Below, in pieces: positions 1 through 47,280 of a stretch of 47,280 nucleotides of DNA. The notes below the pieces were generated by a model that ran no database searches, had not been told where the DNA came from, and saw only the letters and a list, made by a program, of their open reading frames with translations. This DNA comes from a virus, in IMG/VR virus record IMGVR_UViG_3300043654_000013, positions 1 through 47,280 of that record; one strand, written 5' to 3'. A program made the position numbers and the translations under genes. Positions within the stretch are counted from its first letter, which is position 1. Each line of letters opens with the position of its first letter.

Positions 1-115
1 TCCTGTTGTTCCTCCTCCATTGAGCTGCGACGTCGGGAGGGACGACGTCGTAGTTAGCTGAAATATGCGCCGGCGGCGGCCACTGCACCTCCGGCGGCCA
101 GACAAACGTCGCCAT
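1..115 (-). CDS. 5' part of Pro/Gly-rich late protein (cut by window edge)
   Basis: The ATG at 115-113 overlaps the stop of the Ig-like gene by one base (TGATG). The 38 visible residues start MATFVWPPEVQWPPP and are identical to the start of the complete copy at 46562-47242. The gene is interrupted only by the linear ends of the window and is not a separate gene if the genome is circular. Confidence 0.75.
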   Translation of the reverse strand, partial: MATFVWPPEVQWPPPAHISANYDVVPPDVAAQWRRNNR

Positions 116-153
116 CACGTCACCGCAATGACATTGCTGGTCGCCGTCGCCGA
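1..153. repeat. Left copy of 153-bp terminal direct repeat
   Basis: Bases 1-153 match 47128-47280 except at 127 (A/G) and 130 (G/A). Both copies hold the last codons of the Ig-like gene and the first 38 codons of the Pro/Gly-rich gene on the minus strand. Joining the copies makes the late operon continuous, so this is probably the overlap of a circular or permuted genome. Both differences are at third codon positions and leave Val-Ile unchanged, which argues for two real alleles over random error. Confidence 0.9.
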
Positions 154-486
154 GCCACTCACATTGGTCCCAGTCACCCGGCAGCTCAGATTCGTGCCGC
201 TGTCGGCGGCGACCGCGGTATAGGTGACTTGCGTCCCATTAAGAACAATATTCGCGCCATTCCGCAGCCACTGGCGAGCGTAAGTCGGCGCGCCGGTCCA
301 CGTGCCGGTGGTCGAGGTGAATGTCGTGCCGACCGCGGGTGGCGCGCCTGAAATGACGGGCGCAGCCGTATTGGTCGGCGGCGGAACGTAGCCCCAGTAG
401 TGATGCAACCGAGGCCGTTGCGCGCGCACTAGAGCGCGCGTGCGCTGGTTGACGAATTTGAGTTCAGCAGCAGTTGGCGCTCTCAT
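115..486 (-). CDS. Ig-like domain late protein
   Basis: This 123-aa protein has a basic N-terminal stretch (about 1-36, rich in Arg and His) followed by one Ig/Big-like beta-sandwich (about 40-123). Visible marks of the fold are TGTW, a conserved QWLRNG strand, the segment YTAVAADSGTNLSCRVTGTN and the end SNVIAVT. Such domains decorate phage virions and are thought to bind carbohydrate or cell surfaces weakly. It follows the holin gene with an ATGA overlap and is coupled by TGATG to the Pro/Gly-rich gene. A decoration or tail accessory role is inferred; the fold call is good. Confidence 0.7.
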   Translation of the reverse strand: MRAPTAAELKFVNQRTRALVRAQRPRLHHYWGYVPPPTNTAAPVISGAPPAVGTTFTSTTGTWTGAPTYARQWLRNGANIVLNGTQVTYTAVAADSGTNLSCRVTGTNVSGSATATSNVIAVT

Positions 487-791
487 TTTGGCGGCTCCCT
501 AGGTCGACCCAGCCAATAGGCGATCACCGCTCCGAACGACGCAGTCAAACCGCCGAGCACAGCGCTGGTGATCTCATCGGTCGGGACGGTGAAGAACAGG
601 CAGAAAACCACGGTGGCGATGAAGCTGACCACCACCAGAAGCGAGATGGTGAGCGTCCCCAGGGTCGGGTCAAACCGACTGGCGACCGCCACCAGCACAG
701 TCGTAAACAGCACCGCGAACAGCAGCGTGAACAGCACCGGATAATCGAGCAGCTTCGGCGTCGGCGGCGGCAGGGCGAGGGCGTCGGTCAT
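483..791 (-). CDS. Putative holin, three membrane segments
   Basis: 102 aa with three hydrophobic segments at about 17-38, 46-68 and 76-94, and a short charged C-terminal tail ending in RPREPPK. Size, topology and the ATGA overlap with the M15 endolysin gene fit a class I holin, which opens the inner membrane to release the endolysin. The residues do not identify a named holin family, so the call rests on topology and position. An alternative is a small membrane protein unrelated to lysis timing. Confidence 0.6.
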   Translation of the reverse strand: MTDALALPPPTPKLLDYPVLFTLLFAVLFTTVLVAVASRFDPTLGTLTISLLVVVSFIATVVFCLFFTVPTDEITSAVLGGLTASFGAVIAYWLGRPREPPK

Positions 792-1231
792 GCGAATCCG
801 TTCCGTGTGCCTTTGTTATCGATAGTCAGGGCCATGTGACGCGGGTCGGCGGCGCTCAAACCAAGATGCACCCAAGTCCCGTACTCATGGATCAACTGGT
901 CGATGCCCAGCTTTTTCATGTGCGGCTGCAACTCCTTGCAGATCTCAAGCGGCGTCCCGAAATCGGGGCAGCTGAAATCAACCGCTAGGCCGCTCATGTG
1001 CGCGCTCGACTTTGAGCCCCCGATCGCCGCGTTGACCGCGGGGCTGCGATAACCTGAACTAATCAAGATCGGATGGTTGTTAAGGACATCGCGAACCTTC
1101 TCCATCACTTCAGCGGTGCGTTGGACGTTCTTGCGCTCCTGACCTGACGGCATGTTGGGGATGCCCTGGCGCGCCGCAGTTTGGCTGTCGGTGAACTCCT
1201 CCAAGGTGAAGTGCGGCGTCAGCTCGGTCAT
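788..1231 (-). CDS. Endolysin, peptidase M15-type L,D/D,D-carboxypeptidase
   Basis: 147 aa, single catalytic domain. It shows the M15 zinc-site pattern: SSGYRSP around 58-64, SAHMSGLAVD with His78 and Asp85, and WVHLG with the last zinc ligand His122. These enzymes cut peptidoglycan cross-links or stems. No signal peptide is seen, so export through the neighbouring holin is expected. The ATG at 1231 was chosen over an upstream in-frame start at 1327 because it makes an ATGA overlap with the preceding gene. Its stop makes the same overlap with the holin gene, forming a lysis cassette. A second M15 domain exists in the virion hydrolase at 29727-31472. Confidence 0.88.
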   Translation of the reverse strand: MTELTPHFTLEEFTDSQTAARQGIPNMPSGQERKNVQRTAEVMEKVRDVLNNHPILISSGYRSPAVNAAIGGSKSSAHMSGLAVDFSCPDFGTPLEICKELQPHMKKLGIDQLIHEYGTWVHLGLSAADPRHMALTIDNKGTRNGFA

Positions 1232-1455
1232 GTGCGGGTGATCGTGCGGGTGACAGTGACGCCCTTTACAGGCAGTGTTGTCGCCGGCGGCGTATAGGGC
1301 GTCGGCTCGTTGCCCGCGTCGAGCCACGCGAGATAATCCTGATAGTCGAGATTGGCCGGATCGTCGGGAATAAATGCGCCGTCAACATCGCGAATGACAG
1401 TCTTTGGATGAGCGGTGAGCGTGTAGGTCGTATCCATCGGGGGTCGCACAGGCAT
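1228..1455 (-). CDS. Small protein after tail fibre
   Basis: About 75 aa from ATG 1455; a TTG at 1461 overlapping the fibre stop (TTGA) is the alternative start. The centre reads FIPDDPANLDYQDYLAWLDAGN, followed by a Pro/Thr-rich tail. Small proteins with this DPxNxDYxxYLAWLxxGN pattern commonly sit directly after tail fibre genes in phages of Proteobacteria. A fibre chaperone or accessory role is inferred from position only. Confidence 0.6.
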   Translation of the reverse strand: MPVRPPMDTTYTLTAHPKTVIRDVDGAFIPDDPANLDYQDYLAWLDAGNEPTPYTPPATTLPVKGVTVTRTITRT

Positions 1456-1457
1456 GA

Positions 1458-3245
1458 TCAAATCTCTGCACTAGCGTTATAATTGACGTTCAGGACATAG
1501 CCCCCCGACACCGCCGTCGCGCCCATCAACGTCATGCCAGAACCACCCGGCGCATTCGAAGCCCAAGTCGGGGCTCCAACATTTCCGCTATTGTTGGCGG
1601 TGATCGTCATCGTGGGCGTTGCCCGCATCTGCACCGGGAATGATTGAGAGGTATAGACGGTCGACACTCCACTCATGTAACCCGCAAACGCAAACTGACC
1701 TTTCTGGAAGTACCGCTGGCAGCGTATTAGCTTGCGCGCCAAGTCTTCCACCGGGAACGGCGTAGCGACGCTGCCTGCCTCCAGCTTGACGCCGGTGATC
1801 GCCCAATTAGCATTGTTGGTGCCAGTGACATGAACCGCGCCGGTCGCCACGTAAGCGGCCGACGCTTGCCATGAGTTCAAAGCCGATGTCTGCACGTTCG
1901 CGCCGCTGCCAATGTCGAAAACAAGATACATCCCCTGAACATTGCCAACATTCGGCCATTGATCCGTTGTGCCGCCCACATCGCCGGGGATGGGGATGAC
2001 GATCTTGGTCCACGTATTCGCAATGGGTAGAGAATAAGTCGTGACATAGGTGCGGTATGCCGACCCTATGCCTGTGCTTTGAATGGCGAAGCTGAAATTT
2101 CCGGTCAGGCTGGAACGCGCCCAAAACGACACGGTAATGGGCTGCGCACCCGCCGTGCCAAAGCCAAGATCGCCGATGGCGTCAGCTTCAATGCCGTGCT
2201 GCAGATATAACGTCGACGCCGCCGCCGATGTATAGGCCGAGGTCGATTGAATACCGACGAAATACTGGAACCCGGGCGGCTTGGTGGTGATGGCGGCGGG
2301 ATAATTCTGACCGACGTTGAACCGGGAAGTCGCTTGAACATTCCAAAACCACCAGCGATCAGGACAATAGATTTGACCATTCGCAGGCATGGCGACGCTC
2401 GCCCCGCCATTATGCTGATCGACCCACATGTCGCCGTTGTCGAGGCGATTGGGGTTGACCGCCACCGGCAAGGCATCGACATATTGCTTGGTCGCGGGCT
2501 GCAGCGGCGCAGCGGGGTTGGCGGCGAGCGTAAGCGGCCCGGTCATCGCGACGTTGCCGGCGATGGGCACGAAAGCGCCGCTATCGACATAAGCCTTGGT
2601 GGCGGCGTGCAAGGGCAGCGTCGGCGGCCCCGCCAGAGTCACCGGACCACCAAAAGTCGCCACGCCGGTGTCGCGGGCGATGGTCAACACCGCCCGCAAC
2701 ACCGAGCCGGCGTCAGAGAGCGCGTTGAGGGTGAAATTCGAACCGCTGTTCGCCCCGCTCTCGGCGGCGCTATCCGCCAAGATCATCTGCCAGCGGTTCG
2801 CCCCGTTGGTTTGCGCCAGGATGGCGCGCTGCTGTCCTTGGGTCAGGGTGTTGAGCACCATGCTGTTGCTGCCCAGCACGCTGAGGACGCCGGAAATGGA
2901 CAGATTGCCGAGGATCGCACCGCCGATCACCGGCACATAGGGCAGCGCCGCAGCGTCAGCGGCGTTAACCAGCTTGCTCCAGTTGGCGGCGTTAAACGCG
3001 CCAGGCGCGCTGGCGGCGACAGCGGCATAAAGCGCGCCCGCTTGAACAACGAAATCGCCAACGGCGTAATTCGCCAGCGTCGAGAAATAGCGCACCGCGA
3101 TCAGCTTCTGAGCGTTGCGGCTGGCGTCGATCACACCGAGTTGCAGGTCGGGAAAGGTCGTCCACATCTCGCCAGGCTGGCGCGTGCCAGCGGCCGGCGT
3201 TTGACCTGGGGTCGAGGAACGAAGGATCTGCCCCCGTGTCGTCAT
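1458..3245 (-). CDS. Tail fibre / receptor-binding protein
   Basis: 595 aa. The N-terminal half has two fibre-type repeats of the LPLHAATKAYVDSGAFVPIAGN kind (about 210-230 and 243-255), typical of trimeric fibre shafts. The region from about 262 on (NRLDNGDMWVDQHNGG, CPDRWWFWN) resembles lectin-like or galactose-binding modules found at fibre tips. The C-terminal part is Gly/Ser/Asn rich. It is predicted to recognise the host surface. The start has a GGGAGG sequence about 10 nt upstream. It lies between another fibre-like gene and the small protein at 1228-1455, all on one strand. Confidence 0.8.
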   Translation of the reverse strand: MTTRGQILRSSTPGQTPAAGTRQPGEMWTTFPDLQLGVIDASRNAQKLIAVRYFSTLANYAVGDFVVQAGALYAAVAASAPGAFNAANWSKLVNAADAAALPYVPVIGGAILGNLSISGVLSVLGSNSMVLNTLTQGQQRAILAQTNGANRWQMILADSAAESGANSGSNFTLNALSDAGSVLRAVLTIARDTGVATFGGPVTLAGPPTLPLHAATKAYVDSGAFVPIAGNVAMTGPLTLAANPAAPLQPATKQYVDALPVAVNPNRLDNGDMWVDQHNGGASVAMPANGQIYCPDRWWFWNVQATSRFNVGQNYPAAITTKPPGFQYFVGIQSTSAYTSAAASTLYLQHGIEADAIGDLGFGTAGAQPITVSFWARSSLTGNFSFAIQSTGIGSAYRTYVTTYSLPIANTWTKIVIPIPGDVGGTTDQWPNVGNVQGMYLVFDIGSGANVQTSALNSWQASAAYVATGAVHVTGTNNANWAITGVKLEAGSVATPFPVEDLARKLIRCQRYFQKGQFAFAGYMSGVSTVYTSQSFPVQMRATPTMTITANNSGNVGAPTWASNAPGGSGMTLMGATAVSGGYVLNVNYNASAEI

Positions 3246-3284
3246 GGCTGTCTAGCCTCCCTTTTATGCGTGTTTACGCAGGGT

Positions 3285-3773
3285 TCAGAACGTTCCAGCG
3301 TCCCAACTAAAGTTGTCGATAATCGAAAGGTTAGGATCGCCGCCATCGATGCAAACGGTGGGGGTTGCAGTGGTCGAGAAAGTCAGCTTGGCGGCGGCGG
3401 AGAAATTCCCTCCGGTCGCCAGCATGCAAGCGCCGCCGAGCCCCATAACGACGGCGATGGTGGTCGTCTGCCAAGCGTTCGCCGCGTCAGCCATCAGCAT
3501 CTGGTGCTGGGCCGTCGCCGGCGGCACGCTGGCCGCAGCGGCGGGATTAAGCGCCAGGCCCCAAGCGTAGCCGGGGCCTGCGCCAGAGAGCAGCATCTGA
3601 TCCGGGGCGGTCGCCGCCGGCATGCTGTCGCCGACGATGACGCCCGACTTCGCCCCGACCACCAGCGGCTTGAACGTGGTGGCAAACGGCGGCCCAACGC
3701 TGGAGACGACGACGCCGTCGTTGAGGTTGGCCGGGACCGGCACAAACAAAGCGAGGTCGAAGGCTTTGGTCAT
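3285..3773 (-). CDS. Tail fibre-associated structural protein
   Basis: 162 aa beginning MTKAFDLALFVP. The ATG at 3773 overlaps the stop of the upstream fibre gene by ATGA and replaces an upstream start at 3845. The protein is rich in Ala, Gly and Thr with beta-type alternation, and has a QMLL/QMLM repeat around 61-64 and 92-95, suggestive of a fibre or collar component. No named family was recognised. Position between two fibre genes supports a distal tail role. Confidence 0.6.
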   Translation of the reverse strand: MTKAFDLALFVPVPANLNDGVVVSSVGPPFATTFKPLVVGAKSGVIVGDSMPAATAPDQMLLSGAGPGYAWGLALNPAAAASVPPATAQHQMLMADAANAWQTTTIAVVMGLGGACMLATGGNFSAAAKLTFSTTATPTVCIDGGDPNLSIIDNFSWDAGTF

Positions 3774-5104
3774 GGCGGCGGCCCGAACCAAACGATGAAA
3801 ATGTTGGCGTTGGCGGCGGGGGCTTCGGCAAAGGTAATCACCCACCCGGAGGCATTGTAAGCGCTGCCTGGCTGCTGCTGCACGCCGTCGACCGACACCA
3901 TCAATTCCTCGTTCTTGACGACGTTGGCGTCCGCCCCAGTCGCCGCCACGACAAGCGCAAACATGGTCGTGATCCCGTCAGGGATGATCGGGCTGAGCAG
4001 CACCGTGTTGACGCTGCCGCCGGGGGTGAGCTGCGACGTCGGGGTGAGGATGTCGAAGGCGACAATCGCATTGACAACCAGGCCGCGGGCGAAGGTGACG
4101 GTCGAAGCGACGGTGTCGACGGTGAAGTCGACGGTCGGTTCGAGACGGACGCCGTTGACCAGGCCGTGCAAGCCTTCGGTCGCGGTCTGGTTGAAGGCGA
4201 AGGTTTGGCCAGACCGATCGGCGGCGCTGAGCGGAAACACGGTTTGGCCGGCGGCGGCGAGATAGTACAGGCTCGACGTCGTCGCCATCGCCGGCCCTTG
4301 AGCTAAGGGAATCCAGCTCGAACCGTCCCAGACCAGCATCTTGCCTTCGCCGGTATCGAAATACATCGCGCCGGGCGGAATCGGCTGTCCGGTCGGGGTC
4401 AAGGGGGTGGTCGGCGGCGGTCCCAGCGACGCGCCCATGTACCACCACGCCAGCATGCCGAACGCATTGCCGGCGCGCATCGCCCACCAACGGGCGCTCC
4501 AATGATCGCCGCTGATGGCGTTGATGGCGAGGATGTTGGGCGGGATGGTGTCCGGCAGGTGCTCAGCCCATTCGATCGCCACTTGCGCATAGTCGGCAGC
4601 CGTGGCTGTCGCGCCGTCGACGTCGCCGGCGTAGAAGCCGCCGGTGTTGATCCCGAGCAGCGGCATCGGCATCGGACCTACGGCGCGCGGCGTGTTGACG
4701 TTGGCTGGCGAAGGCGGCGTCGCGGCGGCGGCGGCTTGAATGGCGGCGACGACGCGCGCTTCGGCGCGATCGGCGACCTCTTGGGCGCGGCGCGCTTCGG
4801 TCCAGATCCGCGCCAATTCGAGACGCGCCTGGTCGATGACGACGCCGGCGTCGATGGCTTGTCGATGCAGATCGCCAAACTCGGCTTCGGCATAGCGTTT
4901 GATGTCGGCGGCGATCGTCTTGATGTCGATGTCGAAAGCTTTGGTCTGCGCGGCGACAAGCTTCTCGACCGCGAGCTGGGTGGCGGCGATGGCGTCAGCA
5001 TGGTTTTGGAGTTGAGCGTCGATCCGATCGCCGGGCGGAGGCGACGTCGGTTGCCGGCGAGCGAAAGCCGTGAAATCGTAAATTCTGGCGGGTCGCGCGA
5101 GCAT
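3770..5104 (-). CDS. Tail fibre protein, adaptor-type N-terminus
   Basis: 444 aa. The N-terminus (RIYDFTAFARRQPTSPPPGD) matches the pattern of fibre anchor segments in podovirus fibres. Residues about 28-130 are a long Ala-rich helical, probably coiled-coil, shaft. The C-terminal 200 residues hold beta-rich repeats such as QTVFPLSAADRSGQTF and VNGVRLEPTVDFTVD, a pattern common in phage fibre heads. It is the first gene of the late operon as read here. No clear Shine-Dalgarno precedes ATG 5104, but an in-frame stop about 30 nt upstream leaves no other start. Confidence 0.75.
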   Translation of the reverse strand: MLARPARIYDFTAFARRQPTSPPPGDRIDAQLQNHADAIAATQLAVEKLVAAQTKAFDIDIKTIAADIKRYAEAEFGDLHRQAIDAGVVIDQARLELARIWTEARRAQEVADRAEARVVAAIQAAAAATPPSPANVNTPRAVGPMPMPLLGINTGGFYAGDVDGATATAADYAQVAIEWAEHLPDTIPPNILAINAISGDHWSARWWAMRAGNAFGMLAWWYMGASLGPPPTTPLTPTGQPIPPGAMYFDTGEGKMLVWDGSSWIPLAQGPAMATTSSLYYLAAAGQTVFPLSAADRSGQTFAFNQTATEGLHGLVNGVRLEPTVDFTVDTVASTVTFARGLVVNAIVAFDILTPTSQLTPGGSVNTVLLSPIIPDGITTMFALVVAATGADANVVKNEELMVSVDGVQQQPGSAYNASGWVITFAEAPAANANIFIVWFGPPP

Positions 5105-5160
5105 CGGCGTCTGGGGTTGGGCCGCCGAGGAGTGTTATCGGCAAACACCTGGAGGCGCAA
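5105..5160. promoter_or_regulatory. Divergent intergenic segment at head of late operon
   Basis: These 56 bp separate the late minus-strand operon from the small plus-strand genes, so both promoters must lie here or in flanking coding DNA. An inverted pair GTGTT (5132-5136) and AACAC (5144-5148) is visible, and GGAGG at 5151-5155 serves the plus-strand gene. No sigma70-like boxes are clear. Confidence 0.35.
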
Positions 5161-5322
5161 ATGGCGGCATGGCGAGCTTGGTGGCGACGACAGATCCACT
5201 GTCGCTTGGGCTGGTGCGGCGGCAACGTCGTCTCAGGCATCCATCAGCATCAAATCTGGATTGGCTGGCGCTGCGACCGATGCGGCGCGGTCAAGTATTA
5301 CGCGCCGGTGAAGGATCTCTGA
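5161..5322 (+). CDS. Small zinc-ribbon protein, paralogue of 44240-44392
   Basis: 53 aa starting MAAWRAWWRR, with GGAGG seven bases upstream of the ATG. Four cysteines in a C-x4-C (14, 19) and C-x2-C (38, 41) layout suggest one zinc site. From the first Cys onward, 25 of 40 residues equal those of the protein encoded between terminase and portal (shared GWCGG, VVSG, IWIGW, VK-Y/H-YAP) with identical Cys spacing. It is coupled by TGATG to the next gene. Function unknown; nucleic-acid or protein binding is possible. Confidence 0.8.
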   Translation: MAAWRAWWRRQIHCRLGWCGGNVVSGIHQHQIWIGWRCDRCGAVKYYAPVKDL

Positions 5323-5591
5323 TGGGCCTGGTGAGACTGATCCGCATGTGGTGGCGGCTGCGTCAGCGCAAGATCGACTGCGAGATCCTGTGGCCGGCCT
5401 TGGTCGCCGCAGCGGATGGCGATATCCGCTGGGCGCAAAACGGCATGTTGACGCACGCGATGAGCGACGCCGCCTGGCGCGACGAACTAACCGAGCTTGA
5501 GATTTATCGGGTGATTGCGCGCCTCACAGAGTGCGAATCCGCCGGTAATAGGTCGCCTTGGAAAGGCCCAGCTCCTTCCACGGGGTCTTGA
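5322..5591 (+). CDS. Small conserved phage protein
   Basis: 89 aa beginning MGLVRLIRMWWRLRQRKIDC, then ILWPALVAAADGDI, a helical pattern found in small genes of rhizobial-type phages. The ATG shares its A with the previous stop (TGATG), so the two are translated together. The last 68 bp overlap the convergent HTH gene at 5524-5682, and the C-terminal residues in the overlap look less natural. No function is known. Confidence 0.65.
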   Translation: MGLVRLIRMWWRLRQRKIDCEILWPALVAAADGDIRWAQNGMLTHAMSDAAWRDELTELEIYRVIARLTECESAGNRSPWKGPAPSTGS

Positions 5592-5682
5592 CGCCCGTAG
5601 GGGGGCGGCCGCGGCGTTTGGTGAGCGCCACGGTGGGCTTAAGAGCTTGAGATCCTCGAGATTTTGGCAGCGATGCTTGCAT
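5524..5682 (-). CDS. Small DNA-binding protein with AT-hook and HTH-like end
   Basis: 52 aa, basic. An AT-hook-like KRRGRPP lies at 22-28 and a helix-turn-helix-like segment WKELGLSKATYYRRIR at 35-50. This combination occurs in short phage and plasmid proteins thought to bind DNA. It follows the gene ending at 5692 after 9 nt, has no clear Shine-Dalgarno, and ends inside the convergent plus-strand gene. It is the last gene of the second small-gene block. Confidence 0.65.
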   Translation of the reverse strand: MQASLPKSRGSQALKPTVALTKRRGRPPTGVKTPWKELGLSKATYYRRIRTL

Positions 5683-5691
5683 AACGAGACA

Positions 5692-5889
5692 TTAAACCGG
5701 ACGAACTAGACCCCCTTCGGGGGATCTTAGTTCACGAGCGCGGTGAACCGTGGCGATAGCGGCGCGAGCGCCCTCTCGGTACCAAGCGCGGAGAACCTCC
5801 GCATGCGTGTCGGCCCAAAGATACGATCCTGACGCTTCACAGAAAGCGCGCGCCCCGGCCTCGACCAGTTCGTCGTCATCATCGCTCAT
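5692..5889 (-). CDS. Small acidic phage protein
   Basis: 65 aa, start MSDDDDELVEAGARAFCEASG, with AAGGAG a few bases upstream of the ATG. The ARAFCEASG..W...HAEVLRAW pattern is typical of short proteins scattered in early regions of Proteobacterial phages. The start lies inside the last codons of the upstream gene. A strong hairpin lies in its 3' end. Function unknown. Confidence 0.7.
   Translation of the reverse strand: MSDDDDELVEAGARAFCEASGSYLWADTHAEVLRAWYREGARAAIATVHRARELRSPEGGLVRPV
5703..5733 (-). terminator. Hairpin with CCCCC-TTC-GGGGG core
   Basis: Arms GAACTA-GA-CCCCC and GGGGG-(A)-TC-(T)-TAGTTC pair across a 3-nt loop with two single-base bulges. It is inside the coding region of the 65-aa protein near its stop. 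On the minus transcript no T-run follows, so it may slow transcription or protect the 3' end rather than terminate. Confidence 0.4.
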
Positions 5890-6073
5890 GCATGCTCTCC
5901 TTCGACTTGAGCGGGCGAAGCTGCACCCCCTCCCATTCAGCGCCGCGGGCGTCGTGGCTGTCGATCCCGCCCTGGCAATGCACGTAGATCCGGTGGCTCT
6001 GGTCGCTGGAGCCGGTTGTGACGGTGAGACTGAAACGGGGCCAGCCGCGATTGTGCCGGCCGGGCTTGATCAA
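5879..6073 (-). CDS. Hypothetical small protein
   Basis: 64 aa beginning MIKPGRHNRGWPRFSL, with a SHRIYVHCQGG stretch. The ATG at 6073 overlaps the upstream stop (ATGA), and its own stop lies 11 nt into the next gene. Not recognised as a named family. The coupled position in a chain of seven small genes is the main support. Confidence 0.6.
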   Translation of the reverse strand: MIKPGRHNRGWPRFSLTVTTGSSDQSHRIYVHCQGGIDSHDARGAEWEGVQLRPLKSKESMHER

Positions 6074-6282
6074 ATCCCGTTCTTCTTGGCCAGGATCTCG
6101 ACCAGTTGGGTGACCTTAATCAGCGCCTCCGGCAGCGTCCAGCATTCGCGCTCGACCATGTCGGCGACGAACCCCTGCAGGTCGCTGGAAAACTGCACTT
6201 GGGCGTCACGCACCGGCATCGCCCGGTAGCGGGCTCGCGCCGCCTTGCAACCGTCGTCAACCTGCTTTTGGCTCAGCTTCAT
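6070..6282 (-). CDS. Hypothetical small helical protein
   Basis: 70 aa, start MKLSQKQVDDGCKAARARYR, ending EILAKKNGI. The ATG at 6282 makes an ATGA overlap with the upstream stop; a longer in-frame reading back to 6540 was rejected because that part is the shadow of the upstream gene. Mostly helical; function unknown. Confidence 0.65.
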   Translation of the reverse strand: MKLSQKQVDDGCKAARARYRAMPVRDAQVQFSSDLQGFVADMVERECWTLPEALIKVTQLVEILAKKNGI

Positions 6283-6521
6283 CTGGCGGCGTCCTCCTGG
6301 GCGAAATAGGCATCGTCGAGCGCACCCTCGACCTTGATCCACACCTCGTGACCTTCGGGGGATATGCGGGTGGCGACAATCCTGCGTTTGCCCCAAGCGC
6401 CGCGGATAAACTTCCACAACGGGTCGCCGTTCTCGGAGATTTTGATGAAACCGTCGTCGAGCGCAGCCTTGGCGAACCGGCGGTAGGCGAAAGCGTGCTT
6501 GGTGGCGTCGTTGACGATCAT
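6279..6521 (-). CDS. Hypothetical small protein
   Basis: 80 aa, start MIVNDATKHAFAYRRFAKAAL. It has a compact alternating pattern (WKFIRGAWGKRRIVATRISPEG) compatible with a small alpha/beta fold. The start at 6521 was chosen because it makes an ATGA overlap with the zinc-ribbon gene; upstream in-frame residues are low quality. Not recognised. Confidence 0.62.
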   Translation of the reverse strand: MIVNDATKHAFAYRRFAKAALDDGFIKISENGDPLWKFIRGAWGKRRIVATRISPEGHEVWIKVEGALDDAYFAQEDAAR

Positions 6522-6811
6522 CGCCACCACACGCCCGCAATATTCCAGGCTGGATGGACGTGGCGCGGCGTCACGCGACCGCCTTCGCTGAAACCGGGAC
6601 GATAATACTCGACCTCCTCGTCCGGCGGGGGCGGTTGGTTCTCCCATAAGCGCCAGCCTGCCGCCTCAAGCTTCTCTTCCTCACAGCTCCGACAATTCCC
6701 CCGGACCGCGCCATGCTTGCACCACATCGCATCACGCGCCGCGTCCGCTGCGCCGCCGCGGTCGCAGAAGGGGCAATTGCCAGGAGTGAAATGGTGTTCG
6801 CAGTTGATCAT
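6518..6811 (-). CDS. Small zinc-ribbon-like protein
   Basis: 97 aa. Cysteine/histidine sets CEHHFTPGNCPFC (4-16) and CKHGAVRGNCRSC (31-43) are internal repeats of one another, each looking like half of a zinc-binding knuckle. The C-terminal half is acidic then aromatic. GAGG lies six bases before ATG 6811. Zinc binding is likely; the role is unknown. Confidence 0.68.
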   Translation of the reverse strand: MINCEHHFTPGNCPFCDRGGAADAARDAMWCKHGAVRGNCRSCEEEKLEAAGWRLWENQPPPPDEEVEYYRPGFSEGGRVTPRHVHPAWNIAGVWWR

Positions 6812-6823
6812 CGAGATCCTCGC

Positions 6824-7102
6824 TCACAGCTCCTCGTCCGCAATGCCGTCGATCCCGTCAGCGAAATTCAGCACCGACTGGGCGACCCAACCGCTGGTGA
6901 ACAGATTGTCGTTCATAAACTCGCCATGCTGGCGCACGATCGCCGCCAGGGTCTTGAGACGGGTTTTAGGGGTTCGCGCCTTTCGGTGCGCCTGGATGAG
7001 ACGCTGGCGCTTATCGTCAAAACGCTTGAACTCGGCCCGCGCCTTGGCCTGGAGCGCCGGCATTGGATCGATCGGCGGATTGTCCTCGTCGTCCGGCGTC
7101 AT
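6824..7102 (-). CDS. Hypothetical helical protein
   Basis: 92 aa, acidic Pro-rich start (MTPDDEDNPPIDPMP) followed by a long basic helix (KARAEFKRFDDKRQRLIQAH) and a hydrophobic C-terminal helix. The ATG overlaps the stop of the upstream gene by ATGA. Not recognised. Confidence 0.65.
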   Translation of the reverse strand: MTPDDEDNPPIDPMPALQAKARAEFKRFDDKRQRLIQAHRKARTPKTRLKTLAAIVRQHGEFMNDNLFTSGWVAQSVLNFADGIDGIADEEL

Positions 7103-7560
7103 GAGCGCGGCCTGGGCGTCGAGGCGGCCATTTCGGCCAGGTGCTCCTCGCGGCTTTCGGCCGCCGGCCTCGTCTCATCCGCCTCAGTCGGGTTGACGCA
7201 CCGGGCGCACATGATCCGGGTGTGAAGCCAGCGTTTGAGGGCCTTCTGGCCTGATGGATAGATCCCGACGATATGGCCGCATTTGGAGCACGACCGGGTG
7301 TTGTCCTGGTCGGGATGCACGACGTGCATGTCCTCAAGCCGCATGGCGACCAACACATGCCGAGCTGCGTTTTGGCGCTGGCGGCGGTTCATCGGCTGCA
7401 GCATCCGCAGCACGATCGGCGACGGGCGCAGCACGGATAGGGGCATGGCCGGAGGCTCACGACGCCGCCCCCTGGCCGGCTTTGGGGCCTGCGGCTTCCA
7501 GGCGCAGGCGAGGCCGAGGAAGCACCTTGGGACGGCGTCGTCATTGAGACGATATCCCAC
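7099..7560 (-). CDS. Zinc-ribbon protein, start uncertain
   Basis: Up to 153 aa from a GTG at 7560; ATG 7446 is the alternative (about 115 aa). The firm part is a zinc ribbon with CSKCG and CARC about 24 residues apart, preceded by a basic helix (MNRRQRQNAARHVLVAM). Third-position GC in the 7446-7540 stretch is higher in this frame than in the competing frame, favouring the long form. About 200 nt of leader separates it from the palindrome at 7756-7777. Confidence 0.6.
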   Translation of the reverse strand: MGYRLNDDAVPRCFLGLACAWKPQAPKPARGRRREPPAMPLSVLRPSPIVLRMLQPMNRRQRQNAARHVLVAMRLEDMHVVHPDQDNTRSCSKCGHIVGIYPSGQKALKRWLHTRIMCARCVNPTEADETRPAAESREEHLAEMAASTPRPRS

Positions 7561-7775
7561 TTTTGGACAGGGGCGAAATTTTGGTGCGCGGGCCGCCCCC
7601 GGTCAGGATTGAGGTTTTGGGGTGGTCCCCAGGGGCGAATTAGGCGATTTTTTGCGGATCGCGCCTCGCAGGTGGAGGAGCTGGGTGGGTAAACTCTCGC
7701 CTCTCGTGCGTTAGGGCATGAAACATCAATCATTTCAACACATTGGTTGTGATGTTGACGCCATAGCCACTGGCG
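7561..7775. other. Unexplained leader segment
   Basis: No gene could be assigned with confidence. An open minus-strand frame (7389-7733) covers it but has poor codon bias over the part shared with the zinc-ribbon gene. The sequence CAGGGGCGAA recurs at about 7568 and 7630, and the region ends in a 22-bp imperfect palindrome (7756-7777). It may be a regulated leader for the downstream minus-strand genes. Confidence 0.35.
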
Positions 7776-7777
7776 TT
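7756..7777. promoter_or_regulatory. 22-bp imperfect palindrome, copy B
   Basis: Arms TGACGCCA and TGGCGTT around AGCC-type centre bases. It equals the element at 25003-25024 at 19 of 22 positions. It overlaps the stop codon of the gene at 7776-8000 and precedes the leader of the 7099-7560 gene. A protein-binding operator is the simplest reading; the regulator is unknown. Confidence 0.5.
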
Positions 7778-8000
7778 AAACCCTGCCGAGCTTGTTGATC
7801 TCCCTGTCGATGTCCTCGACCGTGAGCCGCTCGGGGTCGAAAATTCCATCTGCGTCCTCTTGCTCCCGTTGCTCTTTCGATCGACCGCCGATCGCGCCAA
7901 CTAGTTCTAATGCTGTACGAATCGCCGCTGAGCGAACGTTGGCGGGGACACCTGGAGCGTCGATTAGTACAGACAGCGCGTGTTCTGCCTTCAGCCTCAA
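7776..8000 (-). CDS. Small helical protein, possible terminase small-subunit fragment
   Basis: 74 aa from a TTG at 8000 that overlaps the upstream stop as TTGA. The sequence (HALSVLIDAPGVPANVRSAAIRTALELVGAIGG, end DREINKLGRV) is helical, like the C-terminal oligomerisation region of some small terminases, but this is weak. The same frame stays open to ATG 8210; that extension would overlap the HGG protein by over 200 bp and has lower third-position GC, so the short form is preferred. Confidence 0.5.
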   Translation of the reverse strand: MRLKAEHALSVLIDAPGVPANVRSAAIRTALELVGAIGGRSKEQREQEDADGIFDPERLTVEDIDREINKLGRV

Positions 8001-8461
8001 GCGTCGATAACGCTTATTTGTCTCATCAGCGGAGCCCAGGATTGCGTCTGCCAAGCCCGCGTCATCTTCTTGCGCGTCCAGTCGTTCGCCCGCCGATAGA
8101 CCAGCATCTGCATCAACTCGTGCGTCGGCATTGGCGATCGCCCTTCGGCCATCGCCACCCGCGCCGCCGCGCTTCGCCCGCTTGGCTGGAGCTTTCCTTG
8201 TCTGCCCCATATCCAAAAACCTCCATGCGCTCCGCAAACCTTCATGCCCTTAAACGCCAGCATGCCGCATGCCGTCCCGTCGCGCTTCGTCGCCTCGCAC
8301 TTCCGATGATTAGCTCGACCTGGCTGAAACTGCGTCCGCTTTCCCGCCTCAAGAAACGCCGCCGGAGCCGTCTTGCGCCCGCCCCACGGTTTTGTTCTTT
8401 TCCGCATGCGGCCCCTTTTCGATGCTCTCCAAGTCTCTCGTGTGAAAAACTCATCAGACAT
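7997..8461 (-). CDS. HGG-motif zinc-binding phage protein
   Basis: 154 aa from ATG 8461, which has a GGAAGGGAG sequence at suitable spacing. The core reads KCEATKRDGTACGMLAFKGM, then VCGAHGG, a Cys/His/HGG pattern widespread in phage and prophage proteins close to packaging genes, where it probably binds one zinc. The N-terminus is very basic. It is the first gene of the second minus-strand block, directly below the AT-rich control region. Function is unknown; DNA binding or a packaging-related role is possible. Confidence 0.7.
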   Translation of the reverse strand: MSDEFFTRETWRASKRGRMRKRTKPWGGRKTAPAAFLEAGKRTQFQPGRANHRKCEATKRDGTACGMLAFKGMKVCGAHGGFWIWGRQGKLQPSGRSAAARVAMAEGRSPMPTHELMQMLVYRRANDWTRKKMTRAWQTQSWAPLMRQISVIDA

Positions 8462-8709
8462 TAAAGTCTCACTCCCTTCCACGACACAACTACAAAAATA
8501 CACACTTTTCTCTACCTACCCCGTATTACCCCCCTATTATTCTCTCCCTCTATGTACATCCCTCTCTCTACTATAATACCACACAACACACATAGTTGTG
8601 TATATTGTGTATATTTCTCTAGTAACTCATTGATCCTAAAGTGAGACTTAAATTACACAAGTCAGCACACAACTCGTTTTTGCTACAGATCCTTTGTATA
8701 TTTAACAGC
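8462..8709. promoter_or_regulatory. AT-rich control region with repeated half-sites
   Basis: About 250 bp, far richer in A/T and pyrimidine tracts than the rest of the genome, lying between the PEP-CTERM gene and the HGG gene. ACACAAC occurs at 8484-8490, 8581-8587 and 8667-8673, and its complement GTTGTGT at 8595-8601 makes a 21-bp palindrome with the second copy. AAGTCTCACT (8464-8473) and AGTGAGACTT (8640-8649) form a 10-bp inverted repeat. It likely holds the promoter and operators of the downstream minus-strand block. No open frame is convincing here; an origin function cannot be excluded. Confidence 0.55.
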
Positions 8710-8746
8710 GGGAGGATGGCATTCGGGGGTTGAACGCCATCCTCCC
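8710..8746 (-). terminator. Hairpin downstream of the PEP-CTERM gene
   Basis: Perfect 11-bp arms GGGAGGATGGC (8710-8720) and GCCATCCTCCC (8736-8746) with a 15-nt loop, 46 nt after the stop of the PEP-CTERM gene. On the minus strand it is followed by an AT-rich run but not a clean T-tract. A second bulged hairpin lies at about 8749-8782. Terminator function is inferred from position. Confidence 0.6.
8722..8738. repeat. Imperfect direct repeat flanking the PEP-CTERM gene, left copy
   Basis: TTCGGGGGTTGAACGCC here matches TTCGGGGGGTTCGAACGCC at 9634-9652, differing only by two single-base gaps. The two lie on either side of the PEP-CTERM gene in the same orientation. They may be traces of how the gene was acquired, or just related hairpin loops. 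Confidence 0.4.
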
Positions 8747-8792
8747 TAAGCGATCGGCGGAAGGCTGAGCCGACCGGTCGCTGTTCACAACT

Positions 8793-9515
8793 TCAAGCGG
8801 CGAACCGCGGCGACCTCGTCTTGCGCATGCCGGCGAATGCCAAAAACCCGAAACCAAGCGCCATCATCGCCCACGTCGACGGTTCTGGCACCGCGCTCGA
8901 CGTCATCGCCTGGTTAAAGCCGGTGACTGAGCCGCCAGCCAGCAAAGTGAGCGATGCGTCTTCGGTCATCGAGAACGGCAGGCCCGACACAAAACCCGTC
9001 GTTCTCGACCCCGAGAAGCTGTCAGGGTCGGTGAGCGGCGCTCCGCTGACCGTCTCCAACAGCGTGCCGGGCGTGTTGAGCGGATTAGCCCCTTGCGCGT
9101 CGGCGGGATCGGCGAAAAACTCCAAAGTCGACAGGCCAGCGCCGACATTGGAGTTAAAAGTGAGCGAGGCGCTCGACTCGATGCTCGCGACCGGGGGCGC
9201 GAAGCCAGTGTCGCTGGCGATGAAGGTCAGCGTGCCTTCAGCCGACCCCAGGTTCTCGATGTTCGACGTCGAGAGCTGCAGCACGTTATGCGAGCCGAAC
9301 GTCGATTGTGTCAGCGTCGTCTGGACGAAAAAGCCGCCGACATTGGTGTCGACCGTGAGCAGGTTCTTGGCTCCGCCGCTCAAGTCGCAGCTCAACTCGC
9401 CATCGGCGCAAGTGAACGTCGACGCGCCATTGGTGATGGTGAGCTGCAGATTGGCGTGCGCCGCGCCCGCCGTCAGCGCCAGCGCCCCCGCCGAGGCCAG
9501 AAATCGCTTAAGCAT
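8793..9515 (-). CDS. PEP-CTERM sorting-domain surface protein (moron)
   Basis: 240 aa. Residues 1-22 form a signal peptide (MLKRFLASAGALALTAGAAHA). The middle is a Ser/Thr/Gly-rich beta domain with two cysteines near residue 40. The C-terminus is a textbook PEP-CTERM signal: VPEP at about 209-212, a hydrophobic helix (WAMMALGFGFLAFAG) and a basic tail (MRKTRSPRFAA). In bacteria such proteins are cut by exosortase (EpsH/XrtA) and sent to the envelope, often with exopolysaccharide. ATG 9515 has AAGGA upstream and gives the signal peptide; the frame continues to 9566 without support. The gene stands alone between hairpins at 8710-8746 and 9585-9613, so it should have its own promoter. It is most likely a lysogenic-conversion gene; its effect is unknown. 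Confidence 0.85.
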   Translation of the reverse strand: MLKRFLASAGALALTAGAAHANLQLTITNGASTFTCADGELSCDLSGGAKNLLTVDTNVGGFFVQTTLTQSTFGSHNVLQLSTSNIENLGSAEGTLTFIASDTGFAPPVASIESSASLTFNSNVGAGLSTLEFFADPADAQGANPLNTPGTLLETVSGAPLTDPDSFSGSRTTGFVSGLPFSMTEDASLTLLAGGSVTGFNQAMTSSAVPEPSTWAMMALGFGFLAFAGMRKTRSPRFAA

Positions 9516-9584
9516 GATGTGTGATCCTTCCGTTGAAAGTGTCGGGTGTCGCTCGACCCCGCCCAACTCTCATCTTGCACAAAA
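9516..9584 (-). promoter_or_regulatory. Probable promoter segment of the PEP-CTERM gene
   Basis: An upstream terminator on the same strand at 9585-9613 implies that transcription of the PEP-CTERM gene starts in these 69 bp. They contain AAGGATC as ribosome-binding site. No convincing -35/-10 pair is visible by eye, so the exact promoter is open. Confidence 0.35.
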
Positions 9585-9613
9585 CCGGAGCGGCGGTAAT
9601 GCCACCGCTCCGG
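9585..9613 (-). terminator. Rho-independent terminator of the repressor-side operon
   Basis: Arms CCGGAGCGG (9585-9593) and CCGCTCCGG (9605-9613), 9 bp perfect, with GG/CC pairing continued inside the loop. On the minus strand the stem is followed directly by TTTT. It ends the run of small genes that begins with the repressor at 14004 and separates it from the PEP-CTERM gene. Confidence 0.75.
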
Positions 9614-9631
9614 CCTCTCAGCCGGACCTTT

Positions 9632-9652
9632 CGTTCGGGGGGTTCGAACGCC
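9632..9652. repeat. Small hairpin and right copy of flanking repeat
   Basis: CGTTCG (9632-9637) pairs with CGAACG (9645-9650). The segment 9634-9652 is the right partner of the repeat at 8722-8738. The intergenic stretch 9653-9692 holds nothing else recognisable. Confidence 0.4.
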
Positions 9653-9692
9653 GGGAGGGATTGTGCTGCGGCCCCCGGGATGGCCGGCAAGC

Positions 9693-9803
9693 TTAATGCT
9701 TTTCAAGCCACTCTTTGAGGCGAATCGCCGGGTCGTAGCGACACGGCAGGCAGACACAGATCAGCGCCGCGATCCCGAGCACAACGCCAAACCAGTCAGT
9801 CAT
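9693..9803 (-). CDS. 36-aa single-span membrane protein
   Basis: Sequence starts MTDWFGVVLGIAALICVCL, one hydrophobic span at about 4-20, then PCRYDPAIRLKEWLEKH. The ATG overlaps the upstream stop by 8 nt (ATGACTGA). It is the last gene before the terminator at 9585-9613. Such tiny membrane proteins are common in phage early regions; function unknown. Confidence 0.65.
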   Translation of the reverse strand: MTDWFGVVLGIAALICVCLPCRYDPAIRLKEWLEKH

Positions 9804-10038
9804 CGGGTTGCAACCACGCTTTGAAATCGGTCATCGCCGTTGTCACCGTGTCCGCCTCGATCTGGTCGGCGATCGTGCGCAGCGTCGCCGGCAAGTCCAG
9901 GACGACTTCCGGCGTCGCCTGAACAGCAAAGCCCGCGCCCTTGTCGCCGCCGAGCACGATCAAGATGACGCCGGCGGCGTGCGTGCGTTCCCGCACCCAA
10001 GTAACCTCGTCGTCATATTTGCCGGGGCCGACGCTCAT
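9796..10038 (-). CDS. Hypothetical small protein
   Basis: 80 aa, start MSVGPGKYDDEVTWVRERTH, then a hydrophobic strand (AAGVILIVLGG) and a helical C-terminus (LRTIADQIEADTVTT). ATG 10038 overlaps the upstream stop (ATGA) and is preferred to an upstream start at 10074. A compact alpha/beta fold is suggested. The same pattern is frequent in small genes of alphaproteobacterial phages; no function known. Confidence 0.7.
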   Translation of the reverse strand: MSVGPGKYDDEVTWVRERTHAAGVILIVLGGDKGAGFAVQATPEVVLDLPATLRTIADQIEADTVTTAMTDFKAWLQPDD

Positions 10039-10325
10039 TGCGGCGTCTTTCGCATGAGCTGCCGCTGAGCCCACAGAACCGGACCGCGCGAGGCGCAGAT
10101 CGCCGCGAGGGCGGCCTGCTGCAGTTGGTCTGGACCTATGCGCAGCATAGCGTCAGAAACGCGCTCCAGCTCAAACCTGAGTCCCGCTGGATCGATCCGC
10201 GCCTCTGTGACGACCTCGTTGCAAGCGTCACAGCAGCGACCGCTCTGGGCAAGCGGCGCTGGATTGTTGCCCAAGCGATCGTAAGGTAAGCCGCACAGGC
10301 AGCAGTCGCGATCTTCTTCAGACAC
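10035..10325 (-). CDS. Zinc-knuckle small protein
   Basis: 96 aa from GTG 10325, overlapping the upstream stop by 8 nt. The N-terminus carries CCLCGLPYDRLGNNPAPL and CCDACNEVV, two CxxC sets about 20 residues apart around a GNNPxPL motif, a known arrangement of small phage zinc proteins. The rest is helical with a basic end. Function unknown. Confidence 0.72.
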   Translation of the reverse strand: MSEEDRDCCLCGLPYDRLGNNPAPLAQSGRCCDACNEVVTEARIDPAGLRFELERVSDAMLRIGPDQLQQAALAAICASRGPVLWAQRQLMRKTPQ

Positions 10326-10542
10326 CGGCCAACTCCATCAGTTTGGCGACGAAGATGTTCGTGGCCTCGCGCGCGATTTGATCCAGCTCCTTCAAGCGCT
10401 TGTTGGAAATGTTCTCGTTGGCGTCGTTTCGCCAATACTCGATCGTCGCCTTGTCGTAGGCGCGGTAGAGCTTGCCCAGCTCGGTTTGGCTAAAGCGCTC
10501 GTAGCGCTCACGCATGGCGCGCCAGTCGTCAGCGGCGGTCAT
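10318..10542 (-). CDS. Hypothetical helical protein
   Basis: 74 aa, start MTAADDWRAMRERYERFSQ, almost entirely amphipathic helix, charged. ATG 10542 makes an ATGA overlap with the upstream stop. Not recognised. Confidence 0.65.
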   Translation of the reverse strand: MTAADDWRAMRERYERFSQTELGKLYRAYDKATIEYWRNDANENISNKRLKELDQIAREATNIFVAKLMELAGV

Positions 10543-10784
10543 GACTTCAGCTTCGGGTCGATATGGACTTTGGTGTCTGGCCCGATGGTGTGAGCCATCA
10601 TCGCCTGCATGTCGGCTTCGGTCTTGCCCGAAAAGATCAGCACGTCGATCGGCATGCCCATCTCCTTGCCGTCGATGCGAATGAACGTATCGCCCGGTTC
10701 GGCGCGAAACTTGTCGAGATTGCCAAAGCTCAATCCGATCATGAGGAGGGTGCGGTCGCCTAACATTGCGGTGGCTTTAATCAT
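10539..10784 (-). CDS. Hypothetical small protein
   Basis: 81 aa, start MIKATAMLGDRTLLMIGLSF, mixed alpha/beta, with a GDTFIRIDGKEMGMPIDVLIFSG core. A strong GGAGGGG precedes the ATG, which overlaps the tiny upstream gene (ATGA). The pattern recurs in other small-gene clusters of Proteobacterial phages. Function unknown. Confidence 0.7.
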   Translation of the reverse strand: MIKATAMLGDRTLLMIGLSFGNLDKFRAEPGDTFIRIDGKEMGMPIDVLIFSGKTEADMQAMMAHTIGPDTKVHIDPKLKS

Positions 10785-10837
10785 GCATGCCCCTCCATCT
10801 CTGGCTGGCCTTCGAAGCGCTGGATCATCTCTTTCAT
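10781..10837 (-). CDS. 18-aa coupled reading frame
   Basis: Codes MKEMIQRFEGQPEMEGHA. The ATG shares its A with the stop of the 38-aa gene (TGATG) and the stop overlaps the next ATG (ATGA), so it fills the gap exactly. It may be a separate micropeptide or the C-terminal part of the 38-aa protein after a frameshift. Expression is unproven. Confidence 0.35.
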   Translation of the reverse strand: MKEMIQRFEGQPEMEGHA

Positions 10838-10953
10838 CAAGGTGACGACGTCAACAGCTCGTTGAGTACGTCCGCGATCGCGACCATCTTCTCGTGGTAT
10901 TCCGCCTCGATCGGCGCGTCGCCGAGCCGGTGCCGACGTTTGCTCTCACCCAT
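10837..10953 (-). CDS. 38-aa basic/helical protein
   Basis: Codes MGESKRRHRLGDAPIEAEYH followed by EKMVAIADVLNELLTSSP. The ATG overlaps the upstream stop by 8 nt (ATGGGTGA). The helix ends abruptly and the following 18-aa frame looks like its natural continuation, so a frameshifted single gene is possible. Confidence 0.55.
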   Translation of the reverse strand: MGESKRRHRLGDAPIEAEYHEKMVAIADVLNELLTSSP

Positions 10954-11257
10954 TGGATTGCTCGCGTTTGTTGTACGCTGCGATCATGTTCACCGCTCGC
11001 ACCATGTCGGGGTCGCCAGCGACCTCGACCGCTTCGGCGTCGGTCAGCGCCCGCACCGTGAGATCATCGGCGTAAGCCATCACATGCGCACAATGCAGGC
11101 AGATGGCGAGATCGCCAGGTCGAGGCGGTCGAGGATTGTCATTCTCGGTCACGTCAGAGCCGGCGGTGATCAGCATCTGGCAATCGAGACAATAACTCAG
11201 CGGCGTGCGCATGCGCTTCGCGCGCTCTTTGGCGAGCCCATGTCGCAGTTTAGCCAT
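10946..11257 (-). CDS. Small CxxC protein
   Basis: 103 aa from ATG 11257, overlapping the upstream stop by 8 nt (ATGGCTAA). CLDC (about 23-26) and CLHC (about 54-57) form a likely zinc site, followed by a helical tail (LTDAEAVEVAGDPDMVRAVN). This tail pattern is seen in phage proteins of unknown role. Confidence 0.68.
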   Translation of the reverse strand: MAKLRHGLAKERAKRMRTPLSYCLDCQMLITAGSDVTENDNPRPPRPGDLAICLHCAHVMAYADDLTVRALTDAEAVEVAGDPDMVRAVNMIAAYNKREQSNG

Positions 11258-11462
11258 GCCGCTCAAGTTCCTTCACGCGCTCATCGAGCTTGTGCAGCTC
11301 GTCGGTCACCCCTTCGAAACCCAACATATACTGGGCGTTGATCCCCTTCAGGTTGGCGATCACTGCGACATGGTGACCCCGAATAGAGTTGAGCAGGTAA
11401 GTCGAGCACCCCAAGAAGAAAGCGACGAAGCACATCGCGACAATAGCGACTACATCCAACAT
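11250..11462 (-). CDS. Membrane-anchored coiled-coil protein
   Basis: 70 aa. One membrane span at about 3-24 (VVAIVAMCFVAFFLGCSTYLL), then a charged helix ending DELHKLDERVKELERHG. ATG 11462 shares its A with the upstream stop (TGATG); the longer open frame upstream is shadow of the neighbouring gene. Resembles small anchored phage proteins; an Rz-like role is not supported by its early position. Confidence 0.65.
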   Translation of the reverse strand: MLDVVAIVAMCFVAFFLGCSTYLLNSIRGHHVAVIANLKGINAQYMLGFEGVTDELHKLDERVKELERHG

Positions 11463-11800
11463 CAGGCTTTCTCCGACAGCGGCAATTTGAGAATCGGCGT
11501 CGCCTTGAACACTTTCGCCACCCAGCGCGCATGGCCGGCTTCGGCCTCGTCCCAGGTACAGTAGCGCTCCTGGTCGTCGCCATGTCCGCCTTGGAACACC
11601 ATGGTTTCGAACACCACCGGCAGTCGATCGTCGCCGCCGAGATAGCCATGGTCGAGCCCCAGGAACACCGTCGACACCATCACGTCGCCCTGCTCGGTCA
11701 GCTTGACGTGCCGGTCGGCGGTTTCGAACCAATGCGCCCACGTCAGCAAGTCAGAGCAACTGACCACCTGATGTCCAACGAGGATGTACTGGCGGCTCAT
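11462..11800 (-). CDS. Conserved phage protein of unknown function
   Basis: 112 aa. Contains LLTWAHWFETADRHVKLTEQ, STVFLGLDHGY, FETMVFQGG and YCTWDEAEAGHARWV, a highly recognisable pattern shared by hypothetical proteins of many phages of Gram-negative bacteria. No enzyme activity has been assigned to it that I know of. It follows the winged-helix gene by a few bases and couples by TGATG to the membrane-anchored protein. Confidence 0.78.
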   Translation of the reverse strand: MSRQYILVGHQVVSCSDLLTWAHWFETADRHVKLTEQGDVMVSTVFLGLDHGYLGGDDRLPVVFETMVFQGGHGDDQERYCTWDEAEAGHARWVAKVFKATPILKLPLSEKA

Positions 11801-11803
11801 CGT

Positions 11804-12178
11804 TCACTTAATTCCCCATAAGCCCACCGCAGGGTGGTGGATGACGCCACGTCGCCTAAGCTTCTCCAGCGCCGACCCAACGCCGTTCTCCGACAAGCCT
11901 CGCGCCTTGAACATCGGCTTAAGCTCATTGGCAGCGTGCCCTGCGCCGTCCGCGAGCAGCTCCATGATGATGGAGTTTGCGCCTGTCTTCAGGTTAGGGC
12001 CGCCCCGGTTCGATTTCTTGCGTGGCGGCTTTTCTAGCCGACGCTGGGCCACAAGCTTCGGCCTCGCCGGCGTCGGCGCGATTTCCTCGACGCTGAGATC
12101 CTCGATCGGCAACACCTTGGCCATGAGCGCGAACAGGGTTTCAGCCGGCATCGTAAAAGCCAGACGATATTTGATCAT
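11804..12178 (-). CDS. Winged-helix-like phage protein
   Basis: 124 aa from ATG 12178. The C-terminal half (about 65-124) looks like a winged helix: IIMELLADG, ANELKPMFKARGLSENGVGS, LEKLRRRGVIHHPAVGLWGI. The middle is a basic linker. It may bind DNA as an early regulator. ATG 12178 forms an ATGA overlap with the 25-aa membrane peptide. Confidence 0.65.
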   Translation of the reverse strand: MIKYRLAFTMPAETLFALMAKVLPIEDLSVEEIAPTPARPKLVAQRRLEKPPRKKSNRGGPNLKTGANSIIMELLADGAGHAANELKPMFKARGLSENGVGSALEKLRRRGVIHHPAVGLWGIK

Positions 12179-12252
12179 TGCAACCCCCACAAAACCATCA
12201 CCACGTAAGCGACGACCGCCAGCACGAACGCCATATGGAGCAGCGCCGTCAC
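12175..12252 (-). CDS. 25-aa membrane peptide
   Basis: Codes a single hydrophobic helix (GTG start, then TALLHMAFVLAVVAYVVMVL, end WGLQ). The GTG overlaps the upstream stop as GTGA and the stop overlaps the next ATG as ATGA, so it exactly bridges two genes. This double coupling is the evidence for translation. Confidence 0.55.
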   Translation of the reverse strand: MTALLHMAFVLAVVAYVVMVLWGLQ

Positions 12253-12611
12253 CGGCGGCCCCGTTTGTAATTCGCCATCTTCACCACATGCCGCGTCGAC
12301 AACCGCTTGGCGGGCTCCGCTGCAGCCTTTGGTGGGGCTGGCGGTGCTGCCGTAGGCTCGACAAAAGCCTTGGTGCTGATCGGCACCGGCGCGAGCTTCC
12401 AGCCCATCGAGCGCAGCACGGCGTTGATCGTGGCGCTCTGCGGCTTCTTGGTCGGGCCGGTGAACCAGGAGGACAGGGTCGCGGCGGCGACGCCGCTCTG
12501 CTCGTGGATGTCTTTGTAGCTCGCGCCATGCTGCTGAACGATGGTTCGAATTTCGTCGATGATCGGATCTTTGTCGACGAACGAATAGGATTTGTAGGTA
12601 AAGCCCGCCAT
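12249..12611 (-). CDS. HTH (XRE/Cro-like) DNA-binding protein
   Basis: 120 aa. The N-terminal 70 residues hold a helix-turn-helix (DEIRTIVQQHGASYKDIHEQ, SGVAAATLSSWFTGPTKKP, INAVLRSMG), and the C-terminal part is Ala/Pro-rich then basic. The start MAGFTYKSYSFVDKDPIIDE is a pattern I recognise from regulators of other alphaproteobacterial phages. It probably regulates early transcription alongside the repressor at 13504. GGAG precedes the ATG. Confidence 0.78.
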   Translation of the reverse strand: MAGFTYKSYSFVDKDPIIDEIRTIVQQHGASYKDIHEQSGVAAATLSSWFTGPTKKPQSATINAVLRSMGWKLAPVPISTKAFVEPTAAPPAPPKAAAEPAKRLSTRHVVKMANYKRGRR

Positions 12612-12615
12612 TAGC

Positions 12616-12852
12616 TCATTCTCCGTCTTCCTTGGTGTGGTAATCGACGACGATTGCCATCAGCGCGAGTTCCTCCGCGCCATAGACTTGGAATTCACCG
12701 CAGGCTTCGCAGCGGTAGCGGCGGGCGTCAGGCTCACAGCCGCCTTGCTCATGGCCGCAGGCAATGCAGAAGCCGGGGTCGTCGAGCGTCGTCATGCGGC
12801 GTTTGCAGGCTTCGACGATCCGGTCTTCAGTGATCGAGGGATGAGCTTTCAT
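12616..12852 (-). CDS. Zinc-ribbon small protein
   Basis: 78 aa. CIACG and CEACG sit about 20 residues apart with EPDARRYRCEACGEFQVYGAE, a pattern common in phage small proteins. GAGG lies six bases before ATG 12852. The start lies within the end of the upstream membrane-protein gene (26-nt overlap). Function unknown. Confidence 0.75.
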   Translation of the reverse strand: MKAHPSITEDRIVEACKRRMTTLDDPGFCIACGHEQGGCEPDARRYRCEACGEFQVYGAEELALMAIVVDYHTKEDGE

Positions 12853-13291
12853 TTTTGGCCTCTAACTGATCGAGCCGGCGGTGGATCTTATCCAGCATCG
12901 TCCTAAGCTCGACGGTCGGCAGAGCGCGCTGAGCGCCCAGCGCGCCTTTGAGCTTCTCGGCGGCCTGGGTCAGCGCCCGGTCGAGCCGGATCACCACATA
13001 AACCAGCATCGCGGCGATCACGACGATGCCTGCGGTCTGAACAGAGTCGACGAACTGGTCTGGTCTCATTCCCCCGAAAATCATGCTGGCGGCCGGTCCG
13101 ATGGTCGGCGCAGGCGGCGGCGCTGGTGACTGGCGGCCGAGCCAGAAGCCAAGCCCGGCGGCGATCGCCGCCGTGACGCCGACAAGGATGGCGATGTTGC
13201 GTGGCGTCTCCCAAAATTCCTGTTTGCGCCGCAGCCTAAGATCGGCCGCCAGAAGCTCCAGCCTGAGCTTTTTTTCTTCGTCATCCACCAT
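12827..13291 (-). CDS. Two-span membrane protein
   Basis: 154 aa from ATG 13291. Acidic/basic helix (1-30), membrane span about 35-53 (IAILVGVTAAIAAGLGFWLG), Pro-rich loop, second span about 85-102 (AGIVVIAAMLVYVVI), then a coiled-coil C-terminus (RALTQAAEKLKGAL...RRLDQLEAKNE). Placed among repressor-linked genes, so it may be made in lysogens, for example in exclusion of other phages; that is inference. Confidence 0.65.
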   Translation of the reverse strand: MVDDEEKKLRLELLAADLRLRRKQEFWETPRNIAILVGVTAAIAAGLGFWLGRQSPAPPPAPTIGPAASMIFGGMRPDQFVDSVQTAGIVVIAAMLVYVVIRLDRALTQAAEKLKGALGAQRALPTVELRTMLDKIHRRLDQLEAKNESSSLDH

Positions 13292-13292
13292 T

Positions 13293-13511
13293 TCATCGCG
13301 CCAAGCCAAATATCGTCCTGCGCTCAACCCCGTTGATTGCTTGGACTAGGTCAAAAGTCTCGAAACCGCTCGTGAGCCAGACGTCGGCCAGGATCGAGGC
13401 TAGCACCAGCGCCACCGCCGGTCCGGCTTCGTCCCATGCGTCCCCCAAGCCCGGCAGCACATGCGCTTGGATGGCGACGTAGGCCCGATCGATTTCGCTA
13501 TTGTCACCCAT
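13293..13511 (-). CDS. Hypothetical small protein
   Basis: 72 aa from ATG 13511, overlapping the repressor stop by 8 nt (ATGGGTGA). Mostly helical and hydrophobic (AVALVLASILADVWLTSGFE). Coupled directly to the repressor, so probably expressed with it. Not recognised. Confidence 0.6.
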   Translation of the reverse strand: MGDNSEIDRAYVAIQAHVLPGLGDAWDEAGPAVALVLASILADVWLTSGFETFDLVQAINGVERRTIFGLAR

Positions 13512-14004
13512 CGTCTCCATCCCTTTGTGCTCTAGGCGGCTTGATCGCCGCCCGCTTTTGGTCGGCCTTGATCAGGAGGCCGATGATCTCATGCGCGATG
13601 TCGTCCGGCAGGTAGCGTGCGGCCTGAAAGAACGACATCCCGACTTCACCGTGCGGTTTGGTGACCGACCAATCGGCGGTGACGCCATGCGCCGCCTTCA
13701 TCTCCGCTTCCGGCGCTAGTTCGCTGACTTTCACCTTGAGCGCCTTGGCCAGCCTCTGCAGGTTCTCCCGGTCGGGAAAATTCTTGCCCGCGACCCAGAC
13801 CGAAATCCGGTCGCGGCCCTTAGCGACGTTCTTGCCTTCGGAACTTTTGTGTCGGCCCCAGATGCTGGCGGCCAATTCCGATTGTGATAGTTCTTGCTCC
13901 GACATCAGTTTCCTGAGTCGCTTGGCGAATTTGACATCTCTCATGCGCTCGATTGGCAGTCGCGCTCCTGTGATGCGCGGCGACTGGTTGATGGTTTTGG
14001 ACAC
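13504..14004 (-). CDS. XRE-family repressor
   Basis: 166 aa from GTG 14004. Residues about 22-100 hold an HTH domain with FAKRLRKLMSEQELSQSELA, then a long insert (KGRDRISVWVAGKNFPDREN) and LQRLAKALKVKVSELAP. The C-terminal part is helical and lacks a LexA-type Ser-Lys protease site. Family members act as phage CI/Cro-type repressors. It diverges from the replication operon across a 280-bp region that contains a near-consensus promoter for it and several possible operators, the classical layout of a lysogeny switch. Confidence 0.82.
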   Translation of the reverse strand: MSKTINQSPRITGARLPIERMRDVKFAKRLRKLMSEQELSQSELAASIWGRHKSSEGKNVAKGRDRISVWVAGKNFPDRENLQRLAKALKVKVSELAPEAEMKAAHGVTADWSVTKPHGEVGMSFFQAARYLPDDIAHEIIGLLIKADQKRAAIKPPRAQRDGDDG

Positions 14005-14283
14005 AGCGTTGGTTCCCTGTCAAAGTTGACCTTCGAAGTCGGAATAGCCGACTCCTGTAGGTAATTATACAACTTTGTTGGCCAACTGACAACATTGTAC
14101 ACGACAACCCAACTTAGCCGCTTACCGCATCACTACAACGATCAGGTTGCAACAGATTTTTAAAACGGCCTACTCCGCTTTTTGGGGGTGGCGAGGGCGT
14201 TCCTGTTGACAACTTTTTCTTGACAAGTGTTGGGCGGTGTCGGCAGGATGCGATCGTGCGTCCAACCCACTTGGATATGGCTT
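14005..14283. promoter_or_regulatory. Divergent lysogeny-switch region
   Basis: 279 bp without a gene between the repressor and the replication operon. GACAAC occurs at 14088-14093, 14103-14108 and 14208-14213; a perfect 10-bp palindrome GTTGGCCAAC lies at 14077-14086; arms AGTCGG and CCGACT lie at 14037-14042 and 14048-14053. Two TTGACA boxes (14206-14211, 14220-14225) face the plus strand, but no good -10 follows them. Confidence 0.65.
14064..14092 (-). promoter_or_regulatory. Repressor promoter with operator in spacer
   Basis: On the minus strand TTGTCA (14092-14087), a 17-bp spacer and a perfect TATAAT (14069-14064) give a strong sigma70 promoter about 60 nt upstream of the repressor start. 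The palindrome GTTGGCCAAC fills part of the spacer, so a bound dimer would block RNA polymerase; autoregulation is inferred. Confidence 0.75.
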
Positions 14284-14493
14284 ATGCCCCCAAATATTTT
14301 GCGCGTCGACACCCGCAGTTCGCGCTACCGCTTTGATTTGCTGAAGCATGGCGATGCGTTGGAGGTGAGCAGCGTGTCCGGCGCGATGGAAATGTTTCGC
14401 CGCTGGAAGAAAGCCAAAGGCCGGCGGGGGCGTTTAATTCCGTCTCGCGACGCTTTCAACACCCTGTTCTTCATCGACGACGACATCGTCTGA
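14284..14493 (+). CDS. First gene of replication operon, hypothetical
   Basis: 69 aa from ATG 14284 (alternative ATG 14248). Reads MPPNILRVDTRSSRYRFDLL, ALEVSSVSGAMEMFRRWKKA, GRRGRLIPSRD. Small basic proteins of this pattern often begin early operons in related phages and may bind nucleic acid. It couples to the resolvase by TGATG. Confidence 0.65.
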   Translation: MPPNILRVDTRSSRYRFDLLKHGDALEVSSVSGAMEMFRRWKKAKGRRGRLIPSRDAFNTLFFIDDDIV

Positions 14494-14948
14494 TGCGCGT
14501 CCTGGGCGTCGACCCTGGCGCAGTCAGCGGCGCTTACGCTCTCATCGGGCCGAACGGCCTAGCGGCGATCGTCGACGACATCCCGGTGGTCGATCGCCAG
14601 GTTGACGCCGCCGAATGGAGCCGCATCGTCGCGCGCCTCAAGCCTGACGTCGCGGTGGTCGAGCAGGTCGGCTCGATGCCCAAGCAGGGCGTCGCCTCGA
14701 CGTTCAAGTTCGGCATGGGCTGCGGCTTAATCCGCGGCGTGCTCGCTGGCGCGGGAATCCCCATCGTCAGCGTCACGCCGGCGAAATGGAAGAAACATTT
14801 TAGTCTCAACAGCGACGCCGAGAAGAGCCGCGCCCTCGCCATTCGCCGCTTCCCGACGTCACCGATGCTAGCCCGCAAGAAAGATCACGGCAGAGCCGAG
14901 GCTCTGCTGATGGCGCTGTGGAAACTCGAAACCGACGACCCCGTTTAA
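14493..14948 (+). CDS. RuvC-like Holliday junction resolvase
   Basis: 151 aa with the RNase H-like fold of RuvC. Acidic active-site candidates are Asp7 (GVDPGAVSGAYAL), Glu57 (VAVVEQVG) and the DH pair 131-132 near Glu136 (KKDHGRAEALLMA). These enzymes cut four-way and branched DNA so that replicating phage DNA can be resolved before packaging. Length is as usual for phage RuvC-like proteins. It lies at the front of the replication operon, coupled to the preceding gene. Confidence 0.85.
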   Translation: MRVLGVDPGAVSGAYALIGPNGLAAIVDDIPVVDRQVDAAEWSRIVARLKPDVAVVEQVGSMPKQGVASTFKFGMGCGLIRGVLAGAGIPIVSVTPAKWKKHFSLNSDAEKSRALAIRRFPTSPMLARKKDHGRAEALLMALWKLETDDPV

Positions 14949-14960
14949 CCCGAGGCAAAA

Positions 14961-16298
14961 ATGCCCCTCTGGCCGCATCAGACCACCGGCGTCGCCTTCG
15001 CCCTGCGCGAGAAAAAGGTCGCCTGGTGGGACGACACCGGCACTGGCAAAACCAACACCGCCATCGCTCTCGCCGATGTGATCGGGGCGAAGGCCATTCT
15101 CGTCATCTGTCCAGTGATCGCGCTTGAGCATTGGAAGGCGCAGTTCGCCAAGCATGGCCAACACGATCGCAGCGTTGCGTTGATCCGCGACCCTGATGCA
15201 CCGCTGTACACCACCAACGTCGTTGTCGTGCCCTTCAGCCTGATTTCGAAATATCCGCGTCTGCCAAAACGTTTGCGACAATACCGCTTCGACCTGGTGG
15301 TGATTGACGAGGCGCATGCGCTGATGTCAATGGAATCGAACCGCACCCGCTCGATCTACGCGATCGGCAGCGAAAGCGGCGGCATCCAGGATTGCGCGCC
15401 CTATGTCGTGCTGCTGTCGGCGACCTTGTCGCCCAACGGTCGGCCGAATGAACTCTACACCCACCTGCGGGCGTTGCGGCCGGAGCTGCTCGGGCCAGCG
15501 ATCGGCTACGACACATTCGTCAATCGCTATTGTGTGACCAAGTTCGGCCGCGCTGGGCGCGAAACGGTCGTCGGCCCCAACAAGCTGACCGCGCCTGAAC
15601 TCAAGCGGATCATGGGGCGCTTCGCCCGCCGGGTGAAAAAGAAGGACGTGCAGAAGGATCTGCCGGCGGTCGTCACTGACGTGCTGCCGGTCAACATCGC
15701 CGACTTGGTCGTGCCGCCGCAACTCATGCAGGAATGGCAGGTTTCGGAGTCGGGGCTGGCACGCGACATCGGCAGCGCGACCGGCGAGGAGGCGCTCGCC
15801 ATCGCGCGCTCGTCGTCGCATGCAGCGACCAATCGCCGTCTGACCGGCATCATCAAGGTGCAGGCGATGGCGGCGCTGCTTGAACCGGAGATGGCGGCCG
15901 GCCGCAAGGTCATTTCGATGGTGTTTCACCACGACGTGATTGACGCCATCGCCGAGCGCTTCAAGGGTCAGGTCGTCACTCTCGATGGCCGCACGCCGGC
16001 GGCGAAGCGCGAGGCTAATATCAAAGCCTTTCGTGACAACCCAAAGATTCATCTGTTCAACGGGCAGATCAGCGCTGCCGGCGAAGTGATCGATCTGACG
16101 CCATGCTCGCTCATGTACATTTTCGAACAAGACTGGGTGCCCAAGACGATGACTCAGGCGATCGGCCGCGCCAACCGGCCAGGCCAGGTCGAGCCGCTCA
16201 TGGTGTGGGTGCTGACGCTCGCCGGCTCGATCGACGATGCTCTCACCAGAACCCTGGTTCGTAAGCAGTCCGACATCAAATCGCTGGAACCCGTGTAG
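14961..16298 (+). CDS. SNF2/DEAD-type DNA helicase
   Basis: 445 aa. Walker A DDTGTGKT at 24-31, DEAH box in VVIDEAHALMS (about 113-123), motif III LLSATLS (about 148-154), C-terminal helicase lobe from about 290 with motif VI QAIGRANRPGQ near 402. The size is that of the short SNF2-like helicases found in phage replication modules, with no extra targeting domains. It probably remodels or unwinds DNA during replication or recombination together with the resolvase. GAGG precedes the start by 6 nt. Confidence 0.88.
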   Translation: MPLWPHQTTGVAFALREKKVAWWDDTGTGKTNTAIALADVIGAKAILVICPVIALEHWKAQFAKHGQHDRSVALIRDPDAPLYTTNVVVVPFSLISKYPRLPKRLRQYRFDLVVIDEAHALMSMESNRTRSIYAIGSESGGIQDCAPYVVLLSATLSPNGRPNELYTHLRALRPELLGPAIGYDTFVNRYCVTKFGRAGRETVVGPNKLTAPELKRIMGRFARRVKKKDVQKDLPAVVTDVLPVNIADLVVPPQLMQEWQVSESGLARDIGSATGEEALAIARSSSHAATNRRLTGIIKVQAMAALLEPEMAAGRKVISMVFHHDVIDAIAERFKGQVVTLDGRTPAAKREANIKAFRDNPKIHLFNGQISAAGEVIDLTPCSLMYIFEQDWVPKTMTQAIGRANRPGQVEPLMVWVLTLAGSIDDALTRTLVRKQSDIKSLEPV

Positions 16299-16318
16299 GG
16301 CAAGAAGGAGTGAAGAGA

Positions 16319-16666
16319 ATGACCAAGTCAGATGATGACGTGTTTCGTGGCTACCCCTCATCGGTGCGCAAACGCTTCGAAAGCTTTCACCGCGACAATC
16401 CGCATGTCTTTCGCAAGTTCAAGGAGCTGGCCTTTGCGATGAAGGACACTGGCCGCACTCAATACAGCGCCCGCACCATCATCGAGAAAATGCGTTGGGA
16501 CTACGACATCGGCACCACGGGCGGCGTGTTCAAGATCAACGACGACTTTGTCCCAATCTATGTCCGCTTGCTAATCCAACGCTACCCGGATTTCGTTGGT
16601 TTTTTTGAACTGCGCGTGGTCCGTAGTCGAGGCGCTATCTCCGACGAAGAAAGGGCGCGCATGTGA
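16319..16666 (+). CDS. Conserved phage protein
   Basis: 115 aa. FESFHRDNPHVFRKFKELAF, YSARTIIEKMRWDYDI, FKINDDFVPIYVRLLI and RYPDFVGFFELR form a pattern seen in many phage replication modules. No enzymatic residues stand out and the role is unknown. ATG 16319 was chosen because GAAGGAG at 16304-16310 is correctly spaced; a GTG at 16310 is inside it. Confidence 0.75.
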   Translation: MTKSDDDVFRGYPSSVRKRFESFHRDNPHVFRKFKELAFAMKDTGRTQYSARTIIEKMRWDYDIGTTGGVFKINDDFVPIYVRLLIQRYPDFVGFFELRVVRSRGAISDEERARM

Positions 16667-16959
16667 GAATTGCGCTGGCGCTCACTTTCATGCTCAGCGC
16701 CCAGCCGGCGCTTGCCTGCCATCGCTATCACTCATGGTCGTATCCGTGGCCGCAATCGTGCAGGGTGTCGAGCCCCGCGCCCGTACATCATCACACATAC
16801 TTCGTAGAAATCGCGCCGGAGCCAGTGGTGACGCCACCGACACCCGCGCCTGAAGTCGAAGCCCCGGTAAGCCCCGCGGCGATCGAGACGCTGAATGAGG
16901 AGCTGCGGTGGCGTGCAGCGAACAGTTTAACCCTGGAGGAAAAGCATAATGGCGATTGA
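16663..16959 (+). CDS. Secreted small protein
   Basis: 98 aa from a GTG that overlaps the upstream stop (GTGA). Residues 1-18 form a signal peptide ending ALA, followed by CHRYHSWSYPWPQSC, a Pro-rich spacer and a charged helix (IETLNEELRWRAANS). The CHRY..W.YPWPQ.C pattern recurs in phages of Rhizobiales and nearby groups. Periplasmic location is likely; function unknown. Confidence 0.72.
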   Translation: MRIALALTFMLSAQPALACHRYHSWSYPWPQSCRVSSPAPVHHHTYFVEIAPEPVVTPPTPAPEVEAPVSPAAIETLNEELRWRAANSLTLEEKHNGD

Positions 16960-17407
16960 GATCGACATCAGGATTATCGGCGAGACGACGGCTGCGGTGG
17001 TGCAGGAGCTGGGCGCGTTCGCTGCGCATTTGTCCTCTGGGTTGGGTGTCGGCGCGCAAGCGATCAACACGCCCGACACGCCCGGTATTAACGAGGCGCA
17101 AGCGCGGGCCGTAGCCGACAGCAACGGCGCGGGCAAGCCCGCCAGCACGCGCAAGCGCAGCACGGCAGGCAAGCCGGAAGCCGAGACGACGACAACCGCC
17201 GCGAAGGCCCAGCTCGATCGCGCGGCGATCATCGACGGCTTAACCAAGATCTACTCGAAGGGCGATGAGGACGTTCGCCTGGCGATCACCAAGTTCCGCG
17301 ACGGTCAGGGCGCTGACCGCCTGCGGGATCTCAAAGACGACGCCCTGCCGGCGGCGGCCGAGCTGCTCGTCGAACTGAAGCTTGTCGCTGATCAGCCGCA
17401 AGTCTGA
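16949..17407 (+). CDS. Hypothetical protein upstream of DUF2800 gene
   Basis: 152 aa. N-terminal 40 residues are compact, the middle is a Thr/Ala/Lys linker, and the C-terminal 55 residues (DRAAIIDGLTKIYSKGDEDV, LAITKFRDGQGADRLRDL) form a helical domain I have seen attached to phage single-strand DNA proteins. GGAGG precedes the ATG. It couples by TGATG to the next gene. Confidence 0.7.
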   Translation: MAIEIDIRIIGETTAAVVQELGAFAAHLSSGLGVGAQAINTPDTPGINEAQARAVADSNGAGKPASTRKRSTAGKPEAETTTTAAKAQLDRAAIIDGLTKIYSKGDEDVRLAITKFRDGQGADRLRDLKDDALPAAAELLVELKLVADQPQV

Positions 17408-18621
17408 TGACCGAGCACGCCGAGCTGGGCGCTTCGTCTTCCGCTCGTTGGATGAATTGTAGTGGCTCGGTGCCGCTCGCGCGGCCTTACCTGGGAGGCG
17501 GCGCATCGTCCTACGCCGCCGAGGGGACGGTCGCCCACACGATCGCCCAGGCGGCTTTGGCTAACGAGCCATTGCCGCCGATCGGCGCGCTGGTCACCGT
17601 CGACGGTCACGACATCCTCATCACCGAGGAGATGCTCGACGCCGTCAACGAATATCTCGACATCGTGCGGCCTCTGCTTGCCAAGGCGCAGGACGGCGGG
17701 GTCGAGATCCGGGTGCGCATCACGTCCGTGCCGCCGACCGCCGAATGTTTCGGCACCGCCGACTTCGTCGCCATCATTGGTCGCAAGCTTTTCGTCGTCG
17801 ACCTGAAATACGGCAAGGGCGTTCACGTCCATGTCGCCAACAATTCGCAGGCGCTGTTCTATGCGCTTGCGGTGGTCGAGACGCTGCACCTCGACGGCCT
17901 GATCGACGAGATCGAGATCACCATCTGCCAGCCCCGGATCGACGGGGCCGAACGTCAGTCGTGGACGATCGACATCATCGACCTCTGGATGTGGCGCGAC
18001 GGCAAGCTCGTCCCGGCGGTGCAGCGCATCCTCGATGGCGACACAAGCCTCCAGGACGGTCCCTGGTGCCGGTTCTGTCCCGCCCTGGCCATCTGCCCCC
18101 TCAAGCATGATTTGGCCATGCAGGCGGCTGAGCAGGCTTTCGACGCGGTCACTGAGACAAACTTCCCAAACAGCCCCGACCTCGACCCAACTCAGATCGC
18201 TGAGCGCCTGCAGCTCGCGCTGCGGCTCGAAGACTGGATCGACAAGCTCAAGGAGCACGCCGCCCTGATGATCCACCGCGGTGAGGATGTGCCGGGGTTC
18301 AAGCTCGTCGAGGGCCGGTCGAACCGCAAATGGGCGGGCGAAGATTCGGATGTCCTGCGCGAGCTGGTCGACCGCGGCAAATTCACACCCCAGGACGCTG
18401 AGCGCTTTTACAAGCCGGCCGAGCTGCAGTCGCCGGCGCAGATCGAAAAAACGCTTAAGCGCATGGGCCGCACGCAGACCCAGTTCCTGCTCAACGGATT
18501 GATCAACAAACCGACCGGCAAGCCATCGCTCGTGCCCGCCGCCGACCCGCGGCCGGCGATGGCGATCCTGACCGCTCGCGAAGCTTTCCGCATGTCCGCA
18601 ACCGACGAGGAGGAAATCTAA
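17407..18621 (+). CDS. DUF2800 protein, PD-(D/E)XK nuclease-like
   Basis: 404 aa. The start has the DUF2800 signature LGASSSARWMNCSGS, then AAEGTVAHTIAQ (catalytic-type His), an Asp near 119 (GTADF), and VVDLKYGKG (D-x-K). A Cys cluster, WCRFCPALAIC (about 219-229), resembles the FeS-binding end of Cas4/AddB-type nucleases. Such proteins are usual next to DUF2815 ssDNA-binding proteins and family A polymerases in phages, suggesting end processing in recombination-dependent replication. The nuclease role is by family resemblance. Confidence 0.82.
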   Translation: MTEHAELGASSSARWMNCSGSVPLARPYLGGGASSYAAEGTVAHTIAQAALANEPLPPIGALVTVDGHDILITEEMLDAVNEYLDIVRPLLAKAQDGGVEIRVRITSVPPTAECFGTADFVAIIGRKLFVVDLKYGKGVHVHVANNSQALFYALAVVETLHLDGLIDEIEITICQPRIDGAERQSWTIDIIDLWMWRDGKLVPAVQRILDGDTSLQDGPWCRFCPALAICPLKHDLAMQAAEQAFDAVTETNFPNSPDLDPTQIAERLQLALRLEDWIDKLKEHAALMIHRGEDVPGFKLVEGRSNRKWAGEDSDVLRELVDRGKFTPQDAERFYKPAELQSPAQIEKTLKRMGRTQTQFLLNGLINKPTGKPSLVPAADPRPAMAILTAREAFRMSATDEEEI

Positions 18622-18824
18622 TGGACCGAGAAGAACAGGAAGATCTGCTCCGCCGCACAAAAGAGATTGTGGGGTTGATTGGCGGCGATAGCAGCGCGGC
18701 GGTCACAGCGGCGTCGCTTTTGCTGCTCGGCGATCGCTTGGTCGGCATGCTGGACGGCATCCGAGCTGGCCTCCGTCTGATCGAAGATCAACTCAACAGC
18801 GACCTCGACGAGAGAACCCCGTGA
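18621..18824 (+). CDS. Small helical protein
   Basis: 67 aa, start MDREEQEDLLRRTKEIVGLI. Two amphipathic helices with an AAVTAASLLLLGDRLVGMLD centre. The ATG shares its A with the DUF2800 stop. Not recognised. Confidence 0.62.
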   Translation: MDREEQEDLLRRTKEIVGLIGGDSSAAVTAASLLLLGDRLVGMLDGIRAGLRLIEDQLNSDLDERTP

Positions 18825-19009
18825 GCCCCGAACAGCTCGCCAGCCGCAACGCCAACATTTCGAAAGGCCAGGCGCGAGCCTGGCGCGACCCCGAGATCCG
18901 AGCCCGCCGGACGACCGCCATCGCCGCTGCATGGGATGACGCGCTCCGCCGGGCTCTGATGCGCGAACGCGCTCTGGAGCGCGCCGCGAAACCCCCGCGT
19001 AAGGAGTAA
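18821..19009 (+). CDS. Small basic protein, NUMOD3-like
   Basis: 62 aa from a GTG overlapping the upstream stop (GTGA). SRNANISKGQARAWRDPEIRAR resembles a NUMOD3-type DNA-binding repeat of homing endonucleases, though no nuclease domain is present. Very basic and helical, so DNA binding is likely. It directly precedes the ssDNA-binding protein gene. Confidence 0.6.
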   Translation: MSPEQLASRNANISKGQARAWRDPEIRARRTTAIAAAWDDALRRALMRERALERAAKPPRKE

Positions 19010-19014
19010 CCGTC

Positions 19015-19557
19015 ATGGCCGCAATTCAGAGCCCCGTTGTCACCCTGTCCTACCCGCATTTGTGGAAGCCGACGCCCAAGGCGGAGGGCAGCGCTGAGCT
19101 GGTCTATTCCGCTGTCGGGTTGCTCAACCCGCTGCAGATGAAGTCGCCGGCGTGGGCGGCGTTGGTGAAAGCTGTCGAGGATGAGTGCAAGACAGCGTTC
19201 CCCAAGCTCATCTTGGGCAAGACGGTGAAGTCGCCATTTCGCGACTGCGCCGAGAAAGAAAACTTCCCCCAAGAGTACAAGGTTTTCTTCAATTGCTGGT
19301 CGAAGTCGCGCCCCGGCGTGGTCGACACCGGCAAGAACCACATCACCGATTCAAACGAAGTTTGGGCCGGTCAATATGTGCGCTTCTCGCTCAATCCGTT
19401 TTCCTGGGAGCACAGCGGCAAGAAGGGCGTCAGCCTGGGGCTGAACCATGTTCAAATCATCAAGTCGGAAGGATTGAAGCGGCTCGACGGTCGCAAGCCT
19501 GTCGAGGAATCGTTCGACGACGAGTTTGACGACGCCATGGCTGACGACGACGTTTGA
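19015..19557 (+). CDS. DUF2815 single-stranded DNA-binding protein
   Basis: 180 aa. The family pattern is clear: LSYPHLWKPT near 12, FRDCAEKENFP about 75-85, VFFNCWSKSRPGVVD, and VWAGQYVRFSLNPFSWEHSG. The C-terminus is strongly acidic (EESFDDEFDDAMADDD), as in T7 gp2.5-like ssDNA-binding proteins, where such tails contact the polymerase and helicase. AAGGAG precedes the ATG. It lies just upstream of the DNA polymerase, separated by a hairpin. Confidence 0.88.
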   Translation: MAAIQSPVVTLSYPHLWKPTPKAEGSAELVYSAVGLLNPLQMKSPAWAALVKAVEDECKTAFPKLILGKTVKSPFRDCAEKENFPQEYKVFFNCWSKSRPGVVDTGKNHITDSNEVWAGQYVRFSLNPFSWEHSGKKGVSLGLNHVQIIKSEGLKRLDGRKPVEESFDDEFDDAMADDDV

Positions 19558-19572
19558 TTTCTAGCACGGAAG

Positions 19573-19599
19573 GGCGCGGCGAGAGCCGCGCCATTTTTT
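19573..19599 (+). terminator. Hairpin with GAGA loop and T6 run, ending at polymerase start codon
   Basis: Arms GGCGCGGC (19573-19580) and GCCGCGCC (19585-19592) with a GAGA tetraloop, then A and six T. It has every mark of an intrinsic terminator. Its T-run touches the ATG of the polymerase at 19600. GGAAG at 19568-19572 sits just before the stem, so folding would place this Shine-Dalgarno 7 nt from the ATG. It may lower polymerase expression relative to the ssDNA-binding protein, or be needed for its initiation. Confidence 0.8.
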
Positions 19600-21582
19600 A
19601 TGGCGCTTCGGCTCTCAGGCGATTTCGAGACGACGTCGCGCGGCTCTCTGCCGCAGATCGGCGCGCACAAATACGCTCGCCACCCTTCGACCCGCATCCT
19701 CTGCTTCGCTTACGCGATCGAGGAGGACGACCCCGTCGTCTGGTACCCGACGCTGCAGCCTGCGCCGGAGGATCTGATTGAGGCGGCGCACGATCCTGAA
19801 CTCCAGTTTCATGCCTGGAACGCCGCTTTCGAATTTAACATCTGGAACGCCGTCGCGGTGCAGCACTATCTGCCGCCACTGCCGATCGAGCGCTTCCACT
19901 GCACCATGGCCCACGCCCTGGTGTGGGGCGTGCCGCCCAGGCTTGAACAGGCGGCAATCGCGCTCCGCACCAACATCCTGAAGGACAAAGAGGGCGCGAA
20001 GCTGATGCGCAAGATGATGCGCCCGCGCCCGCACAAAGACGGCACGATTACCTGGTGGGACCAGGACGAGCCCGAGCTGCTCTGGCGCTTAGGTGAATAT
20101 TGCGCCCAGGACGTGCGCGCCGAGCGCTCGATCGGCCATCGCCTTCGCCCCATGCCGTCCGATGAGCGGCGCTTGTGGGTGCTCGACCAGCACATGAACA
20201 ACCGCGGCCTGAAGGTCGATGTCGCCGCGGTAGCGAAAATGCAAACCGTGGTCGACGGCGAGCTGGTTCGCATTGGCATGGGCCTCGCCGGCCTGACCGA
20301 TGGCCGCATCACCAGTCCGACCCAGACCCAGCGCCTACTCGCTTATCTACGAGAGCAGAAGGTCCAGATCGACAGCCTCGACAAGCGCGTGATCCCGCTC
20401 GTGCTCAAGGAGGATCTCGACCCCCGCCATCGCGAGATCCTGAAGCTCTACGGCCAAGGCGCGAAATCGTCGACCGCCAAGCTCCGCTCGATGATGAATT
20501 ACCTGGATGACGATGACCGGGTCAGGAGCCTGACCCAGTATGGCGGCGCGATGCGCACGTTGCGCTGGGCCGGCCGCGGACCACAGATCCAGAATTACCC
20601 GCGGCCCTCGAAGGAGATCGACGCCCGCGTCGCGATCGAGCACATCATTTGGGGCGTCGACGCCGAGACGCTCGATGTCGTCCACGGCAATCCGATGGAT
20701 GTCGTCAGCCAATGCCTGCGCGGGGCTTACGTGCCTGCAAAGGGGCATGCGTTCGCGGTCTGCGACTATTCCGGCATCGAGGCGAGAGTCGTGGCCTGGC
20801 TGGCTGGCCAGGACGATGCGCTCGACGTCTTTCGCACCGGAGCCGACATCTACCGGAAAGCCGCTGACGACGTCGGCTCGACCAGCCGCGATCTGGGCAA
20901 GCTCCTGGTGCTGTCATGCGGCTTCGGCGCTGGCCCCAAGCGCGTCGCTATCATTGCCCAGAACCCGCCCTATTTCATCACGCTAACGAAAGAGGAGGCG
21001 ATCAGAAATGTCTACGGCTGGCGTCAGGCTAACCATCAAATTCGCTCCCTCTGGTACGAGGTCGACGACATCATCCGCATGGTCATTGGGGGGCGCGTTA
21101 ACGATCGCTGGATCTGGACAGCCAAGCGCAAGGTTGCTTTCCGCATGGCGACCGATGAGCGCCTCGCCGGCGCTCTTCTCATGCGTCTCCCGAGCGGCCG
21201 AAAAATTGTCTACCGCAACGCCAGCATCGACGAGATCATCAACGACGTCGATGGCTGTTCCGACGTCGAAGCGGTGATCCGCTACGATGGTTTGGACTGG
21301 ACAAAAAAGTGGACGCGCATCCGGTCGTGGGGCGGCAAATTTGTGGAGAACATGACGCAAGCGGTGGCGCGCGACCTGCTCGCCGGCGCAGTGTTGCAGC
21401 TCGACAATGACGACGACGATCTCCTGACCACCATCCACGACGAGATCATCGCCGAGCCCCTTCAGGCGCGCGCTCACGCCCGCCTGGCGGAGATGAAGGC
21501 GGTGATGGGCGAAGCCCCGTCTTGGGCTTACGGTCTGCCCCTAAAGGCCGAAGGGAGCGTGATGGGGAGGTACGGCAAATGA
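19600..21582 (+). CDS. Family A DNA polymerase with 3'-5' exonuclease
   Basis: 660 aa. Exonuclease motifs: GDFET with Asp8/Glu10, HAWNAAFEFN with Asn74, YCAQD with Tyr167/Asp171. Polymerase motifs: A DYSGIEARVV (Asp389), B RDLGKLLVLSCGFG (Arg430, Lys434), C IHDE near the C-terminus. At motif B the places of E. coli Pol I Phe762 and Tyr766 are Leu438 and Phe442, less usual. The start cannot be later since Asp8 is catalytic, although the ATG directly follows a terminator-like hairpin. It copies the phage genome with the primase/helicase next door (ATGA overlap). Confidence 0.93.
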   Translation: MALRLSGDFETTSRGSLPQIGAHKYARHPSTRILCFAYAIEEDDPVVWYPTLQPAPEDLIEAAHDPELQFHAWNAAFEFNIWNAVAVQHYLPPLPIERFHCTMAHALVWGVPPRLEQAAIALRTNILKDKEGAKLMRKMMRPRPHKDGTITWWDQDEPELLWRLGEYCAQDVRAERSIGHRLRPMPSDERRLWVLDQHMNNRGLKVDVAAVAKMQTVVDGELVRIGMGLAGLTDGRITSPTQTQRLLAYLREQKVQIDSLDKRVIPLVLKEDLDPRHREILKLYGQGAKSSTAKLRSMMNYLDDDDRVRSLTQYGGAMRTLRWAGRGPQIQNYPRPSKEIDARVAIEHIIWGVDAETLDVVHGNPMDVVSQCLRGAYVPAKGHAFAVCDYSGIEARVVAWLAGQDDALDVFRTGADIYRKAADDVGSTSRDLGKLLVLSCGFGAGPKRVAIIAQNPPYFITLTKEEAIRNVYGWRQANHQIRSLWYEVDDIIRMVIGGRVNDRWIWTAKRKVAFRMATDERLAGALLMRLPSGRKIVYRNASIDEIINDVDGCSDVEAVIRYDGLDWTKKWTRIRSWGGKFVENMTQAVARDLLAGAVLQLDNDDDDLLTTIHDEIIAEPLQARAHARLAEMKAVMGEAPSWAYGLPLKAEGSVMGRYGK

Positions 21583-23954
21583 CGCGCAAGCGGCACGTTG
21601 ATTATGTCCGTGACTTTGCCCCCAATCTTGTCCCCGTAATTCCGCACGATGCGACGCTCTCCCCAAATTCTACAATCGACCCCGGCAACCGGGGGAAAGT
21701 TCCAGGTCAGCGCAAGGCTGACGGGACCTGGTACGGCGGTTGGAAAGACATGGGCGACGCGACAATGGCGCTCGCCAAGTTGTGGGACAGTTGGGGCGCA
21801 TTTATCGGCAACCGCACCGGCATCGCCGGCGTGATCGGGCTTGATGTCGACCTCACCGTGCGCGCTGATGCTGAGCGGGTGCTGAGGCTCGCTTATGGAA
21901 TCTACGGTCGGAACCTGGCGGTGCGGCGCGTCGCCCACCTGGCGCACACCAAGCTGCTCATCTGCCTGCGCCTCGAAGGGGTGATGCCGGCCTCGTTCAA
22001 CATGGACATCCTGCAGAGCGACGAGACACATGGCCAGATCCAGTTCCTGGGGCCAGGCCGCTATTTCAATATGCACGGCATCCACCCCAAGCGGCTCGCG
22101 CCGTACATCTGGGAAAACGACCCAGCGGATAGGCCCCTGGTGACAATCAACCTCACCGAGTTCGAAGCCTTCTGGGCGGCGATCAGCAAAGATTTCGACG
22201 TTATCCACCGCCCCCGCCTCTATGCGTTCAACCAGGTGCAGCGCGCCCCCGAGCAATGCACGCCCGAGGAGATGGAGGCGCTGCTTGCGCTGATCCCCAA
22301 CGACGACAGCTTCGAGCCTTACGGCGAGTTCATCGAGATGGGCGCGGCGATCTTCGGCGCGAGCGCCGGCGCTGAATGGGGCCGGGTGCAATGGCTCGCC
22401 TGGTGCGACCAGGTCGACCAGCCGCAGGACCGCAAGCCCGAGATTTTTTGGGACTCGATGCATCAGTCGCGCAGCGGGGCCGGCAAGCTGCGCATGTTCG
22501 CCAACCAGCGCGCGCCCTACGAAATGGCTCTGCGGGCCTTCGCAGAGCCCGAGATCGAGCCGGAGGTCATTGAGCAGGCGGCGGAAGAGATGGACGCCAG
22601 GCGGGCCTTTCTGGAAGGTTGGGCGCTGGTCGGCGGGGAATCCTTCTACGCCCTGCCGCCCAAGCGGCCGACGCCGCGGGCGGCGTTCAACATGATGATG
22701 GTGCGCGAGATGAAAGGGGGCCTGCGGCGGGCGCTGGGCGGCAACAAGGACAGCACCGCCGCCGGTCTGTTCGCCCTGCACAGCCCCAACCTGGTGCGCG
22801 CCACCGTTCACGAGCCCGGCCAAGGCCGCTTCGTCGTCGTCAACGGCGAACGGCTCCTGAACCTCTGGAGCCCGCCGGAACGGCCCCACTTGGGCAAGCC
22901 GATCGACCTCGCGGTCATCGATTTCTACCACGAGCTGGCGACGTTCGTGCTCGGCTCCGTCATCGAGGCTGAGCTGTGGCGGCTGTGGCATGCCTGGATG
23001 CTGCAGAACCCCGGCAAAGCGCCAGGTTGGGGCTGGATCGTCAAATCTGGCCAGGGCCTGGGCAAGGATCTCTTGGCGCTCCCGTTTCGCAACGCCCATG
23101 GGGCTGACTACACGCCGGTCAGCTTTCGCGAAATCGCGGATCGCTACAATGCTTACGCCGAAAAACACTTGATCGTCGCGAGTGAAATGCGGAGCCGAAA
23201 AGGCAATGGCGGAGAGGAGCTTTACACGGCGCTCAAGGAGTTGATGAGCGGCAATGAGACGGTGCCAATTCGGGCCATGTACCAGCGCCCCTACCTGGCC
23301 CGAAATGTCGCCGGCTTCGTCGTGTTCACCAACAAAGAGCAACCCCTGCAGCTTGAACACGACGACCGGCGCTTTCATGTCGTCGCCAATTTCAGCACCG
23401 ACAGCCGTGCGCCCAAATATTACGCAGACGCCCGCCGGTTTTTGACCGAGCATTGGGCGATGGTCAGCGAGCATTTGCTCACGCTGCCGCTAAGCGCCGC
23501 CGACAACGCCGCGATGGAGGGCAACGCGCCTGGCAGCGACGCCAAGGCGCTGATGGTGCAGCAAACCGCCGAGCGCGTGCTGCGCGAGCTGTTCGCTGAC
23601 CTGGAAAGCGATAAACCGCCGCCGGAGATTCTGCCGATCGTGACCATCGGTGAACTGATAGCGTGGCTTAGACACCCGGATCAGGCGCTGCAGCCGCATG
23701 AATTGCCGAATCGAAATGAAGTCGGAGATTTGATTTATCGGCTTGGTGTGCGGCCCCTCAACCCCGAGCCCAAAAACCCAAAACAGGCGCGCAGCGTCGA
23801 AGGCAAGCGCCTCTACCGGCTGGTCAAAACCTGGCGCGACAAAGACGGTCGCTACAACCTCGAAAGCATGAGCGCCGCCCGCCTGGCCCGGCTGCACAAC
23901 GGGCGAGCGATGCCGCCGGCGGATCTCAAAGCGGTCGATGAGGACGAAGCCTGA
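21579..23954 (+). CDS. Primase/helicase (D5-like, prim-pol plus SF3-type helicase)
   Basis: 791 aa from ATG 21579, overlapping the polymerase stop (ATGA). The N-terminal 200 residues resemble phage prim-pol domains (GVIGLDVDLT, LQSDETHGQIQFLGPGRYFN). Residues about 220-310 look like a PriCT-type linker domain. The C-terminal helicase has a Walker A of the type KSGQGLGKDLL, a Walker B region LIVASEMRS and an SF3 motif C-like FVVFTNKEQPLQLEHDDRRF. It should prime and unwind DNA at the fork with the neighbouring polymerase. Confidence 0.87.
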   Translation: MTRKRHVDYVRDFAPNLVPVIPHDATLSPNSTIDPGNRGKVPGQRKADGTWYGGWKDMGDATMALAKLWDSWGAFIGNRTGIAGVIGLDVDLTVRADAERVLRLAYGIYGRNLAVRRVAHLAHTKLLICLRLEGVMPASFNMDILQSDETHGQIQFLGPGRYFNMHGIHPKRLAPYIWENDPADRPLVTINLTEFEAFWAAISKDFDVIHRPRLYAFNQVQRAPEQCTPEEMEALLALIPNDDSFEPYGEFIEMGAAIFGASAGAEWGRVQWLAWCDQVDQPQDRKPEIFWDSMHQSRSGAGKLRMFANQRAPYEMALRAFAEPEIEPEVIEQAAEEMDARRAFLEGWALVGGESFYALPPKRPTPRAAFNMMMVREMKGGLRRALGGNKDSTAAGLFALHSPNLVRATVHEPGQGRFVVVNGERLLNLWSPPERPHLGKPIDLAVIDFYHELATFVLGSVIEAELWRLWHAWMLQNPGKAPGWGWIVKSGQGLGKDLLALPFRNAHGADYTPVSFREIADRYNAYAEKHLIVASEMRSRKGNGGEELYTALKELMSGNETVPIRAMYQRPYLARNVAGFVVFTNKEQPLQLEHDDRRFHVVANFSTDSRAPKYYADARRFLTEHWAMVSEHLLTLPLSAADNAAMEGNAPGSDAKALMVQQTAERVLRELFADLESDKPPPEILPIVTIGELIAWLRHPDQALQPHELPNRNEVGDLIYRLGVRPLNPEPKNPKQARSVEGKRLYRLVKTWRDKDGRYNLESMSAARLARLHNGRAMPPADLKAVDEDEA

Positions 23955-24448
23955 TGACCGTGGCCAGGGAGCAGCATGACAACCATTGCATCATGAATGT
24001 CGACTATCGGCCATGGCGGATTCAGTGGGTTCGGGACAACCAGATGGAGGTCGCCAGCGCGAGCGGCGAAACGAAAATCGCTGATCTCTCAGTTTTGAAT
24101 TGGGAGAAATACTGCGCCGACGCCGCCGAGTGGCTCAAAGAGGAAAGCGCGCGGCTCGCTAGGGTGGCGGCGCACCAGGCCGCCTGGCGCGCCGAGAACG
24201 CCGCGTGGGTCAGGGAAGAAGCCCAGCGGGAGAAGGAACGCGGCGAGCGGGAGCTGGAGCGCTACAGGCGCGAATGGCAGGAGGCGGTTCGCCGGTCGAT
24301 AGGTTATGCGCAACTGCTCGCCAGCGGCTACGGCCCGATCGAGGATCTCAAAGACGAGGTCGTGCTGGTCGACCTGGAATTTACCGACGCCCGACCGATC
24401 CTCGCGGTCGACTGCCAGACATTTCACCTGGAAAGGCTCACGCCATGA
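23954..24448 (+). CDS. Hypothetical coiled-coil protein
   Basis: 164 aa coupled by TGATG to the primase/helicase gene. The middle (about 55-120) is a long charged helix rich in Ala, Arg, Glu and Trp (WLKEESARLARVAAHQAAWR), flanked by small beta-type segments. Function unknown. Confidence 0.62.
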   Translation: MTVAREQHDNHCIMNVDYRPWRIQWVRDNQMEVASASGETKIADLSVLNWEKYCADAAEWLKEESARLARVAAHQAAWRAENAAWVREEAQREKERGERELERYRREWQEAVRRSIGYAQLLASGYGPIEDLKDEVVLVDLEFTDARPILAVDCQTFHLERLTP

Positions 24449-24657
24449 GCGACCACGAGATCAAGCGCGTCGGCTACACGATCACCGAGGTGGTGGCGAT
24501 GACTGGCCGCAACCGAACCACCATCCACCGTTGGCTAGAGCGCGGCGTGCTGCGCGCCATCCAGGTGCCCGGCGGCAAGCGCATGGTGCAAGCGGCGTCG
24601 CTCGATCGGCTGGTCAACAGTGGGGCGCGAGGAGGGCAAAATGCCGAACGACGATAA
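24445..24657 (+). CDS. Excisionase-like MerR/HTH_17 protein
   Basis: 70 aa from ATG 24445 (ATGA overlap). A single winged HTH of the Xis/AlpA type: GYTITEVVAMTGRNRTTIHR, WLERGVLRAIQVPGGKR. Small size and position just ahead of the tyrosine integrase suggest a recombination directionality factor that bends attachment-site DNA for excision. A transcriptional regulator is the alternative. Confidence 0.72.
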   Translation: MSDHEIKRVGYTITEVVAMTGRNRTTIHRWLERGVLRAIQVPGGKRMVQAASLDRLVNSGARGGQNAERR

Positions 24658-24907
24658 ACGAGAATTTGAGGTTCACCACGTTATCGGTCTTCAAGCCAGT
24701 TCGTTTCGGGACTGGCGCAAGGGTCTTACGCAGCGACCCTGCGGACAATGCAGCACGATGGTCGTGCTCAATGAGGCTTCCCGCGACCTTTTGCGACAAC
24801 ACCGCCCTAAACCCCAAGTGCTGTGTCATGTGTGCGCTTGGGAAAAAGCGCCCAAAAATGAAGACGGCGCACGAGAATTTTATCACGGCACCCTTTTCGA
24901 AACCTAA
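24641..24907 (+). CDS. Small zinc-ribbon protein
   Basis: 88 aa from ATG 24641 with GAGGAGG upstream; overlaps the end of the excisionase-like gene by 17 nt. CGQC (about 35-38) and CHVC (about 62-65) form a likely zinc site. The flanks are charged. Last gene before a terminator. Function unknown. Confidence 0.65.
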   Translation: MPNDDKREFEVHHVIGLQASSFRDWRKGLTQRPCGQCSTMVVLNEASRDLLRQHRPKPQVLCHVCAWEKAPKNEDGAREFYHGTLFET

Positions 24908-24958
24908 AAGCGCCTAGGTGGAAGAGTCGGGTGGATAGACCAAAATCCATGCAACATC

Positions 24959-24981
24959 AGCCGCCTTTTTAGGCGGCTTTT
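24959..24981 (+). terminator. Rho-independent terminator of the replication operon
   Basis: Arms AGCCGCC (24959-24965) and GGCGGCT (24972-24978) with a TTTTTA loop, followed by TTTT. It lies 50 nt after the last gene of the early block and upstream of the integrase, which therefore needs its own promoter. Confidence 0.82.
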
Positions 24982-25002
24982 CAATGTCTTAACACTCGAC
25001 GC

Positions 25003-25024
25003 TGACGCCATCGCCCATGGCGTT
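25003..25024. promoter_or_regulatory. 22-bp imperfect palindrome, copy A
   Basis: ACGCCAT (25005-25011) and ATGGCGT (25017-25023) are perfect 7-bp arms around CGCCC. The element agrees with 7756-7777 at 19 of 22 positions. It lies about 150 bp ahead of the integrase. Operator function is inferred from the sharing between two control regions. Confidence 0.5.
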
Positions 25025-25171
25025 CTAGGGTTGGGTGTTGGCTTTGATATGTCTACGCTTTTCGGTCAAGTCGTTGAAATATCTGGCCGCAGGGTGGAGT
25101 TGGGTGTTGCGTTATGTTGCACAACATCCTATGTAGTGGCTTCGTTCTGGTGGATAGGATAGGTGGATAGA

Positions 25172-26389
25172 ATGTTCAAACCCTCTGACGTGATGAAGCT
25201 GCCGGAAGGCAAGCACTGCGACGGCGACTACCTCTGGCTTGCGGTCAAAGGCGCGAGTCGATCGTGGGTCGTGCGCACCCCGATGATCAACGGCAAGCGC
25301 CGCGAGATCGGGCTCGGCTCAGCCGCCAAGATTTCGCTGGCGCTGGCGCGCAAGGGGCGTGACGCGCTCCTCGAACAATTGCGCAACGGCGTCGACCCGG
25401 TCGCCGAGCGCCAGGAGGCCAAAGAGGCCGCTGCCAAGCGCAAGACTTTCGCGGAAGCCGCCGAGGCGGTGATCGAGAAAAACCGCGCCGGCTGGAAAAC
25501 CTCGCTTGAGGGCCGATGCTCGACGCTCGATCAATGGCGTCGCGACGCCGAGATCACCTGCAAGCCGATCGCGCGCAAGTTTCTCGACGAGATCACCATC
25601 GCCGACGTCAAGGGTGTGATCCAGCCTTACTGGGAGCGGGAGCAGCTCGACAGCGCCCGGTCGCTGCAGAAGCGCATCGAGGCGATCTTCGATTACGCGA
25701 CCGCGCACGGCTGGCGCTCGGGCGACAACCCGGCCTCGTGGAACATCTTCAAGCATCTGTGGCCGAGCGAGAAGACGCAGGACGTGCATCACGCCGCCTT
25801 GCCCTGGCGTGACGCGCCGGCGTTCCTGCAGCGCCTGCGCCAGTCGGATGCGACCAGCGCTCGCCTGCTTGAGTTCATCATGCTGACCGCCGTCCGCTCA
25901 AACGAGGCGCGCGGCGCGACCTGGTCGGAGATCGACCTGGAGGCCCGCGTGTGGACGATCCCGGCGACGCGGATGAAGATGAACCGCGACCACGACGTGC
26001 CGCTCAGCGACCAGGCTGTCGCCCTCTTGCGCCGGATGGAAGCCGAGAAGACCGACAGCATGTTCGTGTTCGTCGGCGGACGCGGCGTCGATGCGAAGGC
26101 GGCTGGCAAGCCGATGCGCAACGCCAGTCTCTGGATGCTGATGCAGCGCGCCGGCGGCGAGGCGACCACGCATGGCTTCCGCTCGACCTTCCGCGATTGG
26201 TGCGGCGAAACCGGCGTCGATCGCGAGCTGGCCGAACGCTGCATCGCTCACAAGGTTGGCAGCGACGCCGAGAACGCTTACGCCCGCTCCAGCCTGATCG
26301 CCCGTCGCCGGCCGATCATGGAAGCCTGGGGCGCGTTCGTCGACGGCGCTCGCGACAACGTGCTGCCGTTCGAGAGAGTGGCGGCGTGA
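25172..26389 (+). CDS. int: Tyrosine integrase
   Basis: 405 aa of the P4-like tyrosine recombinase type: an N-terminal DUF4102-like arm-binding domain (about 1-85, GDYLWLAVKGASRSWVVR), a core-binding helical domain (about 90-190), and the catalytic domain with Arg242 (TAVRSNEARG), His334-x-x-Arg337 (THGFRSTF), His360 and the nucleophile Tyr370 (NAYARSS). All catalytic residues are present. It would insert the phage at a host attachment site and, with the excisionase-like protein, remove it. ATG 25172 has AGGTGG upstream; the GTG at 25163 lies within that signal. Confidence 0.95.
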   Translation: MFKPSDVMKLPEGKHCDGDYLWLAVKGASRSWVVRTPMINGKRREIGLGSAAKISLALARKGRDALLEQLRNGVDPVAERQEAKEAAAKRKTFAEAAEAVIEKNRAGWKTSLEGRCSTLDQWRRDAEITCKPIARKFLDEITIADVKGVIQPYWEREQLDSARSLQKRIEAIFDYATAHGWRSGDNPASWNIFKHLWPSEKTQDVHHAALPWRDAPAFLQRLRQSDATSARLLEFIMLTAVRSNEARGATWSEIDLEARVWTIPATRMKMNRDHDVPLSDQAVALLRRMEAEKTDSMFVFVGGRGVDAKAAGKPMRNASLWMLMQRAGGEATTHGFRSTFRDWCGETGVDRELAERCIAHKVGSDAENAYARSSLIARRRPIMEAWGAFVDGARDNVLPFERVAA

Positions 26390-26416
26390 GACAACGTAAA
26401 CAACGAGGTAAACGAA

Positions 26417-26626
26417 ATGACCCAATCAACGATCTTTGAAAACCTGCACGCCAAGCTCGGCCGCGAGCCCACCAACGCCGAGTGCAAAGAAGATGTCTTT
26501 CGCATCCTGCGCGAGGCCGCCGATGAGCGCCGCCTTGCGATCAACAAGTCGATCGCGTCGAGCAATCGATCGGGTCGTCGCATCAGCAAGCGCGAGGCGC
26601 GTCTCATCCATCAGGTGCTGGCGTGA
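26417..26626 (+). CDS. Small helical protein after integrase
   Basis: 69 aa, start MTQSTIFENLHAKLGREPTN. Charged helices with a basic C-terminus (SGRRISKREARLIHQVL). GAGGT precedes the ATG. Similar small proteins follow integrase genes in other alphaproteobacterial phages; function unknown. Confidence 0.68.
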   Translation: MTQSTIFENLHAKLGREPTNAECKEDVFRILREAADERRLAINKSIASSNRSGRRISKREARLIHQVLA

Positions 26627-26778
26627 TCGTGCGCTGGCCTGCTGACAAAGTCCCCGGCGCAAGCCAGGGGCTGACTGAAACTGAAGCCGCCCTGTTGGCT
26701 CAGCTTCAGCGTCGACCACATGCGCTCAACAAACGCGAGCGCGATCAATTGACCAAGCTGCTCAGGAGACAACGATGA
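26623..26778 (+). CDS. 51-aa basic protein
   Basis: From GTG 26623, overlapping the upstream stop (GTGA). Reads VIVRWPADKVPGASQGLTET, then EAALLAQLQRRPHALNKRER and DQLTKLLRRQR. Its end resembles that of the 69-aa upstream protein (KRE-R-L-x-x-L), suggesting a shared small helical domain. Function unknown. Confidence 0.55.
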   Translation: MIVRWPADKVPGASQGLTETEAALLAQLQRRPHALNKRERDQLTKLLRRQR

Positions 26779-26848
26779 CCCGATGTGCTACAAGTCAACG
26801 AGGTGAATAGATTTAAGATCCCGATAATTTTTCCTGGAGCGCCTGACC

Positions 26849-27202
26849 ATGAACCGTAGACACTTTTTGGCCGGCCTGTTCGCTGCGCCGGCGATCGTCA
26901 AGCTCGACATGCTGATGCCGATCAGGGTGTGGCGTCCGATCGGTCACTTGACCCGCAACATTGGCATGGGGCCTTTCATCGCCTTCCGCACTAGCGACCT
27001 CGTCGGGATCGATTTAGCAGACATGCCGGTGGGGGGCTTCGCTAGCGCGCCCGGTCAGAGCTTCATTGGCCTGCACCGGCAAAGCGTTGGTTTTGTAGCT
27101 GCCGCCACCAATCGTCGTATTGTGGCCCTTGACCCGGCAGCGATGCGGGAGGTCCGGCGACTACTTGATCTGGCGTCGCCGGGTAGCCCGCGGTTGGCGT
27201 GA
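26849..27202 (+). CDS. Tat-signal-like small protein
   Basis: 117 aa. The N-terminus MNRRHFLAGLFAAPAIVKL fits a twin-arginine signal (RRHFL). The rest is beta-like with GMGPFIAFRTSDL and a basic end. GGAG lies about 10 nt before the ATG. It is the last plus-strand gene and its final 140 bp overlap the end of the convergent 781-aa late gene. It could be exported across the inner membrane; function unknown. Confidence 0.65.
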   Translation: MNRRHFLAGLFAAPAIVKLDMLMPIRVWRPIGHLTRNIGMGPFIAFRTSDLVGIDLADMPVGGFASAPGQSFIGLHRQSVGFVAAATNRRIVALDPAAMREVRRLLDLASPGSPRLA

Positions 27203-29408
27203 ACACCGCCGCGCCTGTCGTCGCCGCACCCGCGAGCGGCGGCAGGCTTCCCGTCGCTTTGAACTGCGCCAAGCCACTCTTAAGCTGATCGACCCAACCC
27301 GGCCCCTGCGCCATCGTCAATCGTAAGTTTTGCAGATCCGGTCGCGGATCGCCCCAGTCGAGCCCAGTCGCGGCGTCGCGATCAGCCTGCGCCTGCGCCA
27401 CCCCTGGAATGTATTTGTTCTGATCGAACGCCGCCTGCAGCTCGGGCGTCGTGCCAACCGCGTCCAGAATCTTCTGCGTCACCGCGCCCGAGCCGACGCC
27501 CTGCCGCCACTCCGATTGTAGTGGGATATAGCCCGAGTCGGTCTTCACCAACGAGCCAGGCGCGGACGCATCGGTCGGCGTCGCCGTCTGCATGGCCGCG
27601 ACCGCCTCTTTGCGCTGCCCCGGCTTCCACCCTTGCGGCGAGAGATCCTCGAAATTCGCCGACAGGATGCCGCCGCCGGTGTCGGTCGACATTGGCATGC
27701 CGTAGCCTGCGCCGGCGCTCTGCGCCGCGGTCAGCTCGTCGACCGTCGCCGGCCGATCGAGCGGCATCAGGTAACTGTTCGCCTTGCCGATCGCGTCGGC
27801 CTTCCAGCTCTTGTTCCACGCGCCGGCGTCCTGACCGCTCACCCCCGCGCGCAATGTCTCGCCAGCATTAAGGATTGATTGATCGGCCGCCGGCACCGTC
27901 CGGCCCGCGCTGGTGCTGTCGAAGGCGACAAGGGGCCTGGCGACCATGCCGGGGTTGTTCTGCCCCTCAAACACGCCGGTCATCGGCCTCGACGGCAGCG
28001 TGTACATGCCGACGCCGGTGTCACCCAGGCGCAGACCCCCGTAGATCGCGTCACGAGGCTGCTCAGCGCCCTCCAGCCCCATCGAAGGGGCGACAGCCCA
28101 AGAGCCTGGCGCAGCCATGTAGGCGGCCCGCTCTTCGGGCGTAGCGTCGGCCGAGCCAGGCAGATGTCCGGTGCTGACGCCAGGCTGCGCCTCCCAAGTC
28201 GCGTTGGCGGCATGCTTGTCGTAAAAATCGGGCGCGGTCTTATTCGCCTCCTGGAAGGCGGCGTCGTAATTGCCGCGGAGATCCAGTCTCGTCTTCGGGT
28301 CGGTCGGGTCGCTAAGCGCCAGCGCCTTCTGCCGCACCCATGGAGCCGCTTGGACCTGCTCGCCGGTCCAGTCAGTCTTGCCGCCGAGCCCGAGCTGGTT
28401 AGCGCGATCGACGGCGAGCGCCGTCTCGTAGTCGAGGAACTGATGCTGCGGCTGGGTCAGGCTGACCTTGCCGGATCGCGTTTCGAGATCCTCCGGCCGA
28501 TAGCCCCATTGGTTGGCGTAGCGAAAATCATTGACGCCGATCGCGCCGGCGTTCGGCGGCTGATCAGGGTTGACGAGCTGCGCATATTGGTCGGTCTTGT
28601 CGCCAAGCTGCATCTGCCAGGGATCGCCGCTTTCGATCGCGCGCTGGAAGGCATCGTGCTGCGTCTGATAGTTGGCGCGCATCGGGTCGCCGGCGATCGC
28701 CGAGTTCGCCTCCTTCAGCACGTAGCCCAGTTCGCTCGACGGATTGACGCCCTGCGACCACGAGCCTTGCATCGGGCTCATCCAAGCGTTCATCTCGGGG
28801 TCGCCGCCGGTGGCGCGGTTCATGCCGGCGCGATAGCGATCGTACCAGTCCCAGCCGCGCGGATCTGCGCCGACGTATTTGTCGAACTCGCTGCGGCGTT
28901 GGATGAGATCGGCGGCGTCCTGAACGTCCGGCGGGCCGCCGATGAAACCGCTGCGCGAACCTTGGCCGGCCGGGATCAGGTGCGGCTCGGTGCGCGCCGT
29001 CTCGATCGCCTGGTCGACAGGAAGCCCGCGCAAGCTCGGCACGTTGACGCTATTCTTGGCGACGTTCTCGGCGATGTCTTTCTCGACCGCGCCCGCGCCT
29101 GGAGCCATTGGCAGCGCCGCCAGCACCGACCCGGCCGCTTGGATGGGCTGGCCATAGCGGAGGCGATTGTAAGCCTCCGTGAGGTTCGGGATGGCGTCGT
29201 GCAGGCTGAGCGAACCCAGGATGCCGCCAAGCGTGTTGCCGATCTCGCCGGCGCTCGCGGTGACGCTTGGCCCCGCGCCGAGCCCGCTCGCGCCCTGTTC
29301 AAACCGATGCTGAAGCTGACCCGCGAAAGTTGGATCTTCGTAGGGGCTCGCGCTTTGCTGCGGCCCGAGCCCGTTGAGGATGTCGCGGGCGGTGAGCGGT
29401 TTAGCCAA
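27063..29408 (-). CDS. Large late structural / internal virion protein
   Basis: 781 aa from TTG 29408, overlapping the upstream stop by 8 nt. No named domain is recognised. The sequence is rich in Ala, Gly, Pro, Asp and Gln, with a repeated style of short motifs (PRGWDWYDRYRAGMNRATGG, NAGAIGVNDFRYANQWGY) and a C-terminal QYDDWWRQLQNQRF. As the last and largest gene of the virion block, after the hydrolase gene, it is a candidate ejected protein that helps DNA cross the envelope, comparable in position to T7 gp16. That role is inference. Confidence 0.65.
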   Translation of the reverse strand: MAKPLTARDILNGLGPQQSASPYEDPTFAGQLQHRFEQGASGLGAGPSVTASAGEIGNTLGGILGSLSLHDAIPNLTEAYNRLRYGQPIQAAGSVLAALPMAPGAGAVEKDIAENVAKNSVNVPSLRGLPVDQAIETARTEPHLIPAGQGSRSGFIGGPPDVQDAADLIQRRSEFDKYVGADPRGWDWYDRYRAGMNRATGGDPEMNAWMSPMQGSWSQGVNPSSELGYVLKEANSAIAGDPMRANYQTQHDAFQRAIESGDPWQMQLGDKTDQYAQLVNPDQPPNAGAIGVNDFRYANQWGYRPEDLETRSGKVSLTQPQHQFLDYETALAVDRANQLGLGGKTDWTGEQVQAAPWVRQKALALSDPTDPKTRLDLRGNYDAAFQEANKTAPDFYDKHAANATWEAQPGVSTGHLPGSADATPEERAAYMAAPGSWAVAPSMGLEGAEQPRDAIYGGLRLGDTGVGMYTLPSRPMTGVFEGQNNPGMVARPLVAFDSTSAGRTVPAADQSILNAGETLRAGVSGQDAGAWNKSWKADAIGKANSYLMPLDRPATVDELTAAQSAGAGYGMPMSTDTGGGILSANFEDLSPQGWKPGQRKEAVAAMQTATPTDASAPGSLVKTDSGYIPLQSEWRQGVGSGAVTQKILDAVGTTPELQAAFDQNKYIPGVAQAQADRDAATGLDWGDPRPDLQNLRLTMAQGPGWVDQLKSGLAQFKATGSLPPLAGAATTGAAVFTPTAGYPATPDQVVAGPPASLPGQGPQYDDWWRQLQNQRFAGAGQ

Positions 29409-29730
29409 TCGGAGGCGCTCCGCCTGGTCCGCCTGGTCCGCCTCCGCTGCCGAACATCCTCGCCAACATCATCTGCTTGATCGCTGCTGGCACCGCCGCT
29501 TGCGGCATGCCGCCGGCGACCGCCGGCGCGCCCGGCGGCGCTGCGGCTACAGGCGGCAAAGGCGGACGCATGAGCGGCGTCGGCGGCATGCCGCGCACGC
29601 CGTTAAGCGGGACTTGCGACGGCGCTGCCGCCATCGCCGGCGGCTGCGCCCTTTGCGCCAGCATCTGCGCGATCGAAGATTTGCCGCTTGCGCTCGGAAT
29701 GTTTTCTCTGACAACCGCCATATTGTTCAC
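29401..29730 (-). CDS. Pro/Ala-rich small virion-region protein
   Basis: 109 aa from GTG 29730 (GTGA overlap). A short N-terminal helix (SSIAQMLAQRAQ), a Pro/Ala-rich centre, a helix IKQMMLARMF and a Gly/Pro tail. It bridges two virion genes by overlap. Function unknown. Confidence 0.6.
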   Translation of the reverse strand: MNNMAVVRENIPSASGKSSIAQMLAQRAQPPAMAAAPSQVPLNGVRGMPPTPLMRPPLPPVAAAPPGAPAVAGGMPQAAVPAAIKQMMLARMFGSGGGPGGPGGAPPIG

Positions 29731-31472
29731 CCTACGCTGCTTGGAAAGAGAAGCTTAATCAGGTTCTGCGCCGACGCCATCATCGAGCCCGGCAGGTTCT
29801 GTTGGTTCATCGACATCGGCGCGTCCCACGGATGCGCCACGGGGGGCGCGGGCGGGGGTGCATCCGGCGGCGCTTGCGGGGGCGGCTGCGACAGATCAAG
29901 CGGACGATCCCATGGGTGAGCGATAATAGGACCACTGGGCGTACCGCCAAAGTGCCAAGGCCCCCAGTCAGGTACGTGCGTGGGATCGGGAGCAGGAGCA
30001 GGAGCCACGGGCGCTGGAGCCACGGGCGCTGGAGCCACGGGCGCTGGGGCCACTGCTGGGGTCGGGGCCGCGGGTGCAGCAGGCGAGCTGGAGAACGCCG
30101 GATTATCGAACGGGTTCGGCAAGAAGGGCATTGTCGGCCCGGTCGCCCCGATCGGCGCATCCTTGCTCAGATCCGGCTGCACCGGCGTCAGGGGCGAGCC
30201 CGGCGGCGCAACGGGCAAAACGGCTGGCCCCGGCGCGGCGACGGGAGAAGACGCTGCAGCCGGGGCGGCCGGCGGCGCGGCGGCAGGGGCCACCACTCTG
30301 CCGAACAGATTGCCCCAGTCCGCCGCCGTGGTGATCTGGGGGTTGTGGCTGGTGCCAGTGGTCATGCTTTTCACCAGCGAATATTTGTCGCTGCCTGGGC
30401 CTACGAAGCCCGCCGACGAGCTGGGCGCTGTCGCCGACACGGTTTGCGCGTCGCGCGCAGGCAGGTTCGCCGGGTTGGGTACGATCGTCGACACCGCCGG
30501 CGCGCCAGGCGACGCCGTGCCAAGCGGCGCATTGGCGTCGGTTCCAATCCTGGAGGGCACAGCGCCGCTCGAGGTGTCGACGAGCGGCGCGGTCTTACCT
30601 TCCGCCGCCTGGAAGTGGACGGCGTCGGGGGTGGCGAAATGCGCGCCGGCGGTGATGCCTCGACCAGGCTGATCGGCAAGCGCGATCAGCGCCTGTTGCT
30701 GCGATCGGTCATCCGCCACCAGGTCGACGGCGCGGCCAAACTGGTGGTAGCTCGACCCGGGCGCGGCGGCCAAACCCTGCGCGCCCAGTTTTGCATAGTC
30801 GGCCGCCTGGCTCTGGTTGTCGCGATAGCCGTCTGTGAGGTGGGTCTTGATGCCGGCCGCGGCGGCGTCAGCCTGGAGCTTAGCAATACGCGCTGCAAAC
30901 ACCGGCTCTAGATGGCGCGTATCGACACCAGGATCTTGCGGCGACGCGCCGCCATAGACGAAGCCGGCATTGCTCGCGGGGCTCGACGTGGTCGGCGTAG
31001 GCGCTTGGGTGATGGCGTCGCTAGCCCCTAAACCCAGTTTGAAAAAGTGCTGACCGCCAATCGTCGTCAGGGGCGTTTTGCCGACCGCCCAAGACGGCGT
31101 GCTGCCAGGCACCGTCATCGAGCCGGGTGCATAATAATGGTCGGCCCCGCTGGTATTGTCAGGGGCCGGGCCGTTAAACACAGCATCGGCGACGAGGCCG
31201 GCGCGCTGATAAATCGGATCGTTGGGCGTGATCGTCTTGCCCGAGCTGGCCCTGTCCGCATTCCACATCGTGAATTGATGGTTTCCAGCTTCATTTTGCG
31301 CAGTGATTACTTTGGTGAGCGCGCCGGCGTTCGGGTCGCCGTAAGCGCCGGAGAGGGCGCGGTTCCGCATCACATTGGCGACCGAGGCCCAGCTATCCGG
31401 GTCGTTTTGCGCGCCTTCGCCGATCAAGGTGCGGATCACCAAATCGCGGACTTGGGGGCTCGACCAAGGCAT
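29727..31472 (-). CDS. Virion peptidoglycan hydrolase, SleB-type plus M15-type
   Basis: 581 aa. Residues 1-145 match the cell-wall hydrolase_2 (SleB/CwlJ) pattern, with catalytic-type Glu19 (IGEGAQNDPDSWASVANVMR) and DHYYAPG. Residues about 185-290 are an M15-type peptidase (YRDNQSQAADYAKLG, YHQFGRAVDLVAD with His243/Asp250, VHFQ with His286). The second half is a long Pro/Ala-rich region with a PVAPA pentapeptide repeat. Being in the structural block and distinct from the endolysin at 788-1231, it probably enters with the DNA and opens the wall locally. The two activities would attack glycan and peptide bonds respectively. Confidence 0.82.
   Translation of the reverse strand: MPWSSPQVRDLVIRTLIGEGAQNDPDSWASVANVMRNRALSGAYGDPNAGALTKVITAQNEAGNHQFTMWNADRASSGKTITPNDPIYQRAGLVADAVFNGPAPDNTSGADHYYAPGSMTVPGSTPSWAVGKTPLTTIGGQHFFKLGLGASDAITQAPTPTTSSPASNAGFVYGGASPQDPGVDTRHLEPVFAARIAKLQADAAAAGIKTHLTDGYRDNQSQAADYAKLGAQGLAAAPGSSYHQFGRAVDLVADDRSQQQALIALADQPGRGITAGAHFATPDAVHFQAAEGKTAPLVDTSSGAVPSRIGTDANAPLGTASPGAPAVSTIVPNPANLPARDAQTVSATAPSSSAGFVGPGSDKYSLVKSMTTGTSHNPQITTAADWGNLFGRVVAPAAAPPAAPAAASSPVAAPGPAVLPVAPPGSPLTPVQPDLSKDAPIGATGPTMPFLPNPFDNPAFSSSPAAPAAPTPAVAPAPVAPAPVAPAPVAPAPAPDPTHVPDWGPWHFGGTPSGPIIAHPWDRPLDLSQPPPQAPPDAPPPAPPVAHPWDAPMSMNQQNLPGSMMASAQNLIKLLFPSSVG
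30001..30045. repeat. 15-bp tandem repeat, three exact copies
   Basis: GGAGCCACGGGCGCT occurs three times without a gap, followed by a degenerate fourth. It codes the Ala-Pro-Val-Ala-Pro linker repeats of the virion hydrolase. Copy number could vary by slippage. Confidence 0.85.
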
Positions 31473-31524
31473 TGTCGTTAAGCTTCCTGGCGCGCAAAAG
31501 CAGCAGATTGGCCTTGAAAATCAG

Positions 31525-31552
31525 TTGCAAGTTGGGGTTTCCCCAACAATAT
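31525..31552 (+). promoter_or_regulatory. Candidate promoter with palindrome in spacer
   Basis: TTGCAA (31525-31530), 16 bp, CAATAT (31547-31552) could be a weak sigma70 promoter for the plus-strand membrane-protein gene. The spacer is a perfect inverted repeat GTTGGGG-TTT-CCCCAAC (31531-31547), placing an operator between the boxes, as at the repressor promoter. Confidence 0.45.
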
Positions 31553-31583
31553 TGGGTAGCGACTGGGAAAGGAACTGACCCAA

Positions 31584-31934
31584 ATGCTTCTTCTTATCGT
31601 GATTTTCATCGCCGCCCTTATGCTTCTCGCGCTCGGCTGTGTCCTTCTTTCGGCTTTCCTTGGGTGGAGCTTTAACCGTCTGGCCTCTCTAACCACCCGG
31701 TCGAAAATGCTTCTCGCGGCGACGGTACTGATTGCGCTTGGTCTTTTTCTCGCGCTCTTTCCGGCCGCTATACCCTGGCTGCTTATCGGCGCTCCCTGTC
31801 TGTTCGCTCTCGGGGTCATGCCGTACGCCCAGTATTCCGACGCGAAGGGGAAGGCGAAACGAGAGGCGCTCATGGCCGCTTCGCGTTCCATAAATCCTGT
31901 ACCGTTTGCGGGACCGCTAACCCCGCGCCTGTAG
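31584..31934 (+). CDS. Plus-strand membrane protein within the late operon
   Basis: 116 aa with three hydrophobic segments (about 1-28, 41-60, 62-80) and a charged, Pro-rich cytoplasmic-type tail. AAGGA sits 10 nt before the ATG. All neighbours are on the opposite strand, and its last 65 bp overlap the end of the minus-strand gene at 31870-32676. An isolated, oppositely directed membrane-protein gene in a late block is typical of genes expressed from the prophage, for example for superinfection exclusion; that function is inferred, not shown. Confidence 0.68.
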   Translation: MLLLIVIFIAALMLLALGCVLLSAFLGWSFNRLASLTTRSKMLLAATVLIALGLFLALFPAAIPWLLIGAPCLFALGVMPYAQYSDAKGKAKREALMAASRSINPVPFAGPLTPRL

Positions 31935-32676
31935 CCAGCGCTCCGAGGTGCGGCTGCAACGACGCCAAGCGACCAGCATTCTCCTCGACCCATTTGACGG
32001 CGGGTTGCGCCATCTTATGCGCCACAAAAGCGTTCGCTAGCGACAATCCAGGCACCACGGTGTCGCCAAAGGCGAGATGCGACGCCCCGCCGCCGAGCGC
32101 CGAAAGGCCATAATCCGTGAGGTTACTGAGAGCTTTAGGCATGACAGCAAGGCGGGAAAGAACCTCGCCCGCTCCGCCAGCAAGCGCGCCTTCCCCTGCG
32201 TGTGTAGCAACTGTCCACCCGTTGTCGCCCTCATTGTAGCTTTTGAGGCCCTCGTTGAGAGCGCCAGCCGCGATACCTCCCCCCGGAAGAGCATTGAGCA
32301 GAGTGGTCGGGCTCGCGTAATAGCCGAGCGTGTCCGCGACCGTTGACAATTGAGGACCAAGCCGCGTCTTTGCCGCGTCGAGCCGCGCCTTCGCTGTCGC
32401 TACATCGGGGGCCTCGCCAGTCCATGTTTCCGCCGGAAGCATGAATCCAGCCGAGGCGCGCTCGCCTGCGATGTCGCCGAAATCTTGCATCGACTGCGGC
32501 AACGTAACGGTGCCACCGTGCGACCAATCGATGCTCCAGGGCGCTGGCGGATCGGGGACAAAATTACTCTGCTTGGCGATAGGAGCTGCGGAAGTTGTCG
32601 CAGCCGGCGCTGCCGGAGCGACCGGCGCAGCCGCAACAGGAGCGGCGGATTGATCGTCGTCAGGGACGAACGGCAT
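31870..32676 (-). CDS. Structural/internal virion protein
   Basis: 268 aa from ATG 32676 (TGATG with the upstream stop). Ala/Pro-rich N-terminus (to about 45), then a region with glycine-rich hydrophobic helices (LPGGGIAAGALNEGLKS, AGEGALAGGAGEVLSRL, LSALGGGASHLAFGD) that could contact membranes. The pattern suits an ejected internal virion protein. Its C-terminus is overlapped by the plus-strand membrane gene. Confidence 0.62.
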   Translation of the reverse strand: MPFVPDDDQSAAPVAAAPVAPAAPAATTSAAPIAKQSNFVPDPPAPWSIDWSHGGTVTLPQSMQDFGDIAGERASAGFMLPAETWTGEAPDVATAKARLDAAKTRLGPQLSTVADTLGYYASPTTLLNALPGGGIAAGALNEGLKSYNEGDNGWTVATHAGEGALAGGAGEVLSRLAVMPKALSNLTDYGLSALGGGASHLAFGDTVVPGLSLANAFVAHKMAQPAVKWVEENAGRLASLQPHLGALATGAGLAVPQTVQDLWNAKRP

Positions 32677-33962
32677 CACTGCGCCTTTGGTGGTTGATAG
32701 GTGCCTACCCGACCCCCAACCTGGACTTTCGTGCCTGGCTTTAGGGTGCCGGCTGCGCCGGCCTCATCCATCGTCGCCTCATCAGGGAAAACAACCGGAG
32801 CGGTGGTCGTGGTCGTAGTGGTCTTGCCGCCGCTTTCAGGATTATCCTGTACGCCGGCGGCAGCGAACGCCGCTCTCGCCTCTGCAGCGTGCTGCGCTTT
32901 TTGCCCCATCAGATCGACAAAGCCGTTTTGCGTCGGCTTTCGAAACCATGCAAGCGCTGCGTCCCCATCCGCTTTTTGTTGCTGCAGGGTTGTAATGAGA
33001 GATTGTGTGGCGGCGCGGAATTGGTCTGGAGATGCGTCAGGATCAGGAAACTGCTGCAGGATCTGAGGCAAGCCGCCCTTGAACATCGGGTCGCCCATGT
33101 TGTCGCGCAAGTTGGAGACCATGCTGGCGAACTGAGTTCGGATCATTGCTTTAACTTCCGGCGCGCTCATCTTAAGAATAGCAGCGACCGGAAGCCCCGT
33201 ATAAGCGCTGGCGTTCGCAGCCAGCTTTTCAGAGAGAAGCCCCCCTGGCGTGTATTCGGGCGCGACAGCCGTGTTGTAAGCAGCCAAAATCGCTTGCGCC
33301 TTGCCGAGGTTGATGTTGGCGTCCGCGCCGACATCGAGGTCGTGTTGGGCCGTGACCGGGTTTGTCCCGCCCATCGTGTCGGCGACCTTCTGGTCGTAGG
33401 GCGATGGACCAAGAATGGAGTTGACCCCAGCCGCCGCCAGCGTTGGATCGCCGATGTGTTGCTGCCCGGCTGAAATTGTAACCGGCGCATGCTGCGCGAT
33501 GTCTTTCGTGTTCGCGGTCGCGTAATCCGTGCCCGGCCCAGTTTTGATGTCCTTGAAGAGGTTGACGCCGGTGGTGAGGTTCCCCATGCCTGGATCGGTG
33601 GCGTAACTTCCGGCCAGCACCTTCGCCGCCGGCGAAAAGTTCACAGTGGGATTGGCCGCGCCGAAGGTTCCTGGCGCGGGGCCTGGGGGCTGCGCGACCG
33701 CCGCGAGCGCGCCGGGCACCGTGCCCGCCGGCGGCGTCAGAGTTGGGTCGGCATTGGCCGCGCCTAGCACTCCAGGAATGCCGGTCGCGCCTGTGACGTG
33801 CATCCGCTTTAGCTGATTGTCGAGGTCGAGCCCCATGGTCTGCTGCTGCAGCTCCTGCGCCCTGGCTGCGGCTTCCGGCCCTAAGTTGGTGGCAATGTTG
33901 CCGAGGATGTTGCCAAGCGCGCTGGAGGTTCCGCCGCTGTCGTTGATGTAGATGCCGGGCAC
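32676..33962 (-). CDS. Internal virion-type protein
   Basis: 428 aa from GTG 33962, one base after the upstream stop. Start MPGIYINDSGGTSSALGNIL; Ala/Gln-rich helices, a central segment GLPVAAILKMSAPEVKAMIR, and a C-terminal KTTTTTTTAPVVFPDE tract before a small beta end (GTKVQVGGRVGTYQPP). Length and place after the 216-aa protein are compatible with a podovirus core/ejection protein. No named family was recognised. Confidence 0.62.
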   Translation of the reverse strand: MPGIYINDSGGTSSALGNILGNIATNLGPEAAARAQELQQQTMGLDLDNQLKRMHVTGATGIPGVLGAANADPTLTPPAGTVPGALAAVAQPPGPAPGTFGAANPTVNFSPAAKVLAGSYATDPGMGNLTTGVNLFKDIKTGPGTDYATANTKDIAQHAPVTISAGQQHIGDPTLAAAGVNSILGPSPYDQKVADTMGGTNPVTAQHDLDVGADANINLGKAQAILAAYNTAVAPEYTPGGLLSEKLAANASAYTGLPVAAILKMSAPEVKAMIRTQFASMVSNLRDNMGDPMFKGGLPQILQQFPDPDASPDQFRAATQSLITTLQQQKADGDAALAWFRKPTQNGFVDLMGQKAQHAAEARAAFAAAGVQDNPESGGKTTTTTTTAPVVFPDEATMDEAGAAGTLKPGTKVQVGGRVGTYQPPKAQ

Positions 33963-33963
33963 C

Positions 33964-34614
33964 TCACACCCCTTTCATGAAAGCGTTGCCGGCGATCGAG
34001 CCCAACTGGCCAGCAATCGAACCGGCGAGATCCGACCCTTGCTTGTACTGCACCGGCTGAATGTTCTGTGTGATCCCGAGCGTCGCGGTGTCACCCTTGC
34101 GAAAGTCTGAGGCGAGGTTGATCCCCTCTGCTGAATTGGCTAGCGCGGTGCTCGCCGCTGAGCCCATGTCGCCATAGCCGCCACCGTAGGAGGTCATGCC
34201 CGCGAGCGCGGCGATGCGTCCCTGCGCCTCCCTAGCGGCGCTGGTGACTCGGCTCGCCATGTCCGAGCTGATCGATGTGTCGGCCGGCGTGCCGCCGAGC
34301 AACGTGATGTTGGAATTGGGCGCAGCCGGCGACCCCGCCAGCATCTGAGCGTTAAGGCTGGTTGCGGCGGTCTGCTGCGTCGCTGTCTGGTTAGCCGGCG
34401 AGAGCTTGTCTTGCGCGACATTGAGCGAGGCTTGCGCCTTCTGTTGATTGACGGCGTCCTTTGCCGCCGCCGCCGCTGCCGCCGCCGTCTGCTGCGCCTC
34501 CCAATCCTGATTGGACTGGTTCTGGGCCGCAACTGTTTGCTGTTGGCCTTCATAGCTCACGCCAGCGGCGAGAGCGGAGCCGGCGAGCGCTAATCCTGCA
34601 ATAGGGGTACAGAT
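33964..34614 (-). CDS. Internal virion protein (T7 gp14-like), apparent AUC start
   Basis: 216 aa if started at ATC 34614-34612. That start has GGAGG (34624-34620) with a 5-nt spacer, and gives a hydrophobic N-terminus CTPIAGLALAGSALAAG, typical of T7 gp14-like internal proteins, which usually begin MC-P. A stop codon lies five codons upstream and no ATG, GTG or TTG exists before GTG 34560, which lacks a Shine-Dalgarno and would delete the hydrophobic segment. The rest is a Gln/Ala-rich helix (about 25-80) and Gly-rich C-terminus. A sequence error changing ATG to ATC is the alternative. Confidence 0.75.
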   Translation of the reverse strand: MCTPIAGLALAGSALAAGVSYEGQQQTVAAQNQSNQDWEAQQTAAAAAAAAKDAVNQQKAQASLNVAQDKLSPANQTATQQTAATSLNAQMLAGSPAAPNSNITLLGGTPADTSISSDMASRVTSAAREAQGRIAALAGMTSYGGGYGDMGSAASTALANSAEGINLASDFRKGDTATLGITQNIQPVQYKQGSDLAGSIAGQLGSIAGNAFMKGV

Positions 34615-34626
34615 CGCCGCCTCCTT

Positions 34627-35643
34627 TTACCAGTTGCTCATAACCTTGCCAGCCGCATTGCTGGTCGACGACGTCGGTGTCGGACTCGTCGGGCCTCCCG
34701 CCCCTGGCTGCACGAGATAATTGGGGTTGAGCGCGTAATTCGCCACCGACCCGGCCGCAGTCAGCGCCGGCGTGAACAGCGCCGCCGCCGGCGTCAGTGT
34801 GGGATTTTGCAATTGACTTGCTTTCGCGCTCGACTCGGCCAGGTTCGCGGTCAGCGTCGGGTCGTCCGTCGCATACAATTGATTGATCAAATCCTGTTTG
34901 TTCGACTGGATTTGAGTCTGCAATTGCCCCGTCTGCGCATTGGCGTTGGCGACGATGTTCGCCTTCTGCAGCGCATCGTTGTAAGCGAGGTCGCCTTGCT
35001 TGTCGCCCGCGACGCTCGATTGCAGCGTGCCAGCGCGCGCCAGATTGTACGTCAGATTGCGCTGCGCTTCGTCATACTGCTTCTGCTCGTCGGGTTGATA
35101 ATAGTCGAGGATCTTCTGTTTGTAGTTGTTGTAAAACGCATCGTCGAAGCCGCCGGTCCTCTGCCCGGTGTCGTATTGCGACGAGATGCTGAGCGGATCG
35201 CCCTGCTTGTAAATCTTGCCGCTGGCGTCTTGGAGGCCCCAGGTCGGCGCGGCGGACGCGGCAGGCGCAGCAGACGCGCCGCTCGACACAGTCGGAGAGG
35301 CATATCTCCCAGTATTGTAACTCCCAGCGTACTGGGGTGAAGCGCCGCCCCCGCTTGTCGCCGCAGGAGCCGCCGTCGCCGTCGTCGTCCCCGGAATCCG
35401 CACTGCAGTATAACCGGCCGGCATGCCGCTCGCCGGCATCAACCCCGCGCCCGGCGTGAAAGTCGACCAGTCGTAATTGCTGGTCTTGGTCCCCATCACC
35501 GGCGCGCCATTGAAAATCTGATCGATCAGCGTTTGACCCTGTTGCAGCGAAGCTTGGCGAGCCGCCTCTTTCGCGTCGGCTTGAGCCGCCTGCTGCTTTT
35601 CGAAGTCAACCGCCGAAGTGTTGGTAGGGGTCGAACCGGACAT
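34627..35643 (-). CDS. Virion structural protein
   Basis: 338 aa; ATG 35643 shares a base with the stop of the GNAT-like gene (TGATG). The N-terminal third is Ala/Ser/Thr-rich and flexible. Residues about 150-275 are helical and Gln/Asp-rich (AFYNNYKQKILDYYQPDEQK, YNLARAGTLQSSVAGDKQGD). This region resembles proteins next to internal virion proteins in related podoviruses. Function unknown. Confidence 0.65.
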   Translation of the reverse strand: MSGSTPTNTSAVDFEKQQAAQADAKEAARQASLQQGQTLIDQIFNGAPVMGTKTSNYDWSTFTPGAGLMPASGMPAGYTAVRIPGTTTATAAPAATSGGGASPQYAGSYNTGRYASPTVSSGASAAPAASAAPTWGLQDASGKIYKQGDPLSISSQYDTGQRTGGFDDAFYNNYKQKILDYYQPDEQKQYDEAQRNLTYNLARAGTLQSSVAGDKQGDLAYNDALQKANIVANANAQTGQLQTQIQSNKQDLINQLYATDDPTLTANLAESSAKASQLQNPTLTPAAALFTPALTAAGSVANYALNPNYLVQPGAGGPTSPTPTSSTSNAAGKVMSNW

Positions 35644-36122
35644 CAGAGCGTCCTCGAAAACGCGCCGCCCATAGCCTCAAAACCAAAATCGCGAAGGATG
35701 CGGCAAAGCGCTTGCGCCGCGGGCGAAGTCGGCGCGACAGTGAAGAAGAACGCGCACGCGCCTTCGGCTTTGGCGAGATGCATGGCGTGAAAAACCAGCA
35801 TTCGACCGATCGAGCTGTAGCGATATTCGGGCCGGACATAGATCGTCCACAAGACAGCGATTGGCTTGACGGTAAAGACGTGCATCATCGTCCAGCTAAT
35901 CCAGCCGATCGGCTCGCCCAAACCATCCTGGGCGACAATGAAGGGCGTGTCGTCGCGCTCGACCAGTTTGCGCATCTCGATCAAAGCGCGATCGAGGTCG
36001 AAGTCTGAGAAAGCGTCAAACCCACCTTCAGTAAAATGATCAACGCCATATTTGCGCAGCAGCGGCTCGACGTCGTTCGGCTTGCCCGGACGAAAACTTA
36101 CGTTGTTAGTGTGGTCGAGCAT
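35643..36122 (-). CDS. GNAT-fold protein in virion block (second)
   Basis: 159 aa from ATG 36122 (frame open to 36149). GNAT features: N-terminal strand NNVSFRPGKPNDVEPLLR, central WISWTMMHVFT, and VRPEYRYSSIGRMLVFHAMH, corresponding to the acetyl-CoA loop motif, although the Q/R-x-x-G-x-G/A is imperfect. GNAT-like proteins occur among T7-like internal proteins (gp13/DUF2833 type). Whether it acetylates anything is unknown. It overlaps the preceding GNAT-like gene by 17 nt. Confidence 0.7.
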   Translation of the reverse strand: MLDHTNNVSFRPGKPNDVEPLLRKYGVDHFTEGGFDAFSDFDLDRALIEMRKLVERDDTPFIVAQDGLGEPIGWISWTMMHVFTVKPIAVLWTIYVRPEYRYSSIGRMLVFHAMHLAKAEGACAFFFTVAPTSPAAQALCRILRDFGFEAMGGAFSRTL

Positions 36123-36585
36123 GCCCAGTCGTCCGCGCACAAAGAACAAAGTCTTCGCGCCCCTGGCCGAATTGGGCGATTACGGCCTCCCGCTTGAACC
36201 CGACCAATTCCAGCCAGCGAATCGAAGCGGTGTTGGCGGCCATGACGCGGCATTCAATCCGATGCACGCCACGAGCGTCGAGCGCGGGCAGAATATGCTT
36301 CTTCATCGCCCGCGTCACCTCAATGATCACCTCGTCCCACCGATCGGTTCCGACCATCCAGCCCGAACCCACGCCAGGCCAGGTCGGGACGAAGCCGCCC
36401 ACGGCGACCGGCTCGCCATCGGAATCGGCGCGCGCCTCCCATTTCGGCCCCGGCACCGAGGCCACAAGCTTAGCCGTGGCTTCTGCGCTGCCTTGGTAGA
36501 CGGTGGCGCGCATCTCCGCTTCGTCTTCGTCGCGCAGATTGCCGAGCACAAACTCGAGCCCGCCGGGGGTCAGACCGCCAATCAA
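36106..36585 (-). CDS. GNAT-like / T7 gp13-like internal protein (first)
   Basis: 159 aa from a TTG that overlaps the tail hub stop (TTGA). The GNAT-type layout is visible: GEPVAVGGFVPTWPGVGSGW, WDEVIIEVTRAMKKHILPAL, HRIECRVMAANTASIRWLEL, VGFKREAVI. The acetyl-CoA loop is poorly kept, as in gp13-like proteins that assist virion core assembly. A tandem pair of GNAT-like genes here suggests duplication followed by divergence. Confidence 0.72.
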   Translation of the reverse strand: MIGGLTPGGLEFVLGNLRDEDEAEMRATVYQGSAEATAKLVASVPGPKWEARADSDGEPVAVGGFVPTWPGVGSGWMVGTDRWDEVIIEVTRAMKKHILPALDARGVHRIECRVMAANTASIRWLELVGFKREAVIAQFGQGREDFVLCARTTGHARPH

Positions 36586-37979
36586 TCGACGCTCCCGTCT
36601 TCGTACATCAGGTTAACCTGGCCGATGCGGCACCGGTCGGCGTCAGTGGTGCGGAAGCGCAACGAAATGTGGGTGCTCGATTCCGGCATGCTCATCGTCG
36701 GGTTGATAAAGGTCGAGCCGGTGAAGGTGGCGACATCTTCTTCGGTGTCCTGATTGTTCGGGTCGCAGCCGACCGACATCGTCCACGTCCCCTCCGCGCC
36801 GACATCGAATGAGTGAAACAATTTGTTCTTCGACGAGCTGTCGCAGGATAATGCCGGCGTGATCACTTCGGCTTCGGTGGCGTCATAGGTCGCCGTGACG
36901 TCGCTGCCGTAAATGTACAGGTTATCGTCGTCGCCGCGGATCAAAATCCATGGGTCGGCGACACAAGCGTCGGTGAAATTGAACGGCGCGTCGAACTCGC
37001 TCCAGGCGGTGATCGCCGGCTCCTGGAAAGTCGACAGCACATAGATTCGATCCGGCAGCACGACAAACACGCGACCAGAGCGCGGCTGGATCAGCGTGCG
37101 CGCGCCGGCGAACCAAGTAGCGCCATTCTGGATAATTAAATCCCGGAAAACTTCGTCGATCGGCGTGCCGATGTCGGTCGTGCCGGCGGTCAGCGAAACA
37201 TTCTGAACCTTAAGCGACCGCACGCCATGCGACGACACATAGAGGACGTCCTGGCCAAACTGCACCAAACCGTTCGACGCCAAGAGCCCGGTCGAGCGCA
37301 GGAGCTGAACGAACTGGTTGAGTGATGGGTCGGGATCAAGATGCCAAATCTGGGTCGACAGACTGGAGAAAATCGCCATGTTGCCGAGGTAGACTTCGAG
37401 CCCGATCAAGTTGGTCGAGTCCGCGTCCTGGGCCGAGAGATCGATATAGCCCGAGCCGTCATTGGTGCTGCCGCTCGGCGGCGTCCATTTGGTCGGGTCG
37501 TTAATCGCCGAGAAGCGCAGCAACCGCCCGTCGACGCCATACATTTTCGAACCGAACGTGCGCACCGACGAGGCGGTCGCCATCGCGTCGCCGACCTCAA
37601 CCTGATTGTAATAGTGATAGTAGCGTCCATCGACGCCGGCCATGACGATGTAGAATTGACCGTTGAACAAATCCCAGTCAGCGACGCGGGTCATGCCAAC
37701 CGGAAACGGCAGCGAGATGATGCCCGGCGTGTTGCCAGACCAGTCCGTGATCCCTGACGGCCCGTTGACGACAACGAAAAATTCACCATTGCGCGACAGC
37801 GCGCCAAAACTACCGCCCGGCGCAGGCCCCCAAGAAATAAACGCGGTGCGCTTCTCGATCTCTGCGCCGGCGCTGATGATGCAGTTGCGCAGCGTCCGCA
37901 GCGAGCCAGCAGGCGCGGTGGCGTAAGACTTGCGGAGATCCAGCCCGCTGCGAAAATCTTGGATCTGATAGGCCGGCAA
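36582..37979 (-). CDS. Tail hub / nozzle protein (stopper-like)
   Basis: 465 aa from TTG 37979. A start YQIQDFRSGLDLRKSYATAP, then repeated beta-blade segments (FGALSRNGEFFVVVNGPSG, FNGQFYIVMAGVDGRYYHYY, VLYVSSHGVRSLKVQNVS) suggest a beta-propeller. The placement after the adaptor gene matches T7 gp12 or P22 gp10-type proteins that close the tail after packaging. Shorter than T7 gp12, so homology is by position and fold style. Confidence 0.72.
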   Translation of the reverse strand: MPAYQIQDFRSGLDLRKSYATAPAGSLRTLRNCIISAGAEIEKRTAFISWGPAPGGSFGALSRNGEFFVVVNGPSGITDWSGNTPGIISLPFPVGMTRVADWDLFNGQFYIVMAGVDGRYYHYYNQVEVGDAMATASSVRTFGSKMYGVDGRLLRFSAINDPTKWTPPSGSTNDGSGYIDLSAQDADSTNLIGLEVYLGNMAIFSSLSTQIWHLDPDPSLNQFVQLLRSTGLLASNGLVQFGQDVLYVSSHGVRSLKVQNVSLTAGTTDIGTPIDEVFRDLIIQNGATWFAGARTLIQPRSGRVFVVLPDRIYVLSTFQEPAITAWSEFDAPFNFTDACVADPWILIRGDDDNLYIYGSDVTATYDATEAEVITPALSCDSSSKNKLFHSFDVGAEGTWTMSVGCDPNNQDTEEDVATFTGSTFINPTMSMPESSTHISLRFRTTDADRCRIGQVNLMYEDGSVD

Positions 37980-37982
37980 GGC

Positions 37983-38714
37983 TCACGGCCCCGGAATGTA
38001 ATCGAGGTAGGGGGTCGCGCCGCTCTGGTAAGTCGGCTGCGCCCGTTGTCCCTGGCCCAAAGCCGAGATGTCGCGCTTGTTCGCGCCCAAGCGCCCGAGC
38101 AGGCGGCGAATATAGGCTTGCGCCTTCTGGCCCTTGAGCGCCGCGGTTTCGCCCTTCTGCGCCCCGAGCAACTCAGCCGCTGCGGTAAGCACGATCGCGG
38201 TCGAGTCGATCATGCACACATCGGTGTCGACCTTGAGCGGATTAAGCGGCGCTTGCCCGTTCCAGCGCATGTTGGAGTCCATGGTCGGGATCGGCCAAAT
38301 CTGCGCCTGGCCGGCAAACTCGGTCAGCCCGCTGACGGGATCGACGTTGACCACATTGCGCCATCGCACCGGCGGGTAAGAGGCCAGGGTCTCATTGATC
38401 CAATCTTCAAAACCAAACCGCAGCGGCAACCACGGCTGCTGCGTATTGGGCGCGTAATTGCGCCACAGGCCGAGTACGTTTTCGAACGGCATCGTCGGAT
38501 CGAAATCGACATATTGAGTATTCGCCGGCAAAACGAAATCGATCCGGTAGCTCAGATGCGGCCAAGCGTAGAGGTTCCACAATTCGCGCTGGGTGCGCTC
38601 CAGAATGGTGTTCTGCATGTCGACGGCCGAAAGACCGTGCGCGGGCAGGAGGCTCGAATAGATTTCGGCCCTCAGCTCGTAACGCAGATCCGAAAGCGCG
38701 ACGCCCAGCGGCAT
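37983..38714 (-). CDS. Head-tail adaptor (T7 gp11/P22 gp4-like)
   Basis: 243 aa. Helical N-terminus (GVALSDLRYELRAEIYSSLL, MQNTILERTQRELWNLYAWP), beta middle with Pro and aromatic residues, and a helical C-terminus (AAELLGAQKGETAALKGQKA). This layout and the position between capsid and hub genes fit the adaptor ring that joins portal to tail. ATG 38714 nearly abuts the upstream stop. Confidence 0.75.
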   Translation of the reverse strand: MPLGVALSDLRYELRAEIYSSLLPAHGLSAVDMQNTILERTQRELWNLYAWPHLSYRIDFVLPANTQYVDFDPTMPFENVLGLWRNYAPNTQQPWLPLRFGFEDWINETLASYPPVRWRNVVNVDPVSGLTEFAGQAQIWPIPTMDSNMRWNGQAPLNPLKVDTDVCMIDSTAIVLTAAAELLGAQKGETAALKGQKAQAYIRRLLGRLGANKRDISALGQGQRAQPTYQSGATPYLDYIPGP

Positions 38715-38715
38715 G

Positions 38716-39135
38716 TCAAACTTCTGCCGGCTGTCGCTTGCCCTTCGCTGCGGCAGGCGCGGGCGTGGGCGCGGGCGGCGTCAGCTCCAGCTCGGGCTCG
38801 GGCTCCGATCGCTTGATGTCGGCGACCAGATTGCGCTTCGGCCGCTCGATCGCGATCGGATCTCGATCGCCAGGAAACTCCATCTCCATCGTCGGTCGCG
38901 ATCCAGGGTAACAAAAGCCGACCGCTTCGGTGCCGTAGAGGCCCAAGAGCCGCATTTTTTCAGCCTGAATAGTCGTCGGCTCGGAGCCGGCAAACTCGCA
39001 GTCGAAGACGTTATCCTCGCCGTGCAGTTGCTGCAGCACCCTCACTTCCGGCCATGACACCGGGACGTCGGGGCCGCGATAGAGAACATTATTCGGATCA
39101 CCGCCAAGCGCGATCTTGCACGATACGTAGTCCAT
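38716..39135 (-). CDS. Small protein downstream of the capsid gene
   Basis: 139 aa, CGGAGG upstream. N-terminal half compact (KIALGGDPNNVLYRGPDVPV, EVRVLQQLHGEDNVFDCEFA), C-terminal half Pro/Glu-rich and probably disordered. Similar proteins follow capsid genes in podoviruses of Proteobacteria. Possible capsid accessory or head completion role. Confidence 0.62.
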   Translation of the reverse strand: MDYVSCKIALGGDPNNVLYRGPDVPVSWPEVRVLQQLHGEDNVFDCEFAGSEPTTIQAEKMRLLGLYGTEAVGFCYPGSRPTMEMEFPGDRDPIAIERPKRNLVADIKRSEPEPELELTPPAPTPAPAAAKGKRQPAEV

Positions 39136-39149
39136 TCTAGCCTCCGAAA

Positions 39150-39180
39150 TGTAGGGCGTCGTGCGTACCGACGCCCTACA
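39150..39180 (-). terminator. 12-bp hairpin after the major capsid gene
   Basis: Perfect arms TGTAGGGCGTCG (39150-39161) and CGACGCCCTACA (39169-39180), loop of 7. It lies 9 nt after the capsid stop. The minus-strand sequence behind it is ATTTCGG rather than a full T-run, so partial termination or protection of capsid mRNA is likely, lowering expression of the following genes relative to capsid. Confidence 0.7.
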
Positions 39181-39189
39181 CTTTGATCG

Positions 39190-40299
39190 CTATTTGATCT
39201 CAATCACAAGGGAGGAGTTGCGCTGAGTAGCGACCATCTGCCCGGTTGACGTGATCGACTTGTACAGGACGAACTGATTCGCCGGCCGCGCCGGCGTGTG
39301 GTCCTTCCGCCACTCGTCGGTCATCTGCACCAGGAAGATTTTCTTCGGGTCGAACCAATAGCACCGCTTCGATAGGCCGAGGTCGTCGAGGCTCGGGTCG
39401 TACTGGAAGTCCGTGCCCATGTACCTCAACTGGCCAACGCTGATATCGCGCGAATTTGAGAAGCCTTGCATCGAGTAGTTGCCGTTGGCCCGCACTTCAA
39501 CCTCCATCGCGCCGATGAAGTCCGAGCCACAGAGAGCCATGGTGGGTTTCCCACCATAGCGGATGAGCTGGCGATATTCGGTCTGCAGCATCGAAATCAG
39601 CGCCCCGCCGTCAGCCGGGTCGGAAGTGATCGAATCGCCGCCATGGACGCCAAGCGCCGGCGTGCCGCCGACCTTAATGCCAAACGCCGTGGTGCGGGCT
39701 CGATTGCGCCACCAGGAATTATTGGCGAGCGATTGATCGAGACCGCCGACGACGCCAACCGAGGGGTCGGCCGAGATCAAGAAGCGGATGCCGGCGAGCG
39801 CCTTGGGATCGGTGGTCCCGTCGCCCCATAGCAAACCATTCATGCCACGGGCGTATTGCTCCCCCAGTTCGAACAACTTGTCTTGGAATAAATTCACCAA
39901 GACTGTCTCGTCGCGATCCGTGTGCTCGGTGGTGTTCTCACCATTCGTATCGACTACGCTTATTCCATCCATTTTCAATTCGGTATGGGTAAGCGTCAAG
40001 CCTAAATGATGTTCCCTCCAAGGATAGTTGCCACGAACAATGTTCGCCGGAGTAAAAAATCCGACGGTATCATTGTGGGTATAGCCTTTAACGACGTCAT
40101 TACCTGAACCGTCGCCGAATTGACCATGCAGCGCAACACTAATGTTGCCCTTGCCGCCTGGGAATTTCTTTGGCTCACTTTCCGCCCACTTCAGAAGCGG
40201 CTTATCTTGCAGGGTCTGAAAGAATTCTTCTGGCCGGCCCCAGTAATAATCGAGCGCGGCATTCGCGATATTGGTGATTTCTCCAGCCGTAAAGGCCAT
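39190..40299 (-). CDS. Major capsid protein
   Basis: 369 aa, no low complexity, strongly structured. The start MAFTAGEITNIANAALDYYW, middle YTHNDTVGFFTPANIVRGNY, LHGQFGDGSGNDV and the C-terminal RNSSLVIEIK are like major capsid proteins of podoviruses of alphaproteobacteria. Position after the scaffold gene and before a strong hairpin supports a highly expressed coat protein, presumably HK97 fold. GGAGC precedes the ATG at 10 nt. Confidence 0.85.
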   Translation of the reverse strand: MAFTAGEITNIANAALDYYWGRPEEFFQTLQDKPLLKWAESEPKKFPGGKGNISVALHGQFGDGSGNDVVKGYTHNDTVGFFTPANIVRGNYPWREHHLGLTLTHTELKMDGISVVDTNGENTTEHTDRDETVLVNLFQDKLFELGEQYARGMNGLLWGDGTTDPKALAGIRFLISADPSVGVVGGLDQSLANNSWWRNRARTTAFGIKVGGTPALGVHGGDSITSDPADGGALISMLQTEYRQLIRYGGKPTMALCGSDFIGAMEVEVRANGNYSMQGFSNSRDISVGQLRYMGTDFQYDPSLDDLGLSKRCYWFDPKKIFLVQMTDEWRKDHTPARPANQFVLYKSITSTGQMVATQRNSSLVIEIK

Positions 40300-40327
40300 A
40301 GCTCAAAGCGCTCCGAGCGCGGGCTCG

Positions 40328-41377
40328 TCAACGCGATCGCTCTATTGCGAAATGAATCGCCTCCTTCAGGCTCTTCGGTTCCGTCCGAGCGCCGTTGACC
40401 CGATTGATGCTGCTCGGAACCTGTTGCGTACCCCGTGGACTTGGCATGAAGCGCGAAGTCATCGCTCTCGCCCGCTCGTAAGCCTGTTTCGCAATCTCGA
40501 CGGCTTCGGCGGGCGAGCGCGGCGGTCCGCGCTCATGCACAACGGCGTGCAGCAGCTCCCTCACAACGGGTTCTGTGCGCGCGTAGTCGGGGTCGGATCT
40601 TCGAACCCCCGTCTCCCAGGTAGAAACCGCACCTGCCACTTCAGACTGAAAATTGCGGACAGTCTCAGCGTAGTTGCGTTGAGACGTCTCCTGCGTCACT
40701 CGGGTGAGCTGCGAAGCGGCGAGCTGCTCGCGACTTCTCACCTGGGCGACATACCGTGCCGCGTCCGCGGTCATATGCCCGCCCTGGACCGCCGCTTGGA
40801 GGTCAGCCGGGAGCTGTATGCCGAGGCTCTCCTGCGCCAATTTGACGTAGGGCGCGACGCCCTCCAGGAACACCCTGTAGTCGCCACGTCGCATCGCCGC
40901 GGCCAAATCCAGCACGAGCCCGAAATCTTCCTTGGCGATGTCCGCCTGTTTCAGGAAGCTCTGCAGCGCCTGCGTCGTCTGAGCCTGAGCTTCGAGCGGT
41001 GCGATCTGGGATTTAAGTCCGTTGATCTGGGCTCGAAACTCGTCGATGCGCTTTCGCGTGCGCGGTGAGAAAGCGTCTACTTCCGCCTGGGTGAGCGGTC
41101 CTAAATCCTCTTTCGCCTGCGCGCCTGGAGCTGCCGACTCTCCAGACCTTGAGACGCCGCGTTCGTCGCCGGGACCAGGCTGAGCGCGAGGCGCTGCCTT
41201 ACGGACGACTTCAAGCAGCGACTCGCGGCTCTCGGCCTTATCGCCGGATGGGGTCGACGATTCCCCCGATACGTCAGGCGACGCTGGTGTTGAGGCAGCG
41301 CCGCCTTGAGCTTCACCACCCGCCGGCGCGGGTGTCGAGGCTGGTTCATTTGTGACGACGGACGGCTCGTCAGCCAT
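40328..41377 (-). CDS. Scaffolding-type protein
   Basis: 349 aa. The N-terminal 95 residues are Pro/Ser/Ala/Gly-rich and disordered; from about 95 a long charged coiled coil (VDAFSPRTRKRIDEFRAQIN, AQAQTTQALQSFLKQADIAK) is followed by helices and a basic C-terminus (SLKEAIHFAIERSR). Helical, charged and directly upstream of the coat gene, as expected of a scaffold that guides procapsid assembly and leaves or is retained. The start has a weak Shine-Dalgarno inside a long hairpin. Confidence 0.72.
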   Translation of the reverse strand: MADEPSVVTNEPASTPAPAGGEAQGGAASTPASPDVSGESSTPSGDKAESRESLLEVVRKAAPRAQPGPGDERGVSRSGESAAPGAQAKEDLGPLTQAEVDAFSPRTRKRIDEFRAQINGLKSQIAPLEAQAQTTQALQSFLKQADIAKEDFGLVLDLAAAMRRGDYRVFLEGVAPYVKLAQESLGIQLPADLQAAVQGGHMTADAARYVAQVRSREQLAASQLTRVTQETSQRNYAETVRNFQSEVAGAVSTWETGVRRSDPDYARTEPVVRELLHAVVHERGPPRSPAEAVEIAKQAYERARAMTSRFMPSPRGTQQVPSSINRVNGARTEPKSLKEAIHFAIERSR

Positions 41378-41507
41378 TATTTACGTCCCATGAGTTGGGG
41401 GTTGTGCCGCATTTACGGCCAACACGCAACACCATGGGACGCTTCGTCTTGCCCTTGTGACGGGCTCGCGGTCTGACCCGCCTATCGCTGTGGATCGCTG
41501 AACGCAT
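41370..41507 (-). CDS. 45-aa very basic reading frame before scaffold
   Basis: Codes MRSAIHSDRRVRPRARHKGK, then TKRPMVLRVGRKCGTTPNSWD, VNNG. The stop overlaps the scaffold start by 8 nt (ATGGCTGA), a coupling type repeated in this genome. No Shine-Dalgarno is seen before the ATG and the 3' part lies in a large inverted repeat, so expression is uncertain. Confidence 0.35.
   Translation of the reverse strand: MRSAIHSDRRVRPRARHKGKTKRPMVLRVGRKCGTTPNSWDVNNG
41384..41441. promoter_or_regulatory. Inverted repeat just upstream of the scaffold start
   Basis: Arms CGTCCCATG (41384-41392) and CATGGGACG (41433-41441), 9 bp perfect, with a 40-nt loop. The inner arm ends 7 nt from the scaffold ATG on the minus strand, so RNA folding could affect scaffold translation. 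Confidence 0.45.
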
Positions 41508-41551
41508 CTTTCGCGATGCTATCGTCAGCCTACGTTCGCGAGCTTACCGGC

Positions 41552-41731
41552 TCAGATGTGGCCGGTAAACGCCGCGATCAAAAGGACAATCAAAAGAATG
41601 CCGATAATCCCCACACCACCGTGGTTATAACCGTAACCATAGCCCCAATAGGGCACCACCGTGCCGCCGCCCAACCCCCCGAGCAGCACCAGGACCAAGA
41701 CCACCACCAAAACGATGCCAAGCGTGCTCAT
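41552..41731 (-). CDS. 59-aa glycine-rich two-span membrane protein (DUF3309-like)
   Basis: Start MSTLGIVLVVVLVLVLLGGL, a loop PYWGYGYGYNHGGVG, then IIGILLIVLLIAAFTGHI. Two hydrophobic spans around a Tyr/Gly-rich loop are like DUF3309 proteins, common in alphaproteobacterial chromosomes. GAGGAG precedes ATG 41731. It sits between portal and scaffold genes on the same strand. A cellular-type gene captured by the phage is possible; function unknown. Confidence 0.72.
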   Translation of the reverse strand: MSTLGIVLVVVLVLVLLGGLGGGTVVPYWGYGYGYNHGGVGIIGILLIVLLIAAFTGHI

Positions 41732-41741
41732 GGGCGTCTCC

Positions 41742-44240
41742 TCAATGCGTCGGCCCGGTTAACCGGCCCATGCCGGGAGTTGGGGTCGCCGGACCTGATT
41801 GAGGACCGGGCGTCGGCGGCGGGAAGCTGCCGCCTGGGCGCGGGTTCTGCGGCGCATTCTGGTCGCCGGCCGGCCCCTGCATCTGCGGCGACTTCGCGCC
41901 AGCGCCGGGACTGGGCGCGGCCATCTGACCTGGCGGCGCTGGACCGCCTGCGCCGCCACCGCCGCCGCGCGCCATCGTGTTCATCGCCACGATCGAGGGC
42001 AGCGGCGACTTGAACGCTTGCGTCAAGTCGAGCTTGTCATCGAGGCGGTGCAGGAGATCGCGCGCCAGGAACTCGGGGTCGATGCCAGGGATCTGCATCA
42101 CCAAGGGGTAAATCTTCTGCGCGTTGGCGATCTCTTGCGCCTGGTTCGGGTTGCCCGAGCTGCCGGCCTCGATCTCCAGCCAAACCTCTTCAGCGATCTG
42201 CTGCCGGGTCAGATCCGGCCACACTGCGCCCGGCCCGACGATGCGCTTCACAGTGGCTTCGGCCACGTTCGAAAACAGGAGCTGGCCGCCGTATTTGGCG
42301 AGATGGGTCAGGAGGTCGTCGAGATCGTCGACGTTCGAATCGTTGGTCGTGGTGCGCGAAGCCTCGCCAATCTGCGATTCGGTCGCGGTGCCTCCGGCGG
42401 TGCCCCCAAGGTTAGCCTCTTGGAAGCCGACCACCCGCAGCGTGTCCTCGAAATAGGGCGCGACGTCATAGAGCGCCGGATTGATCTCCGGCCCGGTGAA
42501 GGCTTGCAACAGCTCCTGCACCTTCTGCCCTGGCTGCAGTCCGTTGATTTCAAGAATAGCGTTCGCAGGATGCGATTCGAGCTTCTCGATGTCTTCCTGG
42601 TCAAGCGCGCCAGCGACAACCACCGTCTTGGGGCGAGCGGCTCGGCGATGTTCGCGCATGCCTTGCCGAGCGGTGTTGTAGTCGGTCTGCATATCCTTCA
42701 TCAGCCGGACGTCGGACGGCGGGAAAATATCGTCCTCGTGATCAGTCTCGTTGAAGGTCAGCGCGAACCAGGGCCAGAAGCGCTCAAGCGGCGTGTCAGG
42801 CCCGGCCGGCTCGCGCAAGAAATCCATGTAACCATCGCAGACGATGTACACGAGCCCGTCTTTGCGATTGTAAATCTCCCAGATGCAACAGCATTGCTTG
42901 TCGTCGCCGGTGCCTTTTTCTTTTTCATTCGGCCCGAGCGACATCAGATAATTCGCTCGCGCGCTGGCGCTCATACCGCTGTCTGGCCGGCTATACGAAA
43001 CATAAGACTTGCCGACGTCGATCGAGTAAATCTCTTTCACTTCGTTGGGGCTAAGAATGTATTCCTGCGCCACCCAATCGGAGCCAAGGAAGCCACGCAG
43101 ATGAATGCACTTCGTGTCGGGGATGATCGAGAACGAGCTGGGGTAATCGTACGTCAGGCCCTCGTGAGCGATGAACTCCTGCTGGCCCTGCAGATCCTGT
43201 ATCATCAAGCGCAATTGTTCGGCTTCAGCGCTATCCGGGTCACTCTCGTTGTCGGCGATATCTGCTGCGAGACGTTCGAGAGTCCCGAGGCGCTCATTGA
43301 TGTCCGATAGCTTGGCGATCACGTCGGGGCGCTTCTGCATCACCCGCTCGAAACCGAGCTTGACGTAGGCGACGCCGACCGTCAGCGCGCGCCGCACCGT
43401 CATCTTCATCAGTTGCTTGAAGGGATGTAACTGTTGCGCGACCTGGTATGCGTAGAGCAGCTCCAGGGTCTTGGCGATTTTGTCGAGCAGGTCGGTCTGC
43501 TGTTTGACCTGGCTGGCGTCCTGGATAATCGCCATGCCCTGCTGCAGCATCTGCCCCATCATCGGGTTGGGCGGCGGCATGCCTGGTGGGCCAACACCCA
43601 ACCCCGGCGGCATGCCTGGAGGCGCGCCAGGAAGCCCAGGAGGCCCCGGAGGCCCCGGAGGGGCTCCAGTAGACCCGACAGGCCCCGGCGGCATCCCTGG
43701 CGGTCCTGGGGGCACGGCGGGGGCTCCAGCGCCCGGCGGCGCGCCTGGCGGGGCTGGCGGACCGATCGTCTGGCCGGCGAGCTGGCCCGACTGCAGCAGC
43801 ATCTGGCCCGATTCCTGGATCGCCTGCAGGGTCTGCTCGGTGCCGTCCCAGACCGTATTGAGTATCATCTCGCGCCGGCGGGCGACCGCTTTAGGATTAC
43901 GGGCATAGAGAAAACTAACCCTTTGGGTCACCTCGCGCAGGGTGATGTTGGCGACGTAGCGCTTCTCTTTCGGGTTCTTCGACCATTGCTTGCCAAGACA
44001 AAAATCCTGGTCCTCCCTCATTCGTTCGAAGGCCGGCTTCCAGTGTTTCTTGGCATGCTTGACTTCCGCCGCCCAAGCTCTGACCAGCGCCTTGCGTTGC
44101 TGCGGCGGCTGCGGCGGGTCGCGCTCGATCATCTTGGCGTCGGCTTCGCCCTGGCCGATGATCTGCTGACCCGAAACACCCTGCGGCGTGCCGAACAGAG
44201 CCTCGACCGCCGCTTGGTTCGGATCTTGAGGACCAGGCAT
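41742..44240 (-). CDS. Portal protein with collagen-like insert
   Basis: 832 aa. Residues 45-145 and 228-790 match podovirus portals (FCLGKQWSKNPKEKRYVANI, RALTVGVAYVKLGFERVMQK, WPWFALTFNETDHEDDIFPP, DMQTDYNTARQGMREHRRAA). The portal ring is the DNA entry channel and terminase docking site. Residues about 160-226 are an insertion of Gly-Pro-Pro and Gly-x-Pro repeats, collagen-like; the last 60 residues are also Pro/Gly-rich. The start is coupled to the zinc-ribbon gene (TGATG). Confidence 0.88.
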   Translation of the reverse strand: MPGPQDPNQAAVEALFGTPQGVSGQQIIGQGEADAKMIERDPPQPPQQRKALVRAWAAEVKHAKKHWKPAFERMREDQDFCLGKQWSKNPKEKRYVANITLREVTQRVSFLYARNPKAVARRREMILNTVWDGTEQTLQAIQESGQMLLQSGQLAGQTIGPPAPPGAPPGAGAPAVPPGPPGMPPGPVGSTGAPPGPPGPPGLPGAPPGMPPGLGVGPPGMPPPNPMMGQMLQQGMAIIQDASQVKQQTDLLDKIAKTLELLYAYQVAQQLHPFKQLMKMTVRRALTVGVAYVKLGFERVMQKRPDVIAKLSDINERLGTLERLAADIADNESDPDSAEAEQLRLMIQDLQGQQEFIAHEGLTYDYPSSFSIIPDTKCIHLRGFLGSDWVAQEYILSPNEVKEIYSIDVGKSYVSYSRPDSGMSASARANYLMSLGPNEKEKGTGDDKQCCCIWEIYNRKDGLVYIVCDGYMDFLREPAGPDTPLERFWPWFALTFNETDHEDDIFPPSDVRLMKDMQTDYNTARQGMREHRRAARPKTVVVAGALDQEDIEKLESHPANAILEINGLQPGQKVQELLQAFTGPEINPALYDVAPYFEDTLRVVGFQEANLGGTAGGTATESQIGEASRTTTNDSNVDDLDDLLTHLAKYGGQLLFSNVAEATVKRIVGPGAVWPDLTRQQIAEEVWLEIEAGSSGNPNQAQEIANAQKIYPLVMQIPGIDPEFLARDLLHRLDDKLDLTQAFKSPLPSIVAMNTMARGGGGGAGGPAPPGQMAAPSPGAGAKSPQMQGPAGDQNAPQNPRPGGSFPPPTPGPQSGPATPTPGMGRLTGPTH

Positions 44241-44392
44241 CAGATCACCCTCGCCGGCGCGTAATGTTTAACCCGACCGCACTCCCGGCATTGCCAGCCA
44301 ATCCAAATCACGCCGTCGTGCGTCCCCGAAACGACGCTGCCACCACACCAACCAAATCGGCATTTCAAACCGTGAAAGAAACGGCGGATCAT
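44240..44392 (-). CDS. Small zinc-ribbon protein between terminase and portal
   Basis: 50 aa, start MIRRFFHGLKCRFGWCGGSV, with Cys11, Cys16, Cys35 and Cys38. Its ATG shares a base with the terminase stop and its stop shares a base with the portal start, so all three are translated in a chain. It is a paralogue of the protein at 5161-5322 (25 of 40 residues identical from the first Cys). Position suggests a packaging-linked role; DNA binding is possible. Confidence 0.8.
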   Translation of the reverse strand: MIRRFFHGLKCRFGWCGGSVVSGTHDGVIWIGWQCRECGRVKHYAPARVI

Positions 44393-45957
44393 CACCAGCC
44401 ATCCATTGCGGCGCGCGCTTCACGTTCGGCGCGCTTCGTGTTTTCCTTCACCCAGCCGAGGGTGAACTCTTTCGGGTGATCGTTCCGCACCTTCGGTTGC
44501 CCCCGCGCCGGAATCTGCTTCATCAGGCCAAGCCCGATCAGCGACAGCGCGTCGACAAAATCATCAAAACCACTATGCGGGAATTTTAGCAATTGATCGC
44601 GGGCGTCATGAAACCACCGCGGAAACCGGGGAAAGTAGACCCGACCCATGTTCATCCGCGCCGAGATCGACTGGGCGCGCGCTTGCTTGTCGGCGATCGG
44701 CGCGATCTCGTCGATCGAGCACCACACCCGGCGCTCCAGCATGCGCTTGCGCAAGAACGGCCCGATCGACTTCGAGATGCCGCCCTTCTCGCCCCACCAC
44801 AGCATCGGCTTATATTTCGCCATCAGACCGATCATCGCCTCGATCGATTGATCGGACGGCAAACGCCCCCAGACAATGTCGGGCATGATCCAGATGTTGT
44901 CGTGCTCGTCGACCCCGACCACCAGGTGAACAGTCTTGTCGTTGTCCTGGCCGGTCGACACCGCGAGATCCGATGCGCCGTAATAGCGCAGGCTGTCGGG
45001 ATGCGGCAGCTCGGACATTTTGTTGTAGGTGCGAATAAAGTCGATCTTGAAAAACGAGCCTTCCGCCGGCGTCGGTCGACCCTGATAGAGGGCGCTGAAG
45101 CCGCGTGCGTCGGCGCGACGCTGATCGAGCAGAAACGCAGACCCGAACCGGCTCGGCCAAAGCGGCGCATCAATCGGCCGGCCGAGCGGATCATCCTCTT
45201 CGGCCAACGCCGGCAGGTTGATGATCGACCAGGTCGCCGCCTCGTCCTCGTTGTAATAGGGATTGGTCGGGTCGGTGTGACGACCAATGATGTCGTCCTC
45301 GTTCCAGCGCGTGGCGATGATCACCAGCGCCGCGTCCTGGGTCATCATGCGATAGCGCAGGACGTTGTTGTACCAGGCCCAAAGCGCCTCACGCACGATC
45401 GGCGAGTCGGCCTCTTTGCGGTTCTTCACCGGGTCGTCGAGGATGTTGATGTCGCCGCCGCGGCCGGTCAGCGTGCCGCCGACGCCGACGAAAAACATAT
45501 CGCCGCCATCGACAATGCGCAGCCGATCGTTGGCCGCGCCGCCATAGCGCAGCTCCAGCTTCGGAAAGACATGCTGGTAGAGCGGCGATTGCATCGTCGT
45601 CTTGACGACGCCGCCGACGTCCTGGGCGAATTTGTCGTTGTAGGTGGCGAAGACGATCGACCTACGTGGATTGCGGCCGACCGCCCAAGTCGGGAACAGC
45701 ATCGAAGCAAGCTTGGTCTTGCCGTGCCGCGGCGGACACGAGATCATCAACCGCTTGATCCGACCCGCCTCGACCTCTTCCAGCGCCGCCCCGATCACCC
45801 GATGGTGGCGCGCCACTTCATAGGACGAGCACAGAGCATCGACCCGGTGGTCCGGGTCGGGGCTCATGTAGCGCGCGAACGGAATCAGGCTCACGCGCGA
45901 TTTGAGGATCTCCTTTTTCCGGTCGAGAAGAAGGAGCCGGCGATCGGCGGTGTTCAA
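44392..45957 (-). CDS. terL: Terminase large subunit
   Basis: 521 aa from a TTG overlapping the upstream stop (TTGA). ATPase: Walker A CPPRHGKT (74-81), Walker B INILDDP (170-176), coupling motif IATRWNEDD (214-222). RNase H-like nuclease: Asp330 (GASDLAVS) and Asp469 (FDDFVDALSL). It powers DNA packaging and cuts the concatemer. It belongs to the PRHGKT-type terminases common in prophages, fitting a headful mechanism, though the ends cannot be told from sequence alone. Confidence 0.93.
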   Translation of the reverse strand: MNTADRRLLLLDRKKEILKSRVSLIPFARYMSPDPDHRVDALCSSYEVARHHRVIGAALEEVEAGRIKRLMISCPPRHGKTKLASMLFPTWAVGRNPRRSIVFATYNDKFAQDVGGVVKTTMQSPLYQHVFPKLELRYGGAANDRLRIVDGGDMFFVGVGGTLTGRGGDINILDDPVKNRKEADSPIVREALWAWYNNVLRYRMMTQDAALVIIATRWNEDDIIGRHTDPTNPYYNEDEAATWSIINLPALAEEDDPLGRPIDAPLWPSRFGSAFLLDQRRADARGFSALYQGRPTPAEGSFFKIDFIRTYNKMSELPHPDSLRYYGASDLAVSTGQDNDKTVHLVVGVDEHDNIWIMPDIVWGRLPSDQSIEAMIGLMAKYKPMLWWGEKGGISKSIGPFLRKRMLERRVWCSIDEIAPIADKQARAQSISARMNMGRVYFPRFPRWFHDARDQLLKFPHSGFDDFVDALSLIGLGLMKQIPARGQPKVRNDHPKEFTLGWVKENTKRAEREARAAMDGW

Positions 45958-46235
45958 TCGTAGTCGTCGCCATCCTCGTTAAGGTTCGACCCTGAAGGGA
46001 TCGAATCCGACGAGCCGCCGCCGCCTTTGCCGGGCCGGTATTTCGCCACCATCGCATCGCCGTCTTCGCTGACGCCGCCGCGCGACATTCCCTTGTTGGA
46101 GAAATTGCCATCGTCATCACGGCCCATGCCGACGTGACCGCCCTCGCTTGGCGAACCAACGCCGTGGTCATGCGGGTCGCAATGCTCGTCGCCGGCGGTC
46201 GATGCGCCAGGGGTTCTGGGATCAATCTTCTTCAT
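45954..46235 (-). CDS. Acidic Gly-rich protein upstream of terminase
   Basis: 93 aa, start MKKIDPRTPGASTAGDEHCD. Contains many Asp, Gly and Ser residues, a His-rich CDPHDHG, and little predicted structure. ATGA overlap with the preceding gene and TTGA with the terminase gene. It is in the place where a small terminase could be, but lacks helices or an HTH. Unknown. Confidence 0.6.
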   Translation of the reverse strand: MKKIDPRTPGASTAGDEHCDPHDHGVGSPSEGGHVGMGRDDDGNFSNKGMSRGGVSEDGDAMVAKYRPGKGGGGSSDSIPSGSNLNEDGDDYD

Positions 46236-46492
46236 CGCTTCGAATCCTTATCATCCAGCGCTTTCATCGCCGCCTGGCCGCGCGCGAAACGCTCTTCGTC
46301 TTCCTTCTCGACCCGGTCCGCCTCCTCGTCATCGATCGGCTGACCGACAACGTAATCCTTGTCGCCAGGCTGCGGCAGCGGGCGATCATATTTCTGCGGC
46401 GGATGCAGGTCAGTCGTCGACGGCGCGTCAGGAGCGGGGGCGGCAGGCGCGCGCTTCACCGGCGGCGGCAACGGTTGGTTGGTGGTAGCCAT
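46232..46492 (-). CDS. Pro-rich charged protein
   Basis: 86 aa. Pro/Ala-rich first half, then an acidic helix (EEADRVEKEDEERFARGQAA). AAAGGG precedes ATG 46492. Not recognised; perhaps an assembly accessory. Confidence 0.6.
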   Translation of the reverse strand: MATTNQPLPPPVKRAPAAPAPDAPSTTDLHPPQKYDRPLPQPGDKDYVVGQPIDDEEADRVEKEDEERFARGQAAMKALDDKDSKR

Positions 46493-46517
46493 GTTTGATG
46501 CCCTTTCAAGTTGGAGA

Positions 46518-46539
46518 GTTGGGGCGCATGCGCCCCAAC
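46518..46539. terminator. Perfect 22-bp palindrome between late genes
   Basis: GTTGGGGCGCA followed by its exact complement, ending CCCCAAC. It lies between the Pro/Gly-rich gene and the next late gene. No T-run follows on the minus strand. It shares its outer arms (GTTGGGG/CCCCAAC) with the palindrome at 31531-31547. It may be a hairpin in RNA or a protein site in DNA. Confidence 0.55.
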
Positions 46540-46561
46540 CCCCAACGCACGAGATGCGAGT

Positions 46562-47242
46562 TTACCTCTTCGGTTGGGGAACCGGCGGGCTCGGCGGCAG
46601 ACCCTGGCCCGGCTGCGGGGGCCGCCCAGGCCGGCCAGGCAGACCCTGGTCCGGCTCGCCCTCGCCGCGCTCCGGCACGGTCAGAACGACATAACGAGAC
46701 CCGACGCCGCTGATGAACACCGCGACCAGCACCTTGCCGGGCTCGACGCTGGGCGGCAGCGGCGGCCAAACCGTACCCGGAGGCGGGTCGATCGGCGGCA
46801 GCGGCTGACCAGCAATCGGCGGCAGACCGTGCTCAGGACCAAGCGGCCAGATCGGCAACTGACCCACTCCGCCACCACCGCCTTCGTCAACGCCGTAGTC
46901 AGGGTCGGTCGGACGACCAGGGTGCGGCAAGCCATGGCCAGGACGCTCACCCGGCCGCCAGCCGCCCCACTCGGGGCGAGATGGCAGATGCCCCGGGCGA
47001 CCACCGCCGCCCGGCAAACCCTGATCGGGGTAGCCGGGAGCGCCACCCTCATCAACACCGTAACCAGGGTCGACAGGGCGACCCTGGGCATCAAGAAACT
47101 GAACCCAAGCAAGGGGCATTGATCTTCTCCTGTTGTTCCTCCTCCATTGAGCTGCGACGTCGGGAGGGACGACGTCGTAGTTAGCTGAAATATGCGCCGG
47201 CGGCGGCCACTGCACCTCCGGCGGCCAGACAAACGTCGCCAT
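46562..47242 (-). CDS. Pro/Gly-rich late protein
   Basis: 226 aa from ATG 47242, coupled by TGATG to the Ig-like gene. After a structured start (MATFVWPPEVQWPPPAHISA) an internal ATG at 47119 has its own AGGAG, so a second shorter product starting MPLAWVQFLDAQGRPVD may be made. Most of the rest is PDQGLPG-like and GYGVDEGG repeats, with one structured stretch VLVAVFISGVGSRYVVLTV. Proteins of this kind are frequent near packaging genes in phages of Rhizobiales. Function unknown. Confidence 0.65.
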   Translation of the reverse strand: MATFVWPPEVQWPPPAHISANYDVVPPDVAAQWRRNNRRRSMPLAWVQFLDAQGRPVDPGYGVDEGGAPGYPDQGLPGGGGRPGHLPSRPEWGGWRPGERPGHGLPHPGRPTDPDYGVDEGGGGGVGQLPIWPLGPEHGLPPIAGQPLPPIDPPPGTVWPPLPPSVEPGKVLVAVFISGVGSRYVVLTVPERGEGEPDQGLPGRPGRPPQPGQGLPPSPPVPQPKR

Positions 47243-47280
47243 CACGTCACCGCGATAACATTGCTGGTCGCCGTCGCCGA
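47128..47280. repeat. Right copy of 153-bp terminal direct repeat
   Basis: Same 153 bp as the window start, with GTT ATC in place of GTC ATT codons of the Ig-like gene end (read on the minus strand). It completes the join that makes the genome circular or terminally redundant. Confidence 0.9.

Follow-up and report, generated by a model that had tools for sequence, protein, structure and literature searches.

Phage morons and lysogenic-conversion genes that affect the envelope include lom and bor of phage lambda. Phage T5 encodes the superinfection-exclusion lipoprotein Llp (PMC9586334). In Gram-negative bacteria, the PEP-CTERM/exosortase system (EpsH/XrtA) acts on proteins that carry a signal peptide, a PEP motif, a membrane helix and a basic end (Haft 2006, PMC1569441), and chromosomal PEP-CTERM proteins tie cells to exopolysaccharide, as reported for PepA (PMC9850573) and in work on a Nostoc exosortase (PMC12188702). 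TIGR03118-type proteins, which have a putative exosortase interaction domain, have been counted among the gene transfers on Yellowstone viral contigs (PMC11003980). The preliminary description of the DNA analysed here held that PEP-CTERM proteins have no described role in phages. This agrees with the literature searched (subscription journals and preprints being outside its scope), which contained no study on phage PEP-CTERM proteins and described no exosortase-substrate family known only from viruses. Here we describe soil phages that carry a family of proteins predicted to be exported, with the bacterial PEP-CTERM signal, and apparently using the exosortase of the infected cell.

The window, meaning the whole stretch of DNA analysed (47,280 nucleotides; IMG/VR record IMGVR_UViG_3300043654_000013), is an essentially complete, circularly permuted phage genome of ~47.1 kb, since its ends overlap, with positions 1..153 repeating 47128-47280 at 151/153 identity. 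On the minus strand it encodes a terminase large subunit (44392..45957), a portal protein (41742..44240) and a major capsid protein (39190..40299), the last of which was used for the kinship and host searches. Other genes encode tail fibres, a family-A-like DNA polymerase, a primase, a helicase, a RuvC-like resolvase, an exonuclease and an M15 peptidase. The phage is probably temperate, because its genes include a Cro/CI-type HTH repressor (13504..14004, minus strand) and a tyrosine integrase (phrog_1; 25163..26389, plus strand), respectively 80% and 88% identical in a sister phage. Among named phages, the nearest are Microcystis phage Mae-Yong1326-1 (capsid 58%, terminase 51%), in whose annotation there is no PEP-CTERM gene, and Rhizobium phage RHph_N65 (capsid 40%). 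Although Mae-Yong1326-1 (OP028995, L312) is the closest named relative, the other capsid relatives found in genomes are from Rhizobiales, and its stated host may merit checking.

The PEP-CTERM gene, P0001, occupies 8793..9515 on the minus strand, starts with an ATG at 9515 and encodes 240 amino acids. The signal peptide, VPEP box, membrane helix and basic tail originally ascribed to this product are all present. Signal peptides, in P0001 as in its family, were recognized by sequence inspection as a hydrophobic N-terminus with an AxA site. The protein begins MLKRFLASAGALALTAGAAHA, and residues 1-21 (9453..9515) form a predicted signal peptide that would be cleaved between AHA and NLQL, at a site without a lipobox cysteine. 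The ectodomain (residues 22-208; 8892..9452) is a predicted beta-sandwich of ~11 strands with invariant C36 and C43. The sorting tail (8796..8891), comprising a VPEPSTW motif, a membrane helix (212-232) and a basic end, closes the protein with SAVPEPSTWAMMALGFGFLAFAGMRKTRSPRFAA. Among 53 aligned family members, A19 and A21 of the signal peptide and P210 and E211 of the PEP motif are invariant. Scored against curated models, the tail exceeds the cut-offs of Pfam PF07589 (30.9 bits against 20.7) and TIGR02595 (20.4 bits against 16) and falls slightly short of that of the PEPxxWA-CTERM model NF035944 (32.3 against 35). A six-frame PEP-CTERM search gave a single match in the window record (E 9.9e-10) and zero in 14 control genomes. 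P0001 is confirmed as a genuine PEP-CTERM protein encoded by a genuine phage genome, and its export and exosortase tag are predicted from sequence features.

An AlphaFold2 model of P0001 (pLDDT 83) consists of a beta-sandwich flanked by an N-terminal (2-14) and a C-terminal (212-232) helix. Its matches in a structure search include Bdellovibrio Bd1399, carbohydrate-binding modules (CBM61, CBM6) and phage tail-fibre domains; since these are generic beta-sandwiches with TM-scores <0.5, they say nothing about a bound partner. A profile search of solved structures returned nothing significant, PHROGs contained no family for P0001 and PADLOC gave no match to a known defence or anti-defence family.

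The gene had also been described as isolated from its neighbours by an upstream terminator and a downstream hairpin, and the upstream half of this claim stands. A hairpin with 12-nt arms (9585-9596 and 9602-9613; -30.1 kcal/mol), followed by TTTTGT on the gene strand (minus), looks like an intrinsic terminator that would stop transcription ahead of P0001. The strong downstream hairpin on the same strand (15-nt arms, 8710-8724 and 8732-8746; -30.5 kcal/mol) is not a canonical intrinsic terminator, because the gene strand has no T-tract there. A search directly upstream of P0001 in the window found no sigma-70-like promoter. The downstream neighbour (7997..8503, minus strand; 168 aa) has no Pfam match and adjoins the PEP-CTERM gene in the sister phage (L099/G721) and in contig L117, from a third phage that keeps this gene pair. 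The AT-rich intergenic stretch at 8440-8700 (GC 37.5% against 62.5% overall) contains ACACAAC/GTTGTGT inverted repeats and is a possible promoter or operator region ahead of the tail-side genes.

The sister phage (G721; 3300045240_000091), which comes from a different metagenome, is collinear with the window over almost the whole genome and carries, at the same position and beside the same downstream gene, a PEP-CTERM protein 64% identical to P0001. An assembly chimera, a concern of the preliminary description, is rejected on the strength of this collinear sister and of the overlapping window ends. It is hardly credible that the gene is an artefact or a host gene, whether from a chimera or from the chromosomal flank of a provirus. 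PEP-CTERM proteins elsewhere are chromosomal, and IMG/VR records with several copies (e.g. L024, 5 copies) may contain host DNA, but such an origin would need one error common to both assemblies and is at variance with a complete, circularly permuted window genome and with the 64 viral loci, described below, for which no chromosomal relative was found. Between the two phages, identity is 86-93% for terminase, capsid, polymerase and integrase and 44-67% for tail fibres. The lower identity of the PEP-CTERM protein relative to the core genes would be as expected of an exposed protein; against this argument, the rapid divergence of other genes, the tail fibres for example, could have unrelated causes.

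Searches with the tail removed place the P0001 ectodomain in a family of 64 IMG/VR loci from ~40 metagenomes. No relative was found among 84,980 species genomes of bacteria and archaea, an absence that is not absolute as the scan used degenerate exact matching with patterns slightly longer than in the viral scan. Ectodomain profiles, run with no positive control, likewise found none in two sets of genomes (296 and 199) from families that include exosortase-positive members, and tblastn gave no match among cultured phages and plasmids, including the collection that holds Mae-Yong1326-1. A search with the tail alone found plasmid PEP-CTERM proteins and zero phage proteins in INPHARED, the plasmid matches thereby providing a positive control for the negative result. 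Of 63 loci inspected for their tails, the 3' end is intact in 62, every one of which retains the signal peptide, ectodomain and sorting tail (53 PEP, 5 PEA, 4 PET). With a median pairwise dN/dS of 0.41 over whole genes and 0.44 over the tail, both the protein and its tail are under purifying selection.

Several further features of these loci were observed. Two P0001-cluster genes stand in tandem in L092, L096, L102, L104, L110, L112, L119 and L133, which suggests duplication or two specificities. Proline-rich proteins with PDQGLP and IWPP repeats, for which no Pfam or PHROG match was found, are encoded beside or close to PEP-CTERM genes across many unrelated phages (window 46562-47245, minus strand; L110:9590-10174; G028:12221-12760) and form clusters c2 (31/64 loci) and cl5. 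In L026-L028 (three records) and L014, PEP-CTERM genes lie near endolysin, baseplate or terminase genes; these records appear to derive from isolate genomes, and cultured lysogens may exist.

The family occupies at least five genomic settings: between terminase and portal genes, between the same two genes but on the opposite strand, after a helicase gene, between tail fibre and endolysin genes, and at the early/late junction of the window. It behaves as a mobile accessory gene, as its initial designation as a moron implied, and P0001 is very probably a moron whose product is an exported exosortase substrate. In 4/60 family genes the upstream region contains a sigma-70-like site that matches at 10 or more of 12 positions, against 0.25 expected in shuffled sequence (11/12 in L103 and L120; L075 and L076 are near-copies of each other), so at least some copies can probably be transcribed independently. 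The co-occurrence with integrases that had been suggested as a check is seen in the window phage, but a tyrosine integrase is detectable in only 8/32 long family contigs; the family is therefore not confined to recognisably temperate phages. Many members lie inside late head-gene operons. In window-type phages the gene is >10 kb from the capsid gene, making a check of the capsid neighbourhood uninformative for them. Given the few integrases and the late head-operon positions, expression in the lytic phase is no less likely than expression from a prophage for the head-operon members.

These head-operon copies might be late lytic helpers, acting on the envelope at lysis or release or shielding progeny from debris, with no role in the lysogen. 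Such a function would suit the copies within the head operon, which lie on its strand with portal-side genes on one flank and capsid genes on the other, and the many members near terminase, portal or endolysin genes. It is nevertheless improbable: other members lie on the strand opposite to the late operon, L103, L120 and L075 have a strong sigma-70-like promoter of their own, and, in the clade of phages considered next, five members, together with every phage outside it, are without the gene and presumably lyse normally.

That clade belongs to a second phage group. Phages G008, G015, G028 and G030, with ~90% capsid identity, encode other PEP-CTERM proteins at one shared head-operon location. 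Across 80 capsid relatives, the slot between the two flanking head genes spans about 200-350 bp if empty and 840-2100 bp if occupied; an occupied slot thus contains, as is characteristic of morons, an insertion separating phage genes that lie side by side in relatives. A sorting-tail protein is present in 33/80 phages, drawn from three unrelated ectodomain families with 12, 11 and 10 members. The tail is of PEP type in 32/33; L163 has VPGPVVGAGLPGV instead. At this locus (L163:1308-2229), an ectodomain of the same family as in PEP-CTERM neighbours is joined to the different tail VPGPVVGAGLPGVIVGCGFLVLLAMTRRK, perhaps another sorting signal. In the capsid tree all 33 fall within one clade of 38 (33/38 against 0/42 outside; Fisher p 1.6e-17, uncorrected for kinship), and ectodomain labels change 13 times on the tree against a minimum of 3. 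The tag type is retained while the ectodomain is exchanged. HNH endonuclease genes fill the same slot in L146, L178, L207 and L212.

The head-gene location in this group could also be taken to mean that the protein is a virion component, displayed on the particle and not on the cell. This is most improbable, as the signal peptide and membrane tail of all complete members would direct the protein out of the cytoplasm, the site of virion assembly, and more than half of the 80 phages have no such protein in the slot. With roughly equal chances of being right or wrong, it is proposed that phages of exosortase-positive bacteria use the host sorting machine as a general display platform, keeping the tail and swapping unrelated ectodomains in a fixed slot, and so diversify surface proteins for phage-phage competition.

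Display of this kind would rely on the host. The preliminary description had stated that the phage encodes no exosortase, and a search of 34 viral records, the window among them, found none. Window-type capsids occur in Rhizobiales genomes (two named matches and 5/397 sampled genomes), all of them only distant relatives of the window phage. Exosortases are uncommon in this order, being present in 21/397 sampled genomes, with 8 strong XrtA-like matches. PEP-CTERM matches were found in 10/397 genomes, 4 among the 8 XrtA-like and 6 among the other 389 (Fisher p 1.4e-5). Because PEP-CTERM proteins track XrtA in Rhizobiales, the host of the window phage is likely exosortase-positive. The genome with the closest capsid among named genomes (Rhizobiales AFS002495, 61%) gave no exosortase and no PEP-CTERM match, which counts against the explanation favoured here.

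According to that explanation, which taken as a whole has about an even chance of being correct, P0001 is an exported moron displayed via the host exosortase, most likely blocking or redirecting the adsorption of other phages. Sec would export the protein, the host's own exosortase would recognise the PEP-CTERM tail and cut near PEP, and the beta-sandwich ectodomain would be handed to the cell surface or exopolysaccharide. Once displayed, the ectodomain would act on competing phages by blocking or redirecting their adsorption and, where expressed late, would also keep the phage's own progeny off doomed cells and debris. The proposal parallels T5 Llp, with the exosortase route replacing the lipid anchor. 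That adsorption blocking is the main role of P0001 is suggested tentatively, its chances falling slightly short of even.

The displayed protein might instead bind exopolysaccharide and alter aggregation, floc or biofilm during lysogeny, like chromosomal PepA. PepA overexpression decreases soluble and increases bound exopolysaccharide (PMC9850573), and adhesion and biofilm formation in Nostoc require an exosortase (PMC12188702). The carbohydrate-binding modules among the fold matches would also suit such a role, as would the weak full-length alignment of one member, L111, to floc_PepA (NF033554; 47.3 bits against a cut-off of 80). However, the L111 match vanishes once the signal peptide and tail are removed, and 0/34 members match floc_PepA with the ectodomain alone; homology to PepA is not established for the protein and is rejected for its ectodomain. 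The finding of three unrelated ectodomains at a single slot position fits competition-driven diversification better than a single fixed matrix role, and most long family contigs lack a tyrosine integrase match. A matrix function is thus considered unlikely, and adsorption blocking is favoured over it because ectodomains are swapped, the protein diverges faster than core genes and such genes are retained across the clade.

On the cell surface, the protein may protect the cell against other phages or alter its slime coat. If the proposed explanation is true, it connects the surface role of exosortase-sorted proteins with envelope change by phages of poorly cultured soil bacteria. PEP-CTERM tails would then also be a usable host marker, since such phages should infect exosortase-positive cells.

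Comparison with described systems shows both shared and distinct features. P0001 has the same four sorting elements as the substrates of the bacterial PEP-CTERM/exosortase system. It differs in being phage-encoded, with no exosortase detected in the phage, in having an ectodomain family undetected in the cellular genomes searched, and in number, with usually one or two such proteins per phage whereas bacteria have many per genome. PepA has the same PEP-CTERM architecture and aligns weakly with L111 over the full-length profile, but L111 scores under the cut-off and ceases to match without its signal peptide and tail (NF033554; PMC9850573). The Yellowstone report likewise places exosortase-tag proteins on viral contigs, but as a one-sentence annotation count and for a different protein family (PMC11003980). 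T5 Llp, like P0001, is a small exported phage protein encoded by an accessory gene, and action of P0001 on adsorption at the cell surface is proposed; Llp is lipid-anchored, whereas P0001 has no lipobox and its anchoring or export would go via the host exosortase, making the analogy a functional one only. As with lom/bor-type morons, the genes are inserted between conserved phage genes, are missing in close relatives and sometimes have a putative promoter or terminator of their own. In contrast to these morons, for which an exosortase sorting tail is not described in the literature searched, the genes here are retained by 33/38 phages of one clade while their ectodomains are swapped. The parts are thus of known kinds, and it is their combination, a virus-specific exosortase-substrate family and a second phage group whose ectodomains are exchanged while the tag stays the same, that appears to be new.
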